A stretch of 64,000 bases of DNA from Sphingomonas sediminicola (GTDB taxonomy: Bacteria; Pseudomonadota; Alphaproteobacteria; Sphingomonadales; Sphingomonadaceae). Shown in pieces: positions 1 through 64,000 of this stretch. Under the pieces are notes generated by a model, which had not been told where the DNA came from, ran no database searches, and saw only the letters and a program-made list of their open reading frames with translations. Made by a program: the position numbers and the translations under genes. The stretch covers positions 248,001-312,000 of the forward strand of contig NZ_CP060782.1 in NCBI RefSeq assembly GCF_014489515.1, in the 5' to 3' direction. Each line of letters starts with the position of its first letter. Positions within the stretch are counted from its first letter, which is position 1.

Positions 1-258
1 CGGATTCTTCAGCACCTGCTCGAACTCTCGGCTCTGCTTGGCCTCAAGCTTCTTTCGATAGCGCTCGGCGTACGGATCGTGCGCGATGGTGATCGACCCG
101 GGCGGGAAGCTGCCGAACAATGAGTTCTGCCTGGCCAGCTCCTCGGCTGTCACGCGGCCTGCTTTCAGGTCAGCTTCGTCCTGATCGCGAGCTGCCTGCT
201 TGGCCTTACGGTGCTCGACGGGATCGAAGGTGCCCGGCTTGTTCGTTCGCTTAGGCAA
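1..258 (-). CDS. Hypothetical protein downstream of integrase (partial)
   Basis: An open frame of 86 codons runs off the left edge. It would start at a TTG whose codon overlaps the last bases of the integrase gene (the integrase stop is at 251-253), so translation could be coupled. The product is hydrophilic and charged, starts LPKRTNKPGTFDP and is rich in Lys, Glu, Arg and Gln, suggesting a small helical protein. I do not recognise the family. The tight overlap and lack of stops support a real gene co-transcribed with the integrase, but the TTG start is a guess and the C-terminus is missing. Confidence 0.5.
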   Translation of the reverse strand, partial: MPKRTNKPGTFDPVEHRKAKQAARDQDEADLKAGRVTAEELARQNSLFGSFPPGSITIAHDPYAERYRKKLEAKQSREFEQVLKNP

Positions 259-1327
259 GATCAGGGTCGATATCGCTGAAGCGGTTTATGACGCGCAGCA
301 GAGTGACGTCCGCCAGACCTTCCTGAGCAACGGCTTCGGTATACGTCGCAACCTCTTGGTCGCCCTTCCAGCCACCGACGGCCTTCAGCTCCTGATTGGT
401 TCCCCCCGCCATAGCTGCACGAACGGCGCCTACTTTGCGAAGCCCATGGGCAGTGCAGTGAGTCAAGCCAGCTTCGTTACAGCGATCCCGGAACCAGTTA
501 CCCACGCCAGCGGCAGTGAACGGCTTGCCGAACTCATTCACCAGGAAGGTTGTTAACCCAACGGAGGGCATCGCATCGATCGCGCGCTTCAGATCGGGCG
601 CGATGGGAAGCCAGAGGTCAGCATCGTTCTTGCTGGCCCGGTAGTTGATCTTGCCGCGGACGATATGCCTCGGGCCGAACAACCGCGCGTCACCGCGTCG
701 CTGCCAGGTCCACAAAACGATTTCGAGAAAAAGCCGTGCCTTCGTGCCGAGCGGATGCCGCTTCTTGAATGCAACGATTTCTTCCTCAGTCCACGTGTGA
801 TAGCCGTTGATCTTCGCTTTGCCGACGCGCTTCGCCTTCTTCACAGGGTTCGACGCGATCCACTCCAGCTTCTCCGCATAGTTGAAGAGCCGAACGAGCT
901 GCTTGCGCAGATTCACGGCCGCGACGGCACCACCGACCTCTCGTCCCTTGCCGTTCTCCCGCTTCTTCGAACGAGCGAGCAGGATGGCCTCGATGTGCTG
1001 GAATTTGAAATCCTCGACGAGGTCGTTGCCGAATTCTTCCCGAAAACTCTCGATAAGGCCACGCCGGCGGCGCTTGTTGTCAGCTCCACCCGAATCTTCG
1101 AAGTCCGCCGACTTGTAGTAGCGAGCACAAAGGTCGTGCACGCTACGCGGCGGCCATCGGGGCTCGAGGTCCTGTCCGCCTAGCAGTGCCTGGTATTCAG
1201 CATCGAAGCCCGGCTGATCCGGCAGGTGCTTCATGTAAACGGGCTTCTGGCCAGTCTTCCGAAAGCGAGCGCGAAGCTTCTTGTGCCTGTCGGGGCTGAC
1301 GGTGACGTTCTTGTAGCGGGTCTTCAT
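251..1327 (-). CDS. Phage-type tyrosine recombinase/integrase
   Basis: This 358-residue protein should catalyse site-specific integration and excision of the element. The C-terminal catalytic domain shows the family signature: a first Arg in the WTWQRRGDARL segment near residue 210, then H294-G-L-R297, W320 in GGWKG, and the nucleophile Y329 in VATYTEAV. The N-terminal third, with an RxRxR-rich start and a SAM-like core-binding segment, fits arm- and core-binding domains. Length and motif spacing are normal for phage and ICE integrases. The gene starts 6 bases after a DUF2384 gene and its stop overlaps the next frame, so it sits in a minus-strand operon that begins at the rep gene or earlier. 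No adjacent tRNA target is visible. Confidence 0.93.
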   Translation of the reverse strand: MKTRYKNVTVSPDRHKKLRARFRKTGQKPVYMKHLPDQPGFDAEYQALLGGQDLEPRWPPRSVHDLCARYYKSADFEDSGGADNKRRRRGLIESFREEFGNDLVEDFKFQHIEAILLARSKKRENGKGREVGGAVAAVNLRKQLVRLFNYAEKLEWIASNPVKKAKRVGKAKINGYHTWTEEEIVAFKKRHPLGTKARLFLEIVLWTWQRRGDARLFGPRHIVRGKINYRASKNDADLWLPIAPDLKRAIDAMPSVGLTTFLVNEFGKPFTAAGVGNWFRDRCNEAGLTHCTAHGLRKVGAVRAAMAGGTNQELKAVGGWKGDQEVATYTEAVAQEGLADVTLLRVINRFSDIDPDLA

Positions 1328-1333
1328 CGAGGA

Positions 1334-1612
1334 TCACCAACCGTTATAGGCCCAGTATTCCGCATGCTGGCACACGGTCTGAGCTTCTTCAGGATTTGAG
1401 GAAAGAAGCATGTCGAGGCCGGTTCGGCCGTCGAACGCCTTGTTCGAAGCTCGAAGCCAACAGGCTGCTCTAGAGGCCGGAAGGATGCCCATAAGGGCTC
1501 GTGCCAGCCGCACGAGATGCGACTGACGCTCCAGATCAACCAACCGCGCGCGAACGTCCGCTGAGAGCCCCAACGCGTCCGCGGCGGTGTTGAAGGCTTG
1601 AGGAGTGGTCAT
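1334..1612 (-). CDS. DUF2384 (Xre/MbcA/ParS toxin-binding) domain protein
   Basis: This 92-residue protein matches the toxin-binding C-terminal domain of Xre/MbcA/ParS antitoxins. It has the ALMG...A-CWLRASNKAFDGRTGLDMLL pattern, in which a Trp-Leu is followed by N, F-x-G and a leucine-rich helix. Known members pair with RES-domain toxins that degrade NAD, and usually have an N-terminal helix-turn-helix. Here the region before the domain is only about 35 residues and shows no clear DNA-binding helix pair, and no RES toxin lies on either side. It sits 6 bases upstream of the integrase, so it may regulate or partner the recombinase. The family assignment is by recognition; the role is inference. 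Confidence 0.7.
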   Translation of the reverse strand: MTTPQAFNTAADALGLSADVRARLVDLERQSHLVRLARALMGILPASRAACWLRASNKAFDGRTGLDMLLSSNPEEAQTVCQHAEYWAYNGW

Positions 1613-1615
1613 CGA

Positions 1616-1795
1616 TCAAAGCACCCTGTCCAGAGGGTTTGCACGGACGACGGGAAGCGGTGCTCCATCGCTGAACTCGAACACGACATTGCCGTTCGCT
1701 TCAATGGTCACGCGAGCAGGGCTGAAGCCGGCTTTCTTGCAGCCCTTGAGTGCGCGAGCGATGTCCTCCTGACGGATGCGAGCGGGAGCGGTCAT
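1616..1795 (-). CDS. Small hypothetical protein (59 aa)
   Basis: A 59-residue frame starts at ATG 1795 with MTAPARIRQEDIARALKG and ends just before the DUF2384 gene. The first half is a basic amphipathic helix (RIRQEDIARALKGCKKAGF); the second half reads VTIEANGNVVFEFSDG, a short beta pattern. Similar short proteins of the form IRQADIARALKAAKAAGF are common in alphaproteobacterial prophages and integrated elements next to integrase and Rep genes, but their function is unknown to me. The start codon overlaps the end of the rep gene (last base 1795), which supports coupled expression. It may be a DNA-binding accessory protein such as an excisionase, but I see no direct proof. Confidence 0.65.
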   Translation of the reverse strand: MTAPARIRQEDIARALKGCKKAGFSPARVTIEANGNVVFEFSDGAPLPVVRANPLDRVL

Positions 1796-3263
1796 CAGGC
1801 CGCCTCCAACATGATCGGAATCGGCTCAGAAAGACGCTCGAACACCTTCCGGTGACGAGCGCCATATCGCGCGTATCCCTCAACGTGATCGCCCAGCCTA
1901 TCCAGGATCCAGCCGTCCTCTAGAGCGACGTCGAGGATAGAGCGTCCGTGCGCAGCGCGAACAAACAGATCGTCCATGTAACCACTGCCGAGCACCGAGA
2001 GACTGAAGAGATCGAATTCGACTACGTGAGAAATCGGATCCTTCTTCTCAACTTCGATCTTGGCCTGAGCCATCGTCATCGGAAGCTCGCCGTCGGCGAT
2101 CTGCTCATCCGTGAGCTCCTCGCCGATATCGAAGCGCTCGCGGAGACCTTCGACGTAGCCGTCCTTAGTTTTATGGCCCGGCGTCCAATACATCCGCCGC
2201 TTGCGCCACGTCCCGCGACCATAATCGAGCACCAGCTCGCGCGCCCGCTCTACAGAGAGTATGGGAAGGCCCGCGGCCTTTTGTTCCTCGGGGAAGGCCC
2301 CGAACCATCGGCAATCTCGAGAATATCCCAAAACGTGCGTGACTTCTTCCGACCCATCTTCGCGGTCGACTTCGTCATTTCAGCGGACGCTTCCCAACGG
2401 TTCTTCCCATTAGCCTCGAGTTGAGCTGCGCGGTCAGGACACTTCGCCAGATAATCATTGGCCGACCACACGATGCTCACATCGATGCCATGTTCCCGGT
2501 CAGGTGCACGATCTTCGCCAAACACCTTCTTCGCTGCCGCTTCCCACTGAGGAAAAACCTTATCGGCAATCAGCTTCTCGAGGGTCGGGCCATCCATGTT
2601 TTGACTATCGACTCCCGCCAACACCGGATCGAGAATCCACAGCTCATGATTATGCGGGTGCCAGCCATTCCAACCGTGTGTAATCTCAGTCGAGCGAACC
2701 AGCCCTTGGAAGCCGAGCGACTTGCGAAAACGTTGGTAGCCTCCGCGCTGCCGCATCGTGCGCAAGGCACCGGAGAGCCCATCCATAGACTCGCGACACG
2801 TCTCAGCGATCGTATGCGGAAAGGTGTGGGTGATCATCACAACCAGATGGCCACGAGCCCTTGCAGTCTCGATCAAACGTTTGACTTCGTCGCCGCGAAC
2901 GCGCTCGATCTTCTGAGCGCATTCTCCGCAGAGCCAAACGCTCCCGCAACGCATAACGCCCTTCCAGACTACCGATCCGGATACGCGCTGCATTGCAACC
3001 AGAGTTGTCGCCTGGCGGTGACAGCACTGGCCACACGCCACGACAGGAAACCATTTGCCGGCGTCATCACCAGCTTCCTCGCGCTCCTCATCGGTGCGGG
3101 GAGCTTGTCCCTTATACTGCTTCATCGCCATGCGGCGGAGCTTGACGGGACGTTTGGCAACACTGTCCCTTCTTTCTACCAAGGCGGCTTCGCCGCTGGA
3201 TAGTAAGGCTTCGGGCGTTGCGCCGGACCCTGCATTGCTCACCGGTCCAGACTTTCCAGCCAC
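1795..3263 (-). CDS. Rolling-circle replication initiator Rep (one frameshift)
   Basis: Rep proteins of this type nick the plasmid double-strand origin and start rolling-circle replication. The N-terminal part has a zinc-type cysteine set (CGQCC near residue 77, then CGECA), the metal-binding HUH motif HPHNHELWIL near residue 200, and the tyrosine region WSANDYLAK. The frame shifts near 2300. The C-terminal part continues in the next frame with EELTDEQIADGE, the usual tail of the family. Restoring one base joins them into a protein of about 490 residues. The upstream bound at 3263 is a GTG; the better start is the GTG at 3242, which overlaps the stop of a small cysteine-rich gene. An integrated plasmid replicon is the simplest reading. 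Confidence 0.75.
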
Positions 3264-3379
3264 CGGTAGAAGCAGTCATCGCAGACGAGCGTACGAGCGC
3301 TGCACCTTATTACGGACAGAACGAAGAGATTGCCTGCGACGTGGCGAATCTCGCGGTGGATAGCATTATGCGGACACAT
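3239..3379 (-). CDS. Small cysteine/histidine-rich protein upstream of rep (46 aa)
   Basis: A 46-codon frame starts at ATG 3379 (MCPHNAIHREIRHVAGN) and ends with a TGA that overlaps a GTG start for rep. It carries C2-P-H4, a later single Cys, and CDDC near residue 35, a spacing that could bind one zinc ion. Its overlap with the rep start suggests translational coupling, a common way to limit Rep synthesis. I do not recognise a family, and with this length the frame could still be chance. Support comes from the cysteine pattern, the overlap and its position between two other minus-strand genes. Confidence 0.4.
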   Translation of the reverse strand: MCPHNAIHREIRHVAGNLFVLSVIRCSARTLVCDDCFYRWLESLDR

Positions 3380-3483
3380 GTGGCCGCTCCCCCTGGATTG
3401 GGGCAGCTTGGCTCAGCCTTGTGATCTCAGTCGGCTCGCGATAGGTTTCTTCTTGCACAAAGAGAGCGCGAGCTTTCTTGAGA

Positions 3484-3510
3484 CCCGGCAGCCTGGCTGC
3501 CGGGTTTTTT
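3484..3510 (+). terminator. Rho-independent terminator
   Basis: An 8-bp perfect stem CCCGGCAG/CTGCCGGG with a 5-base loop is followed by six T residues on the plus strand. On the minus strand the hairpin is not followed by a T run, so it acts on plus-strand transcripts. No plus-strand gene lies upstream, which suggests a short plus-strand RNA running against the rep leader (see findings). It also overlaps the end of the minus-strand gene at 3509. Confidence 0.8.
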
Positions 3511-3721
3511 AGTTGCAGCCGATCGACGCGAGCGCGGCGCGCTTCGTCGGACAAGCGCGGACGATCTGTCCCGTGTGGTCGACGATCACTGCGCCACCGT
3601 TGGTGGCGCCCACCCCGGTAATGATGAAGACGCCCTTCGACCTAACGAAATACGTAGGAACGACGTCCCGGTGTTCGCAAACGCTCTCAAAGGCGCGCAA
3701 AATAGACGGAAGAGAAGACAT
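3509..3721 (-). CDS. Small hypothetical protein (70 aa)
   Basis: The start at ATG 3721 (MSSLPSILRAFESVCEHRD) is chosen because a strong Shine-Dalgarno GGAGG sits 8 bases upstream; an 18-codon upstream extension lacks one. The product alternates beta-like strands (VVPTYFVR, GVFIITGVG, GGAVIVDHTGQIV) and ends in a short Lys/Arg stretch, suggesting a small beta-rich fold. I do not recognise the family. It is first in the minus-strand run leading to rep and has a perfect inverted repeat 63 bases upstream, so it may be a regulator or copy-control protein, but that is inference. Confidence 0.65.
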   Translation of the reverse strand: MSSLPSILRAFESVCEHRDVVPTYFVRSKGVFIITGVGATNGGAVIVDHTGQIVRACPTKRAALASIGCN

Positions 3722-3783
3722 GAAGTGGCCTCCGGTAAGAGAGCGACCACTTCTCCATTTTGGACCGTGGGCCATTCCGGCAA

Positions 3784-3798
3784 CCGGTTAAGAACCGG
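3784..3798. promoter_or_regulatory. Inverted repeat, candidate operator
   Basis: CCGGTT-AAG-AACCGG is a perfect 6-bp inverted repeat with a 3-base spacer. It lies in the 184-base AT-richer gap between the MobA/L-like gene and the 70-aa gene, upstream of the latter, where a promoter for the rep-int run would be. Dyad length and spacing suit a small dimeric repressor. Nothing identifies the binder. Confidence 0.4.
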
Positions 3799-3905
3799 CA
3801 GCGACTTCTGTCTGAAACTAAATGTAATCGTCGATGAGTAGTTGGCAATAGAAAAGTAGGAAAAAGCTTTTGACTTTACTAAAGCCTACGCGTTCGATCA
3901 GGTCG

Positions 3906-4562
3906 TCAGGCATCCCCGCAGGCCCATTCGACCCATGCCTGTCGGAGGCAACCGTTCAAGCGACGGTAGAGCGGGTATGAGACACCTGCGTAGGTCCTCC
4001 GCCCGAAATATCGAGAGCTTATTAGGATGTGTACATGCGGCGGACGGCCGGCGCGCGGGATGTGGCCAGCGATCTCGGCTACAATGCCGGCGGGGAGGAC
4101 CGATCGCACAAGATCTACAACCTGATCCATCCACTCGCCGCGGGAGAGACCGGGTCTCAAGTCACCACAAACGTGCCACGCTCTCACTCCATGGAGATCA
4201 CCAGAAGCCTCAATCGCCTCGTCAGCGAGCTGCCATCTTAGGAATGGACGATGAACCCATTCCGGCGCCTCGTCGGGCACGATGCTGGTGAGCATGAAGA
4301 GATCCTCGGCCCGGGAGGAGAAATCATGGATCGTGACGTCTCCCTTGGTGAAGCGTGTACGACGAATGTAAGCAGCCTCACGCAGGGCCGTTCTAAGCTC
4401 ATTTACAGGATGACCTTGCTTAGGATGTGTCACGACCGGCAGGCATCTGAATGGAAGGCGTTCCATAGGCATTAGGCGGCCCGCCTGTTCAGCGTGAACA
4501 TGAGCGGGCTTCATCGTCAGCGCGCAAGGGACGATCGCGGGATAGAGCGCGTAATCATTCAT
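3906..4562 (-). CDS. MobA/MobL-type relaxase domain protein (small)
   Basis: Proteins of the MobA/MobL (MOBQ) family nick oriT to start conjugative transfer. This 218-residue protein shows the family layout in short form: an AAY tyrosine segment (NELRTALREAAYIRR), an aspartate/histidine region (TIHDFSSRAED), IVPDEAPEWVHRPFLRWQLADEAIEAS, and the HUH metal site PHVHILISSR near residue 180. It stops soon after the HUH motif, so the helicase or coiled-coil tail of full MobA is absent; such stand-alone forms occur in sphingomonad elements. Start is uncertain (ATG 4562, or internal ATGs at the MKPAHVH or MPMERLP segments). It lies divergent from the MobV gene across a 350-base non-coding stretch. 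Confidence 0.7.
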   Translation of the reverse strand: MNDYALYPAIVPCALTMKPAHVHAEQAGRLMPMERLPFRCLPVVTHPKQGHPVNELRTALREAAYIRRTRFTKGDVTIHDFSSRAEDLFMLTSIVPDEAPEWVHRPFLRWQLADEAIEASGDLHGVRAWHVCGDLRPGLSRGEWMDQVVDLVRSVLPAGIVAEIAGHIPRAGRPPHVHILISSRYFGRRTYAGVSYPLYRRLNGCLRQAWVEWACGDA

Positions 4563-4914
4563 CTTGGAGATCTTCCAGGCTGGAGAGGGACGAACAGCCG
4601 TCCTCTTTCATCGGGCCTGAGGGCCAACCTGGCCTCCCATTTAGTCCCTTCGCCATCGCGCCTTGCGCGTCGGAGGCGTCAACGAGGCAAAAACATCTCT
4701 GACCCACGCGGAAATCCCTGGAGGATTTAGGTGGACGCCGAACGGACGCCGAAGCGAGTTAGGTGAAGTATTCCGCGTAGGTTTATTTCGCGAAGCGAAA
4801 AAACCTTTCCCGGGTGAGATGTTTTTGTACTTCGTTCAATAAACATTTATTTTTGTTTGACTGTCTTAAAGTCGCTGACGACTTCCCGCTATCATAGTTC
4901 TCACGGAGGAATTT
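4563..4914. other. Non-coding stretch between two mobilization genes
   Basis: I see no supported gene in these 352 bases. They hold a 10-bp direct repeat GGACGCCGAA at 4733-4742 and 4744-4753 (11-base period), an imperfect hairpin at 4780-4805 (GGTTT-ATTTCGC against GCGAAAAAACC, one bulged base), an AT-rich tract at about 4840-4860, and a short inverted repeat at 4869-4884 just before the MobV gene. This is the expected place for an oriT and for a divergent promoter. A Shine-Dalgarno GGAGGA for the MobV gene is at 4905-4910. Confidence 0.55.
4869..4884. repeat. Inverted repeat upstream of MobV gene, candidate oriT
   Basis: AAGTCG-CTGA-CGACTT is a perfect 6-bp inverted repeat with a 4-base loop, 30 bases before the start of the MobV relaxase gene. 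MobV enzymes such as MobM of pMV158 act on an inverted repeat located directly upstream of their own gene, so position and symmetry fit an oriT. No nick-site consensus could be matched by eye. Confidence 0.4.
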
Positions 4915-6445
4915 ATGGGTAGCTTTAATCGAAAGCGGGTGAACGACGAAGACGAGATCCTGCCGATCGGCAGGCGCAAACTGCGCCCTGAGCCCAAGCC
5001 TGAGCGAAAGGGATATGTTGGCAGGTTTCCGGCCCAAGCGGACGGTCGGCCAGCATTGGGCTTTGCTACGCTAAGTCACAATAATCTGAAAACTTGGACT
5101 CAGGTGGCCAGGGCGCAAGGGCACAACACTCGCAAAATCGAAGCGCCGAATGCGCGAAAGGATGCTCCGGAGCCAATCGAGCTTCTTGCGAGTGCGACGG
5201 GCTCTTACGTCGATCGGGTTAAAGGCGTGCTGCAAGATCACAAGGTGGCGACGAAGGTGCGTAGGAACGCCGGCGCTATTGCCTCTGAGGACGTCTACTC
5301 GGCTTCACCCGAATATTGGAACCGAGCCGGTGATTGGAAATCTAAGCCAACATCCGAAATCCTGGCTGACCCCGTAGTCCAAGCTGCACTGGCTCTCGCG
5401 CGGAAAAAGCACGGCAAGCGACTGATCTCGGTAACACTGCATTTGGACGAGGAGAGCCCGCACGTTCATGTCGTAGCCGTGCCCCTCGTTCAGCGGGAAC
5501 ATGCGGTGCGAGGCCGCCTCCCGAAGCATTGTGCCCGGGATGAAGCCGGCAAGCCGATCGACGTGCGTCCTAAGGTACTAAAGTGGTCGCTCGACCCGTC
5601 CTCAATTCGCGGTCGATCGAAGCAGCTCGAGGCCAATCACGACGAGTGGGCCGCTGCATGTGAGAAGCTCGGCCTAGTTCGGGGCTCAAGGGTTCGGAGA
5701 TGAGCGAGGGGAGAGGAGAGCTAGACGCAATCGGCAGACCGGGCGCGCAAGTATGGCCGAAAAAAGCGCTAGAGAGCGGCGGGAGAGCTTAGGTGCTGAA
5801 GCTGAAGCCGACCGCGAACGCGCAAGGAGACTTGTCGAGGAAGCCACAGAGAAGGAAGCCGCGGCTGAGACCGCAAAGGCTGAAGCTGAGCTATTGAAGC
5901 TATCGCAAGAAGGACGCGAACGTGAGCTTCTGGACCTAATCGGCGTTGCCGAGACGGAGAGGGTCGCAGCCGCCGCCGAACGGAAGAAGGCCGCAGAGCG
6001 CACCCAACGGCTATCTCAACAGATTGAAGTGCTGGCAATGGTACTTGATCCCAGTGCGCCGATGGAAGCAGTCGTCCAGAAGGGTCAATTGTTGGTGCGG
6101 GGCAGCACTCCCGAGGAGCTCGCACTGCTGCATAGCCTTCCTCCAGCTCTCAATGGTTCCGTCGATAGGTTCTTTCGCCTTGCGGCTTCGATATCGGATC
6201 AGGTGGCCGAGCTGAATAGCGGACGCGCGCAGCTCGAGCGGGACCGTGCTCAGCTAAAGGCGGACCAAGAGCTCTATGAGAAGGCGTCCGACGCGATCAT
6301 GAACAATCTGGACCGCGCGCGGGAGTTTCTCGCCGCATGGACTGGACTCCCCGAGCAAGCGAGAACGCCTGACGTAAATGCGGCCATGCAAGCCGGCTAT
6401 GCGCTGGTACAGCAACGAGGAGCTAAGGCAGCGGTTGGCCGCTAA
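4915..6445 (+). CDS. MobV-family relaxase (Pre/Mob), two frameshifts
   Basis: MobV relaxases nick plasmid DNA at oriT for mobilization. The N-terminal domain has HNTRK near residue 75 (the HNxR motif I) and the metal-binding motif HLDEESPHVHVVAVP near residue 180, diagnostic for MobV. The frame breaks near 5681 in a G run: restoring one base gives LGLVRGLKGS, the conserved end of the relaxase domain. It breaks again near 5765 in a run of six A; restoring one base joins it to a long Glu/Ala/Arg-rich coiled coil (about residues 285-360) and a helical tail. The repaired protein has about 510 residues, the normal size. Start ATG 4915 has a good Shine-Dalgarno (GGAGGA). Confidence 0.85.
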
Positions 6446-6515
6446 TACGCGCTGAAAGCGCGGAGATGAACAGAGATTCGATGGACTAGGAGGGCTGAGC
6501 AGTTATTCTCGCGGC

Positions 6516-9500
6516 ATGCCTCTCTTTAATCCGAAGATCATTCAATCCGTTCTCAGTGGCGTAAGCGAGTTGCAGTCGCCGGCGGTGCTAGAAGCTGCCG
6601 CGGAATGGGCAAAGCGAGCGGCTGACCCCGCAATTGATCTCCAGAATGAGAGCCAGCTCGAACAAGAATTCAATCGCATAATCGTACAAGGAGTCCTGCA
6701 GTACTCAGCTCCTGCGCCTGGGCAGGTTGGTACGATGCGGGTTAAACAGCCTGTTCCAGGAGGGACCACTGTCGACCTAGCCCTGGGGCATTTCTCAGAT
6801 GGCGATTCGGCCATCCTTGCGCCGTTTGAGCTGAAGGGCCCCAAAGTTGCCCTCGATCGCATTATGGCGAGCCGCCAGAAGACGCCGGTTCAGCAGGCTT
6901 GGGACTATGCGATGGATGCTCCAGGGGCGCGCTGGGTCGTCATTAGCAATATGAAGGAACTACGGCTCTATGCCGTCGGCTACGGCCGGCAGGATTATGA
7001 GTTGTTCGATCTGAGACGGATCGACCAGCCGGAGGAGCTTTCGCGCCTGCTCCTGCTGCTGCATGTCGAACGACTGCTGACCGGCGCGACTGCTGACCTG
7101 CTGTCCCGAAGCGCCATGGCAGACCGGGACGTCACCAATCAGCTTTACCAAGACTACAGGGCACTGCGGGATGACCTGCTGGCGTTTGTCGGAGATCAGC
7201 GACCGACGATCAACGTCGAAGACAGGATTCGGATTGTTCAGACACTTCTAGATCGGCTGCTGTTCATCGCATTTGCTGAGGACAAGTTTCTTCTGCCTCC
7301 GCAAAGTCTCCAGGACGCGGTGCAGACCACGAACAGGTATAATCCTCAGCCGAAGTGGGACCAGCTCCGGACGCTGTTTCAGTGGGTGGATGAGGGGCAC
7401 CACCTCACAATATTCCTCGGTACAATGGCGGCCTATTCGCGCACGACCCAATTATCGAGGACCTCAATCTGCCAGATGCGCTGGTCGAAAGTTTCGGACG
7501 CCTCGGAAACTACGATTTTGCCAGCGACGTCTCCGTAAACATCCTCGGGCACATTTTCGAACAATCGATCACCGATATAGAAAATCAGAAGGCGGCCGCA
7601 GGGATCGAGGCCCCGCCGCCCGCATCAAAGAAGAAGCGTGAAGGCGTCGTCTATACGCCCGACTTCATCACGCGGTTCATCGTTGAGCAGACGATCGGCA
7701 AGCATCTGCAGGAGATTGCTGACGAGTTGCTGCCCCAGTTCGGTAAGGCTCTGCCAGATGGCGAGGTTCGCTGGAAAAACAGCAGAACGGCAGAAGCCGA
7801 TTACTGGTCCGCATACCTCGATCGGCTCACGAGCCTCCGGATTCTCGATCCCGCGTGCGGTTCGGGTGCCTTCCTCATCGCCGCATTCAATTATCTCAAC
7901 GCGGAACAGAAGCGTGTGCGTGATCGGCTCAGCGAGCTGACCCCGGGCATCCTCGCTCTCAGTGCTCCGAATGCTGATGTCGAGATCATCACCAACAATC
8001 TTTTCGGCGTGGATGTGAACGCGGAGTCCGTCGAAATCACGAAGCTGGCACTCTGGCTGCAAACTGCGAAGCGAGAACGGGCGTTGGAGAGCTTGAATGG
8101 GAACATCAAGCACGGAAACAGCCTCGTCGAAAGCACCCACTTCCACCCACGGCCATTCAATTGGGCTTCTGAGTTCCGGGATATCTTAGGCGCCGGCGGG
8201 TTCGACATCGTGCTTGGCAACCCACCCTACGTTCGAATGGAATTGCTCAAGCCCATAAAGCCACACCTCGAGGCGCGGTTTAGTGTCGCAACCGACCGGG
8301 CCGATCTGTATGCGTACTTCTTCGAACTCGGCGTCAAGCTACTGAAGGAAGGCGGCCGCCTCGGGTTCATCTCCTCGTCGACCTTCTTCCGAACCGGGTC
8401 AGGCAAGTTGTTGCGGGCATTCTTGGCCGAGAGCAGCAATATCGAAACCGTCGTCGATTTCGGCGATCTGCAAGTTTTCGAAGGCGTTACGACGTACCCT
8501 GCAATCATCACGCTTCGGAAACGACGGCCGCACGAAGATGACAATCTCCGTTATCTAACAGTGCGTTCCATGCCAGGGGATTTAGCCAAGACCTTCGAGG
8601 AAGAGGCGAAGCCGATGCCTTGCAGCCGGCTAACCGCCGGCACGTGGCGGTTCGAAAGTGACCTGCTTGAAGAAATTCGGATCAAGATAGCGTCCGGGCG
8701 TGCTACTCTCGCGGATACTTTTGGACCGCCCCTGTACGGCATCAAAACAGGTCTGAACGACGCCTTCATTCTTAGCCGTGAGCAGCGCGACCAGATCGTC
8801 GAGCGAGCCGCGAACACTGGTGACCGTTCCGCGGACCTATTGAAGCCATTTCTCGTCGGCGAAAATCTCAAGCGTTGGCATGTGGAGAGCAATGACCTCT
8901 GGCTGATCTACACGCCCAGGAACATGATCGACATCGATGATTATCCGGCGGTGCGCGACCATCTATTGCCGTTTCGCGATCGCCTCGAGAGGCGAGCTAC
9001 GAGCCAGAACTGGTGGGAGTTGCAGCAGGCGCAGGCCGCGTATGAGCCTGCGTTTCTCGGTACGAAGGTGATCTACCCCCATTTCAACGATCGTCCGAAT
9101 TTCTCGTTTGATACCAGTAGGTTTTACTCGAACGACAAATCGTATGTGATTCCCGCGTCATCTTCGGCGCTCGCGGGATTTCTTAATTCCAAACTTTCAT
9201 GGTTCCAGCTTTGCGGCCTGGCACCCGCCGTACGGGCGGGTTCCGCGAAGCGCGCGTCCAATTCGTAGGCGCACTAGCCGTTCCACCGGCTGATCTCCTT
9301 GAACGGGAGCTCAGTAGTCCGTCGGCGGAAGCGATGCGTGCCGGCGAAGAATTAGAGTCACTGATCAAAGCTACATTGCGCAGGCTCGGCGATATTGACG
9401 CTCGAATAACGGCCAGTTCTTTATTCAAGGCTTGGCCTTCGATGACGTTTGCCGATCTCCAGGCCGCGCTAAACAAGCGCCTAAAGGTGACCATCCCCGT

Positions 9501-9753
9501 GGCTGAGCGAGACGAGTGGGAGACGTGGTTCGATCACAAGCGCGCTGAGGCTGCGAAGCTCGCGGCTGAGATCGTGTCCGCAGAGGTGGAGATCAACGAC
9601 CGTGTTTACCGCATGTTCGGATTAACTCGCACCGAGATCGATGCACTCGAAGACGCGCTCGCCATCCTGGCGCCTGCACTCAACGTGAAAGGTTACGAGG
9701 CCATCAGTGCAGTTGAGGGCTCCAATTATCGGGTGAAGCACGTGAGCGCTTAG
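6516..9753 (+). CDS. Type IIG restriction-modification enzyme, two frameshifts
   Basis: Type IIG enzymes join a DNA methyltransferase and an endonuclease in one chain and cut unmodified foreign DNA. The N-terminal part has a PD-(D/E)xK-like site (VDLAL...LAPFELKGP near residue 105). The methyltransferase domain has motif I LDPACGSGAF and the catalytic NPPYVRME of N6-adenine enzymes, as in the Eco57I group. The C-terminal part (residues about 600-1079) looks like a target-recognition region. The frame is lost near 7402 (DEGHPPHNIPRYNGGLFAHDP after repair) and near 9234 (LAPAVRGGFREARVQFV after repair); each needs one restored base, giving about 1079 residues. A Fic gene follows 47 bases downstream. 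Confidence 0.85.
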
Positions 9754-9800
9754 AGCGACACAGTTCCAGCCGGTCGCAAGCCCACGCAGCGTAGCCCCAA

Positions 9801-10499
9801 ATGATCGGCGATCGGTATGAGGCGGTAGACGATCCCGCCTGCTATCCCGGCAGCGATGTTCTAATCAACATTCCGGACCTGAAGGACGCAGGGGAGTTAG
9901 AACAGTTCGAGGTTGAGCATGTCGGAATGCGCAGCGTCGAAGGACCACCTGAGGGAAACTACGACACTGCCCACTATCGAGCCCTGCATCGGTACCTATT
10001 CCAAGACGTATACGAGTGGGCTGGAGAATATAGGACCATCCGAACGAGCAAGGGCGGAAATCTGTTTTGCTTGCCGGAATTTATCTCCAGCCAGATGGAG
10101 GCTCTGTTCAAGGGCCTACAGTCGCCTCCGTTCCTCGCTGGGTCGGATCCTGACGACTTCATCGTCGTGGCCGCTGAGTTTCTCGGAGATGTGAATCACA
10201 TACACCCATTCCGCGAAGGGAATGGCAGGACCCAGCTTATTTTCCTGCGGATGCTCGGGCTGCGGGCCGAACATCCGTTTCGTCCGGAAAGCGTCGAGCC
10301 TGAGGCGTTCCTGCGCGCAATGATCGAAAGTTTTCATGGGCACTTGGATGCGCTCGTCGACGAGCTCGAGCGAATGAGGCTTAGGTCCCTGTCGGGCCTT
10401 CGTTATGCAAGCATAATTGGACTAGTTATGCTTGCACTTCGACGCGGGCATTATATTGAATGCAAGCATAATCTGAAAAGGATGCTTGCATGGAAGTAG
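9801..10499 (+). CDS. Fic/DOC-family protein with altered Fic motif
   Basis: Fic proteins transfer AMP or related groups from nucleotides to target proteins and often act as toxins. The signature reads H135-P-F-R-E-G-N-G-R143-T-Q-L146, where the last position of HxFx(D/E)GNGRxxR is normally Arg; that Arg contacts phosphate. A second Arg follows four residues later (IFLR). The flap (ISSQMEALFKGLQ) and the N-terminal ALHRYLFQDVYEWAGEYRTIR segment are typical. No inhibitory (S/T)xxxE(G/N) helix or separate antitoxin gene is visible. The last 40 codons run through a palindrome cluster; a one-base loss near 10375 would restore an earlier stop at 10382, so the true C-terminus may be near residue 193. 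Confidence 0.85.
   Translation: MIGDRYEAVDDPACYPGSDVLINIPDLKDAGELEQFEVEHVGMRSVEGPPEGNYDTAHYRALHRYLFQDVYEWAGEYRTIRTSKGGNLFCLPEFISSQMEALFKGLQSPPFLAGSDPDDFIVVAAEFLGDVNHIHPFREGNGRTQLIFLRMLGLRAEHPFRPESVEPEAFLRAMIESFHGHLDALVDELERMRLRSLSGLRYASIIGLVMLALRRGHYIECKHNLKRMLAWK
10403..10492. promoter_or_regulatory. Cluster of four palindromic sites, candidate operator of the P63C gene
   Basis: Four copies of a TTATGC-AA/TT-GCATAA dyad occur in 90 bases: 10403-10416 (full palindrome TTATGCAAGCATAA), 10426-10436 (TTATGCTTGCA), 10459-10472 (AATGCAAGCATAAT) and 10481-10492 (GATGCTTGCATG). The last overlaps the ATG start of the P63C gene. The sites alternate in orientation. Repeated dyads over a promoter and start codon are the mark of a tightly repressed gene. 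The binder is unknown; Fic, the P63C protein or an absent antitoxin are candidates. Confidence 0.6.
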
Positions 10500-11502
10500 A
10501 TTCTGGGAAAGCCAAGGGGGTTTCGCCCGTGCTGAAGCTCTGACTCCAGAGGAACGAAAAGCCATAGCTAAGCGAGCCGCTGAGGCTCGATGGAGCGGCG
10601 AAAGCCCTGGCCACGCGTACCCAAAGGCAACGCACAGAGGCGTTCTCACAATTGCAGATGTCGAGCTGCCTTGTTTCGTTCTGGACGACGGTCGCCGGGT
10701 GATCTCAGGACGCGGCATGACGGCCGCCATCGGCATGAAGGGGCGCGGTCAAGGCGCACAGCGGATTGTTGAACATCGGACCATAAGAGCATTTCTCGAC
10801 AACGATCTGGCCAATGCAATTTCTGAGCCGATCTTGTTCACGGGCGCGTCTCCCAGAGGCAACGCACCGAGCTCGGGCTTTGAGGCAGTTGTTCTGCAGG
10901 AATTGTGTGAATCGCTGTTGGAAGCCCGCGACGCTGGCGCGCTTCAGACGGAGCAGGAGAGGCGATACGCTCAGTTCGCTGACATGCTCATCCGATCGTT
11001 CGCGCGGGTCGGAATTATCGCTCTGGTCGACGAGGCAACTGGGTATCAGCGCGATCGCGCGAAAGATGCGCTCGCGAGAATCCTTGAAGACTTTATCGCC
11101 AAGGAGCTCCGCCCGTGGGTCCACACCTTCCCGGATGACTTTTATTCTGAACTATTTCGTCTGAGAGGGCTGGAATTTCCCCGCGATAATGTGAAGCGGC
11201 CGCAATACTTCGGTCATCTTACGAACGACATTGTTTATCGGCGCCTGGCGCCTGGCGTGTTGGATGAATTGAGGCGGCAGACCCCACGCCGACCCGATGG
11301 CCGCTTCAAGCACCAACTATTTCGAAGGCTGACCGATGAGCTGGGCCATCCCAAGCTGCGAGAACATTTGGCCTCCGTGATCGCGCTGATGAAAGTCAGC
11401 CGCACTTACAGGCAGTTCCAAGACTTTTTAGATCGGGTCCATCCTCGTTACGGTGAGACTCCCATGCTGCCGTTCTTGGACGAACCGATAACTGGGCTGT
11501 AG
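10490..11502 (+). CDS. P63C-domain protein, one frameshift
   Basis: The body carries the P63C domain, named from phage and prophage proteins and recognisable by IALVDEATGYQRDRAKDAL near residue 185 and LRGLEFPRDNVKRPQYFGHLTNDIVYRRLAPGVLDELRR. Its biochemical role is not known. The normal N-terminus of the family (GGxARAxxLTPEERxxIAxxAAxARW) is split: the ATG at 10490 gives MEVDSGKAKG, and the rest, GFARAEALTPEERKAIAKRAAEARW, is one base out of frame after a G run near 10517. Restoring one G gives a 338-residue protein. Start ATG 10490 sits inside the last palindrome of the upstream cluster, so repressor binding could block initiation directly. Confidence 0.8.
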
Positions 11503-11518
11503 TGGTCGCCCTATTGCG

Positions 11519-11541
11519 GGCCACGCTTTCGGCGCGTGGCC
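11519..11541. terminator. Hairpin between convergent genes
   Basis: GGCCACGC-TTTCGGC-GCGTGGCC forms an 8-bp GC-rich stem with a 7-base loop, 16 bases after the P63C stop and 13 bases before the end of the convergent minus-strand gene. It lacks a T run on either strand, so it may be a weak or Rho-assisted bidirectional terminator. Confidence 0.4.
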
Positions 11542-11554
11542 TGCAACGTTTCCA

Positions 11555-12055
11555 TCAAAGTTGCAGAGAAAGCTGCCAGTTCATGGACCTGGCCCGAGAA
11601 ATGATTTCGGGCACAGAAGTAAGCAGGAGCTCGCCCGAAATCTTGTTGAATAGGGCCACTCGGTGTCGTGGGCCCAACTGATCCGCGGCGGCAATCTCGC
11701 CTTCTGTAAGCGCGAAGAAGAACCCTGTGAATCCCGGCCCGACCCGCGGCTGATTTGCCGTCTTGATCTCAATGAATGTGATCTCGGGCAGATGGTTGCG
11801 CAGTTGGTCTCGATCCGAGAAATCGAACGGCGCGGGAAGTGCGAGTGCGTCGAAGCTTGAAGCCTTTATTAGGATGCCTTCCGCAGCAAGCTCGTCGAGG
11901 AGGATGCGAAGCGGACGCCCCTTCGGGCGAGCAATCCATTTGTCTTGCGTCGCTAGTGCAGCCTGTTCGCCGTGAGATCCTCTCTCATTGGCCAGTCGCG
12001 CCACATGGGCACGTTTCGCAGCGATGACTTCAACGGGGGTGTGCAATAGCTTCAT
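11555..12055 (-). CDS. Hypothetical protein with nuclease-like E-x-K motif
   Basis: The 166-residue product is not a family I can name. Its centre reads LPEITFIEIKTANQPRVGPGFTGFFFALTEGEIAAADQLGPRHRVALFN, which resembles the PD-(D/E)xK fold: a strand with E-I-K, then a helix and a strand ending HRVALFN, as in DUF3883-type proteins attached to restriction systems. The N-terminal half is helical and basic (VIAAKRAHVARLANERG). It follows the TPM lipoprotein gene with a 26-base overlap and sits convergent to the P63C gene, next to a restriction enzyme and Fic. A nuclease or DNA-end-binding role in defence is possible but unproven. Confidence 0.55.
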   Translation of the reverse strand: MKLLHTPVEVIAAKRAHVARLANERGSHGEQAALATQDKWIARPKGRPLRILLDELAAEGILIKASSFDALALPAPFDFSDRDQLRNHLPEITFIEIKTANQPRVGPGFTGFFFALTEGEIAAADQLGPRHRVALFNKISGELLLTSVPEIISRARSMNWQLSLQL

Positions 12056-12581
12056 TGGGGTGCCTACTGAGTTGAGCTACGATGGCATCGGCTCCCGCGA
12101 CGATGCCGGCGCTTATCTCTCCCTTACGAAACCTTGGCAGCATCACTCCTTCGATCACCTGCTTGGCCGCTCGATCGGGGAAAGCGGTGGCGAGGCCGTC
12201 CCCGGTTGCGATACGCACTTCGCGCTCTGTCGGCGCGACAAGAAGGATTGTGCCATCATTGTAGCCCTTCCTGCCGATCCTCCACGTGTTGCCCAAATCT
12301 CGCGTGTAAGTTGCAGCGTCGCGCCCTCTGAGCGACCTCACGGTCACAATCACAAATTGGCGGCCAGTTTGCGCTTCAAGAGCTTGTGACCTTGCTGCCA
12401 GATCGAGTTCCTGGTCTGGCCTGAGCAGTTGAGCTTCGTCGACGACCCGGCCAGTTAGCTGGGGGAAATTTGTTGCGGTCGCCGGCGTTGCGAGAGCGGT
12501 GGACTTCTTTTGGTTCTCGCCATCACACGCCGATAGAGCCACCAGTGCTGCGATCGAAGCGAATAAAATTGGCTTGGGCAT
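12030..12581 (-). CDS. TPM-domain lipoprotein
   Basis: The start ATG 12581 gives a lipoprotein signal peptide, MPKPILFASIAALVALSAC, with lipobox LSAC; longer starts would bury it. The mature part is a TPM domain (about residues 45-165): VVDEAQLLRPDQELDLAARSQALEAQTGRQFVIVTVRSL, then GYNDGTILLVAPTEREVRIATGDGL and a C-terminal helix. TPM domains occur in thylakoid Psb32, in phosphatase-like and photosystem-repair proteins, and in envelope proteins of unclear role. The domain normally precedes a transmembrane or Gly-rich tail, absent here. Anchored on the periplasmic face of a membrane, function unknown. The gene overlaps the next minus-strand gene by 26 bases. It may be cargo of the element or the first chromosomal gene. 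Confidence 0.8.
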   Translation of the reverse strand: MPKPILFASIAALVALSACDGENQKKSTALATPATATNFPQLTGRVVDEAQLLRPDQELDLAARSQALEAQTGRQFVIVTVRSLRGRDAATYTRDLGNTWRIGRKGYNDGTILLVAPTEREVRIATGDGLATAFPDRAAKQVIEGVMLPRFRKGEISAGIVAGADAIVAQLSRHPNEAIAHPR

Positions 12582-12803
12582 CGCCTGGATGCTGATGTGC
12601 GAAATGCCGAGCGTCAATCTGAGGGCCACGTCAGCTGGGAGCCATTTTCTCGAAGGAGGTTCGCCGGAGCGCGTGGGACGCCGAATCCCGGGGCCCATCA
12701 GTTAGACAAAACGAGTAGGACGTGAGGGGGCTTCTCGGTTGCGATTTGGGTGGTTAGACAAGCTAATGACTTGTAATTCGGGATTGTTGTTACCCCGTTG
12801 GGG

Positions 12804-14032
12804 TCACCAGATCAGCGTCAGCACAAATCCAATGCTGATGGCGAGGGCGACCATGCTCGCGCCGAGCGCGATAGCTGCTGAGCGGCCTTCGCTCCGAGCA
12901 TAGGCCAGCGTAATCCCGAGCTTCACGGCCATGTTGGCGAGCACCGTTCCAGCCAGCGCCGTTGCTGCGAAAAGCGCGCCGATCATCTCCGGCGGAATTC
13001 CACCCGCCGTCACGATCGCGACGTCCACATCCATCGTTCCGATGATCAGGAGGAGTGCTGCGATGCCTTCCTGCCCGAAGCGCCCCTGGGCCCAGGCGCC
13101 TGCAACTGCGGCGATAGCTACGAAGAGCAGGAACGCGAGGGCCGGGAGCAAAGCGATCGGGTTGCCTGGCGGCGAAGGACCTTCGCACCGCGGCGCCTTG
13201 CGATAGAGCCACCAGCCGGCCGCACTTGCAACGACGAATGCGGGTGCGACAATCATCGCGAACGGAAGCACCAATCGCGTCGCGAGCAAGGAGATAAGGA
13301 CGATGATCCGCACGTACATGATCGCTGTTGCGAGAGCGATTCCAGCCGGTTCGGCTCCGCCCCCTTGCCCGAACCAAGGCGCTGAGCGAGCGACTGCGTT
13401 ACTGCCGTGGAGCTGTAGAGGCCGCCGATGATGGCGGTGGCAATGGTCCCATGCCGCGAGCCGAAAATGCGGTTTGTGACATAACCGAGGAAGGAGAAGC
13501 CGGTAACGAGGACGACCACGAGCCACAGCTTCTGCGGATTCCACGCGCCGTATGGGCCGTAATTGCCGCTCGGCAGGAATGGCAGGACTGCTCCTGCGAT
13601 CACCGCAAAGCGTGCGAGTGCCTTCACGTCCTCCTCGTCGAGCTTGCCGATCAGACTGTGCACTTCCTCTTTCAGTGCGAGGATGAGCGTCACCAGAGTG
13701 GCGCCGACTATGGCCAGTGCCGGGTCGCCGCTTCCCGCGAGGAAGCCGAGGCCGACGGTCGTGATTCCGGCGATCGGGGTGGTCGCGTCCGTTCGCTTAT
13801 CCAGGTCAGGCCGGTGGGCGTAGCCGATGGTCAGGATGGCTACGGCACTTGCGACGAGGCCTCCCGCGGCGACCGAATGGCCCATGCCGCCAATCAGGCC
13901 CGCTATACCTGAGACCAGGCCGAGCAGGGTGAAGGTGCGGATGCCGGCGACCCGCGTCCCTTCGCCCACGCGCCGGAGATTGAAACCTCGTTCGATTCCG
14001 ATCAGCAGGCCGCACGTAATCGCGGTGCCCAC
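12804..14032 (-). CDS. MgtC/SapB-DUF4010 family membrane protein, one frameshift
   Basis: An MgtC-like N-terminal half (GTAITCGLLIGIERGFN, then GIRTFTLLGLVSGIAGLIGG) is followed by a DUF4010 half with about six membrane segments; total around 12 segments. The family sits in the inner membrane and its transported substrate or regulatory role is unknown. The frame breaks near 13365 in a C run: the segment before it ends SLAQRLGSGKGAEP and the one after continues GIALATAIMYVRIIVLISLLATRLV in the adjacent frame; one restored base joins them. The start is uncertain: GTG 14032 is the first visible start, but the family pattern (NGNFYGAALAVGTAI) extends upstream toward the fghA stop. Last gene of the formaldehyde operon. 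Confidence 0.75.
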
Positions 14033-14061
14033 CGCAAGAGCCGCACCATAAAAATTGCCGT

Positions 14062-14906
14062 TCAGCGCAGTCGCTCCGAATGCCAGCGCAGGTGGTCGGC
14101 CATGAAGGTCGAGATGAAGTAATAGCTGTGGTCGTAGCCATCGCGCAGGTGGAGCTCCAGCGGGATGCCCGCGTCGGCGCAGGCCTTTTCCAGCAACTCC
14201 GGCTTCAACTCCTTCTCCAGGAAATTGTCTGAAGTTCCGACGTCGACGAGCAGTCCGTCGATCCGAGCACCGTCTTCAATCAGTGCGACGGCATCATGTT
14301 TTCGCCAGACGGCGTGATCGTCCCCGAGATAGCCGCCTAGTGCTTTCTGACCCCACGGCACCTGGCTCGGCGCCACAATGGGGCGAAAGCCGACACGCTG
14401 CGGAAGCGGCCTGGATTGCCCAGCGCGACCGTCAATGCCCCGTGGCCGCCCATCGAATGGCCGGTGATGCCCTGCCTGCTCATGTCGACCGGAAACTCGG
14501 ATGCGACCAGGGCAGGCAATTCCTCGATGAGGTACGACCACATCTGATAATTGCGGGCGAAAGGCTCCTGTGTCGCATCGACGTAGAAACCCGCGCCGAG
14601 GCCAAAGTCGTAGGCGCCAGCTGGATCGTCCGGCACGCCTTCGCCGCGAGGGCTCGTGTCTGGAGCGACGAGTATAAGGCCATGCTCAGCGCAGGCGGCG
14701 CGATACTCGCCTTTCTCGGTCACGTTTGCGTGCGTGCACGTCAGGCCTGACAGGTACCAGACGATCGGCAGTTTCCCGCCGCTTTCGGCCTGTGGCGGCA
14801 GGAAGATCGAGAAGGTCATCTCCGTGCCGGTCGCGGCGGACGCATGTTTCACGACGAGCTGCCGCCCGCCGTGCGACCGGTTTTCGCTGAGGACCTCCAA
14901 ACTCAC
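14062..14906 (-). CDS. fghA: S-formylglutathione hydrolase, one frameshift
   Basis: The enzyme hydrolyses S-formylglutathione to formate and glutathione, the second step of glutathione-dependent formaldehyde oxidation in the cytoplasm. It is an alpha/beta hydrolase with nucleophile motif GHSMGGHGAL near residue 150, LPIVWYLSGLTCTHANVTEKG near residue 45, and the C-terminal acid and histidine in DVGTSDNF and DGYDHSYYF. The frame breaks in a G run near 14382 (SAFAPIVAPSQVPWGQKALGGYLG after one base is restored), giving about 281 residues, the usual size. Start GTG 14906 overlaps the stop of the VOC gene. Its operon with frmA fixes the role. Confidence 0.88.
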
Positions 14907-15289
14907 TTGTCGGCCGGTATCCGGTAGAAGCCGCAGAGCTTGTTGCCGTCCGGATCGCGCAGGTAGGCGAGGTACATCTTGCCGAAGCCAGCGTCTCGGA
15001 TGCCAGGAGGGTCCTCGCAAGACTTGCCGCCGTTGGCCAGGCCGGCCGCGTGCCAGGCATCGACCTGTTCGGGACTTTCGGCGCGGAAGCCAATCGTCGA
15101 ACCATTGCCGACGCTGCAGGGCTCGCCGTTCAACGGCTGCCCGACGCCGAGCGCGCCTTCGCGGGTCATCCACCAGTCCGACTTGCCGAAATCCTGCCCT
15201 GGTTTGTGGCCCAGCGCACCCAAGGTCGCGTCGTAGAATTTCTTCGACCGTTCGCGGTCGCTGCATCCCAGCATCACGTGGCTGAACAT
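14903..15289 (-). CDS. VOC-superfamily (glyoxalase-like) protein
   Basis: This 128-residue protein has the paired beta-alpha-beta-beta-beta modules of the vicinal oxygen chelate fold: MFSHVMLGCSDRERSKKFYDATLGALG at the start and AYLRDPDGNKLCGFYR at the end, where metal ligands usually sit in the first-strand His and last-module Glu. The terminal module here has Asn-Lys-Leu in place of the common N-x-x-E, so a metal role is uncertain. Placed between cupin and fghA, with its stop overlapping the fghA start, it belongs to the formaldehyde operon and may handle glutathione adducts, but substrate is unknown. Confidence 0.85.
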   Translation of the reverse strand: MFSHVMLGCSDRERSKKFYDATLGALGHKPGQDFGKSDWWMTREGALGVGQPLNGEPCSVGNGSTIGFRAESPEQVDAWHAAGLANGGKSCEDPPGIRDAGFGKMYLAYLRDPDGNKLCGFYRIPADK

Positions 15290-15300
15290 ATTCCCTCTCC

Positions 15301-15656
15301 CTAGATCTCGACAGCTTTGGTGGCGGTCGCTTCGTCACCCGTATTGGGCATGTCCCGCGGATCGATCAGCAGCAGCTTGGTCTCGCCGCCGCGTGACACC
15401 GGCCGATGCTCCGTGCCCCGCGGAACGACGAACAGCTCGCCCGGGTGCAGATGCACCGTGCGGTCGCGAAGCTCGATGTCGAGCGCGCCCTCGATCACAA
15501 GAAACAGCTCGTCGGTGTCGTCATGGCTATGCCAGATGAATTCGCCTTCGACCTTCACTAGACGAATCTCATTGTCATTGTAGCGCGCGACGATCCGCGG
15601 CGCCCAATGATCGGAGAAGCTCGCCAGCTTCTCGGCGAGGTTCACCTTGTCGCTCA

Positions 15657-15657
<1 letters not shown>
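15301..15657 (-). CDS. Cupin-domain protein
   Basis: A single-domain cupin of 118 residues. The two motifs are clear: WHSHDDTDELFLVIEGALDIEL (G(X)5HXH(X)3-4E-type) and PGELFVVPRGTEHRPV, giving a likely metal site of two His, one Glu and one His. The ATG overlaps the frmA stop by one base. Small cupins of this kind often act as metal-dependent sugar or ketone isomerases or as sensors; no substrate can be read from the sequence. Context suggests an accessory role in the formaldehyde or methylglyoxal stress operon. Confidence 0.88.
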
Positions 15658-16769
<1,112 letters not shown>

Positions 16770-16800
16770 GAGTCGCTTCCCCCAAATGGTTTGCGCGTGC

Positions 16801-17478
16801 CTATGCCTCCAGGAAACGCTTTATCCAACCGGCAACGCGCGCATTGTCGTTTGGCGCATCCAGCGAGGCGATCGCCGCGTCAGGGTCGGGAACGACGTCG
16901 TAACGCTTCTCGATCAGCGCCTTCGCAAAGGCCGGCGAGAATTCCGGGTGGAATTGGAAGGAGATGGCCGGTCTGTCGGTCCAGGCGAGCGCCGCAAGAG
17001 GCGTGAAGCCGGATTGGGCGACAATCTCCGTGTTCGGCGGCTGAACGACGACCTGGTCCTGGTGCGATGCCGGGGCCGCGATCTTGTTGGCGCCGTCCAT
17101 CCAGGGCTCGGGACGAACCACGTTGTAGCGATGGAGGCCGGCACCCCAGCCCTTTTCGGACTTCTCGACATGGCCGCCGAGCGCTTCCGCCATCGCTTGG
17201 TGACCGAAGCAGATGCCCACCATCTTGCTCTCCTTCGCAGCGCGGATGAATTCCATCAGTCCAGGAATCCACGGCAATGGATCGTAGACGCCGGCCGGTG
17301 ACCCAGTGAGGAGGCAGGCGTGGTGGGCGCCAGCATCCGGCAGATCTCCGGCCTGGACGTCGAAACTCTCGCATTCGAAGCCATTGCCCAGCATCGCCCG
17401 GAACATCGATGGATAGTCGCCGAATTGCTCGGAGAGCTGGCCGGGAGGCCGTCCCGTCTCGATGATCGCAAGCTTCAT
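16801..17478 (-). CDS. Class I glutamine amidotransferase-like protein
   Basis: A 225-residue stand-alone GATase class I domain of the GMP-synthase-like group. The nucleophile cysteine is in [15 protein letters not shown] near residue 91 and the catalytic His-Glu in FQFHPEFSP near residue 180. It has no partner synthase domain, so it likely hydrolyses a gamma-glutamyl bond, as gamma-glutamyl-GABA hydrolase or glutathione-conjugate peptidases do. It is the first gene of the minus-strand formaldehyde operon, 31 bases before frmA. A link to glutathione turnover is attractive but inferred from position. Confidence 0.85.
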
Positions 17479-17537
17479 GACGGCTGCCTTGCCACCTCAT
17501 TGGGTTCGGCCAATGCTTCAAATGAAAGGGGAGAGCG

Positions 17538-18304
17538 ATGGCTGACAGACCGCTCGAGGGCGTCACGCGCTGATTACCGGCGGCGGCACTGGCATTGGAG
17601 CTGCCACGGCGGAGATGATTCATGCTGCCGGAGCGCGGATTTCGCTGCTGGGCCGCCGGATGGAGCCTCTGCTGGATGTTGCGAGAGTGACGAACGGACA
17701 GGCGATCCAGTGCGACGTCACCAACCTCGACAGCATCCATAAAGCGTTCGACGAGGCACGGGCGAAGAACGGCCTGATTGACCTGCTGATCGTCAACGCG
17801 GGCATCGCGGAGAGCGCGCCCTTCCACAAGATGACCCGCGAGAGCTGGGACCGGATCATTTCGGTCAATCTCACCGGCGCGTTCGACACGGTGCAGGCGG
17901 GGTTACCCGACCTGCTGAAGTCGGAAGACGCCCGGGTCGTCTTTATTGCCTCGGTCGCGAGCCTTCGCGGAGTCCCGTATGCGGCGCATTATGCGGCATC
18001 GAAGCACGGCCTGCTCGGCCTGATGCGCTCGATGGCGGCTGAATATGCGAAGTCGAAGATGACCGTGAACGCGGTCTGCCCCGGCTATGTCGATACGCCG
18101 ATGACCGACCAGTCGGTGGCGCGCGTGTCGCAGATCACGGGACGCGGCGAGGGCGATGCGCGTTCGGCGATCACCAACATGAATGCGAGCGGGCGGCTGG
18201 TCGATCCGCAGGCGATTGCGAACCTTGTGCTGACGCTTTGCCTGCCGCTCAGCAGAGACATCAACGGCGCAGCGATCACCATCGACGGGGGCACGAGCGC
18301 GTGA
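17538..18304 (+). CDS. SDR-family NAD(P)-dependent oxidoreductase, one frameshift
   Basis: A classical short-chain dehydrogenase, about 255 residues after repair. ATG 17538 gives [10 protein letters not shown]; the frame shifts near 17568, and the next frame continues [29 protein letters not shown], the TGxxxGxG cofactor site. The NADP/NAD tail, VNAG motif ([11 protein letters not shown]), catalytic Ser ([10 protein letters not shown]) and Y-x-x-x-K (YAASKHG) follow, and the C-terminus [15 protein letters not shown] is typical. It is the first gene of a five-gene plus-strand operon; its stop overlaps the next start (GTGA). It probably oxidises a 3-hydroxyacyl-CoA intermediate of the pathway. 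Confidence 0.85.
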
Positions 18305-19110
18305 GTTTCGACGCTTCGAACTTCCGCCCGCACCATTTTCTGTGGGAGTTCGCCGACGGCGTCGCGACCGTCACGCTGAACCGGCCGGAGCGGAAAAACC
18401 CGCTGACGTTTGAAAGCTATGCCGAGCTACGTGACACCTTCCGCTCGCTGGCCAGAGCGAAGGACGTGAAAGTCGTCGTCATTCGCGGCGAGGGTGGCAA
18501 TTTCTGTTCGGGCGGCGACGTGCACGAGATCATCGGTCCGCTGACCAGGATGGACGATGCCGGTTTGCTAGAATTCACGACCATGACCGGCGACCTGGTC
18601 AAGGCAATCCGCGCCTGTCCGCAACCGATCATCGCCGCGGTCGAAGGCGTCTGCGCGGGAGCCGGCGCGATCCTCGCAATGGCGAGCGACATCCGCTTCG
18701 CTTCGCCGAGCGCAAAGGCGGCATTCCTGTTCACCCGCGTAGGCCTGTCAGGCGCGGACATGGGCGCCTGCGCGATCCTGCCGAGGATCATCGGGCACGG
18801 CCGCGCTGCGGAGCTGTTGTTCACCGGCCGGTCGATAAGCGCCGACGAAGGTGTCGCCTGGGGCTTCTGGAATCGGGTCGTCGAAGATGTGTTGGCGGAG
18901 GCGAGCGCGCTTGCGCTGGAGCTCGCGCGTGGTCCGACTTTCGCTCACGCGATGACCAAGCGCCAGCTCGATGGCGAGTGGCACGTGTCGATCGACGAGG
19001 CGATCACGATGGAGGCCGAGGCCCAGGCGATCTGCATGAAGACCAAGGATTTCCATCGCGCTTACGAGGCGTTCGCCAACAAACGCAAACCGGAGTTCCA
19101 GGGCAACTGA
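18301..19110 (+). CDS. Enoyl-CoA hydratase/isomerase family protein
   Basis: A 269-residue crotonase-fold protein (from GTG 18301). The oxyanion-hole motifs are [14 protein letters not shown] near residue 68 and [23 protein letters not shown] near residue 117. In the segment [24 protein letters not shown] the usual catalytic Glu pair region is altered in a way seen in the group tied to 2-aminobenzoyl-CoA or cyclohexene-carboxyl-CoA pathways. Start GTG overlaps the SDR stop; the stop overlaps the next gene's ATG. It should hydrate or hydrolyse a cyclic or unsaturated CoA thioester made by its neighbours. Substrate is inferred from context. Confidence 0.85.
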
Positions 19111-20258
19111 TGGCCGACCGCAGCTTCCTCGCCTGGCCATTTTTCGAAGAGCGCCATCGAGCGCTGGCGGTTGAACTCGAAGCCTGGTGCGAGGCGACGA
19201 TCCATGACGCCGAAGCGGCTGACACGGACGAGGCGTGCCGCTCACTGGTGCAGGAATTGGGAAGCGCCGGCTTCCTGAAACTGTGCGTCGGCGATGGAGA
19301 CTCTCGTCCCGACGTACGCAGTCTCGCAATCTGCCGGGAGATCCTGGCGCGTCATCACGGTCTGGCCGACTTCGCTTTCGCGATGCAGGGTCTTGGCTCA
19401 GGCGCGATCAGCCTGTTCGGGACTATCGAGCAGAAGCGAGAATGGCTCCCGCGCGTCGCCAGCGGCAAGGCGATTGCCGCCTTCGCCATGACTGAGCCGG
19501 AGTGCGGATCGGATGCCGCGAACATGGCGACCTCCGCGATGCGCGAAGGCAACGAATGGGTTCTGGTCGGCGAGAAAACCTACATCTCCAACGGCGGCAT
19601 CGCGGACTACTATCTGACCTTCGCGCGCACCGGCGAAGGCGAGGGGTCGCGTGGGCTCTCGGCCTTCATCGTGCCCGCCGAATCGGTTGCGGTCGTTCAG
19701 CGCATCGACGCCATCGCCGCGCATCCGCTCGCGCGGCTCAAGTACGACAACGTCCGCATCCCCGCTGATGCGATCGTCGGCGAACCTGGAGAAGGGTTCC
19801 GCGTCGGGATGGAGACGCTGAACCTTTTCCGGGTGACCGTGGGAGCGGCAGCGCTCGGGTTTGCCCGGCGTGCGCTCGATGAAGCGCTCGCCTTCTCGTC
19901 AAACCGCCGTCTCGGCACCGGCAAGCTCTCCGACAATGCCGTGACGCAGGCCAAGCTGGCCGACATGGCGACAGCGATCGATGCGTCGTCGCTGCTCATC
20001 TACCGCGCGGCGTGGCAGCAGGATGTGGGCGGAACCGATCATCGCCGAGCCGCCGCAATGGCCAAGCTAAACGCGACCGAGTCCGCGCAGCAGATCATCG
20101 ATGCCGCCGTCCAGATGCACGGCGGAATGGGCGTGACCAAGGGCGCCAAGGTGGAGGAACTCTATCGCGAAATCCGCGCGCTTCGCATTTACGAAGGCGC
20201 GAGCGAGGTGCAGCGGCAGATTATCGCACGCGACCTCTTGAAGGAGCATCGCGCATGA
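19110..20258 (+). CDS. Acyl-CoA dehydrogenase family protein
   Basis: A flavin-dependent acyl-CoA dehydrogenase of 382 residues starting at the ATG that overlaps the hydratase stop. Signatures: [18 protein letters not shown] near residue 125 and the C-terminal family pattern [43 protein letters not shown], where the Glu in YEGASE is the usual catalytic base. It introduces a double bond next to the CoA thioester. It lies between the hydratase and RidA genes in a coupled operon, which argues for a role in ring-derived acyl-CoA breakdown and not general fatty acid oxidation. Confidence 0.88.
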
Positions 20259-20645
20259 AGGACCTGTGCCCCCCGGCTGGCCGCGTCCGAAAGGCTATTC
20301 AAACGCCATGGCTGCGCGCGGCCGCATCGTGATGACCGCCGGGTCGTCGGCTGGAACGAACGCCAGGAGTTCGTCGACAATACGCTCGCGGGCCAGTTCG
20401 CCCAGACGCTTCGTAATATTGTCGCCATCCTCCAATGCGACGGCGCTTATCCGAAGAACATCGCGCGGCTCACCTGCTACGTGACCTCGATCGACGAATA
20501 TCTCGCGAGCGCGAAGGAGATCGGTGCCGCGTGGCGCGAGATCATGGGCCGGCATTATCCGGCGATGGCCTTGGTCGAGGTCGTGCGGCTCGTCGAGCGC
20601 GAGGCGAAGGTCGAGATCGAGGCGACGGCGGTGGTTCCCGAATGA
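20255..20645 (+). CDS. RidA/YjgF-family protein, two frameshifts
   Basis: RidA proteins hydrolyse reactive enamines and imines to ketones and ammonia. After restoring one base in the C6 run near 20267 and one near 20341, the frame reads [30 protein letters not shown], then [29 protein letters not shown] and [14 protein letters not shown], ending [28 protein letters not shown], a complete 131-residue RidA domain. The conserved substrate-binding Arg near position 105 of the family is replaced in MALVEVVRL by a Val-rich stretch with a nearby Arg. Start overlaps the dehydrogenase stop, stop overlaps the ligase start. In this operon it could release ammonia from an amino-substituted ring product. 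Confidence 0.8.
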
Positions 20646-22224
20646 GGGACCGGTTCGTCGAGGATCGCCTGCCGCCACCGGACCAGCTTCCGGAATTCCG
20701 TTTCGACTTGCCAGAAGTCCGATATCCCGACCGGCTGAACGCGGCCGCCGAGCTTCTGAAGGGCGGCACTCCCGGCGCGCTTGCAATCGTCAACGATCAC
20801 GGCCGCTGGACCTATGCCGATCTTGACGCCTTCAGCGGGCGCATCGCGCGGTTGCTGGTGGAAGAAGAGGGCCTCGTCCCCGGCAACCGAGTGCTTCTGC
20901 GAGGACCGAACGGGTACACGATGTTCGCGGTCTGGCTCGGGTGCTGAAGGCAGGCGGAGTGGTCGTCGCAACCATGCCTTTGCTTCGGCCCGGCGAGGTC
21001 GCGACGGTGATCGAGCGGGCGCAGATCAGCCATGCGATCGTGGACAGCCGCTTCATCGGTGACTTCCGCGAGGCGGTCGACCAGACCCACTTCGTCAAGC
21101 ACATCATCAAATATGACGGCGACTATGAGCACGGTGATCTGGAGACGCGCACCGCGTCGCTCGCCCCGCTCCCGCCCGTCGATACGCATCGCGACGACCC
21201 AGCGCTGATTGCTTTCACCAGCGGCACGACCGGCGTGCCGAAGGGCTGCGTCCAGTTCCATCGCGACATCCTCGCGCCTTGCGACACGTTTGCGAAACAT
21301 CTCGTCGGTCCAAAGGCTGGCGATGTGTTCATGACCAGCGCCCCGATGGCCTTCACATTCGGGCTCGGCGTCACGCTCATGTTCCCACTACGCTTCGGCG
21401 CCGCCGCCGCGACCATCGAGCAGGCGACGCCGCCGAAGATGGTCGAGGCGATGGTGAAGCATGGTGTCACGCACCTCGGCACCGCGCCTACGGCTTACAA
21501 GGCGATGCTGTCGCAGCCGGGCCTCGACGATGCCCTCAAGTCTCTGCGCTACTGCATTTCCGCCGGCGAGCATCTGCCCGAGGCGACCTGGCGCGCGTGG
21601 CATGAGCGGACCGGCATCGCGATCACCGACGGCATCGGCTCGACCGAGATGATGCACATCTTCGTCTCGGCGGCGGGCGACGACGTTCGTCCCGGCTCAA
21701 CCGGCAAGGCGGTACCCGGTTATACCGCGACCATTCTCGACGACGCGGGCAACTCGCTTGAGGAGGGCGAAGGCCGCCTCGCAATCCGTGGTCCCACAGG
21801 CTGTCGCTATCTCGATGACGAGCGGCAGGCGAAGTACGTCGAGAACGGCTGGAATATCACCGGCGACACCTATCGCCGAGATGCCGACGGCTATTACTGG
21901 TACCTTGCGCGCAGCGACGATATGATCGTCAGCTCGGGTTACAATATCGGTGCTCCGGAAGTCGAAAACGCGCTCCTTGCGCACCCAGCCGTCACCGAGT
22001 GCGCCGTGATCGGCGTCACCTGCCCCGAGCGCGGCCAGAAGGTGAAGGCTTTCATCGTCCTCGCCGCATTCGCCGAGCCGAGCGCGGAGCTGACCGAAAA
22101 GCTGCAGTCCTTCGTGAAGAACCAGATCGCCCCCTACAAATATCCGCGCGAGATCGAGTACGTGGACGCGCTGCCAAAGACCGCGACGGGCAAGCTCCAA
22201 CGCTCGGTCCTGCGAAACCACTGA
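20642..22224 (+). CDS. Benzoate-CoA ligase-like AMP-forming ligase, one frameshift
   Basis: An acyl-adenylate-forming ligase that activates a carboxylic acid to its CoA ester with ATP. The start ATG 20642 overlaps the RidA stop. The N-terminal part (PDQLPEFRFDLPEVRYPDRLNAAAELL) is typical of benzoate- and 2-aminobenzoate-CoA ligases. The frame breaks at 20940 in a G run (FAVWLGVLKAGGVVVATMPLLRPGE after repair). The P-loop is IAFTSGTTGVPKGC, the aromatic and Asp motifs are in GEGRLAIRGPTGCRYLDD, and the hinge and catalytic Lys are in LPKTATGKLQRSVLR. Repaired length is about 527 residues. Operon context suggests an aryl acid such as 2-aminobenzoate. Confidence 0.87.
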
Positions 22225-22225
22225 T

Positions 22226-22902
22226 ATGCAAGTCGTGTCGCGACTTCTTCTTATGGCAAGCGCCGTATTCGCCGCCCCTGCATCGCCGGCCGCAGCGCGG
22301 TCGCCCGCGATCGTTCAGCACATCGCTCCGAGCGCCTTTGCCTATGTCCCTGCGACAATCACCGGCCCAGCCCCACTGATCGTCGTCCTGCACGGCGCTG
22401 GTGGCGACGCTCGTTATTTCCTCGAACAGTTCAAGCACGACGCCGATCAACGCGGCGCCATTCTGCTGTCTGTCCAGTCGAGCGGGCGTACCTGGGCACA
22501 ACGCAAACCAAAGGACGATGAGTCGGACGTCGCCAACATCAAGGCGGCAATTGCCGAACTGACGGCGAAAGCACCCATCGATAGAGGGCACACGACTGTC
22601 ATGGGCTTCTCTGACGGAGCCAGCTACGCACTGTCGATCGGCATGGCCTACCCAGGCCTTTTCCGGACCATCATTGCCTTCTCGCCCGGCTATGCGTTCG
22701 CGCCTTCCCGCATCGACAAGGAGCAGCGGATCTTCATCGCGCATTCTAGCCGCGACCCGATCCTCCCGGCCGCCAATGTCCGCGACATGATCAAAGGCCT
22801 GGAGGGGCCGGCTATTCGCCTGAAGTCCACTGGTTCAACGGCGGTCACGAAATCGATCCGCAGCTGAAGAATGCCGCCCTCGACTTTGCCCTCGCGCCAT
22901 AG
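22226..22902 (+). CDS. Secreted alpha/beta hydrolase (PHB depolymerase-like), one frameshift
   Basis: A signal peptide (MQVVSRLLLMASAVFAAPASPAAA) is followed by an alpha/beta hydrolase with the oxyanion segment VVLHGAGGDARYF and the nucleophile in MGFSDGASYAL (GxSxG). The frame breaks near 22808; restoring one base gives GYSPEVHWFNGGHEIDPQLKNAALDFALAP and the stop at 22900-22902, with the catalytic His in GGHEI. About 225 residues. The family includes polyhydroxybutyrate depolymerases and feruloyl esterase-like enzymes; the compact size and PxxA-rich leader suggest a periplasmic esterase. It starts one base after the ligase stop and precedes the mutase gene, so could share a transcript with either. 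Confidence 0.78.
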
Positions 22903-22947
22903 CGTCGAGGGTGGAGGTTCGCCGCTGCCCGCGCTAGTGCGGGCGCC

Positions 22948-25080
22948 GTGACCGACAAGCCGACCAAATCAGATTGGGAAACGCTCGCCGCGAAAGAGTC
23001 GCGGGGCAAGGACCTGACGCGCGAGACATTCGAGGGCATTCGCCTCGACAATGTCTATGGACCCGATGCCGCCATCGATAGCGGCTATCCGGGCGTCGCG
23101 CCCTTCACGCGCGGCCCCTATGCGACGATGTACGCGGGCCGGCCGTGGACGATCCGACAGTACGCCGGCTTTTCGACAGCGGAAGAGTCCAACGCCTTCT
23201 ACCGCCGCAACCTTGCCGCCGGTCAAAAGGGTCTAAGCGTCGCCTTCGATCTCGCCACCCATCGCGGCTACGACAGCGACAATCCGCGCGTCGCGGGCGA
23301 CGTTGGCATGGCGGGCGTCGCGATCGACAGTGTCGAGGACATGAAACTGCTGTTCGACGGCATCCCGCTCGGCGAAATGTCGGTCAGCATGACCATGAAC
23401 GGCGCGGTGCTTCCGGTCATGGCCTTCTTCATCGTCGCTGGCGAGGAGCAGGGCGTCCCGCACGCGCAGCTGACGGGGACGATCCAGAACGACATCCTGA
23501 AAGAGTTCGCGGTCCGCAACACCTACATCTACCCGCCCGAGCCATCGATGCGGATCGTGTCGGACGTGATCGCTTTCTGCGCGCGCGAGATGCCGAAATT
23601 CAATTCGATCTCGATCAGCGGCTATCACATGCACGAGGCCGGGGCGACGGCGGTGCAGGAGCTCGCCTACACGCTCGCCGACGGCATGGAATATGCGCGC
23701 GCGGCGATGAAGCAGGGGCTCGAGATCGACGAGTTCGCGGGCCGCCTGAGCTTCTTCTGGGGCATCGGGATGAACCTGTTCATGGAGGTCGCGAAGCTGC
23801 GCGCCGCGCGTACGCTTTGGCACCGGATCATGACCGATCTCGGCGCGAAGAAAGATGAGTCCAAGCGGCTTCGCACGCACTGCCAGACTTCGGGAGTCAG
23901 CCTCACCGAACAGGACCCGTACAACAACATCGTGCGCACCACGGTCGAGGCGCTAGCGGCGGTGCTCGGCGGAACGCAGTCGCTGCACACCAACAGCTTC
24001 GACGAAGCGATCGCGCTACCGACCGATTTCAGCGCGCGCATCGCGCGCAACACCCAGCTGATCCTGGCCGAGGAAAGCGGCATCACCGCCGTCGCCGATC
24101 CGCTTGGCGGAAGCTGGTACGTGGAGAAGCTGACCCGCGAACTAGAGGAGCGCGCGTGGGAGCTGATCCAGGAAGTCGAGCAGCACGGAGGCATGACCAA
24201 GGCAGTTGCGGAAGGCCTGCCCAAGCATCGCATCGAGGAGGCCGCCGCGGCCCGCGCGGCAAAGGTCGACACGGGCGAAACGGTGATCGTCGGTGTCAAC
24301 CGCTATCGCCTGGCGGAAGAGGAAGAGCATGACATCCTCGAGGTCGACAATGCCAAGGTCCGCGCCAACCAGATCGGCCGCCTGAGGAAGCTTCGCGAAG
24401 ACCGCGATGACGCGAAGGTGGTCGCCGCGCTGGACGCGCTCGAAGCTGGGGCGCGGGGCGATGCGAACCTCCTAGAATTGTGCGTCGAAGCGGCACGCGC
24501 CCGTGCCTCGCTCGGCGAGATTTCGGACGCGCTGGAACGCGCGTTCGGGCGTTACGGAACCGTTCCCGAGCCAGTGCGCGGCATCTACGGGAAGGCCCGC
24601 AACGACGACCGCTGGAGAGCGGCGGAAGGTGGCACGCGCTCTGTTGCCGAGCGCCTCGGCCGCAAGCCGCGCATTATGGTCGCGAAGATGGGCCAGGACG
24701 GACACGACCGCGGCGCGAACCTGGTGTCATCGGCGTTCACTGACCTCGGCTTCGAAGTCATTCCCGGGCCGCTGTTCCAGACCCCACGCGAAACCGCGCA
24801 AATGGCGATCGAAAATGACGTCGACGTCGTCGGCGCATCGTCGTTAGCCGCAGGCCATCGCACGCTCATCCCGGAGCTGATTTCAGCGCTCAAGGAAGCA
24901 GGCCGAGCCGACATCAAGGTCGTCGCAGGCGGAGTCATTCCGCCACAGGATTATGCGCTTCTCCGCGCCGCAGGAGTGCAGGCGATCTTCGGTCCGGGCA
25001 CAAACCTCGCCGACGCCGCCGACGAAGTGCTGCGCCTGCTCGGCCACAATCGTCCACCGCTGGACGAAGCCGCAGAATAA
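22948..25080 (+). CDS. scpA: Methylmalonyl-CoA mutase
   Basis: Adenosylcobalamin-dependent mutase that interconverts (R)-methylmalonyl-CoA and succinyl-CoA, the last step of propionyl-CoA assimilation. The 710-residue chain contains the TIM-barrel substrate domain ([28 protein letters not shown] near residue 60, [29 protein letters not shown] near residue 215) and the C-terminal B12-binding domain with the base-off motif D-G-H-D-R-G near residue 590 and [11 protein letters not shown]. Both domains in one chain make it the single large-subunit type. Start is GTG. It is followed by DUF1330 and pccA on the same strand; no MeaB/ArgK chaperone gene is seen in the window. Confidence 0.96.
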
Positions 25081-25092
25081 GGAGCGTCGGGA

Positions 25093-25478
25093 ATGATCAG
25101 GTTCGCGGTATTAGTCCTTCTCGCGTCGACGTCGGCGACATGCGCGGCCATGACTCCGACTACCACTTCCTCCGTCGCGATCTCGCCCAAGGCCTATGTG
25201 GTGATAGAAGTCGCCGTGACCGATCCCGCCGATTACGAGAATTACAAGAAGGCGATTGAGCCGATCATCATTGCCCACGGCGGCCGTTACATAGCGCGCG
25301 CGGGACGCACAGAGACCATCGATCCGCCCGCGCCCAATGGACGCGTCGTACTGCTTGAATTCCCCAGTTTCGATTCCGCAATGGTATTCGAGAATGCGCC
25401 TGAGACCCACGCGGCGAGTGAGATCCGGCATCGCTCGTCCAAATCTCGGATCTACGTCGTCGAGGGAGTTGCGCCCTA

Positions 25479-25479
<1 letters not shown>
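25093..25479 (+). CDS. DUF1330-domain protein with signal peptide
   Basis: A 128-residue protein with an N-terminal hydrophobic export signal (MIRFAVLVLLASTSATCAA) and one DUF1330 domain (about residues 33-125): KAYVVIEVAVTDPADYENYKKAIEPIIIAHGGRYIARAG, then RVVLLEFPSFDSAMVF. DUF1330 adopts a dimeric ferredoxin-like alpha+beta barrel of unknown function. Most members are cytoplasmic; the signal peptide is less usual. It sits between the mutase and pccA genes; its stop overlaps the pccA GTG start (TAGTG), so it is translationally coupled to propionate metabolism genes, though nothing in the sequence explains why. Confidence 0.8.
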
Positions 25480-27484
<2,005 letters not shown>

Positions 27485-27487
27485 AAC

Positions 27488-27907
27488 TCAGTTCGCCGCT
27501 TTCGGCGTCTCCATGATCTCCGTCAGAACGCCGCCCATGTCCTTGGGGTGAACGAAGAAAACGAGCGTGCCGTGGGCGCCGATGCGCGCCTCGCCGAGGA
27601 CGCGCGCGCCGTTCGCCTCAAACTCCGCCTTGGCGATTTGAATGTCCGGGACTTCAAAGCACATATGATGCTGGCCGCCCAACGGGTTCTTCTCGAGGAA
27701 TTTCGCGACGGGCGAATGGTCGCCGAGCGGTTCGATCAGCTCGATCTGCGAATTGGGCGTGTCGACGAAGCAGACGCGGACGCCTTGCGCGGGGAGGTCG
27801 AAGGCGGGACCGTGCGGCTCGGCATTGAACATGGTGCGGTAAAGCTCGAGGCTCTGCTCGATCGACGGCGTCGCGACGCCGACGTGGTTCAGACGGCCGA
27901 GTTTCAT
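27488..27907 (-). CDS. mce: Methylmalonyl-CoA epimerase
   Basis: Interconverts (S)- and (R)-methylmalonyl-CoA, linking propionyl-CoA carboxylase to the mutase. The 139-residue protein is a VOC-fold enzyme: KLGRLNHVGVATPSIEQSLELYRTMF at the start with metal ligand His, GQHHMCFEVPDIQIAKAEFEANG in the middle, and the C-terminal VFFVHPKDMGGVLTEIMETP with the final metal-binding Glu. Length is normal. It is convergent with pccA (3 bases apart) and is the last gene of the pccB operon, its ATG overlapping the OsmC stop. Confidence 0.95.
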   Translation of the reverse strand: MKLGRLNHVGVATPSIEQSLELYRTMFNAEPHGPAFDLPAQGVRVCFVDTPNSQIELIEPLGDHSPVAKFLEKNPLGGQHHMCFEVPDIQIAKAEFEANGARVLGEARIGAHGTLVFFVHPKDMGGVLTEIMETPKAAN

Positions 27908-28362
27908 TGGTCGATTGTCACTTCCGTAGTCACTGAGTTGGCGATGAAGCAGGCTTCGTGCGCGCGGTCGTGAAGTTCGGCGATGGATGACTCATCGGGT
28001 GTGCTGCCGCTCCAAGTGATGCGCGGGTGGAGCGTAACGCGCGTCATCGCCATTTTCCCGTCCGGGCGCTTTTCCAAAGTGCCCTCTGCCTTATCAACAT
28101 AGTCGTCAATGATGAGCCCGGCACGCCGCGCGAAATCAACGAAGAAGAGCATGTGGCAGGAGGAGAGGGAGGCGACGAACGCTTCCTCCGGATCGATGGC
28201 GTTAAGATCGGACCAAGGGGCCGGGACGACGTGCGGGCTGGGTGAGGCGGGGACAGTCACGCCGCCATCGAACTCCCACGTGTGCGCGCGGCTGTATTGG
28301 CCCTTGCTGAAGTCGCCGTCCGACTTCCGGGTCCAGCGGATCGTGGCAGTGTAGGTGCTCAT
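27904..28362 (-). CDS. OsmC-family protein
   Basis: A 152-residue OsmC/Ohr-fold protein. ATG 28362 ([34 protein letters not shown]) is chosen since it overlaps the stop of the upstream membrane protein gene. The conserved segment AIDPEEAFVASLSSCHMLFFVDFARRAG has the redox Cys of the central helix, and the second Cys lies in AHEACFIANSVTTEV near the end. The fold reduces organic hydroperoxides with thiol cofactors. This sub-group, with an extended first strand, has no fixed substrate. It sits between the membrane protein and mce genes of the pcc operon. Confidence 0.88.
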   Translation of the reverse strand: MSTYTATIRWTRKSDGDFSKGQYSRAHTWEFDGGVTVPASPSPHVVPAPWSDLNAIDPEEAFVASLSSCHMLFFVDFARRAGLIIDDYVDKAEGTLEKRPDGKMAMTRVTLHPRITWSGSTPDESSIAELHDRAHEACFIANSVTTEVTIDQ

Positions 28363-28676
28363 GCGACTCCCCAGAATGGCAAACTTAGACAGAGCGAAAG
28401 GAACACCCAGAAGATCGCCAGTCCTCTCGTCATTCGCGACGATGCCCGGTTTCGCGGAAAGGATTGCCGCCGTGCCAGCTGCCAAATTCTCATCAGTGCC
28501 CTGGACAGCGCGAAAGCTAGGACGCCCAGCAGGGCGTAACGACCGCCCCACATAATCTGGCAGACAATACCGGCTGCTACAGCGATCCAGCCCGCCCCAC
28601 CCAGAATTGCCAGGCCGATCTCCTCGGGCGTGACCGCATCCGGATCTAAAGCGGAATGTTGTCGTGCTTCTTCCAC
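28359..28676 (-). CDS. Small membrane protein of the pccB operon
   Basis: A 105-residue protein with three likely membrane helices: [39 protein letters not shown] and [18 protein letters not shown]. An N-terminal charged segment ([19 protein letters not shown]) precedes them and a basic loop ([16 protein letters not shown]) separates the second and third. I do not recognise a family. It overlaps the pccB end by 31 bases and the OsmC start by 4, so it is embedded in the operon and very likely translated, but its role in propionate metabolism, if any, is unknown. Confidence 0.65.
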
Positions 28677-30178
28677 GGATTCTCCAATTGTTTGTTACGG
28701 AGCTTCCTTAGCCCGAGCGCGACCCGCCGCCGCGTCGAGTGCGGCATGATCACTTCGTCGATGAAGCCCTTGCTCGCGGCGATGAAGGGGTTGGCGAAGC
28801 GCTCTTCATATTCGCGGGTGCGTGTCGCGATTCTCTCGGCGTCGCCGATGTCTTTGCGAAAGATGATCTCGACCGCGCCCTTGGCGCCCATCACGGCGAT
28901 CTCGGCGGTCGGCCAGGCGTAATTGAGGTCCCCACGCAAATGCTTGGAGGCCATAACGTCATAGGCGCCGCCATAGGCCTTGCGGGTGATGACGGTGATC
29001 TTGGGGACCGTCGCCTCGGCATAAGCGAAGAGCAATTTCGCGCCGTGCTTGATGATGCCGTTATGCTCCTGCGCGACGCCCGGGAGGAAGCCGGGGACGT
29101 CCACGAAAGTCAGGATCGGAATTTCGAACGCGTCGCAGAAGCGAACGAAGCGCGCACCCTTCTTGGAGGAATTGATGTCGAGGACGCCTGCCAGCACCAT
29201 CGGCTGGTTGGCGACGACACCGACCGTGCGGCCCTCGATGCGACAGAAGCCGGTGATGATGTTGCCGGCATGGCCCGGCTGAAGCTCGAAGAACTCGCCC
29301 TCGTCGGCGACCTTCCGGATCAGCTCGTGCATGTCGTACGGCTGGTTGGCGCTTGGCGGGATCAAGGTATCGAGGCTGTCTTCGATGCGGTCCCAGTCGT
29401 CGCTAGTCGGCCGCTCGGGCAAATCGTGGCGGTTCGACAGCGGCAGGAAGTCGAAGAACTCGCGAGTGGCCAGCAGTGCGTCGATGTCGTTCTCGAAAGC
29501 AACGTCGGCGACGCCCGACTTCGTCGTGTGGGTGATCGCACCGCCCAGCTCTTCCTGGGTCACGACCTCGTTGGTGACGGTCTTCACCACGTCCGGGCCG
29601 GTGACGAACATGTAGGAGCTATCCTTCACCATGAAGATGAAGTCGGTCATCGCCGGCGAATAGACCGCGCCGCCCGCGCACGGGCCCATGATCAGGCTGA
29701 TCTGCGGGACCACACCCGAGGCGAGGACGTTGCGCTGGAAGACCTCGGCATAACCGGCGAGCGAGGCGACGCCTTCCTGAATGCGGGCGCCGCCGCTATC
29801 GTTGAGGCCGACGACCGGTGCGCCGACCTTCATCGCCATATCCATGATCTTGCATATCTTTTGGGCGTGACGCTCCGAAAGAGAGCCGCCGAACACGGTG
29901 AAATCTTGGGCGAAAACGTAGACCAAGCGGCCATTGATCGTACCGGAACCGGTGACAACGCCGTCGCCGGGGAACGTCTGGCTCTCCATGCCGAAGTCGA
30001 CGCAATTGTGCTCGACGTACATGTCATATTCTTCGAAGCTGCCTTCATCGAGCAGCACCGAGAGCCGCTCGCGCGCGGTTAGGCGGCCCTTTGCATGCTG
30101 GGCCTCGATCCGCTTAGCGCCGCCGCCTAGCTTTGCCGCCTCGCGGCGTTTTTCCAGTTCTTCGATTGTTGTCGCCAA
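28646..30178 (-). CDS. pccB: Propionyl-CoA carboxylase beta subunit
   Basis: The carboxyltransferase subunit transfers CO2 from biotin on PccA to propionyl-CoA. The 510-residue protein shows both crotonase-like halves: [61 protein letters not shown], the [15 protein letters not shown] acyl-CoA site and the C-terminal [37 protein letters not shown]. The start TTG 30178 ([20 protein letters not shown]) has a Shine-Dalgarno GGAGAG at the right distance; a longer frame to 30229 lacks one and has atypical sequence. First gene of a coupled minus-strand operon pccB, membrane protein, OsmC, mce. Confidence 0.95.
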
Positions 30179-30415
30179 GGGACGCTCTCCTTGGCCAGGC
30201 GTCCTTCCACGGTCGCCACGCAGGGTCAATCTCCGGCAAATCTGGCCGCGTCGTCGGGAGTGTTCCTGCGCTTCGGCGCAAGCGACTCACAGTCCGGCGT
30301 ATGTTGCAGCGCAACATGGGGTAAAAAGAGTTAATCAGGATCAATTTTGCGGAACCGTAACCGCTTGCCCTCCGTTGGACATATGAGTTCCTAACGACAG
30401 GAGGTTAAACGCGAA

Positions 30416-31630
30416 ATGCTGACTAACGCCGGGGTCCCTGTAGAGTCGGAAGCCGAACATTCGGCGCCGGATCCTGCACGTCCAACTTTGTTCTGCTTTT
30501 CGCACCTGCGGTGGGACTTTGTTTTCCAGCGCCCGCAGCACCTTATGAGCCGTTTCGCGCGCGAAATGTCAGTGATATTCTGGGAAGAGCCGATTGAGAT
30601 CGATCGCCGGGAGACCGCTTATCTGAAGGTCCGTCAAGCCGATGACTTCCCCAATGTCCGCATCGCCACCCCGCATCTACCGCAGGGCCAGAACGAAGCG
30701 CGGCGGGAGGATGCTCTAAGGCGTCTTTTGGACGCACACGCTGCCAGCTGCTCGCGCCCCATCGTCGCTTGGTATTACACGCCGATGATGCTGCCGTTCT
30801 CGCGTCATCTCGACGCCAGCACCGTCGTCTACGACTGCATGGACGAACTTTCCAAGTTTCGGTTCGCGCCGGAGCAATTGCTCGACCTCGAGCAGGAGCT
30901 GATCGGCCGCGCAGACCTGGTCTTCACCGGCGGAGCCAGCCTTTACGAAGCGAAGAAGAACCGTCATCCGTCGGTCCATTGTTTCCCCTCGTCCGTCGAT
31001 CGCGACCATTTCGCGAAGGCTAGACGCGAGCTTTCGCAGCCTGCCGACCAGGCAGAGCTGAAGCACCCTCGCCTGGGCTTCTATGGCGTCATCGACGAGC
31101 GCTTCGACATCGACCTGCTGAGGCAGGCGGCCGACATGCGCCCAAATTGGTCGTTCGTCATGGTCGGACCGGTCGTGAAGATCGGCGAGGACGAGTTGCC
31201 TCGCGCTGCGAACATCCACTATCTCGGCGGCAAGACATATGAGCAGCTTCCGGCTTACCTGTCGGGCTGGGATGTCGCGCTGATGCCATTCGCGATGAAC
31301 GAATCCACGCAGTTCATCTCGCCGACCAAGACTCCGGAATATCTTGCAGGCGGAAAGCCGGTCGTCTCGACTCCTGTCCGCGACGTCGTCCGCACTTACG
31401 GGCATTTGCAGGGCGTCCACATCGCCAGCGACGCGGACGGTTTCGTCCGCTGCTGCGAGAAGGCGCTGGAGCAATCCCGCGAGGGTGGAGATTGGCTCGC
31501 CGAAGCGGACTTGATTCTGTCTGCGACGAGCTGGGCGACGACGCAGGCGCGAATGTCCGGCCTGATAGCGGAGGTTCTCGGGGAACGCGCCTCGCAGACG
31601 GCCTCGGCATTGCTGGTGGCTGCGGAATGA
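30416..31630 (+). CDS. Glycosyltransferase (GT4-like)
   Basis: A 404-residue glycosyltransferase. The N-terminal half reads LFCFSHLRWDFVFQRPQHLMSRFARE (a segment typical of a group of exopolysaccharide transferases), and the C-terminal half has the GT-B donor site LPAYLSGWDVALMPFAMNESTQFISPTKTPEYLAGGKPVVSTPVRDVV, with the E-type Glu in KTPEYLAGG. It should transfer a sugar from a nucleotide donor to a lipid-linked or polymer acceptor at the inner membrane. The start has an AGGAGG sequence 12 bases upstream. It overlaps the glf gene by 4 bases. The 237-base gap upstream holds the divergent promoters with pccB. Confidence 0.88.
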   Translation: MLTNAGVPVESEAEHSAPDPARPTLFCFSHLRWDFVFQRPQHLMSRFAREMSVIFWEEPIEIDRRETAYLKVRQADDFPNVRIATPHLPQGQNEARREDALRRLLDAHAASCSRPIVAWYYTPMMLPFSRHLDASTVVYDCMDELSKFRFAPEQLLDLEQELIGRADLVFTGGASLYEAKKNRHPSVHCFPSSVDRDHFAKARRELSQPADQAELKHPRLGFYGVIDERFDIDLLRQAADMRPNWSFVMVGPVVKIGEDELPRAANIHYLGGKTYEQLPAYLSGWDVALMPFAMNESTQFISPTKTPEYLAGGKPVVSTPVRDVVRTYGHLQGVHIASDADGFVRCCEKALEQSREGGDWLAEADLILSATSWATTQARMSGLIAEVLGERASQTASALLVAAE

Positions 31631-32811
31631 ACGCTTTCTTCAACGCTCCCGAACCGTCGAGCGAGCGGTACGATTATCTCATCGTCGGTGCGGGCTTCGC
31701 CGGCTCCGTCCTCGCGGAGAGGCTTGCGAGCCAGCATGGCGCCCGCGTCCTGCTGATCGACCGCCGCAGTCACGTCGGAGGGAATGCCTATGACGAGCCG
31801 AACGAGGCCGGCATTCTCTACCACAAGTATGGGCCGCACATTTTCCACACGAACAGCGAGCAGGTTGTCGATTACCTCTCGCAGTTCACCGAGTGGCGGC
31901 CGTACGAGCATCGCGTGCTCGCCTGCGTCCGCGGCCAGCAGGTACCGATCCCGATTAACCGGACGACCCTGAACATGCTGTTCGACGCCAACCTCCGGAC
32001 CGAGGAAGAAGCGGCCGAGTATCTCGCGCAACGCGCGGAACCGGTCGAGGAGATCCGGACCTCCGAGGATGTGGTCATCAACGCTGTCGGCACGGAGCTC
32101 TACCGGCTCTTTTTCCGGGGCTACACGCGCAAGCAATGGGGTTTGGATCCCTCGGAACTCGACAAGCAGGTCACGTCGCGAATTCCGACCCGGACGAACG
32201 CAGACGACCGCTATTTCAGCGATACCTTCCAGGCGATGCCGCTCCACGGCTACACAGCGATGTTCGAGAAGATGCTCGACCACCCGCTGATCGAGGTGCG
32301 CACAGGAGTCGACTTCGCCGAGTTGAAGAACCGGGCGCACGAGATCGCCGACCACATTATCTACACCGGGCCGATCGACGAGTATTTCGACTTTCGCTTC
32401 GGCAAGCTCCCTTACCGCAGCCTGAAGTTCGATCACCAGACGCTGGACCAGGAGTGGTTCCAGCCAGTGGCGGTCGTGAATTACCCCAGCGAGGACGTGC
32501 CGTTCACGCGGATCAGCGAATACAAGCACCTGACGGGCCAGGAAGCGCCCGTGACGACGATAACCTACGAATACCCGTCGGCTGAGGGCGATCCATATTA
32601 TCCGATCCCGCGGCCGGAAAATCAGGAGTTGTTCAAGAGGTACGAAGCACTTGCTGACGAAACGGGCGGCGTGTCATTCGTGGGACGGCTCGCAACCTAT
32701 CGCTATTACAACATGGACCAAATCGTCGGACAGGCCTTGGCCACGTTCCGACGCATGGACGAAAAGCTCGCCAGCGGGCGGTCGGAAGCGGTCTCGGTCG
32801 CGGCCGAGTAA
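31627..32811 (+). CDS. glf: UDP-galactopyranose mutase
   Basis: FAD enzyme that converts UDP-galactopyranose to UDP-galactofuranose, the donor for galactofuranose in surface glycans. The 394-residue protein starts at ATG 31627, overlapping the transferase stop. Features: FAD site DYLIVGAGFAGSVLAERLASQ near residue 15, GGNAYDEP and GPHIFHTNSEQVVDYL, the substrate loop FFRGYTRKQWGLDPSELD near residue 160, FQAMPLHGYTAMFEKML, and SEYKHLTGQ with YPI-P, followed by RLATYRYYNMDQIVGQAL. All active-site regions of the family appear present. It pairs with the GT gene and two glycosidases downstream as a glycan cluster. Confidence 0.95.
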   Translation: MNAFFNAPEPSSERYDYLIVGAGFAGSVLAERLASQHGARVLLIDRRSHVGGNAYDEPNEAGILYHKYGPHIFHTNSEQVVDYLSQFTEWRPYEHRVLACVRGQQVPIPINRTTLNMLFDANLRTEEEAAEYLAQRAEPVEEIRTSEDVVINAVGTELYRLFFRGYTRKQWGLDPSELDKQVTSRIPTRTNADDRYFSDTFQAMPLHGYTAMFEKMLDHPLIEVRTGVDFAELKNRAHEIADHIIYTGPIDEYFDFRFGKLPYRSLKFDHQTLDQEWFQPVAVVNYPSEDVPFTRISEYKHLTGQEAPVTTITYEYPSAEGDPYYPIPRPENQELFKRYEALADETGGVSFVGRLATYRYYNMDQIVGQALATFRRMDEKLASGRSEAVSVAAE

Positions 32812-32861
32812 ATCGCGGGTTCGCCGAGCGGATTTACGCCTATCCTCGGGGCCTTTCCGAC

Positions 32862-33929
32862 TTGCGATTTCGGGTTTCGAAACGACGGATCGGACCCTAT
32901 CCGGGGGCGTATGGACGCCCCATTGATTCTACCGGCGTTGCCATCGTCGACCGGGCGACGGCGACCTACATCAACCCTGTCCTTGATGCGGACTTTCCCG
33001 ATCCGGCCGCTATCCTGGCGCCCGACGGATACTATTACGCTTACGCGACCCAGACACTTCAGGACGACAAGTGGATCAACATCCAGGTCGCTCGGTCCCG
33101 CGACCTCGTCCAATGGGATCATTTGGGTGATGCGCTTCCCGATAAGCCGGGCTGGGCGCGTGACACCCAGGATTTCTGGGCTCCGTATGTGGTCCAGGAA
33201 GGCGACCGGTATCTCATGTACTATTCGGCGACACCCGACGTCTGCGACGTCCCGGAACGCGGGCATTGCCTCGCCATCGCAACCGCTTCGTCACCGGTCG
33301 GGCCGTTTGTCGATATGGGGCTGCCTCTGCTCCTGGGGATGGGGTTCGAATATATCGACCCGATGGTCTTCGACGACCCGGTGAGCGGCCAGCGGTTCCT
33401 GTACTGGGGCTCCGGGTTCCAGCCGATCAAGGTCCAGCAACTCGCGGAAGACCACATGTCTTTCGTGCCTGACAGCGAACCGACGGACATCATCTGGCCC
33501 AATTCCAAGGGCGGTTTTCCCCGGCTCGTCGAAGCCGCATGGGTCATTCACCACGACGATTTCTATTACATCTTCTATTCGGGCGACAATTGCTGCGGAC
33601 CGGACGCTGAATATGGCGTGATGGTCGCCAGGTCGCGGGAGCCGACGGGGCCGTTCGAGACGCTGGAGGAAGCGCGCGGCGTGCCGCACAGCCTGATGCT
33701 TTTCAAGAGCGAGCGCTGGCTTGCGCCTGGGCACAATTGCATCGTCACCGACAAGGCGGGGGAAAACTGGATCATCTATCACGCGATCGACGTGAACCGT
33801 CCGCGGCAGCGGCAGGAAGATGAAATCAACAGCCGTCGGATCCTGTTGATCGACAAGATTCAGTGGCGCGACGGATGGCCATTCGTCGGGACTCCGTCGG
33901 ACGATGTCAGGGACGCGCCGGTCGTCTGA
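32862..33929 (+). CDS. Glycoside hydrolase family 43-like enzyme
   Basis: A five-bladed beta-propeller glycosidase. The catalytic base Asp is in NPVLDADFPDPAA, the second Asp in EYIDPMVFDD near residue 170, and the acid Glu in LVEAAWVIHHDDFYYIFYSGDNC near residue 226. GH43 enzymes remove arabinofuranose, xylose or galactofuranose units. There is no signal peptide. The start is unsure: frame begins at TTG 32862; an ATG at 32911 in another frame (MDAPLILPALPSSTG) could join after one base is restored near 32955. It follows glf by 50 bases, which suggests the enzyme acts on a furanose-containing glycan built by this cluster. Confidence 0.85.
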   Translation: MRFRVSKRRIGPYPGAYGRPIDSTGVAIVDRATATYINPVLDADFPDPAAILAPDGYYYAYATQTLQDDKWINIQVARSRDLVQWDHLGDALPDKPGWARDTQDFWAPYVVQEGDRYLMYYSATPDVCDVPERGHCLAIATASSPVGPFVDMGLPLLLGMGFEYIDPMVFDDPVSGQRFLYWGSGFQPIKVQQLAEDHMSFVPDSEPTDIIWPNSKGGFPRLVEAAWVIHHDDFYYIFYSGDNCCGPDAEYGVMVARSREPTGPFETLEEARGVPHSLMLFKSERWLAPGHNCIVTDKAGENWIIYHAIDVNRPRQRQEDEINSRRILLIDKIQWRDGWPFVGTPSDDVRDAPVV

Positions 33930-35087
33930 TCAGCGGGCTACGTGAAGCCGTCTCAGTTTCGCTTCCGACATTTTATCGACGCCGAAGATTGCGCGTTGCC
34001 GATCGATCTCTTGTCGGAGGGGCTCGAAGACGTGGCGCTTGCCGTCCGAGCCAACCGGCGCGAACAGGCCGACCTCGCAATGCCGGCTATTGTCCCAGCC
34101 GGGATAGGCAGTGATCGGGTAGAGGCAAATGCCCTGGATATTCGCTCCCCGGCCTTGCGCCTGCCGCACCTCGTCGCAAACATAATGCAGCCAGGCAGGG
34201 CGACCAGAGCCTTCGGCGCCCGTTTCGGCAATGAACATCGGCTTGCCGTAACGCTCGGCTACCTCCTCCAGCATGTCCGCCAGGGGCCGATATTCGTGGT
34301 GGCCCATTGGGATGGTCGGACCGTCCAGATACCATTGGTTGTGGGGGTAGAAATTCAGGCCAACCAGGTCGACGAAGTCTTCGCGTCCTCCCAGTTCGGG
34401 CTCTTCGCGGCCCATCAGCCAGTCGTAGGCTTCAAACTGTCCTAGCCGGCGTCGTTCGGCGGCTGCGACTTCCTGCTTGCGGTGATGCTTCGGCGCGATG
34501 TGGATAAGAGGCTCCGCCCAGACGAACTTGGTCTCCGGCCATCGTTCGCGGATCGCAGTTGCCGCCGCCACGGCGGTCTTGACCAGCTGGCGCTTGAGCC
34601 AGCCCGTCTTGCCCGGCCCGACGCGCGGGAAGTAACCGGTCTCCACCGCCCAGCACAGGAACGAGATTTCGTTGAGCAGGCAGAGAATGGGCGGGCGGCC
34701 GCTGACGCTCTGCTGCACTTCCACGGCGGCCATCGCAAAATCGGCGAAACGTCTTGGGAAATCAGGCGAGCCTTGGTCGACGTGGTCCGGCGATCCGTAG
34801 TGGAAAAGGTCCCAGATGATCTGAAGGCCGTTCCGCTCCGCCGCCTCGAGCGCCGGCGTCCAGCTGGACCAGTCATAGCAGCCGGGCGACTTCTCGATCA
34901 GGTGCCACCGCAGTCCGTCCCGGAGCGTCCGTAAACCAAGCTCCGCGCACTGTCGATAGTCGGAAGCCACATGACGGTCGTGAGACGTCGCCCGGATTAG
35001 GTCTAGGCGAACGCCGTCGCGCCGCCGGTGCGACGAGCATTCGAAGCCCGCTTGGAAGAAGCTGGCGAAAGTTCGGTCCCTGCTCAC
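33930..35087 (-). CDS. Glycoside hydrolase family 1-like (beta-glycosidase) protein
   Basis: A TIM-barrel glycosidase-like protein of about 385 residues. GFECSSHRRRDGVRLDLI and the segment LRTLRDGLRWHLIEKSPGCYDWSSWTPALEAAERNGLQIIWDLFHYGSPDHVD resemble family 1 and family 5 barrels; the general acid would be in CLLNEISFLCW (LNE) and the nucleophile in MFIAETGAEGSG (ETG), both present. The chosen start is GTG 35087; a longer frame reaches 35144. The gene is convergent with the GH43 gene, end to end. Substrate unknown. No signal peptide, so it is probably cytoplasmic. Confidence 0.8.
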   Translation of the reverse strand: MSRDRTFASFFQAGFECSSHRRRDGVRLDLIRATSHDRHVASDYRQCAELGLRTLRDGLRWHLIEKSPGCYDWSSWTPALEAAERNGLQIIWDLFHYGSPDHVDQGSPDFPRRFADFAMAAVEVQQSVSGRPPILCLLNEISFLCWAVETGYFPRVGPGKTGWLKRQLVKTAVAAATAIRERWPETKFVWAEPLIHIAPKHHRKQEVAAAERRRLGQFEAYDWLMGREEPELGGREDFVDLVGLNFYPHNQWYLDGPTIPMGHHEYRPLADMLEEVAERYGKPMFIAETGAEGSGRPAWLHYVCDEVRQAQGRGANIQGICLYPITAYPGWDNSRHCEVGLFAPVGSDGKRHVFEPLRQEIDRQRAIFGVDKMSEAKLRRLHVAR

Positions 35088-35165
35088 GGAGGGAACAAAT
35101 GCACGAAAGCGGGAATCGAGCCCAGCTTGCCGTGAAAACCACACGGCTGGACGGGAGCGAGGCGG

Positions 35166-36155
<990 letters not shown>

Positions 36156-36221
36156 GTGAAATCAAACTCCCTGTTTGAGAGCCGATAGGAGGCGTTCCGA
36201 ATCTTGTCGAGGCGGTGGGCC

Positions 36222-36707
36222 TTAGTCGGGCTCAACCTCATGGGCGAGCAATTCCGATCGGATGCGAACCGCGCGCGATCCAACTCGCGTTTCGACTAGG
36301 AAGACCGCGAAGCCGAGACCGATGGCGATCATGGAGGCAATGAAGAGCAGTGCAATTGCGGTTCCGAAATGCGCGTTGGTCAGTCCCGCAGCAAAAAGCA
36401 GCACTACTACGGCGCAGATGAGGACAGCCGCCAAGACCGAAAGAAAGATCGCCCGGCTGACCAAGGCCATACGTCGGTCGAGGACGCGGATCTCGCCGAG
36501 CCAGCGGTCGTGCTCCGCGCCCCGGCTGGCGATGAGCAGTGGTTCGATTTCCCGGGAGCGATCGACGATCCGGGACAGACGTCCCGCGCAGACGTTCAGG
36601 AAAGCCCCAATGCCCGCGAGCAGGAATACGGGCGCGACGGCCAGTTGGATGATCTGAGCAACGGTCGTGACGGACGTCGGCGAGCCTGGGAACATGGCGC
36701 GTACCAT
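36222..36707 (-). CDS. DUF2721 family membrane protein
   Basis: A 161-residue DUF2721 protein with three membrane helices: IIQLAVAPVFLLAGIGAFLNVCAG, AIFLSVLAAVLICAVVVLLFAAG and TAIALLFIASMIAIGLGFAVFLVE. The charged loop after the first helix (RLSRIVDRSREIEPLL) is the family hallmark. Function unknown; the proteins are small inner-membrane proteins found across proteobacteria. Start ATG 36707 (MVRAMFPGS); a longer open frame upstream to 36926 is unlike a signal or helix and is not used. Divergent from the M15 peptidase gene. Confidence 0.85.
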   Translation of the reverse strand: MVRAMFPGSPTSVTTVAQIIQLAVAPVFLLAGIGAFLNVCAGRLSRIVDRSREIEPLLIASRGAEHDRWLGEIRVLDRRMALVSRAIFLSVLAAVLICAVVVLLFAAGLTNAHFGTAIALLFIASMIAIGLGFAVFLVETRVGSRAVRIRSELLAHEVEPD

Positions 36708-36822
36708 GCGATGTCGGCGCTTCTTGTCAAAGTGTCCCGGCGCGAGATTCACATAAGTCGTTGATGTCGTTGTTGAGAGCGGCCGAGCGGTGTAAGAAGT
36801 CTGCACGAGCGGGGGCTTGAGA

Positions 36823-37380
36823 ATGACTCGATTCGCAATCGGAATGGCGCTGTTGTCGAGCGCATCGGTCGCATCTGCAGAGACCGATTTTGGAATCCGT
36901 ACGGTAACGGGCGAGCGCGCGATCATTCGCGTCGCGGAGCATCAGAAGGTCGGGCAGAGGGACGATACCGCGGCCGTGCTGGCACGGGTCGCGCAGGAAC
37001 CGTCCGGAGCCAACTGGGCTCCGCTGGGCGGCGGTGCAGGCAACCTTCGTGCTGCCGCAAGCCTCGCCTCCGGCTGGGGCCGCGTCACGAGCACCTATCG
37101 CTCGCCCGAACATAATCGCCAGGTCGGCGGAGTCCGTAACAGCTATCATCTTCGTGGCCGGGCGATCGACATAGCGCGCAGGCCCGGTGTGACTCACGCG
37201 ATGATCGCAGCCGCGTTCCGCAATGCGGGTTATCACCTCATCGAGTCGCTCGACGAGGGCGATCACAGCCATTTCGCATTTGGATTTGGCGGTGGCGGTT
37301 TCCGGGTCGCCTCGGTTCCGGACAAGCGCGAGATGACGCGCTGGGGCGTCGTAACGGTTTCGAGCGCGCTGCTCCGCTAG
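36823..37380 (+). CDS. M15-type D-Ala-D-Ala carboxypeptidase-like protein
   Basis: A secreted 185-residue peptidase-like protein. A signal peptide MTRFAIGMALLSSASVASA precedes a peptidase M15A C-terminal domain (about residues 75-160): VTSTYRSPEHNRQVGGVRNSYHLRGRAIDIARR carries the zinc ligands in the HLRGRAID motif, and LDEGDHSHFAFG supplies the last His. Family members trim peptidoglycan stem peptides in the periplasm. ATG 36823 is chosen over an in-frame TTG two codons upstream because it begins the signal peptide directly. No partner genes nearby. Confidence 0.88.
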   Translation: MTRFAIGMALLSSASVASAETDFGIRTVTGERAIIRVAEHQKVGQRDDTAAVLARVAQEPSGANWAPLGGGAGNLRAAASLASGWGRVTSTYRSPEHNRQVGGVRNSYHLRGRAIDIARRPGVTHAMIAAAFRNAGYHLIESLDEGDHSHFAFGFGGGGFRVASVPDKREMTRWGVVTVSSALLR

Positions 37381-37387
37381 GCTCGGC

Positions 37388-38561
37388 CTAGCTACCCAGC
37401 ATCTTCTTCACACCGCGCGCCGCCTGGCGCAGCCTTTGCTCATTCTCGACGAGCGCGATGCGGACGAAGCCTTCGCCTTCCTCACCAAATCCTACGCCCG
37501 GTGCCACTGCGACGTGAGCCTCGGTCAGAAGGCGTTTCGAGAATTCCATGGCGCCTAGGTTGTGGAAGCGCCCGGGTATCGGTGCCCAGGCGAACATCGA
37601 CGCCTGTGGGACCGGGATTTCCCAACCGGCTCTGCCGAAACACTCCACTAAAACGTCGCGGCGCTTGCGGTAGAGGTTGCGGTTGTATTCGACGATGTCC
37701 TGCGGCCCGTTGAGCGCGGCCACGGCTGCCGCCTGGACCGGCGTGAAAGCGCCATAGTCGAGATAGGACTTCACCCGCGCTAGCGCCTCGATCAGCCGCG
37801 CATTGCCGACAGCGAAGCCAATCCTCCAACCGGCCATGCTGTAGGTCTTCGACATGGACGTGAACTCGACCGCGACGTCCTTCGCCCCTTCGACTTGCAG
37901 GATCGAAGGTGTCGGAGTGTCGCCGAAGTAGATTTCTGCGTAGGCAAGGTCGGAGATAACGATCAGCTCGTGCTCCCGAGCGAAAGCGACGAGCCGCTCG
38001 TAAAAGGCGAGGTCGGCGACATAGGCGGTTGGGTTCGACGGATAGCCGATCACGAGGACTTTCGGCCGCGGGACGGTGTAGCGGACTGCGCTATTCAATC
38101 GGTCGAAGAATTCTTCGCCGGGGCGGCCGGGATCGAGCGAATCGCTGCGCCCGCAATGATGAAGCCGAAGCTGTGGATCGGATAGGACGGGTTCGGCGCG
38201 AGCACGACGTCCCCCGGCGCGGTGATTGCCTGGGCGAGGTTGGCGAGACCCTCCTTCGAGCCCAAGGTGACGATGACCTCCTTGTCGGGATCGAGAGTCA
38301 CTCCGAACCGGCGCTGGTAATAGGCGGCCTGCGCCTTCCTGAGGCCGGGGATCCCCGGCTTGCGGAGTAGCGATGAGCGGTGGGCTTGGCGGCAACTTCG
38401 GCAAGCTTGTCGATGACGTGCTTCGGAGGGGCGCCGTCCGGATTGCCCATGCCGAGGTCGATGATGTCCTCACCGCGCGCTCGTGCCGCGGCCTTCATCG
38501 CATTCACTTCAGCGAAGACGTAGGGCGGTAGCCGCTTGATGCGGTAGAATTCTTCGGTCAC
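37388..38561 (-). CDS. PLP-dependent class I/II aminotransferase, two frameshifts
   Basis: A fold-type I aminotransferase of about 391 residues after repair, closest in pattern to AlaC and LL-diaminopimelate-type aminotransferases. Start GTG 38561 gives [43 protein letters not shown]. Breaks near 38349 ([25 protein letters not shown] after repair) and near 38122 ([15 protein letters not shown] after repair), each one missing base in a G/C run. PLP-binding features are [46 protein letters not shown] and the lysine [15 protein letters not shown]. It probably makes alanine or another amino acid from its keto acid. Sits in a minus-strand pair with the channel gene. Confidence 0.85.
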
Positions 38562-38598
38562 CAGCCCGTCATGCCGACCGTGCTGCACTGCGGCAAGC

Positions 38599-39219
38599 CT
38601 AGTCGTTGTAGGCGGGCAATGACCAGCCACGGGCGATCGCAAGTCCGCGCAGAGTGAAGCCCGCAATCGCGGCGACTCCTCCTGCAACCGGCAGCGAGAG
38701 TCCCAGCAAAGCCAGCCCAACGAACAAGCCCGACGAGAGCGCGGCCGCTGTCACGTAGAGTTCGGGGCGCATCAGGATCGAAGGCTCGCCGGCGAGCACG
38801 TCGCGAATGATTCCGCCAGCACAGGCAGTCAACACGCCCATCACGAATGCCGGGACCGGAGCAACGCCGAAGCTGAGCGCCTTCGCCGCGCCGTAGGTCG
38901 CATATGCCGCGAGACCGGCCGCATCGAACCAGAGCAAGGCGCGCTCGGCGATGAAGCGCCGGCTGACCAGCCAGGTGAGGAGCGCTGCTCCGATGCAGAT
39001 GAGCAAGGTTGCGTTCTTGTGCACCCAGAACACCGGTGCGCCGATCAGCAGGTCGCGGAGCGTCCCGCCGCCGACACCCGTCACGACGGCGAAGAAGACG
39101 AACGTGACGAACGTCTGCCGCCGCTCCGCTGCAAGCAGCGCACCGGATATGGCGAACACTGCAATGCCGAAATAGTCGATCAGGGCGAGCGCCTGCGGGA
39201 CGGCTGTTGGCTCCATCAT
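38599..39219 (-). CDS. TRIC-type cation channel family protein
   Basis: A 206-residue, seven-helix inner-membrane protein of the trimeric intracellular cation channel / UPF0126 family. The internal repeat is clear: [48 protein letters not shown] in the first half and [23 protein letters not shown] in the second, each with a glycine kink and RD(L/V)L motif. Bacterial TRIC homologues conduct potassium or related cations; the physiological role is not settled. Start ATG 39219 (MMEPTAVP). Convergent with the aminotransferase gene direction, downstream gap 37 bases. Confidence 0.88.
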
Positions 39220-39289
39220 CTCCGCTTTTCGCGGGTCGGTCAGCTCGATGCAATTGAAGAGATTCGCCGACGAACCGCGAAACGCTTAC

Positions 39290-41073
39290 ATGGATCATAT
39301 GGCGGATGAGACGGACACGACGAGCGCGATTCCGACGCTCGAGGATTGGCAGCATTGGACCTGGGTCATGGGCCGGGCCCAGCAGATGCTCATGGAGAAA
39401 TGGGCCGAGGGATTGCCGAAGGGCGACGGATGGCCGGCTGCCGCACCGCCGTGGGGAGCATTCCCACCTGCGTTCGGCATCGGATCGCCTGCCACGGCCG
39501 ATCCCGCCGCCTTGTTCACTGCCGGTGCCGAGGCCTGGGCGAAGGGCCTCGAGACCTGGGGCCGGATGATTGGTCTCGATACGGAAGCGAAGGAGAATGC
39601 GCGCGATCGCCGCTTCGCCGCGCCCGAATGGCAGGAAAGTCCCGTCTTCGACACGATCCGTAAAACCTATTTGGCACTTTCAGACAAGCTTCTCGGTACC
39701 GTTCAGGATATAGAGGGGATTGACGAGGAAACCCGCCAGCGCATGCAGTTCGGCGTTCGCAGCTTCGTCGACGCGATGAGCCCGTCGAATTTTGCGTTGA
39801 CCAATCCACAAGTGCTCAAACGGACGATGGAAACCCGCGGGGAGAACCTCCTCAAGGGCCTGGCGAACATGCTGGACGACATCGCCGCGGGCCAGCTGAC
39901 GCAGACCAAGCAGGGCGTGTTCGAAGTTGGCAAGAATTTGGCGACGACGCCGGGCAAGGTGATCAAGGAAACGCCGCTCTATCAACTGATCCAGTACAGT
40001 CCGACGACCGACGAGGTGCTCGAAACTCCGGTCGTCATCTTCCCGCCCTGGATCAACCGCTTCTACATCCTCGACCTCACTCCCGAGAAAAGTTTCGTCA
40101 AATGGTGCGTGGATCATGGCATCAGCCTGTTCATGGTCAGCTGGAAGTCGGCGGACGAAAGCCTGGCTGACCTGACGCTCGACGACTACGTCCTCAAGGG
40201 ACAGGTTGATGCGATCGACACCGTTCGTGACCTGCTCGGCGTTGAGAGCGTCCACACCATCGGTTATTGCGTTGCAGGCACGACATTGGCTGCGACCTTG
40301 GGATACCTTCATGCGAAGAAGCAGGAGGCCAAGGTCAAGTCGGCGACTTTCCTGACAGCACAGGTCGACTTTTCGCTTGCCGGCGATCTCAAGCTGTTCA
40401 CGGGCGACGAGACCATGGCGCTGCTTGACGAGATCACGCGCGACAAGGGCTATCTCGACGGCCGCTACATGGCGGCGACGTTCAACCTGCTGCGCGGCCG
40501 CGACCTCATCTGGAACTATGTCGTCAATAACTACCTGCTCGGGAAGAGCCGGCACCATTCGACCTGCTGCACTGGAATTCGGACACGACCAATCTGCCGG
40601 CCAAGTGGCACCGCGACTATCTCGAAGACCTCTACAAGCAGAACAAGCTGATTAAGAACGGCGGGATCGATGTGGCGGGCACGCCGATCGATATCGGCAA
40701 GGTGAAGACGGCGACCTATGTTCAGGCCGGGCGCGAGGATCATATCGCCCCGCCGGAAAGCGTCTGGAAGATCATGGAGCATTTCACTGGTCCGAAGCGC
40801 TTCCTGCTCGCGGGATCGGGGCACATTGCAGGCGTCGTGAACCCGCCGGCCGCGCAGAAGTATCAATACTGGGTCAACGACCATGCCGCGGAAACACTCG
40901 AGGAGTTCATCGAGGGCGCGGAGGAGCGCAAGGGCAGCTGGTGGCCCGACTGGTTGGATTGGGTAAAGAAGCAGGCTCCCAAGACAGTAGCGGCGAAGGG
41001 CCCCCGCATCCCGGGCAAGGGTAAGCTTAAGGCGATCGAGGATGCACCCGGAAGCTACGTCAAGGCTCGCTGA
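39290..41073 (+). CDS. phaC: Class I PHA synthase, one frameshift
   Basis: Polymerises (R)-3-hydroxyacyl-CoA into polyhydroxyalkanoate on granule surfaces. The N-terminal domain (LEDWQHWTWVMGRAQQMLMEKWAEGLPK) is followed by the alpha/beta hydrolase core with the nucleophile Cys in IGYCVAGTTLAATLGYLHAKK (near residue 326), the Asp in YVQAGREDHIAPPESVWKI and the His in LAGSGHIAGVVNPP. The frame breaks near 40549; restoring one G gives [27 protein letters not shown] and about 594 residues, normal for class I. The ATG overlaps an upstream CAT-rich region; ATG 39299 is an alternative. A phasin gene lies 7 kb downstream. Confidence 0.92.
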
Positions 41074-41512
41074 CCTTCCGGTTTGGATTCGGCTCGCTCG
41101 GCCGAACGAGCGCCTCGACCTGGAGGAGCTGCAGCACCGGGCCTCGCGCGCCCTCCCACACTACCGTGAGCAGTTGGAGGCAAATCCCGAAGCCATCGAC
41201 CTTCCGCTGAACCATATCGAACAAGGTTCGGTGATCGTCGCTGAAGGCGTATCGGCCGTCGCCGGTTTCGCGGTCGTCGTCATCGGACCGGAATCGGCCG
41301 AGCTCGAGGGCCTGTTCGTAGAACCTGACTTCTGGCGACGGGGCGTTGGTTCACTGCTCGTGGAGGAGGCGGCGCATCGGGCGCGAATTGCGGGGCTGAG
41401 CCTGACCGTCATTGCAGCTCCGGAAGCGCAGGAATTCTACGAAAAGTGCGGCTTCACGGCGGAAGGCGGAACCGAGACCCGATTCGGGCCCGCGATCATC
41501 ATGTCGCGCTGA
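41042..41512 (+). CDS. GNAT-family N-acetyltransferase
   Basis: A 156-residue GNAT domain protein. The acetyl-CoA binding segment is LEGLFVEPDFWRRGVGSLLVEEAAHRARIAGLSLTVIAAPEAQEFYEKCGFTAEGG with the RRGVG pyrophosphate loop (motif A) near residue 100 and the YEKCGF beta-alpha signature near residue 137. It overlaps the 3' end of phaC by 31 bases in another frame, which suggests coupled translation. Acetyl acceptor unknown. Confidence 0.85.
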   Translation: MHPEATSRLADLPVWIRLARPNERLDLEELQHRASRALPHYREQLEANPEAIDLPLNHIEQGSVIVAEGVSAVAGFAVVVIGPESAELEGLFVEPDFWRRGVGSLLVEEAAHRARIAGLSLTVIAAPEAQEFYEKCGFTAEGGTETRFGPAIIMSR

Positions 41513-41530
41513 ACGTTCGCGGGTCGGCGC

Positions 41531-41752
41531 TCACAAGATACCTCCGCCGAGCATCAGCCGGACGATCCCGACGACGATCACGAAAAGGTTGAGATTGCGG
41601 CCGCTGGTACTTCTGCTGACAACGCCTAAGCCCGCGCCAATCAGGGCGAGGGGGATGATCAGCCAGTTCAGCCATCCGAGCAGGGGGAGGAAGGCGATCA
41701 TCGCGCAAACCAGCGCGACGGCGCCGATGATCAGCGAAACGATGTTGAACAT
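41531..41752 (-). CDS. Small integral membrane protein (73 aa)
   Basis: A 73-residue hydrophobic protein with three helices: IVSLIIGAVALVCAMIAFLPLL, LNWLIIPLALIGAGLGVVS and NLFVIVVGIVRLMLGGGIL. The fragment between the second and third helix, VVSRSTSGRNLN, is polar. Such small membrane proteins of unknown function are common in this order. Start ATG 41752 is 38 bases after the next gene's end. No family recognised. Confidence 0.65.
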   Translation of the reverse strand: MFNIVSLIIGAVALVCAMIAFLPLLGWLNWLIIPLALIGAGLGVVSRSTSGRNLNLFVIVVGIVRLMLGGGIL

Positions 41753-41790
41753 GACCGGCCCCTCCTGATGGAGCGCAGCCTGTAGCAGCT

Positions 41791-42306
41791 TTAGAAGGCG
41801 GTTTGGATGCGGGTAATTTCAGCCAGCGTCTTGTCGCCGCAACGAACGATCACGCTCCCAACAGGCTGGTTGAGCGGCCATTCCCACCGCACTTCGTGAG
41901 TGACCTGCGCTTGCGAGGCCGGCGAATCACCGGGGCCCGCGACATTGAGCGTCACGAAGGCCTGCGCCGGGTAGCCCTTTCGGATCTGCATGTAGCGGTC
42001 GAACGCAACCTGGTAGCCGCCGGTCGCCGTCACGACCTTGCCGGAGACGACCAGCGCCGGGCCATTGTTCGGCCCAGGCATGCGGTTGATCCATGCGGTC
42101 CAGTCGCGGGACGAGGTGATCATGCACTCTGGTGGCGCAGGCTGGTACGGCGCGCCGCCGGGATATTGACCAGGCGCTGGAGGATAGGGCTCCTGCGGAT
42201 AGGGCGCGGGCGCCGGATACGGGTACGGCTCGGGTCCGTAAGGGTCCTGATACGTGTTGCAGGATGCCAGGACGAGCAGCGCTGCAGCGGCGACTAACCG
42301 TTTCAC
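41791..42306 (-). CDS. Putative lipoprotein with proline/tyrosine-rich linker
   Basis: A 171-residue lipoprotein: signal MKRLVAAAALLVLASC with lipobox LASC, then a Pro/Tyr-rich linker (PYGPEPYPYPAPAPYPQEP) of about 40 residues and a beta-rich domain starting CMITSSRDWTAWINRMPG. The domain continues ALVVSGKVVTATGGYQVAFDR, LNVAGPG and EVRWEWPLNQPVGSVIVRCGDKTLAEI, with a possible disulfide between the two Cys residues. I know no family for it. Anchored on the outer or inner membrane, role unknown. Confidence 0.7.
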   Translation of the reverse strand: MKRLVAAAALLVLASCNTYQDPYGPEPYPYPAPAPYPQEPYPPAPGQYPGGAPYQPAPPECMITSSRDWTAWINRMPGPNNGPALVVSGKVVTATGGYQVAFDRYMQIRKGYPAQAFVTLNVAGPGDSPASQAQVTHEVRWEWPLNQPVGSVIVRCGDKTLAEITRIQTAF

Positions 42307-42339
42307 GGACTCAACAATGGCCTAATTTTCGGGAAGTTC

Positions 42340-43260
42340 CTACTCCGGCAGGGTAACCGACGCGCGCGCATGCCTGACTAGCGCAAGCACGTAGAGCGCC
42401 AGCGCAGTCCAGATTGCCCCGAATGCGATGGCATGGGCTTGGGTGAACGGCTCTCCGTAGAGCAGGACGGCGATCAGGAACTGAAACGTCGGAGCGATGA
42501 ACTGCAGCATGCCCAAGGTCGAGTAGGGCAGGCGTCGCGCGGCCGCAGTGAACAGGAGCAACGGAGTCGCGGTGATCACTCCCGCGACCAGGATCAGCGC
42601 GACATCCACTCTTGATGCTCCGAAGATCGGGTCGCCGGCCGCGAGACCCCAAACCAGCCAGCCGGCCGCGAACGGGAAGAGCAGCATCGTCTCAATCGCG
42701 AGTCCGGCGATGGCGTCGACGGGAGCGATCTTCCGGAGCAGGCCATAGGTCGCGAAGCTCGCGCAAAGCGTGAGGCTGATCCACAACTGGCTCAGCGCTC
42801 CGATGGCCAGTGCTGTAATACCTGCGGCTGCCAGGGCGACTGCCGCCCATTGAAGCCAGGTCAGTCGTTCCTTGAGGACGATCCGTCCAAGAAGGACGTT
42901 CGCGAGCGGATTTAGGTAGTAGCCGAGGCTGCCGGCCAAAATGTGCCCACTGTTCACCGCGTAGACGTAGAGCAGCCAGTTACCGCCGATGAGCAGCGCG
43001 GTTACGGTCAGCAGGATGACGGCCTTGCGGTTCCCGAGTGCCTCACGGACCTCTCCCCACGTCCCGGTAAACGACAGCAGGGTCGCGAGGATCGGAACCG
43101 ACCAGACAATCCTGTGCGCCACGATGTTGAACGCGTCGATTGACCGCAACGCTTTGAAATAGACCGGAAGGACGCCCCAGAGCCCGTAGGCCGAGATGCC
43201 CAGCGCCAGCCCCTGCCGCGCGTGCTGATGATCCGGGTCGCTCTGGCTGTCGCGATTCAT
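42340..43260 (-). CDS. rarD: EamA-family transporter RarD
   Basis: A 306-residue member of the drug/metabolite transporter superfamily with ten membrane helices in two EamA repeats. The RarD pattern appears: LGISAYGLWGVLPVYFKALRSIDAFNIVAHRIVWSVP at the start, GSLGYYLNPLANVLLGRIVLKERLTWLQWAAVALAAAG in the centre, and PLLLFTAAARRLPYSTLGMLQFIAPTFQFLIAVLLYGEPFTQA near the end. Substrate is not established for the family. Full length and intact. Divergent from the DUF4893 gene. Confidence 0.93.
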   Translation of the reverse strand: MNRDSQSDPDHQHARQGLALGISAYGLWGVLPVYFKALRSIDAFNIVAHRIVWSVPILATLLSFTGTWGEVREALGNRKAVILLTVTALLIGGNWLLYVYAVNSGHILAGSLGYYLNPLANVLLGRIVLKERLTWLQWAAVALAAAGITALAIGALSQLWISLTLCASFATYGLLRKIAPVDAIAGLAIETMLLFPFAAGWLVWGLAAGDPIFGASRVDVALILVAGVITATPLLLFTAAARRLPYSTLGMLQFIAPTFQFLIAVLLYGEPFTQAHAIAFGAIWTALALYVLALVRHARASVTLPE

Positions 43261-43356
43261 GTTTCGCGCGCCTACCGGCGGTGAGCGTCAATTCAAAGCG
43301 AATGCTGAACGGGCTGTTGGTTGCAACTGGTGACCACGAATGTCACGCTAACGGTC

Positions 43357-44016
43357 GTGAGCCGTCGCTTCCTCACAATCGTGCCGATTCTCGCACTCGC
43401 GGCCTGCTCGACAGCGGAGCAGCGGCCGCGTTTGCGCCCGGTCGTGACCGCCGAGCCCCAGATCCGGGGCGACGTCTGGCAGGGCGTTGCGACCGAAGCG
43501 GACAAACAGCGCATTTCACGTCTTGGCCTAGCCTGGCAGGAGGCCCTGCAGGACGCGCAGCGCGGTTTCGGCCGCGAAGTGGAAGCCGAAGGACCGCTCC
43601 TGAGGCCCAGGGCTGCGCTCCCGCGACCGGCGCCGACGCCGGGCAGCTATAACTGCCGCCTCGTCAAGCTAGGGAAAGCGACTGCGAAGGCGGTCGCGTT
43701 CGAGCGATTCAAGCCCTTCTTCTGCTATGTCGAGGTCGAGGGCGACCTGCTGACCATCGTCAAGCAAACTGGCAGCCAGCGTCCTGCGGGACGTCTGTGG
43801 GAGGATGATCGGCCGGACCGCCTCGTCTTTCTCGGAAGCCTCGCGCTCGGCGACGAGGAGCAGCCGGTGGCCTATGGCGAGGATCCCAAGCGTGACATGG
43901 CCGGCGTGCTTGAACGGATAGCGCCCTTCAAATGGCGTCTGGTCATCCCTTGGCCGCAGAGCAGCTCGAAGCTCGACGTGTTCGAGCTGACGCCGGTCGC
44001 TCAACAGCCTCAGTGA
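43357..44016 (+). CDS. DUF4893 domain lipoprotein
   Basis: A 219-residue DUF4893 protein, common in Sphingomonadales. GTG 43357 gives a lipoprotein signal VSRRFLTIVPILALAACST with lipobox LAAC; an upstream TTG would add 12 residues. The conserved centre is LGLAWQEALQDAQRGFGREVEAEG, APTPGSYNCRLVKLG, a Phe/Tyr-rich stretch FKPFFCYVEVEGDLLTIVKQTGSQRPAGRLWED and the tail WRLVIPWPQSSSKLDVFEL. Function unknown; likely in the cell envelope. It overlaps the next gene by 4 bases. Confidence 0.8.
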   Translation: MSRRFLTIVPILALAACSTAEQRPRLRPVVTAEPQIRGDVWQGVATEADKQRISRLGLAWQEALQDAQRGFGREVEAEGPLLRPRAALPRPAPTPGSYNCRLVKLGKATAKAVAFERFKPFFCYVEVEGDLLTIVKQTGSQRPAGRLWEDDRPDRLVFLGSLALGDEEQPVAYGEDPKRDMAGVLERIAPFKWRLVIPWPQSSSKLDVFELTPVAQQPQ

Positions 44017-44381
44017 ACGACAGAGCGGGATTGCTCGCCGACCCGCTGGAGGTTCGTGCGATCCTGATCGCCAGCGCTACGGCGGGCGAACCGATCACTT
44101 ATTCCGAAACCTTGCAGCTTCTCGGCCATCACTTCACTCGCCCGAAGATGCGGGCGCTGTGCAAGGTGCTCGCGTTCGTCGATGACGAGGCCGAAGAACG
44201 CGGAGAGCCGGAGTTGGCTGTGCTGGTCGTTCGACAGTCAGATGGTTTGCCCGGGCAGGGCTGGTGGGTCGGTGGCGCGAAGAAGCATGGTTACACCGGC
44301 CTTTGGGAAGGACCGAAAGCGACGCGGTTGATCAGGAAGCTGCAAAGGCAAGCGTTCGACTATTGGAGTTCGCGAGGCTAA
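44013..44381 (+). CDS. Conserved hypothetical protein of alphaproteobacteria (122 aa)
   Basis: A 122-residue protein whose GTG start overlaps the DUF4893 stop. It reads NDRAGLLADPLEVRAILIASATAGEPITYSETLQLLGHHFTRPKMRALCKVLAFVDDEAEERGEPELAVLVVRQSDGLPGQGWWVG, a pattern I recognise from short uncharacterised proteins of the order. It has no signal peptide or membrane helix. Helical N-terminus and a WW-containing end. It precedes the pseudouridine synthase gene by 10 bases, so they may share a transcript. Confidence 0.72.
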   Translation: MNDRAGLLADPLEVRAILIASATAGEPITYSETLQLLGHHFTRPKMRALCKVLAFVDDEAEERGEPELAVLVVRQSDGLPGQGWWVGGAKKHGYTGLWEGPKATRLIRKLQRQAFDYWSSRG

Positions 44382-44391
44382 GCGCGGCCGC

Positions 44392-45489
44392 ATGGCCGAG
44401 GCGCGCACATTCAAGATATCCGAAGACGACGACGGCATACGCCTCGACCGCTGGTTCAAGCGGAACGCGCCCGACATCAGCTTCAACACGGTCTCGCGCT
44501 GGGCGCGGACCGGCGCGCTTCGGCTCGACGGCAAGCGCGCGACGCCCGGCGACCGGATTGAGGCGGGCCAGACGATCCTGTTCCCGGCCGAAGATGCGAC
44601 CCCGGCTCGCGCTGCGCGGCCGGGGCCGAAGCGCGAGCCGCTGACGCCCGAGGAAGAAGAGCTCGTCAGGGAGATGGTCATCTACCAGGACCGCCACGCG
44701 TTCGTCCTGAACAAGCCGCCGGGGCTGGCAACGCAGGGCGGGACCAAGACGCATCATCACCTCGACCGACTGCTCGACGGGCTTGCCGATGACGCCGGCA
44801 ATCGGCCGAAGCTTGTTCACCGGCTCGACAAGGACACCTCGGGTGCGCTGCTGGTCGCGAAGACCGCGCGCGCAGCCGGTCATTTCGCCAAGTCTTTTTC
44901 CGGCCGCACGGCGCGAAAAGTCTACTGGGCGCTCATCGTCGGAGTCCCGTCGGGGGACGAAGGCTTGATCGATGCGCCGCTTGCGAAGCAGCCGGGGACC
45001 GGCGGTGAGAAGATGCACATCAGCGAGGAGCACGGTCTTCCCGCAAAGACGCGCTGGCGGATCATCGACCGCGCGGGCAATCGTGCCGCCTGGGTCGAGC
45101 TTCAGCCGCTAACAGGCCGAACGCACCAGCTTCGCGCGCACATGGCCGCAATCGGCCATCCGATCGTCGGCGACGCCAAATATGGAGGGCCCGAGGCCTT
45201 CCTGACAGGCGGCATCAGCCGCAAGCTTCACCTTCATGCTCGACGGATCCGAATTGACGCGCCTGATGGGGTGATCGACGTGACCGCCGATTTGCCGGCG
45301 CACATTGCGGAGAGCTTTTCGACCATCGGCTTCGAATTGATGCATGGCGAGAACATGCCGCTCGATCCGCCCAAGACCTCTCAGACTCCTGAGGCGAAGC
45401 AGCGCAAGGCCGCCGCCATCGCTCGAGACCGCAGGCGCAATCGTCGTGGAGAGCGGCGCTCGCGTTCACAGCCCAAAGGCCGGCGCTGA
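44392..45489 (+). CDS. RluA-family pseudouridine synthase (RluC-like)
   Basis: Isomerises specific uridines of 23S rRNA (RluC: U955, U2504, U2580 in E. coli). The 365-residue protein has an N-terminal S4 RNA-binding domain (IRLDRWFKRNAPDISFNTVSRWARTGALRLDG) and the catalytic motif LVHRLDKDTSGALLVAKTA near residue 140, whose Asp is the catalytic residue. Other signatures: LNKPPGLATQGG, PLTGRTHQLRAHMAAIGHPIVGDAKYGG near residue 240. The C-terminus has a long basic tail (KQRKAAAIARDRRRNRRGERR), typical for alphaproteobacterial RluC. Intact. Confidence 0.92.
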   Translation: MAEARTFKISEDDDGIRLDRWFKRNAPDISFNTVSRWARTGALRLDGKRATPGDRIEAGQTILFPAEDATPARAARPGPKREPLTPEEEELVREMVIYQDRHAFVLNKPPGLATQGGTKTHHHLDRLLDGLADDAGNRPKLVHRLDKDTSGALLVAKTARAAGHFAKSFSGRTARKVYWALIVGVPSGDEGLIDAPLAKQPGTGGEKMHISEEHGLPAKTRWRIIDRAGNRAAWVELQPLTGRTHQLRAHMAAIGHPIVGDAKYGGPEAFLTGGISRKLHLHARRIRIDAPDGVIDVTADLPAHIAESFSTIGFELMHGENMPLDPPKTSQTPEAKQRKAAAIARDRRRNRRGERRSRSQPKGRR

Positions 45490-46100
45490 TGCACCCCAAT
45501 CGCGCATTCGATTGGGGAGATCGTGAGGCGGCCCTTCGTTTCGCTGCAGACCGCGCCTTCGCTCACATCTTCACCTCGTCCGACAAGAGGATGTTCGTGG
45601 TCCACGTGCCGATCCTCGTCACCGACGACGGCCGCGTGCTTTTTCACGTCTCGCGGCGCAATCGTGTTGCCGAGCATCTGACGGATCAGCCGGTCCTGAT
45701 CAGCCTTTCCGGCCGAGAGGGCTACCAGAGCGCGAACTGGTATGTGTCCGAAAACCAGGTCCCGACGTGGCACTATGAGACGGTCGAGATCGAAGGGGTG
45801 GCGCGGCCGCTCTCTGAGGAAGCACTAGTTGAACTGCTCGACCGTTTGAGCGAACGCTTCGAAGGCCTTCACCAGCCCGAGCAGCCCTGGACTCGCGGGA
45901 AAATGACTCCGGGCAAGTTCGAGGCAATGACGAAGGCGATCATCGGCTTCGAAGTCGAACCCGTCGAAATCCGCGGAACCCGGAAGTTCAACCAGCACAA
46001 GTCCGCTGCGGACCTCGCCGCGACAATCGCGGGTCAGAAGGGCGCGGGCAGGGAGGATATCATCCAGGCAATTCGCGAACTGGCCCCGAACAATGAATAA
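45489..46100 (+). CDS. PaiB-family FMN-binding protein
   Basis: A 203-residue PaiB-type split-barrel protein. PaiB in Bacillus acts as a negative regulator of sporulation and protease genes; the fold is an FMN-binding flavin-reductase-like barrel. Signatures here: AFAHIFTSSDKRMFVVHVPILVTDDGRVLFHVSRRNRVAEHL near residue 25, SGREGYQSANWYVSENQVPTWHYETVEIEG near residue 72, and KMTPGKFEAMTKAIIGFEVE near residue 133. Start follows the RluC-like stop directly (1-base gap region); its stop overlaps the HAD gene start. Regulatory role inferred from the family only. Confidence 0.85.
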   Translation: MHPNRAFDWGDREAALRFAADRAFAHIFTSSDKRMFVVHVPILVTDDGRVLFHVSRRNRVAEHLTDQPVLISLSGREGYQSANWYVSENQVPTWHYETVEIEGVARPLSEEALVELLDRLSERFEGLHQPEQPWTRGKMTPGKFEAMTKAIIGFEVEPVEIRGTRKFNQHKSAADLAATIAGQKGAGREDIIQAIRELAPNNE

Positions 46101-46765
46101 GCTGGCCATCTTCGATTGCGACGGGACCTTGGTCGACAGCGGCGCGAACATCTTCAATGCTTTGTCCGCGGCATTCGTCGAGCATGGCGTCGACGTTCCG
46201 TCCCAGAGGTCAGCCGGAAGGTCATCGGCCTGAGTTTGGTCGAAGCGATCGCCACGCTGACTCCGCACGAGGCTTACGAGCGGCACGTTGCCATGGCCGA
46301 AAGCTACAAGCTCCATTTCCAACGCGCCCGCGCCGAGGGCCGCGTCGACGAGCCCTGTTCGACGGCATTCCGGAGCTTCTGGACACGCTGGAATCGGAGG
46401 GCTGGCTGCTCGCAATAGCGACCGGCAAATCGGATCGTGGTCTCGCGCTCTGTCTGGACGGCCACGGCTATACAAAGCGCTTCATGTCCCTCCAGACCGC
46501 GGACCGGCATCCTTCCAAACCTCATCCGTCCATGGTCCATCAGGCGATGAGCGACGCGGGGGCTGGACCAGAGACGACGATCGTGATCGGCGATACGGCC
46601 TTCGACATGGGCATGGCGTCGGCGGCCGGTGCCAAGGGTATCGGTGCAGGCTGGGGCTATCATGAGGCGCACGAGCTCGTTGAGGGCGGAGCCGTCGCGG
46701 TTGCCGATCAGCCGCTCGACGTCCTCAACTTCCTGTCTGGCTTCCCGGAGCGGCGATATGGCTGA
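46093..46765 (+). CDS. HAD-superfamily phosphatase (phosphoglycolate phosphatase-like), two frameshifts
   Basis: A HAD hydrolase of about 224 residues after repair. Start ATG 46093 gives MNKLAIFDCDGTLVDSGANIFNALSAAF, the DxDGTLxD nucleophile motif. Breaks near 46203 (VDVPPEVSRKVIGLSLVEAI after repair) and near 46358 (DEPLFDGIPELLDTLESEGWLLAIATGKS after repair), one missing base each. Motif II is ATGKS, motif III lies around KPHPSM and the Asp pair in VIGDTAFDMGMASAAGAKG. It likely dephosphorylates phosphoglycolate or a small sugar phosphate. It overlaps both neighbours, so is part of the run from the DUF4893 gene to the ATP12 gene. Confidence 0.83.
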
Positions 46766-46988
46766 TGAAGACATCTGGAAGCGGCGATTTCACCTGTTCC
46801 TGCTGGCCCGGCTGTTCGGCCTCGCAATCTTCTTCCTCGGCCTTGCGGTCATTTACAGCGACCTGCTTCGTGAGGGCGGCTGGCCGACTGTGGGCGCCAT
46901 CCTCGTGATCGCGGGAACCATCGATGCTGTGTTCGCGCCCAGGCTGCTGAAGAAGATGTGGGCGGAGCAGGACCGTCACGACGGATGA
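46758..46988 (+). CDS. Small two-helix membrane protein (76 aa)
   Basis: A 76-residue protein with two helices (LFLLARLFGLAIFFLGLAVIYS and VGAILVIAGTIDAVFAPRLL), a basic start (MADEDIWKRRFH) and a charged tail (KKMWAEQDRHDG). ATG 46758 lies inside the HAD gene end, and its stop overlaps the ATP12 gene start. I do not recognise a family. Position makes a link to ATP synthase biogenesis tempting but unsupported. Confidence 0.7.
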   Translation: MADEDIWKRRFHLFLLARLFGLAIFFLGLAVIYSDLLREGGWPTVGAILVIAGTIDAVFAPRLLKKMWAEQDRHDG

Positions 46989-47680
46989 AACGCTTCTGGA
47001 AGGCCGCGGACGTGGTCGAAAAGGACGACGGCTGGGGAGTGGAATTGGACGGAAAGCCGCTCCGGACGCCTGCCCGTGAGCCGCTGACAGTACCGACGAA
47101 AGCCTTGGCGGACGCGGTCGCCGACGAATGGAATGGTGTCGAAGAGAAGATCGACCCCCATGGCTTGCCGCTTACCGGACTCGCCAATGCGGCGATCGAC
47201 CGGGTCGCGCCGGACAAGCGGGCATTCGCCGACGGTCTCGCGCGTTATGCCGAGGCGGACCTTGTCTGCTACCGGGCTGAGGGCCCTCAGGGTCTGGTCG
47301 AGCGCCAGGCGGAACTCTGGGATCCGCTGCTGGGGTGGGGCCAGCGCCGCTTCGATGTCGACTTCAAGACTACCGGTGGCATCGTCCATGTTTCCCAGCC
47401 GCAGGCGACCATTGACCGTCTCGTGCACGCAATCTCGACGCTCGATCCATTCCGTCTTGCCGGGTTGTCGCCGCTCATCACGATAGGCGGGTCGCTGCTT
47501 GCGGCTTTTGGCGTTCTCGAAGGCGCCTTCACGCCGGAGCAGGCCTGGGAAGCGGTTAGCGTCGACGACCGATGGCAACTCGAGCAATGGGGTTCGGACG
47601 CCGAGGCCGAGGCAGCGCTTGCCAATCGCTGTCGGGATTTTCTCGCAGCTGCAAAATTCCTGGAATTGCTCGAAAGCTAG
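46985..47680 (+). CDS. ATP12-family F1-ATPase assembly chaperone
   Basis: ATP12 chaperones bind the alpha subunit of the F1 part of ATP synthase during assembly; alphaproteobacteria have homologues of the mitochondrial factor. The 231-residue protein starts at ATG 46985 and contains the family pattern: KRFWKAADVVEKDDGWGVELDGKPLRTPAREPLTVPTKALADAVADEWNG, MPLTGLANAAIDRV-like segments and the C-terminal LEGAFTPEQAWEAVSVDDRWQLEQWGSDAEAEAAL. Intact. Convergent with gmk, ends overlapping by 4 bases. Confidence 0.9.
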   Translation: MKRFWKAADVVEKDDGWGVELDGKPLRTPAREPLTVPTKALADAVADEWNGVEEKIDPHGLPLTGLANAAIDRVAPDKRAFADGLARYAEADLVCYRAEGPQGLVERQAELWDPLLGWGQRRFDVDFKTTGGIVHVSQPQATIDRLVHAISTLDPFRLAGLSPLITIGGSLLAAFGVLEGAFTPEQAWEAVSVDDRWQLEQWGSDAEAEAALANRCRDFLAAAKFLELLES

Positions 47681-48333
47681 TGCGCCGGGCCGATCAGTTG
47701 TCGGACGAAAGGGTCAAGCTCTGCATGCCGAGCTTGGCGAAGGCGTTCCGCCTCCACAATTGAACGCACCTGCGTCAGACATTCGTCGGTATCTCGGTTT
47801 ACAAGCACGTATTCATACTCGGCCCAATGGTTGATCTCGTCAGTTGCACGACGCATTCGATCAACAATAACTTCATCCGAGTCCGTGCCTCTGGCTCGAA
47901 GCCGCCTTTCGAGTTCCTCCATCGAGGGAGGAAGCAAGAAGATCGTGACGAGATGCTCCTTAAAGTCTGGCACAAGCTGGCGAGCGCCTTGCCAATCAAT
48001 ATCGAAGAGTATGTCTCTCCCTCTCCGCAGAGCTCTTTTTACGGGAGCTTTCGGGGTGCCGTATCGATACCCAAACACGTGAGCCCATTCGACGAACTCG
48101 TTATCGCGAATCATACGATCGAATTCGGCATCGTCGACAAAATGATAGTCAACGTCATCCGTCTCGCCCGGCCGCTTGGGACGGGTCGTGGCCGAGATCG
48201 ACATGGTGATATCGCGGTCCGATTCCATCAGCATCCGGGAGATGGTCGTCTTCCCCGCGCCCGATGGCGACGAGAGCACGATGAGAAGGCCGCGGCGGCG
48301 ACGGGTAGGGTGGTCGGCGTCGTCTAGTTCCAT
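47677..48333 (-). CDS. gmk: Guanylate kinase
   Basis: Phosphorylates GMP to GDP with ATP. The 218-residue protein has the P-loop LLIVLSSPSGAGKTTISRML near residue 18, the GMP-binding region ISATTRPKRPGETDDVDYHFVDDAEFDRMI near residue 46 with the conserved Arg, Tyr and Asp, FGYRYGTPKAPVKRALRRGRDILFDIDWQGARQL, and the lid region ERRLRARGTDSDEVIVDRMRRATDEI. Full-length. Divergent from the phasin gene, sharing the palindrome-bearing 125-base intergenic region. Confidence 0.96.
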   Translation of the reverse strand: MELDDADHPTRRRRGLLIVLSSPSGAGKTTISRMLMESDRDITMSISATTRPKRPGETDDVDYHFVDDAEFDRMIRDNEFVEWAHVFGYRYGTPKAPVKRALRRGRDILFDIDWQGARQLVPDFKEHLVTIFLLPPSMEELERRLRARGTDSDEVIVDRMRRATDEINHWAEYEYVLVNRDTDECLTQVRSIVEAERLRQARHAELDPFVRQLIGPAH

Positions 48334-48407
48334 GGCTGCTCTTGGTCCGGGCGTTTTCGCCCGTCAAGCGCGCCTCTGCTGCGGTGCACAAGAATACCCC
48401 TTGAAAG

Positions 48408-48438
48408 GTGCACTGCAACAGATTATGTTGCACCGCAC
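48408..48438. promoter_or_regulatory. Long inverted repeat upstream of phasin, candidate PhaR-type operator
   Basis: GTGCacTGCAACA-GATTA-TGTTGCAccGCAC: the inner arms TGCAACA and TGTTGCA match perfectly around a 5-base spacer, and the arms extend to 13 bases with two mismatches. It ends 20 bases before the phasin ATG and lies between divergent gmk and phasin. PHA-responsive repressors of the PhaR type bind TGC/GCA-rich dyads before phasin genes in other proteobacteria, so repression released by polymer is the likely logic. Confidence 0.65.
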
Positions 48439-48458
48439 AATAGAAGGAAATTGAAGCA

Positions 48459-49190
48459 ATGGCAGACGAAACTCAAACGGCAATCGACACCAGCGCAGAG
48501 GTCGCGACGAAGGCGATCGAGGCAGCTGGCGACGTTGCGAAAGAGGTTCCGGCCGGTGCTGTGAAGACCTCCAAGCGGACGACGGCGAAGGTGGCTCGTG
48601 CCACCAAGCGTCAGGCGAAAGCCACCCGCTCGGCTGTGAAAACCGCTCGCCGCGCCAAGCCGCGCCGCGTTGCAAAGGCCGCAGGTGCTCGCAAGCCCGC
48701 CGCCCAGGAAAGGATTGAGACTATGACCAAGAACACCAACAACTGGTTCGCCGGCTTCAACGCCATCCCCGCCACGGGTTCTTTCCAGACCCTGTTCGCC
48801 GATGCCGGTGAGCGTGGCCAGGAGGCCGTGAAGCGTTCGCAGAAGGCGATCGAAGAGCTGACCGAAGTCAGCAAGGGGAACGTCGAGGCTCTCGTCGACG
48901 CCGGCAAGATCGCCGTCGAAGGCGCTCGTTCGCTCGGCCAGGACGTCGTCGAGACGAGCCGTGAAGGCGTCGAGAAGGCTGCTGACGCGGTCCGTGCTCT
49001 CGCCGAAGCCAAGTCGGCCAGCGAGTTCCTCCAGCTGCAGAGCGAGTTCGCTCGTGCGCAGTTCGACCGTTTCGTCGCGGAGAGCTCGCGTCTGACCGAG
49101 ACCTTCGTGAAGCTCGCCGGTGAGGCCATCCAGCCGATCCAGACGCGCGCAACGCTTAACGCGGAGCGTATCAACAAGCTCGTTGCCTGA
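48459..49190 (+). CDS. Phasin with basic N-terminal extension
   Basis: Phasins coat PHA granules. The 243-residue protein has an Ala/Lys/Arg-rich leader of about 75 residues (VAKEVPAGAVKTSKRTTAKVARATKRQAKATRS, resembling histone H1 tails and PhaF/PhaM basic regions) followed by the helical phasin_2-type domain from residue 88: MTKNTNNWFAGFNAIPATGSFQTLFADAGERGQEAVKRSQKAIEELTEVSKGNVEALVDAGKIAVEGARSLGQDVVETSREG. A second in-frame ATG at 48723 would give the phasin domain alone. The basic part could tie granules to the nucleoid. The operator upstream and terminator downstream make it a single-gene unit. Confidence 0.9.
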   Translation: MADETQTAIDTSAEVATKAIEAAGDVAKEVPAGAVKTSKRTTAKVARATKRQAKATRSAVKTARRAKPRRVAKAAGARKPAAQERIETMTKNTNNWFAGFNAIPATGSFQTLFADAGERGQEAVKRSQKAIEELTEVSKGNVEALVDAGKIAVEGARSLGQDVVETSREGVEKAADAVRALAEAKSASEFLQLQSEFARAQFDRFVAESSRLTETFVKLAGEAIQPIQTRATLNAERINKLVA

Positions 49191-49221
49191 CGCCTCTCCC
49201 CCTCCTGATCAGGCAATGACA

Positions 49222-49263
49222 GACGGCCGCCCACCTCTCTCCCCGGGCGGCCGTCTTTTTTTT
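49222..49263 (+). terminator. Rho-independent terminator of the phasin gene
   Basis: A perfect 11-bp GC-rich stem GACGGCCGCCC/GGGCGGCCGTC with a 12-base loop is followed by eight T residues, 31 bases after the phasin stop. A textbook intrinsic terminator on the plus strand, isolating the phasin transcript from clpS. Confidence 0.93.
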
Positions 49264-49326
49264 GGGCATGAGCCGCATCCAGCCGCCTTGCTAGGCGTTC
49301 GCCGCTTGCCATATCTTAGGTAAGTT

Positions 49327-49674
49327 ATGGGTATGCGTTGGACGATGATTGACGAGCCGGATGACGGCGGCGTTGGCGACATGGAGACAGGCGTCGCGAC
49401 GCGCACACGCCCGCGCACCAAGAAGCCCAGCAATTACAAAGTCCTGATGCTCAACGACGATTATACTCCGATGGAGTTTGTCGTCCTCGTCCTGCAGCGA
49501 TTCTTCACGATGGGAATCGAGGACGCGACCCGAGTCATGCTGCAGGTTCACCAGCAGGGAGTCGCCGTCTGCGGCGTTTTCACCTACGAAGTCGCCGAAA
49601 CCAAGGTCAGCCAGGTGATCGACTTCGCGCGGGAAAATCAGCACCCGCTGCAGTGCACCCTCGAAAAGGCCTGA
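49327..49674 (+). CDS. clpS: ATP-dependent Clp protease adaptor ClpS
   Basis: ClpS delivers N-degron substrates to ClpAP. The 115-residue protein has an extended flexible N-terminus (about 35 residues, [12 protein letters not shown] at its end), then [24 protein letters not shown] with the substrate-binding Asn-Asp pair, [53 protein letters not shown]. All binding-pocket residues of the family seem present. Sits alone after the phasin terminator; murA follows by 47 bases. Confidence 0.96.
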
Positions 49675-49721
49675 TTCTCGCCGCTGCTTGCGAGTCCGCC
49701 GCCAAGCGCTAAAGCGCGCCG

Positions 49722-51432
<1,711 letters not shown>

Positions 51433-51604
51433 TTCTATGCTTTCTTGAATTTAGTGAGGACGATTGCTCCCCGAACCCACTCGAATGCGGGCCCGGGGCT
51501 AGGCTCGGGCGGGAATTTGTCCCGAATGGGCGACGAGGCGCCGGAAGAGGGTACGTCCTACCATGACCTGAAGATGGGCATGGGCCGGCAGGAAGTCAAA
51601 GGCG

Positions 51605-52879
51605 CTAGAGCGAATCCACTGCGTGCAGGGCGAGCCCGACGAGCCCGCCGACCAGGGTGCCGTTGATCCGAATGTACTGGAGGTCGCGCCCGACCGCTGC
51701 TTCGAGCCTGGCCGTCACCGTTCCCGCATCCCAGCCGCGGACGGTTTCCGACACCAGCTTCACCATCGAACCCCCGTAGCTCGCCGACATGCCGACCACG
51801 GCGCGACGCGCAAACTGGTTGATTGCGGCGCGGATTCGAGGATCGCTTTCCAGTGTCGCGCCCATCGATTTCAGGATTTCGCCGAGCTTGCCAGCAAAGG
51901 CCGCGTCGGGGTTTCGGGCGGCCTTGATCACCGCTTCGCGCGCCTTCTGCCAGATCGTATCAATCCACAGGCTGACCGACTTGTTGTCGAGCAATTGCTC
52001 CTTTATCGCTTCGACGCGCTCGCGGGTTTCGGGGCGCGTCTGCAAGTCGTTGGCGAGTTGGGCCAGCGCCTCCTCCACCTTGACCCGAACGGGGTGTGCG
52101 GGGTCGGTCGACATCTCCACCGTCAGCTTGCGCAGTCCATCGATGATCGCGTCGGCGAGCTTCGCGTCGAGCCCGGCGAGTTTCAGGGCCCAATTCGCCT
52201 TCTTGTGCACCATCTCGCGGATCAGGGGCTCGTTCGCTTCGAGGGCTCGCGCCGTCCAGCGGATGGCCGCTTCCAGCATCGGCACGTGGCGGTCCTCGTT
52301 GATCGCCGACGCCAAGGCGTGGCCGAGAAGCGGCGATACTTCCGTCTTGCGCAGGCGCGCCGAAACTGCGCCTTTGACGATCCCGCCAAGGCGCTCGTCA
52401 TCGAGGCTTTCGAAGATGTCGGCGATCAGCCGAGACGCCCCCGCCCGAATGCGCGTCCCTTCACCGGCAGGCGTCTGCAGGAAGCGCCCAGTCGCGCCGG
52501 CCACGTCAATGTTTTGCATCCGGCGGGCGACCACCGATGGGATCAGGAAATTCTCCTTGATGAAATTTGCCAGCGTTTCGCCGATCCGATCCTTGTTGCG
52601 TGGTATGATTGCTGTGTGGGGAATCGGCAGGCCGAGCGGATGACGGAACAGGGCCGTCACCGCGAACCAGTCGGCTAGACCGCCGACCATGGCGGCCTCC
52701 GCGAATGCCTTCACGAACGAGAGCCACGGATATTGGTACTCGTAAGCCCGAGCGGCCGCGAAGATCGCGGCCATGAGGACGAGCAGGCCCGTCGCAGCCG
52801 TTTTCATCCCCGCCGCACCAGGCTGGGCAGGATTGAACCGCGCTAAAGCAGTACGGGGCCGGGACGTTGCTGCATCCAT
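51605..52879 (-). CDS. DUF445 family membrane protein
   Basis: A 424-residue DUF445 protein. It has an N-terminal transmembrane helix (TAATGLLVLMAAIFAAARAYEY), the conserved WLSFVKAFAEAAMVGGLADWFAVTALFRHPLGLPIPHTAIIPRNKDRIGETLANFIKENFL at residues 50-110, a long helical region and a C-terminal hydrophobic end (INGTLVGGLVGLALHAVDSL). The family occurs in most proteobacteria; role unknown, possibly membrane organisation. Start ATG 52879 (MDAATSR); a longer frame to 52915 overlaps the next gene. It follows the RND pump gene on the same strand, 32 bases downstream. Confidence 0.88.
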   Translation of the reverse strand: MDAATSRPRTALARFNPAQPGAAGMKTAATGLLVLMAAIFAAARAYEYQYPWLSFVKAFAEAAMVGGLADWFAVTALFRHPLGLPIPHTAIIPRNKDRIGETLANFIKENFLIPSVVARRMQNIDVAGATGRFLQTPAGEGTRIRAGASRLIADIFESLDDERLGGIVKGAVSARLRKTEVSPLLGHALASAINEDRHVPMLEAAIRWTARALEANEPLIREMVHKKANWALKLAGLDAKLADAIIDGLRKLTVEMSTDPAHPVRVKVEEALAQLANDLQTRPETRERVEAIKEQLLDNKSVSLWIDTIWQKAREAVIKAARNPDAAFAGKLGEILKSMGATLESDPRIRAAINQFARRAVVGMSASYGGSMVKLVSETVRGWDAGTVTARLEAAVGRDLQYIRINGTLVGGLVGLALHAVDSL

Positions 52880-52911
52880 CCGATCATCAATAGACGAACG
52901 GGCGCGAGGGT

Positions 52912-55900
52912 TCACTCTGCGGGTTGCGGCGCCGGTCCCGACGGGGTGCGATGGGCGTCCTGCCCGACGAACTTATGGAAGAGCCGCCCGATCCGGGACT
53001 CGATCGAAATGGCGATCGAGAAATAGGCCGGAACCAGAAGCAGCGTCAGCAGCGTCGAGAAGATGAGGCCGCCGATGACGGTGATGCCCATCGGGGCGCG
53101 CCAGCTGTTATCGCCCGTGATAGACACCGCCGTCGGCAACATGCCGAAGACCATCGCGATGGTCGTCATGACGATCGGCTGGGCGCGCTTGTGACCGGCT
53201 TCCCAGATTGCCTCGTTCTTCGGCATTCCGTGATTCATCATCTCGACCGCGAAGTCGATCAGGAGGATCGAGTTCTTCGCGACGATCCCGAACAGCATGA
53301 GGATTCCGATTAGCACGAACAGCGAAACCGGCTGACCCGCAATGTGCAGCGCCACGGCCGCGCCGAGCGGAGCCAGGAGCAGCGAGCCCATGTTCACGAA
53401 CGGCGACAGGAACCGCCGGTAGAGCAGAACGAGCACGGCAAACACGAGCAGGACGCCTGAGACCAGGGCCACCGCAAAGTTGAACAGAAGCTCATTCTGC
53501 CACTTCTGATCGCCGAGGTTCAGCTTCCGAACGCCCTGAGGCAGGTTCTTCATGGTCGGAAGCGCACTGACCTTGACCTGTACGTCGCCCTGAACGGCAC
53601 CGGGCGCGAGATCGGCCCCGATCGAGAGTCGACGGATCTGGTTCGACCGCTGGATCGTCGTCGGACCAGAGCCGAATCCGATGTCGGCAACGGTCTTGAG
53701 GGGAACCGAGCCACCGTTTGAGGTCGGAACCGGCAGGTTTTCCAGGGTCGAGAGATCGCGCCGGGCGCCCTCGGACAGGGAAACCGTGATCGGGACCTGA
53801 CGATCGGACAGCGAGAACTTCGCGCTGTTCTGCTCGATGTCGCCGAGGGTCGCGATTCGGATCGTCTGGCTCAGCGCCATGGTGGTTACGCCCAGATCCG
53901 CAGCCAGATCGAAACGAGGCTTGATGGTGATTTCAGGCTGCGCGAGCTGACTTCCGACCCGCGGAGCACGAAGACCCGGAACGGTCGCCATTTCCTTTGC
54001 GATCTGATTGGCGACCCGGGTCAACTCGTCCGGATCGTCGCCGCCCAGGTAGACCATGATGTCACGGGAATCGCCGTCGGGACCGCCGCCGTTCTGAGCC
54101 TGGAAGCTCACGCGAGCATCGGGGAAGGCGGCGAGCTGCGGAGACATGTTGCGCTCGAACTCGGTGCTCGTGACCTTCCGGTCCTTCTTGAGCACGATGT
54201 TCACGCTGCCGGTGCCGACATTGATCCGCTCGAACACCCGCTCGACGCTCGGATCCTTCTCGACGATCGCCGCAACCCGATCGGTGACGCCTTCGGTCTG
54301 CTCGAGCGTGGTTCCGGGCGGAAGGGTGATGTTCACGCGAGTGAAGTCGTTATTCTGCGGCGGGAAGAAGGACACGGAAAGCGTGCCGAACAGAATGATG
54401 CTCATCAGCAGCGTGCCAATACCTGCGCCGACCATCGCCAGACGGTGATCATGGAGGCGCGCATTCCAGCGGGCCGCGATCGTCGAATGCCACTGGGCGA
54501 ACCCGTGACTACCCATCATTCCCACGAGGAAGCCGATCAGCTTGCCCGCACCGTAGGCGACGAGCGTTCCGACGCCAAGGGCCAGAACGAATGTCACACC
54601 GCCATTCCAGGCCAGCTTTCCGAGTCCGAACATACCCGCGCCCGTTCCGGCAACGAAAGCTCCAATGACGAGCAGAAGGAGCAAGGCGCCGAGAAGGTAA
54701 TAGCCCGGGTTGCGGGCGGCCTTCGGAAGCCGTGCGAGGAGCGCATCCGCCTTCGACGTATCGAGGCTCCAGTTTAGAACCTTGAGATAGAGGTCCATCC
54801 ACTTCCAGTTCGCGTGATCCTGGACGCCATGCGAGCGGAGGAAATAGGCCGCGACCAGCGGCGTTATCATGCGCGCGACGAGCAAGCTCATCAGGACCGA
54901 CATGACGACGGTAAAGCCGAACGCCTTGAAGTACTGGCCGGCGATCCCGGGCATCAGCGCGACCGGGAAGAAAACGGCGACGATCGCCATGGTCGTTGCA
55001 AGGACAGCGAGGCCGATTTCGTCCGCCGCGTCGAGCGCGGCCTGGTAGCCCGACTTGCCCATGCGCATGTGCCGGACGATGTTCTCGATCTCGACGATCG
55101 CGTCATCGACGAGGACGCCGGCGACGAGGCCCATCGCCATCGTCGACATGAAGTTGAGGGTGATCCCCAACATGCTCATAAACCAGAAGGCAGGGATCGC
55201 CGACATCGGGATGGCCAGCGCCGAAATGATCGTGGCGCGGATGTCGCGGAGGAAGAGGAAGACCACGAGAACCGCGAGGACGGCGCCTTCCCACAGGCCT
55301 TCCATCGCGGACCGATATTGCGCCTTGGTGTAGTCGACCGTGTTGAAAATCTCCGAGAAGCGAACCTTCGGGTTCTCCTTCTCGAGCTTGCGCACTTCCG
55401 CCCAACCGGCCTCGTAGGCGGTCACTTCGGACGAGCCCTTCGCGCGCTGCACCGCAAAGGTGACGACCTGGCGGCCGTTCATCTTGGCGATCGAGCGCTG
55501 CTCGGACGAAGAGTCACGGACCTCGCCCAGATCGGCGAGGCGGACCCAGCGGCCGCCGGGGAGCGTGATCTGCGTTTGCGAGAGTTCGTAAGCGTTGCGC
55601 GCATTGCCGAGCACCCGGACCGACTGTTCGGAGCCGGCGACCTCGGCGCGGCCGCCGGCGGCGTTGAGATTGCTCTGCCGGAGCTGCTGGTTGACCTGCG
55701 CTGCGGTGATCCCCTGCGACTGCAAAGCGGCCGGATCGAGGATGACGCGGATCGTGCGATCCACGCCGCCCGAGCGGGAAACCGCGGCGATGCCTTCGAT
55801 GCCGAGCAGTCGCTTCGAGACTGTATTGTCGATGTACCAGCTCAACTGCTCAAGCGTCATGTCGGTCGTCTCGGCGCCGACGAACATGATCGGCTGGTCC

Positions 55901-56310
55901 TCGGCGTCGACTCGGGTGATCTGCGGCTCGAGAATACCCTCCGGAAGGTTGCCGCGGATCTGGGCGATCGCGTTGCGAACGTCGTTCACCGCACGGTCGG
56001 TCGGCGTGCCGATCTCGAATTGCACGAAGGTGAAGCTGTTGCCCTCGCGAACGGAGCTGTTGATTTCCTCGACCCCGTTCACGCCACGGATCGCGGATTC
56101 GACCCTCTGCGTGATCTGAGTCTCGATTTCGTTCGGCGCTGCGCCCGGTTGGCTGACGGAAACGGTTGCGGCCGGGAAGTCGATGTCCGGCGCGTTGTTC
56201 ACCTGCATCTGGTAGAACGAGATGAGGCCGGCAAGCATGAGCCCGACGAAGAGCACGATCGGGAAAACCGGGTTACGAATGCACCAGGACGAGATGTTGC
56301 GGAAATTCAT
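52912..56310 (-). CDS. Efflux RND transporter permease (HAE1-like)
   Basis: A 1132-residue proton-driven inner-membrane pump of the AcrB group. The N-terminal first helix and docking start NFRNISSWCIRNPVFPIVLFVGLMLAGLISFYQMQVNNAPDIDFPAATVSVSQPGAAPNEIETQITQRVESAIRGVNGVEEINSSVREG; the proton-relay pair Asp-Asp is in VAGVLVDDAIVEIENIVRHM near residue 405. The large loops and second repeat (PPGTTLEQTEGVTDRVAAIVEKDPSVE) are complete, with the 12 helices expected. Adjacent to the adaptor gene upstream (22 bases), it forms a two-gene pump with no outer-membrane channel gene nearby. Confidence 0.96.
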   Translation of the reverse strand: MNFRNISSWCIRNPVFPIVLFVGLMLAGLISFYQMQVNNAPDIDFPAATVSVSQPGAAPNEIETQITQRVESAIRGVNGVEEINSSVREGNSFTFVQFEIGTPTDRAVNDVRNAIAQIRGNLPEGILEPQITRVDAEDQPIMFVGAETTDMTLEQLSWYIDNTVSKRLLGIEGIAAVSRSGGVDRTIRVILDPAALQSQGITAAQVNQQLRQSNLNAAGGRAEVAGSEQSVRVLGNARNAYELSQTQITLPGGRWVRLADLGEVRDSSSEQRSIAKMNGRQVVTFAVQRAKGSSEVTAYEAGWAEVRKLEKENPKVRFSEIFNTVDYTKAQYRSAMEGLWEGAVLAVLVVFLFLRDIRATIISALAIPMSAIPAFWFMSMLGITLNFMSTMAMGLVAGVLVDDAIVEIENIVRHMRMGKSGYQAALDAADEIGLAVLATTMAIVAVFFPVALMPGIAGQYFKAFGFTVVMSVLMSLLVARMITPLVAAYFLRSHGVQDHANWKWMDLYLKVLNWSLDTSKADALLARLPKAARNPGYYLLGALLLLLVIGAFVAGTGAGMFGLGKLAWNGGVTFVLALGVGTLVAYGAGKLIGFLVGMMGSHGFAQWHSTIAARWNARLHDHRLAMVGAGIGTLLMSIILFGTLSVSFFPPQNNDFTRVNITLPPGTTLEQTEGVTDRVAAIVEKDPSVERVFERINVGTGSVNIVLKKDRKVTSTEFERNMSPQLAAFPDARVSFQAQNGGGPDGDSRDIMVYLGGDDPDELTRVANQIAKEMATVPGLRAPRVGSQLAQPEITIKPRFDLAADLGVTTMALSQTIRIATLGDIEQNSAKFSLSDRQVPITVSLSEGARRDLSTLENLPVPTSNGGSVPLKTVADIGFGSGPTTIQRSNQIRRLSIGADLAPGAVQGDVQVKVSALPTMKNLPQGVRKLNLGDQKWQNELLFNFAVALVSGVLLVFAVLVLLYRRFLSPFVNMGSLLLAPLGAAVALHIAGQPVSLFVLIGILMLFGIVAKNSILLIDFAVEMMNHGMPKNEAIWEAGHKRAQPIVMTTIAMVFGMLPTAVSITGDNSWRAPMGITVIGGLIFSTLLTLLLVPAYFSIAISIESRIGRLFHKFVGQDAHRTPSGPAPQPAE

Positions 56311-56332
56311 GAGCTAATACTCTCCGTCCGGC

Positions 56333-57513
56333 TTAGCGCGCGGCCTGCCGCCTCGGATTGACCTTCTGCCCGGGGTTGAGGAACGGCCCGGCCGACAGCA
56401 CCACCGCCTCGGTTCCGGACAATCCCTCGACGATCGTTACGCCGGCTTGGTCGACGCTTCCGATCTTGACCGTGCGGCGCTCGACCTCGTTCTTCGCGTT
56501 GATGATGTAGACGTAATTGCCTCCGTCATCGCTGAGCACGGCGCTCTGGGGCAGGAGCGGAGCAGTCGCCGCGCCCGCGCCGATGCGGGCCTCGGCGAAG
56601 CCGCCGGGGCGGATCTGCGGATCGTAGGGAACGAGGATCCGGACATCGCCTTGGCGCGATTGCGGGTCGATCGTTGGCGCGACCTGCCAGACCTGGCCAG
56701 CAAAGCTGCGATCGGAACCGACCGGGGTGACGCTCGCTGCCATGCCGGCTTTGACGAGCGCGAGATCCTGCTGCGAAATCTGCGCGCGCATCTCCATTTG
56801 GCCGCCTTCGGCAAGGCGGAACAGGGCCCCGACCCAGGGCTGACAATCTGGCCGACTTCGACGTTGCGCTCGAGGATCAGCCCACTTGCAGGCGCGCGGA
56901 CGTCCAGCCTGCCGATTTCGGCGCGGGTGGCGTTGAGCTGCGCCTGGTTCACGCGAACCTGGGCATTCGCCGCATCCCGTGCGGCGCGCTTGGCGTCGAT
57001 CTCGGCCTTCGACACGAAGCCGCGGCCCTGAAGCGCGATCGCCCGCTCGTAATTGTTTTGCGCAAGGGCGGCATTTGCCTTCGCTGCAGCGACCTGGGCG
57101 GCAAGCTGCGAGGCCTGCTGCGCCTGGACCGACCGGTCCACCGTCGCAAGCGTCTGACCTGCTTTGACCCAGGTTCCCGCATCAACAAGCACGCGAGTGA
57201 CGCGTCCGCCTGTTCCCGGAATGCCGACCGGCTGGTCACGTCGTGCCGCCAAAGGCCCGCTGGCGGTCACGGTGCGCGCGACTTCGCTGCGGCCCGGTAC
57301 GATAACGGTGACGGTCGGGACCTGGCTAACTGCCTGACCTCCGGGACCGCCCGCATTCGTCGTCTCTTCGCTTCCGCCGCGCATCAGGAAGAAGGCGAGC
57401 AGCAGCACGATGATCGCAACGCCGCCCGCGATGAGCATGGTGCGCCGGCGCCGCGAGCGGTCCACGACCACCAGGGTATCGGAGCCCTCGAAAGAAGATG
57501 TTTCCCGGTTCAT
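56333..57513 (-). CDS. Periplasmic adaptor (HlyD/AcrA-type) of RND pump, one frameshift
   Basis: A membrane-fusion protein of about 394 residues after repair. Start ATG 57513 (MNRETSSFEGSDTLVVVDRSRRRRTMLIAGGVAIIVLLLAFFLMRGG) gives one transmembrane helix. Next come the lipoyl-like domain (GGRVTRVLVDAGTWVKAGQTLATVDR), the alpha-hairpin (AQQASQLAAQVAAAKANAALAQNNYERAIALQG) and the barrel (RAPASGLILERNVEVGQIVSPG). The frame breaks near 56827 and continues MEMRAQISQQDLALVKAGMAASVTPVGSDRSFAGQVWQVAPTID in the next frame, then a C-terminal ribbon. It links the RND permease to an outer-membrane channel encoded elsewhere. Confidence 0.88.
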
Positions 57514-57722
57514 TTCCACTTCTCTTGCCACGCCCCACGAATCTGACAGCGGTTCGGCGGAACTGTATTACCCGAATAAGTCAGTGGCCGCAACTGACCC
57601 TGTGTAATCGGACCCGGCTACAGTTTTTCGACCAACGGCGGCACTTGTGTCGCGAAGGCGCGTTGGCCCAAACTGCTGCGAGCCGCAGCACTGACATGGG
57701 CGGATTTAAAGGGGAAGCGGAA

Positions 57723-57983
57723 ATGGAAACGTACGGCATCCTTGGATGGATTGTGATTGGCGGTCTTGCCGGCGCGATCGCGAAGCTGCTCATGCCAGGC
57801 CGGGACCCCGGCGGCTGCATCATCACCATCCTGCTCGGTATCGCCGGAGCTCTTCTCGCCGGCTTCCTAGGCCGTTCGGTCGGCTGGTATCATGATGGCG
57901 AAGGCGCGGGCTTCCTTGCCGCCATCGTCGGAGCGTTCGTTATCCTCCTCATCTACCGGTTGGTGCTGGCGCGCCGCCGCTGA
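57723..57983 (+). CDS. GlsB/YeaQ/YmgE family stress-response membrane protein
   Basis: An 86-residue membrane protein of the transglycosylase-associated (GlsB/YeaQ/YmgE) family. The three helices have Gly-rich faces: YGILGWIVIGGLAGAIAKLLMPG with the conserved GWIVIGGLAG, CIITILLGIAGALLAGFLGRSVG, and GFLAAIVGAFVILLIYRLVL. Such proteins are induced by acid or envelope stress in other bacteria. Function unknown. A homologue lies 0.9 kb downstream on the opposite strand. Confidence 0.9.
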   Translation: METYGILGWIVIGGLAGAIAKLLMPGRDPGGCIITILLGIAGALLAGFLGRSVGWYHDGEGAGFLAAIVGAFVILLIYRLVLARRR

Positions 57984-58076
57984 CCTGCTGAATGAAAGGT
58001 CGCATTGTCGTTCAGCAATCAGCCATGGCGCCGATGTGACGTTTCGCCTTCGTTTCGAAGGTTCAGGAGGATCTGG

Positions 58077-58799
58077 ATGAAGAGCATGTGGATGGCGCTG
58101 GCACTTAGTGCGGCTGCGCTTCCGGTAACGTCCGTCGCTGCCCAGGCTGCCGAGCTGCCCATGCCACCGATCACCGGCACCCGGCTCGACATCAGCGCGA
58201 CCGGCGAGGTCACGCGAGTCCCGGACGTTGCGATCATCTCCGCGGGTGTCGTCACCCGGCAGCCGACGGCGAGCGCCGCGATGCAGGAGAATGCCTCTCG
58301 CATGGAGCGCGTTCTGGCTGCTTTGAAGCGGGCGGGGGTCGCGGATCGCGATATCCAGACCAGCTCGCTCAACCTCAATCCCGAATATCGCTACCAGGAA
58401 AATCAGCCACCGCAGCTGGTCGCCTACTCCGCCTCGAATCAGGTCAGCATCCGTTTCCGCGATATCCGCAACAGCGGGCGGATTCTCGATGCGCTCGTTT
58501 CGGAGGGGGCGAACCAGGTCAACGGTCCCTCGCTGACCATCGACAAGCCTGAATCTGCTTTGGACGAGGCGCGTGAGCAGGCGATCGCCAAGGGCCGCGC
58601 GCGCGCCGAGCTCTATGCCCGTGCCATGGGAAAGCGCGTGGCACGCATCGTCTCGGTGAGCGAAGGCGGAGGAAGCTATCCGGTGCCGCCGCCGGCTCCA
58701 GTCTTCATGGAGGCTCGCGCCCAGGCTGCCGATACCAAGGTCGTGGCCGGCGAGCAGAAGCTGCAGGTCACCCTCTCAATGGTATTCGACCTCCAGTAA
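58077..58799 (+). CDS. Secreted SIMPL-domain protein
   Basis: A 240-residue periplasmic SIMPL (BP26/OMP28-like) protein. ATG 58077 with a strong Shine-Dalgarno AGGAGG gives signal peptide MKSMWMALALSAAALPVTSVAAQA. The domain reads DISATGEVTRVPDVAIISAGVVTRQPTASAAMQENASRMERVLAALKRAGVADRDIQTSSLNLNPEY and later NQVSIRFRDIRNSGRILDALVSEGANQVNGPSLTIDKPESALDEAREQAIAKGRARAELYARAMGKRVARIVSVSE. Brucella BP26 is a related periplasmic antigen forming hollow oligomers. Role unknown. Ends at a terminator shared with the next gene. Confidence 0.9.
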   Translation: MKSMWMALALSAAALPVTSVAAQAAELPMPPITGTRLDISATGEVTRVPDVAIISAGVVTRQPTASAAMQENASRMERVLAALKRAGVADRDIQTSSLNLNPEYRYQENQPPQLVAYSASNQVSIRFRDIRNSGRILDALVSEGANQVNGPSLTIDKPESALDEAREQAIAKGRARAELYARAMGKRVARIVSVSEGGGSYPVPPPAPVFMEARAQAADTKVVAGEQKLQVTLSMVFDLQ

Positions 58800-58802
58800 T
58801 CC

Positions 58803-58846
58803 AAAAGAAAAGGGCCGCCCGGTCTCCCGAACGGCCCTTCTTTTCT
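58803..58846. terminator. Bidirectional terminator between convergent genes
   Basis: AAAAGAAAAGGGCCG and CGGCCCTTCTTTTCT form an A-rich/T-rich flanked stem (AAGGGCCG/CGGCCCTT) with a loop of about 14 bases. Both strands have a T-rich tail, so it can terminate the SIMPL gene on the plus strand and the small GlsB-type gene on the minus strand. Confidence 0.85.
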
Positions 58847-58861
58847 CCGAGTACCGATCGT

Positions 58862-59113
58862 CTAGCGAACCGATCCGCGGCGAATGAGGTTCACGATCGC
58901 CAAAAGGATGACCGCGCCAAGCAATGAATAAAGGAAAGTTTCAACGGTCAGCGCCGAATTGATGCTGCCGCCGAAGATCAAGCCGGCAATCACGGCGCCG
59001 ACAATGCCTACCACGATATTCAGCAGGATGCCCTGTTGTGCGTCGGTCCGCATGATGAGGCTGGCCAGCCAACCGCAAACACCACCGACGATGAGCCAAA
59101 TAATGATACCCAT
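58862..59113 (-). CDS. GlsB/YeaQ/YmgE family stress-response membrane protein (second copy)
   Basis: An 83-residue homologue of the family member at 57723 on the opposite strand. It reads MGIIIWLIVGGVCGWLASLIMRTDAQQGILLNIVVGIVGAVIAGLIFGG, with the typical GG-x-x-GWLAS and VVGIVGAVIAG helices, and a third helix LYSLLGAVILLAIVNLI. Two divergent copies in 1.4 kb, flanking the SIMPL gene, point to old duplication or separate recruitment. Ends at the bidirectional terminator. Confidence 0.9.
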   Translation of the reverse strand: MGIIIWLIVGGVCGWLASLIMRTDAQQGILLNIVVGIVGAVIAGLIFGGSINSALTVETFLYSLLGAVILLAIVNLIRRGSVR

Positions 59114-59284
59114 GTAGCGTTCCCTCCTGTTCGTGGGCCGCCATCAATACTCAGCGGCCTTCCGGCATCTAGACGCTGATGCGCGGCGGTTGTTCCGGAT
59201 TCGGAAGGAACTGTCCAGTTTTTTGGTTAATGCACCGCGGAACTGCGGGATAAATTACCCGCCGTAACGACCGGAACCGGGGAA

Positions 59285-59584
59285 CTAATAGCGCTGTTGG
59301 CGCTCGTATTGGTCGCGGTAATGCTTGATGCGGGTGACGCGCAGGCCAGGCATGCCGCTGCGATCTACCGCACGCTGCCAGCTCGTGAATTCCTCAAGGC
59401 TCAGAGAATACCGCTCGCATGCCTCGTCGACCGTCAGCAGGCCTCCCGCAACCGCCGCGACAACCTCTGCCTTCCGGCGCACGACCCAACGGGTGGTGCC
59501 GGCAGGCGGAAGGCTTTCGAGCGTCAAAGGCTCGCCAAGCGGTCCGATAACCTGTGCTGGCCGAATCTTCTGGTTCTCGAGCAT
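59285..59584 (-). CDS. sciP: CtrA inhibitor SciP (DUF1153)
   Basis: In Caulobacter, SciP is a small G1-phase protein that binds CtrA and blocks transcription of CtrA targets. This 99-residue protein has the DUF1153 pattern: LGEPLTLESLPPAGTTRWVVRRKAEVVAAVAGGLLTVDEACERYSLSLEEFTSWQRAVDRSGMPGLRVTRIKHYR, with a helix-turn-helix-like centre (LLTVDEACERYSLSLEEFTSWQ). Length close to the 93 residues in Caulobacter. Presence supports alphaproteobacterial origin. A TTAA-N6-TTAA motif lies just upstream of the start. Confidence 0.92.
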   Translation of the reverse strand: MLENQKIRPAQVIGPLGEPLTLESLPPAGTTRWVVRRKAEVVAAVAGGLLTVDEACERYSLSLEEFTSWQRAVDRSGMPGLRVTRIKHYRDQYERQQRY

Positions 59585-59677
59585 CTCTTCGTTAAACCCG
59601 CTTAATCATTGTCGATGGCACCGGTCTTAAAGCCTGGCCCTTGAAGACATTCTGAAACACGCTGGTTAATTTACCCC

Positions 59678-59908
59678 TCACGTATCCTTCGCGTCCTTTA
59701 ACCCTTCCGTCGCCGGCGATTCCGCGAAGGCGCCGCCAAGGACGTCTCGGGCTTCACGCCACCCGGGACCGGCCGCCAGAAGGCGAGCGATCGCTAGCCT
59801 GCGGTCGCCCCGCGCGCTGGCGAGCTGGGCCTCGAACGCTGCGACAAGCTCAGCGGCATCCATGCCGACAGGTCCCGCAGCAGTGAATTTCGACTCCGGC
59901 CGAGACAA
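59678..59908 (-). CDS. Small hypothetical protein upstream of sciP (76 aa)
   Basis: A 76-residue acidic and Ala-rich frame: MSRPESKFTAAGPVGMDAAELVAAFEAQLASARGDRRLAIARLLAAGPGWREARDVLGGAFAESPATEGLKDAKDT. The core AELVAAFEAQLASARGDRRLAIARLL is a plausible two-helix segment. I do not recognise a family. It precedes sciP by 93 bases on the same strand. The TTAA-containing gap and composition do not exclude a chance frame. Confidence 0.4.
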   Translation of the reverse strand: MSRPESKFTAAGPVGMDAAELVAAFEAQLASARGDRRLAIARLLAAGPGWREARDVLGGAFAESPATEGLKDAKDT

Positions 59909-59993
59909 ATTACCCCTCTTCGACAGCCCCGACTGACTGTCGGCCTAGCTCACAGGGGTGAAATTCAGGTAAAGAGACCCCAAGAAAGCTCCA

Positions 59994-61109
59994 ATGCAGA
60001 TCGATTTCGGCCTCGATCGCGACCTTCGCGAAGCACGGATCGTCGTCGCCATGTCCGGCGGCGTCGACAGCTCCGTCGTGGCCGCGCTCGCCGCGCGTAC
60101 GGGCGCGGAGGTGATCGGCGTCACACTGCAGCTCTACGACCATGGCGAGGCGGCGAAACGTTCGGGCGCCTGCTGCGCGGGACAGGACATCTATGACGCG
60201 AGCATGGTCGCCGAGCGCCTCGGCATCGCGCACTACGTCCTCGATTACGAAAGCCGCTTCCGCGACAGCGTTATCGAGCATTTCGCCGACGAATATGCCC
60301 GGGGACGGACGCCTGTGCCTTGCTCGCTCTGCAACCAGGGCGTGAAGTTCAGGGACCTGGTGGCGTTCGCGAAGGAGCTTGGCGCGGACTGCCTCGCGAC
60401 CGGGCATTACGTCCGCCGCGTGGTGAACGGCGACAGTGTGGAACTTCACAAGGGCGCCGACCCGGCGCGCGACCAGAGCTACTTCCTCTACGGTACGACG
60501 CGCGAACAGCTGGATTTCCTGCGCTTTCCGCTAGGTGATCTTCCGAAAAGCGAGGTTCGCCGGATCGCCGAAGAGGAAGGGCTGATCGTTGCCGCCAAGC
60601 CCGACAGTCAGGACATCTGCTTCGTTCCCGACGGCGACTATGCGGGCCTTGTGCAGCGGCTTCGGCCGGAGACTATCGCCGCCGGAGAGATCGTCGACCT
60701 CGAAGGCCGCGTTCTCGGCACGCACCGCGGCGTCGTTCACTTCACGGTCGGACAGCGGCGCGGGATCGAGGTCGGCGGCCAGAAGGAGCCGCTCTACGTC
60801 GTCCGCATCGAGCCGGAGCAGCAGCGGCTGGTGGTGGGACCGCGCCGCGCGCTCGCCGTCGAGGAGATGCGTGTCGAGGAAATCAACTGGATCGCCGAGG
60901 ACCAGACGGAAATCGGCGTGAAGGTTCGGTCGCTCGCTTCGCCCGTTCCCGCAAGCATCGACGGCGGCCAGGTCCGCTTTGCGTCGGCAGAGTACGGTGT
61001 CGCGCCCGGCCAGGCCGCGGTCTTCTATGACGGCACGCGGATGCTCGGCGGAGGATGGATCGCCGAAACCCGGTCGGCGGTTCGAAGCGCGATGGATGCC
61101 GCCGCCTAG
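59994..61109 (+). CDS. mnmA: tRNA-specific 2-thiouridylase MnmA
   Basis: Adds sulfur to U34 of tRNA Glu, Gln and Lys with ATP. The 371-residue protein has the PP-loop [18 protein letters not shown] near residue 17, the tRNA and catalytic Cys regions [10 protein letters not shown] near residue 108 and DSQDICFV near residue 205, then [24 protein letters not shown] and the C-terminal barrel. Full length and intact. Start ATG 59994 ([15 protein letters not shown]). Overlaps the NUDIX gene by 14 bases. Confidence 0.96.
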
Positions 61110-61560
61110 CGCCGGCATTCTGCTGTTCCGGCAGCGTGGGGAAGAAACCGAGGTCCTGCTGATCAAACCGGGCGGCCCTTTCTGGCGGAACAAGGACGCG
61201 GGCGCCTGGATGATCCCGAAAGGCGCGATCGAGCCGGGTGAGACCGCAGCCGATGCCGCTCTACGGGAGTTCGAGGAGGAAATCGGACATCCGCTCGGCG
61301 GGATCCCCTTTCCCTTGTGCTCGATCAAACAGTCGGGCGGAAAGCAGGTCGAGGTCTTCGCGGCAGAGGGCGACGTCGATGCAGCCGCGATCGAGAGCAT
61401 TCATTTCGAATTGGAATGGCCGCCGAAGAGCGGACGGATGCAGGCCTATCCCGAAGCTGAGGAAGCACGCTGGATGCCGCTGGGGAAGGCCCGGCGAATG
61501 ATGCTGCCAAGCCAGTTGCCAATCCTCGATGCGCTCGAAGCGAGGCTAAGAGGCAGATGA
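61096..61560 (+). CDS. NUDIX hydrolase
   Basis: A 154-residue NUDIX protein. The box [22 protein letters not shown] (GX5EX7REUXEEXGU) is complete near residues 50-71, with flanking [37 protein letters not shown], a substrate loop common to the AP4A-type/DUF group that hydrolyses nucleoside polyphosphates. ATG 61096 is chosen; it overlaps the mnmA stop in a different frame. Its end overlaps the APC permease gene by 15 bases. Substrate unknown. Confidence 0.9.
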
Positions 61561-62814
61561 TCGCTTCGGCGTAAAAAAATAGAGAAGCAACCCCGCGCCC
61601 GACAACACGGCGAGCGTCAGCCAGGCCGTCCGATCTGCCTGGGCCGCGACGAGCACGCAAATCAGCACACCGATGGCGGCGATCAGCCAGTGGGAGGCGC
61701 CGATGCGCTCGGGCGGTTGCGGCGCGCGCGGAAGAGCGAGGATCGTCACCGAGTAAATGATCATTCGCGCGAGAGTGCTGACTACCGCCAGCCAGACGAA
61801 GCTTCCGCTGATGGCGAGCACGGCGATCAGCCCAGCGAAAAATAAGATCGATGCAGCCGGCGTGTCGAACCGGCGATTGACCTTCGCCAGCCACCCCGGA
61901 AGCTCGCCGCGCTCTGCCATGGCAAAAGTAACTCGGGGCGTCGCGGCCATGTTGCTATGGAGGTTGCCGGCGGTGGAGAAGATCGCGGTTACGCCGATGA
62001 CAAGCGCGCCCACAGGTCCGATCAGCCATGCGCCAAGGGCAAGAAGAGGCGCGTCTTGTCCACTTTCGAGGCCAAAAGGAAAGACGGCGACAAAGGCCAG
62101 TTGCACGAAAAAATAAAGAAGCGCGACAGTGCCAATCGTCCCGAGCAGCGCCCGCGGAAGTGTGCGGTTCGGCTCCTTGGTCTCACCAGCCGTGACCGTG
62201 GCATTTTCGAATCCAACGAATGCGTAGAAGACGATCAGGACGCCCGTTTCGACCTCGTTGACCGGCGGAAGTGGACCGGGCGTCGGCACCCCAGCGATTA
62301 CGAGCGCTCCCAATGCCGCCAGCAGGAGAGGGACTGTCTTCAGCAAGGTCAGCCCGCCAAGCACTCGCATGGCCGAGCGGACGCCGGAAATGTTGATTGC
62401 CGCGAAGCCGGCCACCAACGCCAACATCAGTCCGACCCGGATCGCTCCGCCATCGGCGCCCGTCCACCAGCGCGCGAAATAGGAGACGAGCACGTTTAGG
62501 TTGGCCGCGAAGGCCGTCGCCCTCGCCACGTAATAGATCCACCCGAGCTCGAACCCGGCAAGTCTGCCGAACACGCGTCCGTAGGTCGCCGGTCCGCCGC
62601 TCTCCGGGAAAGCTGCAACGGAACGAGAGAAGGGAACCGCGATCAGCAACGACGCGATGCCGACCAGCGGGAAAAGCCAGGGCGCGGACGTGCCGAAATC
62701 CGCGGCCAAGGTCGCGGGGAGTGCGAAGATCGATGCTCCGATCGCGCCGTTGAATGCAAGCAGCAACGCCCCGCCGATACCGATCCGGCGCGGGAGACCG
62801 TGCTTGTCGCTCAA
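61546..62814 (-). CDS. APC-superfamily amino acid permease
   Basis: A 422-residue transporter with 12 membrane helices (for example IGIGGALLLAFNGAIGASIFALPATLA at the start with the GAIGA substrate loop, and FYAFVGFENATVTAGETKEPNRTLPRALLGTIGTVALLYFF in the centre). The FVGFENATVTAGE segment is the hallmark of the amino acid/choline family and ASIFA / helix I shows the unwound GxG. Start TTG 62814 overlaps the PhzF stop (TTGA); longer starts run into that gene. Amino acid uptake is likely; substrate unknown. Confidence 0.9.
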   Translation of the reverse strand: MSDKHGLPRRIGIGGALLLAFNGAIGASIFALPATLAADFGTSAPWLFPLVGIASLLIAVPFSRSVAAFPESGGPATYGRVFGRLAGFELGWIYYVARATAFAANLNVLVSYFARWWTGADGGAIRVGLMLALVAGFAAINISGVRSAMRVLGGLTLLKTVPLLLAALGALVIAGVPTPGPLPPVNEVETGVLIVFYAFVGFENATVTAGETKEPNRTLPRALLGTIGTVALLYFFVQLAFVAVFPFGLESGQDAPLLALGAWLIGPVGALVIGVTAIFSTAGNLHSNMAATPRVTFAMAERGELPGWLAKVNRRFDTPAASILFFAGLIAVLAISGSFVWLAVVSTLARMIIYSVTILALPRAPQPPERIGASHWLIAAIGVLICVLVAAQADRTAWLTLAVLSGAGLLLYFFTPKRSSAS

Positions 62815-63594
62815 AGCTGGAACGTACCCGCGATGATCGTGAAGCAACGTCCGCCGAGCGCCACACGGTCCCCTTGAGCCGGCAATGCAACACGCCTCTC
62901 CGCACGCTCGCCTGCAGCGCGGTAAAGCTCTCGCGGCCTAGGCGCTCAGCCCAGTAGGGCACCAGCGCTCCATGTGCCGACCCAGTCACCGGGTCTTCGT
63001 CGATTCCGGCATAGGGAACGAAGACCCGGCTGGCGATGTCCTGCTCCTCGCCTCTCGCCGTAACCACGGCCATGCGACGGATCGTCTTCAGTTTCGCGAA
63101 GTCGGGCGAAACCGCCAGCACCTCCGCTTCACTTTCAACCTGGATGATGGCGCTGTCGTTGAATCCCGGAGATGCCAGCCAGACCGGCCTCGGACTAAGG
63201 CCAGCGCCTCGCAAAGCTCGGGCTCATCGACCTCGATCAACTGGGCCGCCGGAAGGTCCAGTTCGAGCAGGTCGCCATTGCGCGTCACGGTCAGGATTCC
63301 GGCCTGCGTGCTGAACCGCACCCGGTCCATGTGGATCAATATGTGGCCGGCCGCGAGCGTCGCATGTCCGCAGAGGGGTACTTCGACCGCAGGCGTGAAC
63401 CACCGCAGCTCGTAGTCGGCATCCTCGCCCTCGAACGGGACCGTGAAGGCCGTCTCCGCGAGATTATTCTCCGCCGCGATCGCCTGCATCACGTCGTCCG
63501 GAAGCCACCGATCGAGCGGCATCACACCCGCCGGATTCCCCGTCAGGGGCCTCTCGGCAAACGCGTCCACCTGGAAGAAGGGAGTTCCGGTCAT
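62811..63594 (-). CDS. PhzF-family protein, two frameshifts
   Basis: A PhzF/diaminopimelate-epimerase-fold protein of about 261 residues after repair. Start ATG 63594 gives MTGTPFFQVDAFAERPLTGNPAGVMPLDRWLPDD; the catalytic Glu lies in NNLAETAFTVP, then RWFTPAVEVPLCGHATLAAGHIL and IDEDPVTGSAHGALVPYWAERLGR. Breaks near 63186 (ALVRGPVWLASPGFNDSAIIQV after repair) and near 62872 (CRLKGDRVALGGRCFTIIAGTFQL after repair), one missing base each. The family isomerises small metabolites. It overlaps the CDF transporter stop upstream and the APC start downstream. Confidence 0.85.
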
Positions 63595-64000
63595 GATGCC
63601 TTCTCCGTGATTTCGGACGGCAACATCGTTTCGCGGTCAGTGTGCCCTTCCGGATCGAGGTGGATCAGTATCTCTGTTGCAGGGAAGCGCGCCTGAAGCT
63701 CTTCCTCGATCCGATCCATCCGGTCGTGCGCATGCTGGACCGTCCAGTCGCCCGGCACCCAGACGTGGAATTGGGCGAAGTGATGCGTCCCGCTCGTGCG
63801 TGTGCGCAGGTCATGCAGTCCGGCAAGCTCGGGATATTCCTTCGCTGCCATCAGGAATCGCTCACGGATGTCTTCCGGCCACTCCCGGTCCATCAGCTGA
63901 TCGAGCGCATGGCTGGACGAAGTCCACGCTCCCCACAGCAACCAGAGTGCGATGAGCAGTCCGAAAACCGCGTCGGCGCCGGGCAATCCCGCGTATTGGT
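63591..64000 (-). CDS. Cation diffusion facilitator (CDF) transporter, partial
   Basis: The gene enters the window from the right; about 136 C-terminal residues are seen. The last membrane helix (ADAVFGLLIALWLLWGAWTSSSHALDQLMDRE) is followed by the cytoplasmic metal-binding ferredoxin-like domain: GLHDLRTRTSGTHHFAQFHVWVPGDWTVQHAHDRMDRIEEELQARFPATEILIHLDPEGH, with the family's HH and HAHD His residues, as in FieF. It exports Zn, Fe or another divalent metal. The stop overlaps the PhzF start. N-terminal helices lie outside the window. Confidence 0.92.
   Translation of the reverse strand, partial: QYAGLPGADAVFGLLIALWLLWGAWTSSSHALDQLMDREWPEDIRERFLMAAKEYPELAGLHDLRTRTSGTHHFAQFHVWVPGDWTVQHAHDRMDRIEEELQARFPATEILIHLDPEGHTDRETMLPSEITEKAS

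Follow-up and report, generated by a model that had tools for sequence, protein, structure and literature searches.

A conserved array of operator-like sites before P63C genes: probable autoregulation by P63C through a small N-terminal hairpin

Phage repressors of the lambda CI/Cro type possess multi-site operators, that is, operators made up of several sites which lie over the repressors' own promoters. P63C, a protein domain reportedly defined by Iyer and co-workers in 2002, is found recurrently in temperate phages and mobile elements, though without an assigned role. In those portions of the literature available to the search, no description was found of a P63C operator or of a DNA-binding role for the P63C N-terminus, and nothing was found there on the p63 protein of phage Mx8. 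The passages on P63C in two papers (PMC6536676 and PMC13414232) merely mention the domain by name. Considered here is an array of four short inverted sites at the start of one P63C gene. The same array is found ahead of related genes, in phages and plasmids as well as in bacteria, and this suggests that P63C shuts off its own gene. The array is taken to be a real and conserved operator that probably serves in autoregulation, its probable reader being a small hairpin at the N-terminus of P63C.

The term 'window' is used here to describe the whole stretch of Sphingomonas sediminicola DNA that was analysed, 64,000 nucleotides in length, with positions counted from its first nucleotide. The P63C gene is found within an element of approximately 13 kb which extends from the 3' end of a tRNA-Glu, just left of the window, to positions 12794-12809, where 16 bases of that end are repeated. 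The element, that is, comprises window positions 1-12809 plus about 245 bases to the left, with the 16-base repeat on both flanks. It is of lower G+C and carries integrase, Xre/ParS-type, Rep-like and Mob genes.

The array occupies the region 10403-10492. Its GCAAGC/GCTTGC cores begin at 10407 (+), 10430 (-), 10462 (+) and 10484 (-), for core-to-core spacings of 23/32/22. Site 1 (ATGCAAGCAT, 10405..10414, + strand) is upstream of the promoter, site 2 (ATGCTTGCAC, 10428..10437, - strand) overlaps the -35 position, site 3 (ATGCAAGCAT, 10460..10469, + strand) is at the expected transcription start, and site 4 (ATGCTTGCAT, 10482..10491, - strand) extends into the start codon. The original prediction described four dyads of the ATGC(AA/TT)GCAT type, and these are present at all of the coordinates that it gave. 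It also had site 4 containing the start codon. The site does reach an ATG, at 10490-10492, but as assembled that ATG opens a frame of 17 codons rather than that of P63C. As to the promoter, a -35-like hexamer, TTGCAC (10432..10437, + strand), is found inside site 2. This is a weak hexamer, with 3/6 matches, which was read from the sequence along with the geometry of relatives and was not among the output of a promoter scan of the window. The -10-like hexamer, TTGAAT (10456..10461, + strand; 4/6 matches), adjoins site 3 and is 18 bp from the -35-like hexamer.

Within the window TGCAAGCA/TGCTTGCA occurs six times, versus about 1.6 expected, with four of those occurrences in the cluster at the P63C start. 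By a crude Poisson calculation, four such sites within 100 bp are expected about 4e-9 times per window. With up to one mismatch, ATGCAAGCATAA is found at 6 places in the 2.76-Mb genome, 3 in the cluster and 3 elsewhere, and a reversed-pattern control likewise is found at 6 places. It is the clustering alone that is thus unusual, with single sites not rare. These nevertheless could be chance palindromes that have been overrun by the Fic frame, which does cover three of them, but that explanation has next to nothing left to it: The above expectation is minute and, as considered below, the array recurs before relatives, which refutes chance.

That Fic frame (9801..10499, + strand, with its stop at 10497-10499) had been described as running through the first three sites, as indeed it does, ending in the site-4 region. 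It was suggested as well that the real end of Fic is earlier, and this is probably so. After approximately position 10380 the frame has no counterpart in the relatives seen. Of 1330 plasmid records, the best 15 have matches that end at residue 180-192 of 232, and a relative that is 67% identical stops at about the position equivalent to residue 193.

The P63C gene frame (10486..11502, + strand) is 338 amino acids long as counted from a TTG. Its product is P63C by profile (PF10546; 109.8 versus a cut-off of 26.1 bits, residues 199-291, i.e., 11080..11358 on the + strand) and also matches PHROG 2384 (E 5.8e-108, residues 9-326). The N-terminal motif, QGGFARAEALTPEERKAIAKRAAEARW, is found at 10513..10593 (+ strand), as placed by alignment and by models of relatives, and is the proposed DNA-reading helical hairpin. 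The ATG equivalent to the start codon of relatives (10490..10492, + strand) is 6 nt downstream from where the site-4 core begins and is out of frame with P63C, the latter being in another register that is open from the TTG at 10486. The frame from that ATG resembles relatives for about 10 codons and then loses the P63C register, and relatives with an intact P63C gene exist. The register shift is possibly an assembly error. An esterase gene and an MgtC/DUF4010 gene, both outside of the element (12804-14032 and 14062-15338), are also split between reading frames, as seemingly is the type IIG gene (6516-9753). Given these other split genes, errors in sequencing or assembly are as likely as decay to account for the P63C frame break. 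Indel errors in the assembly are possible, and completeness is 90.6% in one contig.

Sources of P63C homologues were the host's own family, class and phylum, genome contigs, IMG/VR, and plasmids and phages, with six loci of the plasmid/phage set taken from the 56 matches listed. On the basis of upstream identity (>80%) and length of the upstream stretch (<130 bases), 303 P63C frames were reduced to 204. The non-redundant genes that were found via their protein number 138, consisting of 103 with the N-terminal motif, KGGxARA...ARW, and 35 without. The latter are a mixed group, with six possessing the second half of the motif (L175, L202, L214, L215, L217, L219) and with some cut or split frames. 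Upstream 'words' are instances of GCAAGC/GCTTGC in the 160 nt that precede the motif's GG. At least two such words precede 80 of the 103 genes with the motif versus none of the 35 without it (Fisher 1.3e-17, as calculated with kinship ignored). Of those 35, 30 have no word and 5 have one. In control stretches taken from within genes, at least two words are seen in 1/103. In a smaller protein-found set the equivalent counts are 66/81 with the motif and 1/22 without, the exception being a split gene (L139) whose front part, in another frame, bears both the motif and two words. This leaves 23 of the 103 N-motif genes lacking the array, five of which have a near-consensus motif (L034, L182, L189, L194, L218).

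The association holds too when starting with the array. In array-first scans of viral contigs, P63C adjoins in 120 of 140 stretches (108/120 plus 12/20, among the matches listed). In the remaining 20, the array is at the edge of the stretch in two (L250, L291) and is inside unrelated open frames in several. Over 385 genomes of the host's class, a related array pattern was found in 3: the window locus, a second P63C locus (L047, in genome G648), and genome G524, where the match sits inside an open frame of 145 codons. The array altogether is present in phage, plasmid and genome records of several phyla, with Pseudomonadota, Nitrospirota and Myxococcota MAGs and a Deinococcus plasmid among them, phyla being as labelled. 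Palindromes before other P63C genes, for which the original prediction proposed looking, therefore were both sought and found, and their recurrence backs its view that the cluster is genuinely regulatory, likely acting to repress P63C. Within 0.96 Mb of 146 array-bearing loci, no other close pairs of TGCAAGCA were found, which leaves the promoter of P63C itself as the sole local target observed. With the shorter GCAAGC 6-mers there are 59 close pairs elsewhere in those 0.96 Mb.

Site consensus, geometry, -10 position and ATG offsets were determined for a pooled set, in which the array-found loci contain the words by construction. The commonest orientation is + - + -, in 51 of 169 motif genes (array-found included), with spacings mostly of 22-24, 31-32 and 22-24. 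Among 43 arrays possessing the geometry of the window, a -10-like hexamer (at least 4/6 matches to TATAAT) adjoins site 3 in 40, versus 18/43 at site 1 and 8.5/43 in shuffled spacers. A TTGACA-like hexamer inside site 2, also with at least 4/6 matches, is seen in only 10/43, i.e., the -35 is weak. The first ATG is at a distance of 6-9 nt from the beginning of the site-4 core in 68 of 86 genes with at least four sites. By this geometry, site 2 lies over the -35 position, site 3 over the transcription start, and site 4 over the stretch leading to the start codon, which is the layout of a repressor. Operator-like sites, that is, are found over the gene's own promoter, as is looked for with an autoregulated repressor.

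Two explanations other than a protein-read operator bear on this geometry. Sites 1 and 2 are mutually complementary, as are sites 3 and 4, and site 4 reaches the ATG. The inverted sites in principle could instead be forming RNA hairpins, resulting in attenuation or in masking of the start codon. I consider that to be very improbable. The -10 adjoins site 3, which places sites 1 and 2 before the start of transcription and site 3 at that start; the 13 arrays of + - + + orientation have third and fourth sites which cannot pair; and one consensus (ATGCAAGCAT, over 514 sites) is seen at all four positions, though its GCAAGC core was preset by the search. Short sites that are repeated near one gene, including on small plasmids, might alternatively be serving as iterons or as a centromere-like locus, i.e., for element replication or partition. 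There is very little probability to this reading either, since the sites are constant in their placement relative to both the -10 and the start codon, and are found also in integrated elements and in phages of unrelated kinds.

The array appears to be associated with the N-terminus of P63C. On a tree of P63C bodies (FastTree; 134 bodies, as 4 of the 138 rows with short bodies were omitted), starred branches account for at least 12 changes of the N-motif. Over 12 independent pairs, the operator follows the motif in an average of 9.8, shows no difference in 2.1, and never does the opposite (p with a median of 0.002 and a range of 0.001-0.016). Operator and motif thus change together, with the operator tracking the N-terminal hairpin and not the body. 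For example, two proteins with bodies that are 84% and 87% identical to that of L233 (L023 and L083, respectively) lack the motif, and their genes have 0 and 0 words versus 5 for L233. Similarly, L040, which has a body identity to L038 within that same 84-87%, is without the motif and has 1 word versus 6. The front of L040 may be recombinant or miscut.

In three relatives the position of the motif is taken instead by a known DNA-binding domain: HTH_3 in L222 (1.9e-12), KilA-N in L087 (1.7e-20), and a YdaS/Cro-like HTH in L023 (1.3e-6; 28.5 bits versus a cut-off of 30). All three lack GCAAGC words over the 200 bases preceding the start. With HTH and KilA-N found in the place of the motif, the N-terminal slot of P63C is seen to be a slot for DNA-binding modules.

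Variation in the motif itself also is accompanied by variation in the repeats. Of the 23 N-motif genes with fewer than two GCAAGC words, five carry another 7-mer at least three times (0.3 expected), and all five depart from GGxARA. Among the 35 genes without the motif the equivalent number is 2 (0.6 expected), one being L202 with its half of a motif. These alternative repeats are found at a like place, e.g., TGCTAAC (L041, L043) and TGCTGGT (L140). Neither the array nor a 7-mer repeated three times is present in 18 of the 103 motif genes. A rule by which GGxARA would predict GCAAGC fails both ways. Some of the motifs in array-found genes lack the central arginine, e.g., GGVAAA, and no simple residue code is therefore established. 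As a separate matter, short proteins of about 75-110 amino acids, with the KGGxARA...ARW motif at their C-terminus, are found in many genomes. Seven of these were inspected (L025-L029, L031, L033), none with a GCAAGC word upstream, and a short frame with a C-terminal motif is found upstream of P63C in L047 and L078.

Genes adjoining P63C were considered as a set of 376 first-neighbour ORFs, taken from the window together with a non-redundant set of 202 P63C loci, out to 900 bases wherever the locus extends that far. The idea had been that Fic, the type IIG enzyme and P63C form a defence or toxin module. Across these loci, though, that idea gains no support, as no such adjacency is repeated: Among the 376 ORFs the window's own Fic, which appears there twice, is alone in matching the window's Fic (E <=1) or in having a Fic motif. 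For non-viral loci, 124 of the 164 listed neighbour ORFs entered family scans. With PADLOC no family matches more than two of those 124, and restriction or methylase genes are found singly. Leading among the 124 are IS1595 transposases (9). P63C genes without the N-motif often follow such an IS1595/ISXO2-like transposase (L083, L021, L017, L018), and in L083 and L021 the P63C start apparently overlaps the end of the frame before it, which gives P63C the look of an IS passenger gene, with no GCAAGC upstream. There is as well a recurrent cluster of 19 neighbours, 17 upstream of P63C and mostly on viral contigs, which by eye have the look of CI-type repressors. P63C may be part of an immunity region where that CI-like neighbour occurs. 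Beyond these two groups, the next largest neighbour cluster consists of 5 ORFs.

Such neighbours are pertinent to the possibility that the sites are bound by some other regulator, whether encoded by the host or by the element, with the N-motif merely co-inherited. Promoter and N-terminal codons are adjacent on the DNA, and recombination consequently could swap both without their being functionally coupled, an argument that extends to the tree result. The 23 N-motif genes without the array, along with the CI-like look of the cluster of 19, also are in keeping with a different reader. This explanation nevertheless seems unlikely. The array spans phage, plasmid and genome records of several phyla, no further large neighbour cluster is available to supply a regulator, the IS1595 transposases adjoin genes that lack the motif, and some motif variants come with different repeats. 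The reading preferred here continues to be that of P63C itself as the reader of its array.

As to the protein, an AlphaFold2 model of a relative (L036, from 69 rows; mean pLDDT 84) has a helical hairpin at residues 11-38 and a mixed domain over residues 44-145, together with a body made up of helices. When modelled alone, the hairpin has helices at 6-14 and 17-32. Structural searches with the hairpin alone gave one unrelated row and none by VIA, which with 37 residues is little informative. In appearance, the KGG...IA of the N-motif is similar to that of KGG repeat proteins (PF10685). Membership in that family was rejected, there being no profile match in three P63C relatives at E <=10, with the window protein scanned to 0.001. 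Nor was an HTH profile matched in L036, L012 or L041 at E <=10, or in the window protein at E <=0.001.

For the full model, the best fold match in BFVD is p63 of Myxococcus phage Mx8 (4.4e-11), followed at weaker E by many Bro-N proteins, the best named one at E 1.1e-2. By profile, the window protein matches only P63C at E <=0.001, and no Bro-N is found in three relatives at E <=10. The C-terminus of L036 matches the anti-repressor Ant family phrog_2899 (E 1.2e-8). The original prediction's statement that P63C proteins have no known function is fair for PHROG 2384, though there are this weakly Bro-N-like model and this anti-repressor-like C-terminus. The Bro-N-like domain could itself bind DNA. 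Among solved structures, matches by sequence are weak only (best 1pp7, E 0.026), and Foldseek with the full model versus the PDB gave no row at E <=0.001. Dachshund/Ski rows have a Z of about 5 over residues 44-145. The best structural row is DdrC, a DNA-binding damage-response protein of Deinococcus radiodurans (Z 6.9, 203 residues over positions 48-329 of the model, two domains). With an rmsd of 14.7 and a Z of less than 8, however, that likeness may be merely one of common arrangement.

A mechanism that would accommodate the above is as follows. Each site, as a 10-bp dyad, would be able to hold a symmetric pair of DNA-reading segments. P63C would bind these sites via its N-terminal helical hairpin, of about 30 residues (KGGxARA..LSxExR..IA..AA.ARW). 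Occupation of the array then would block P63C's own promoter, i.e., negative autoregulation. Such binding would probably be cooperative, as spacings are near 2 and 3 helical turns and the sites therefore are roughly on one face of the DNA. An array that serves as the autorepression operator of P63C, and which is read by P63C's own hairpin, I consider to be rather likely overall. A broader version, on which my belief is evenly divided, is that the hairpin represents a new kind of DNA-binding domain for dyads of the ATGC-NN-GCAT type, one which is exchanged with HTH or KilA-N upon one and the same P63C body and which carries its operator along, as a promoter plus N-terminus cassette, among the mobile elements of several phyla.

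An operator that is common to several phyla makes the regulation of P63C testable and should aid in both finding and annotating P63C genes. It points as well to a very small DNA-reading domain for which natural specificity variants exist.

In comparison with known systems, P63C proteins may be like the Bro-N/KilA-N/Ant viral regulators in fold, the model resembling Bro-N proteins at weak E, and are like them in the Ant C-terminus of L036 and in that a protein exists which combines KilA-N with P63C. They are unlike those regulators in lacking a Bro-N Pfam match and in having an extra N-terminal hairpin. From repressors of the lambda CI/Cro type, P63C differs in its proposed reader, which would be a two-helix hairpin of 30 residues, with no Pfam HTH match in three proteins. 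The likeness to the lambda type instead is one of operator architecture: With P63C too, short dyads spaced near whole helical turns are found across the -35, the -10 and the start of a gene that belongs to a mobile element.
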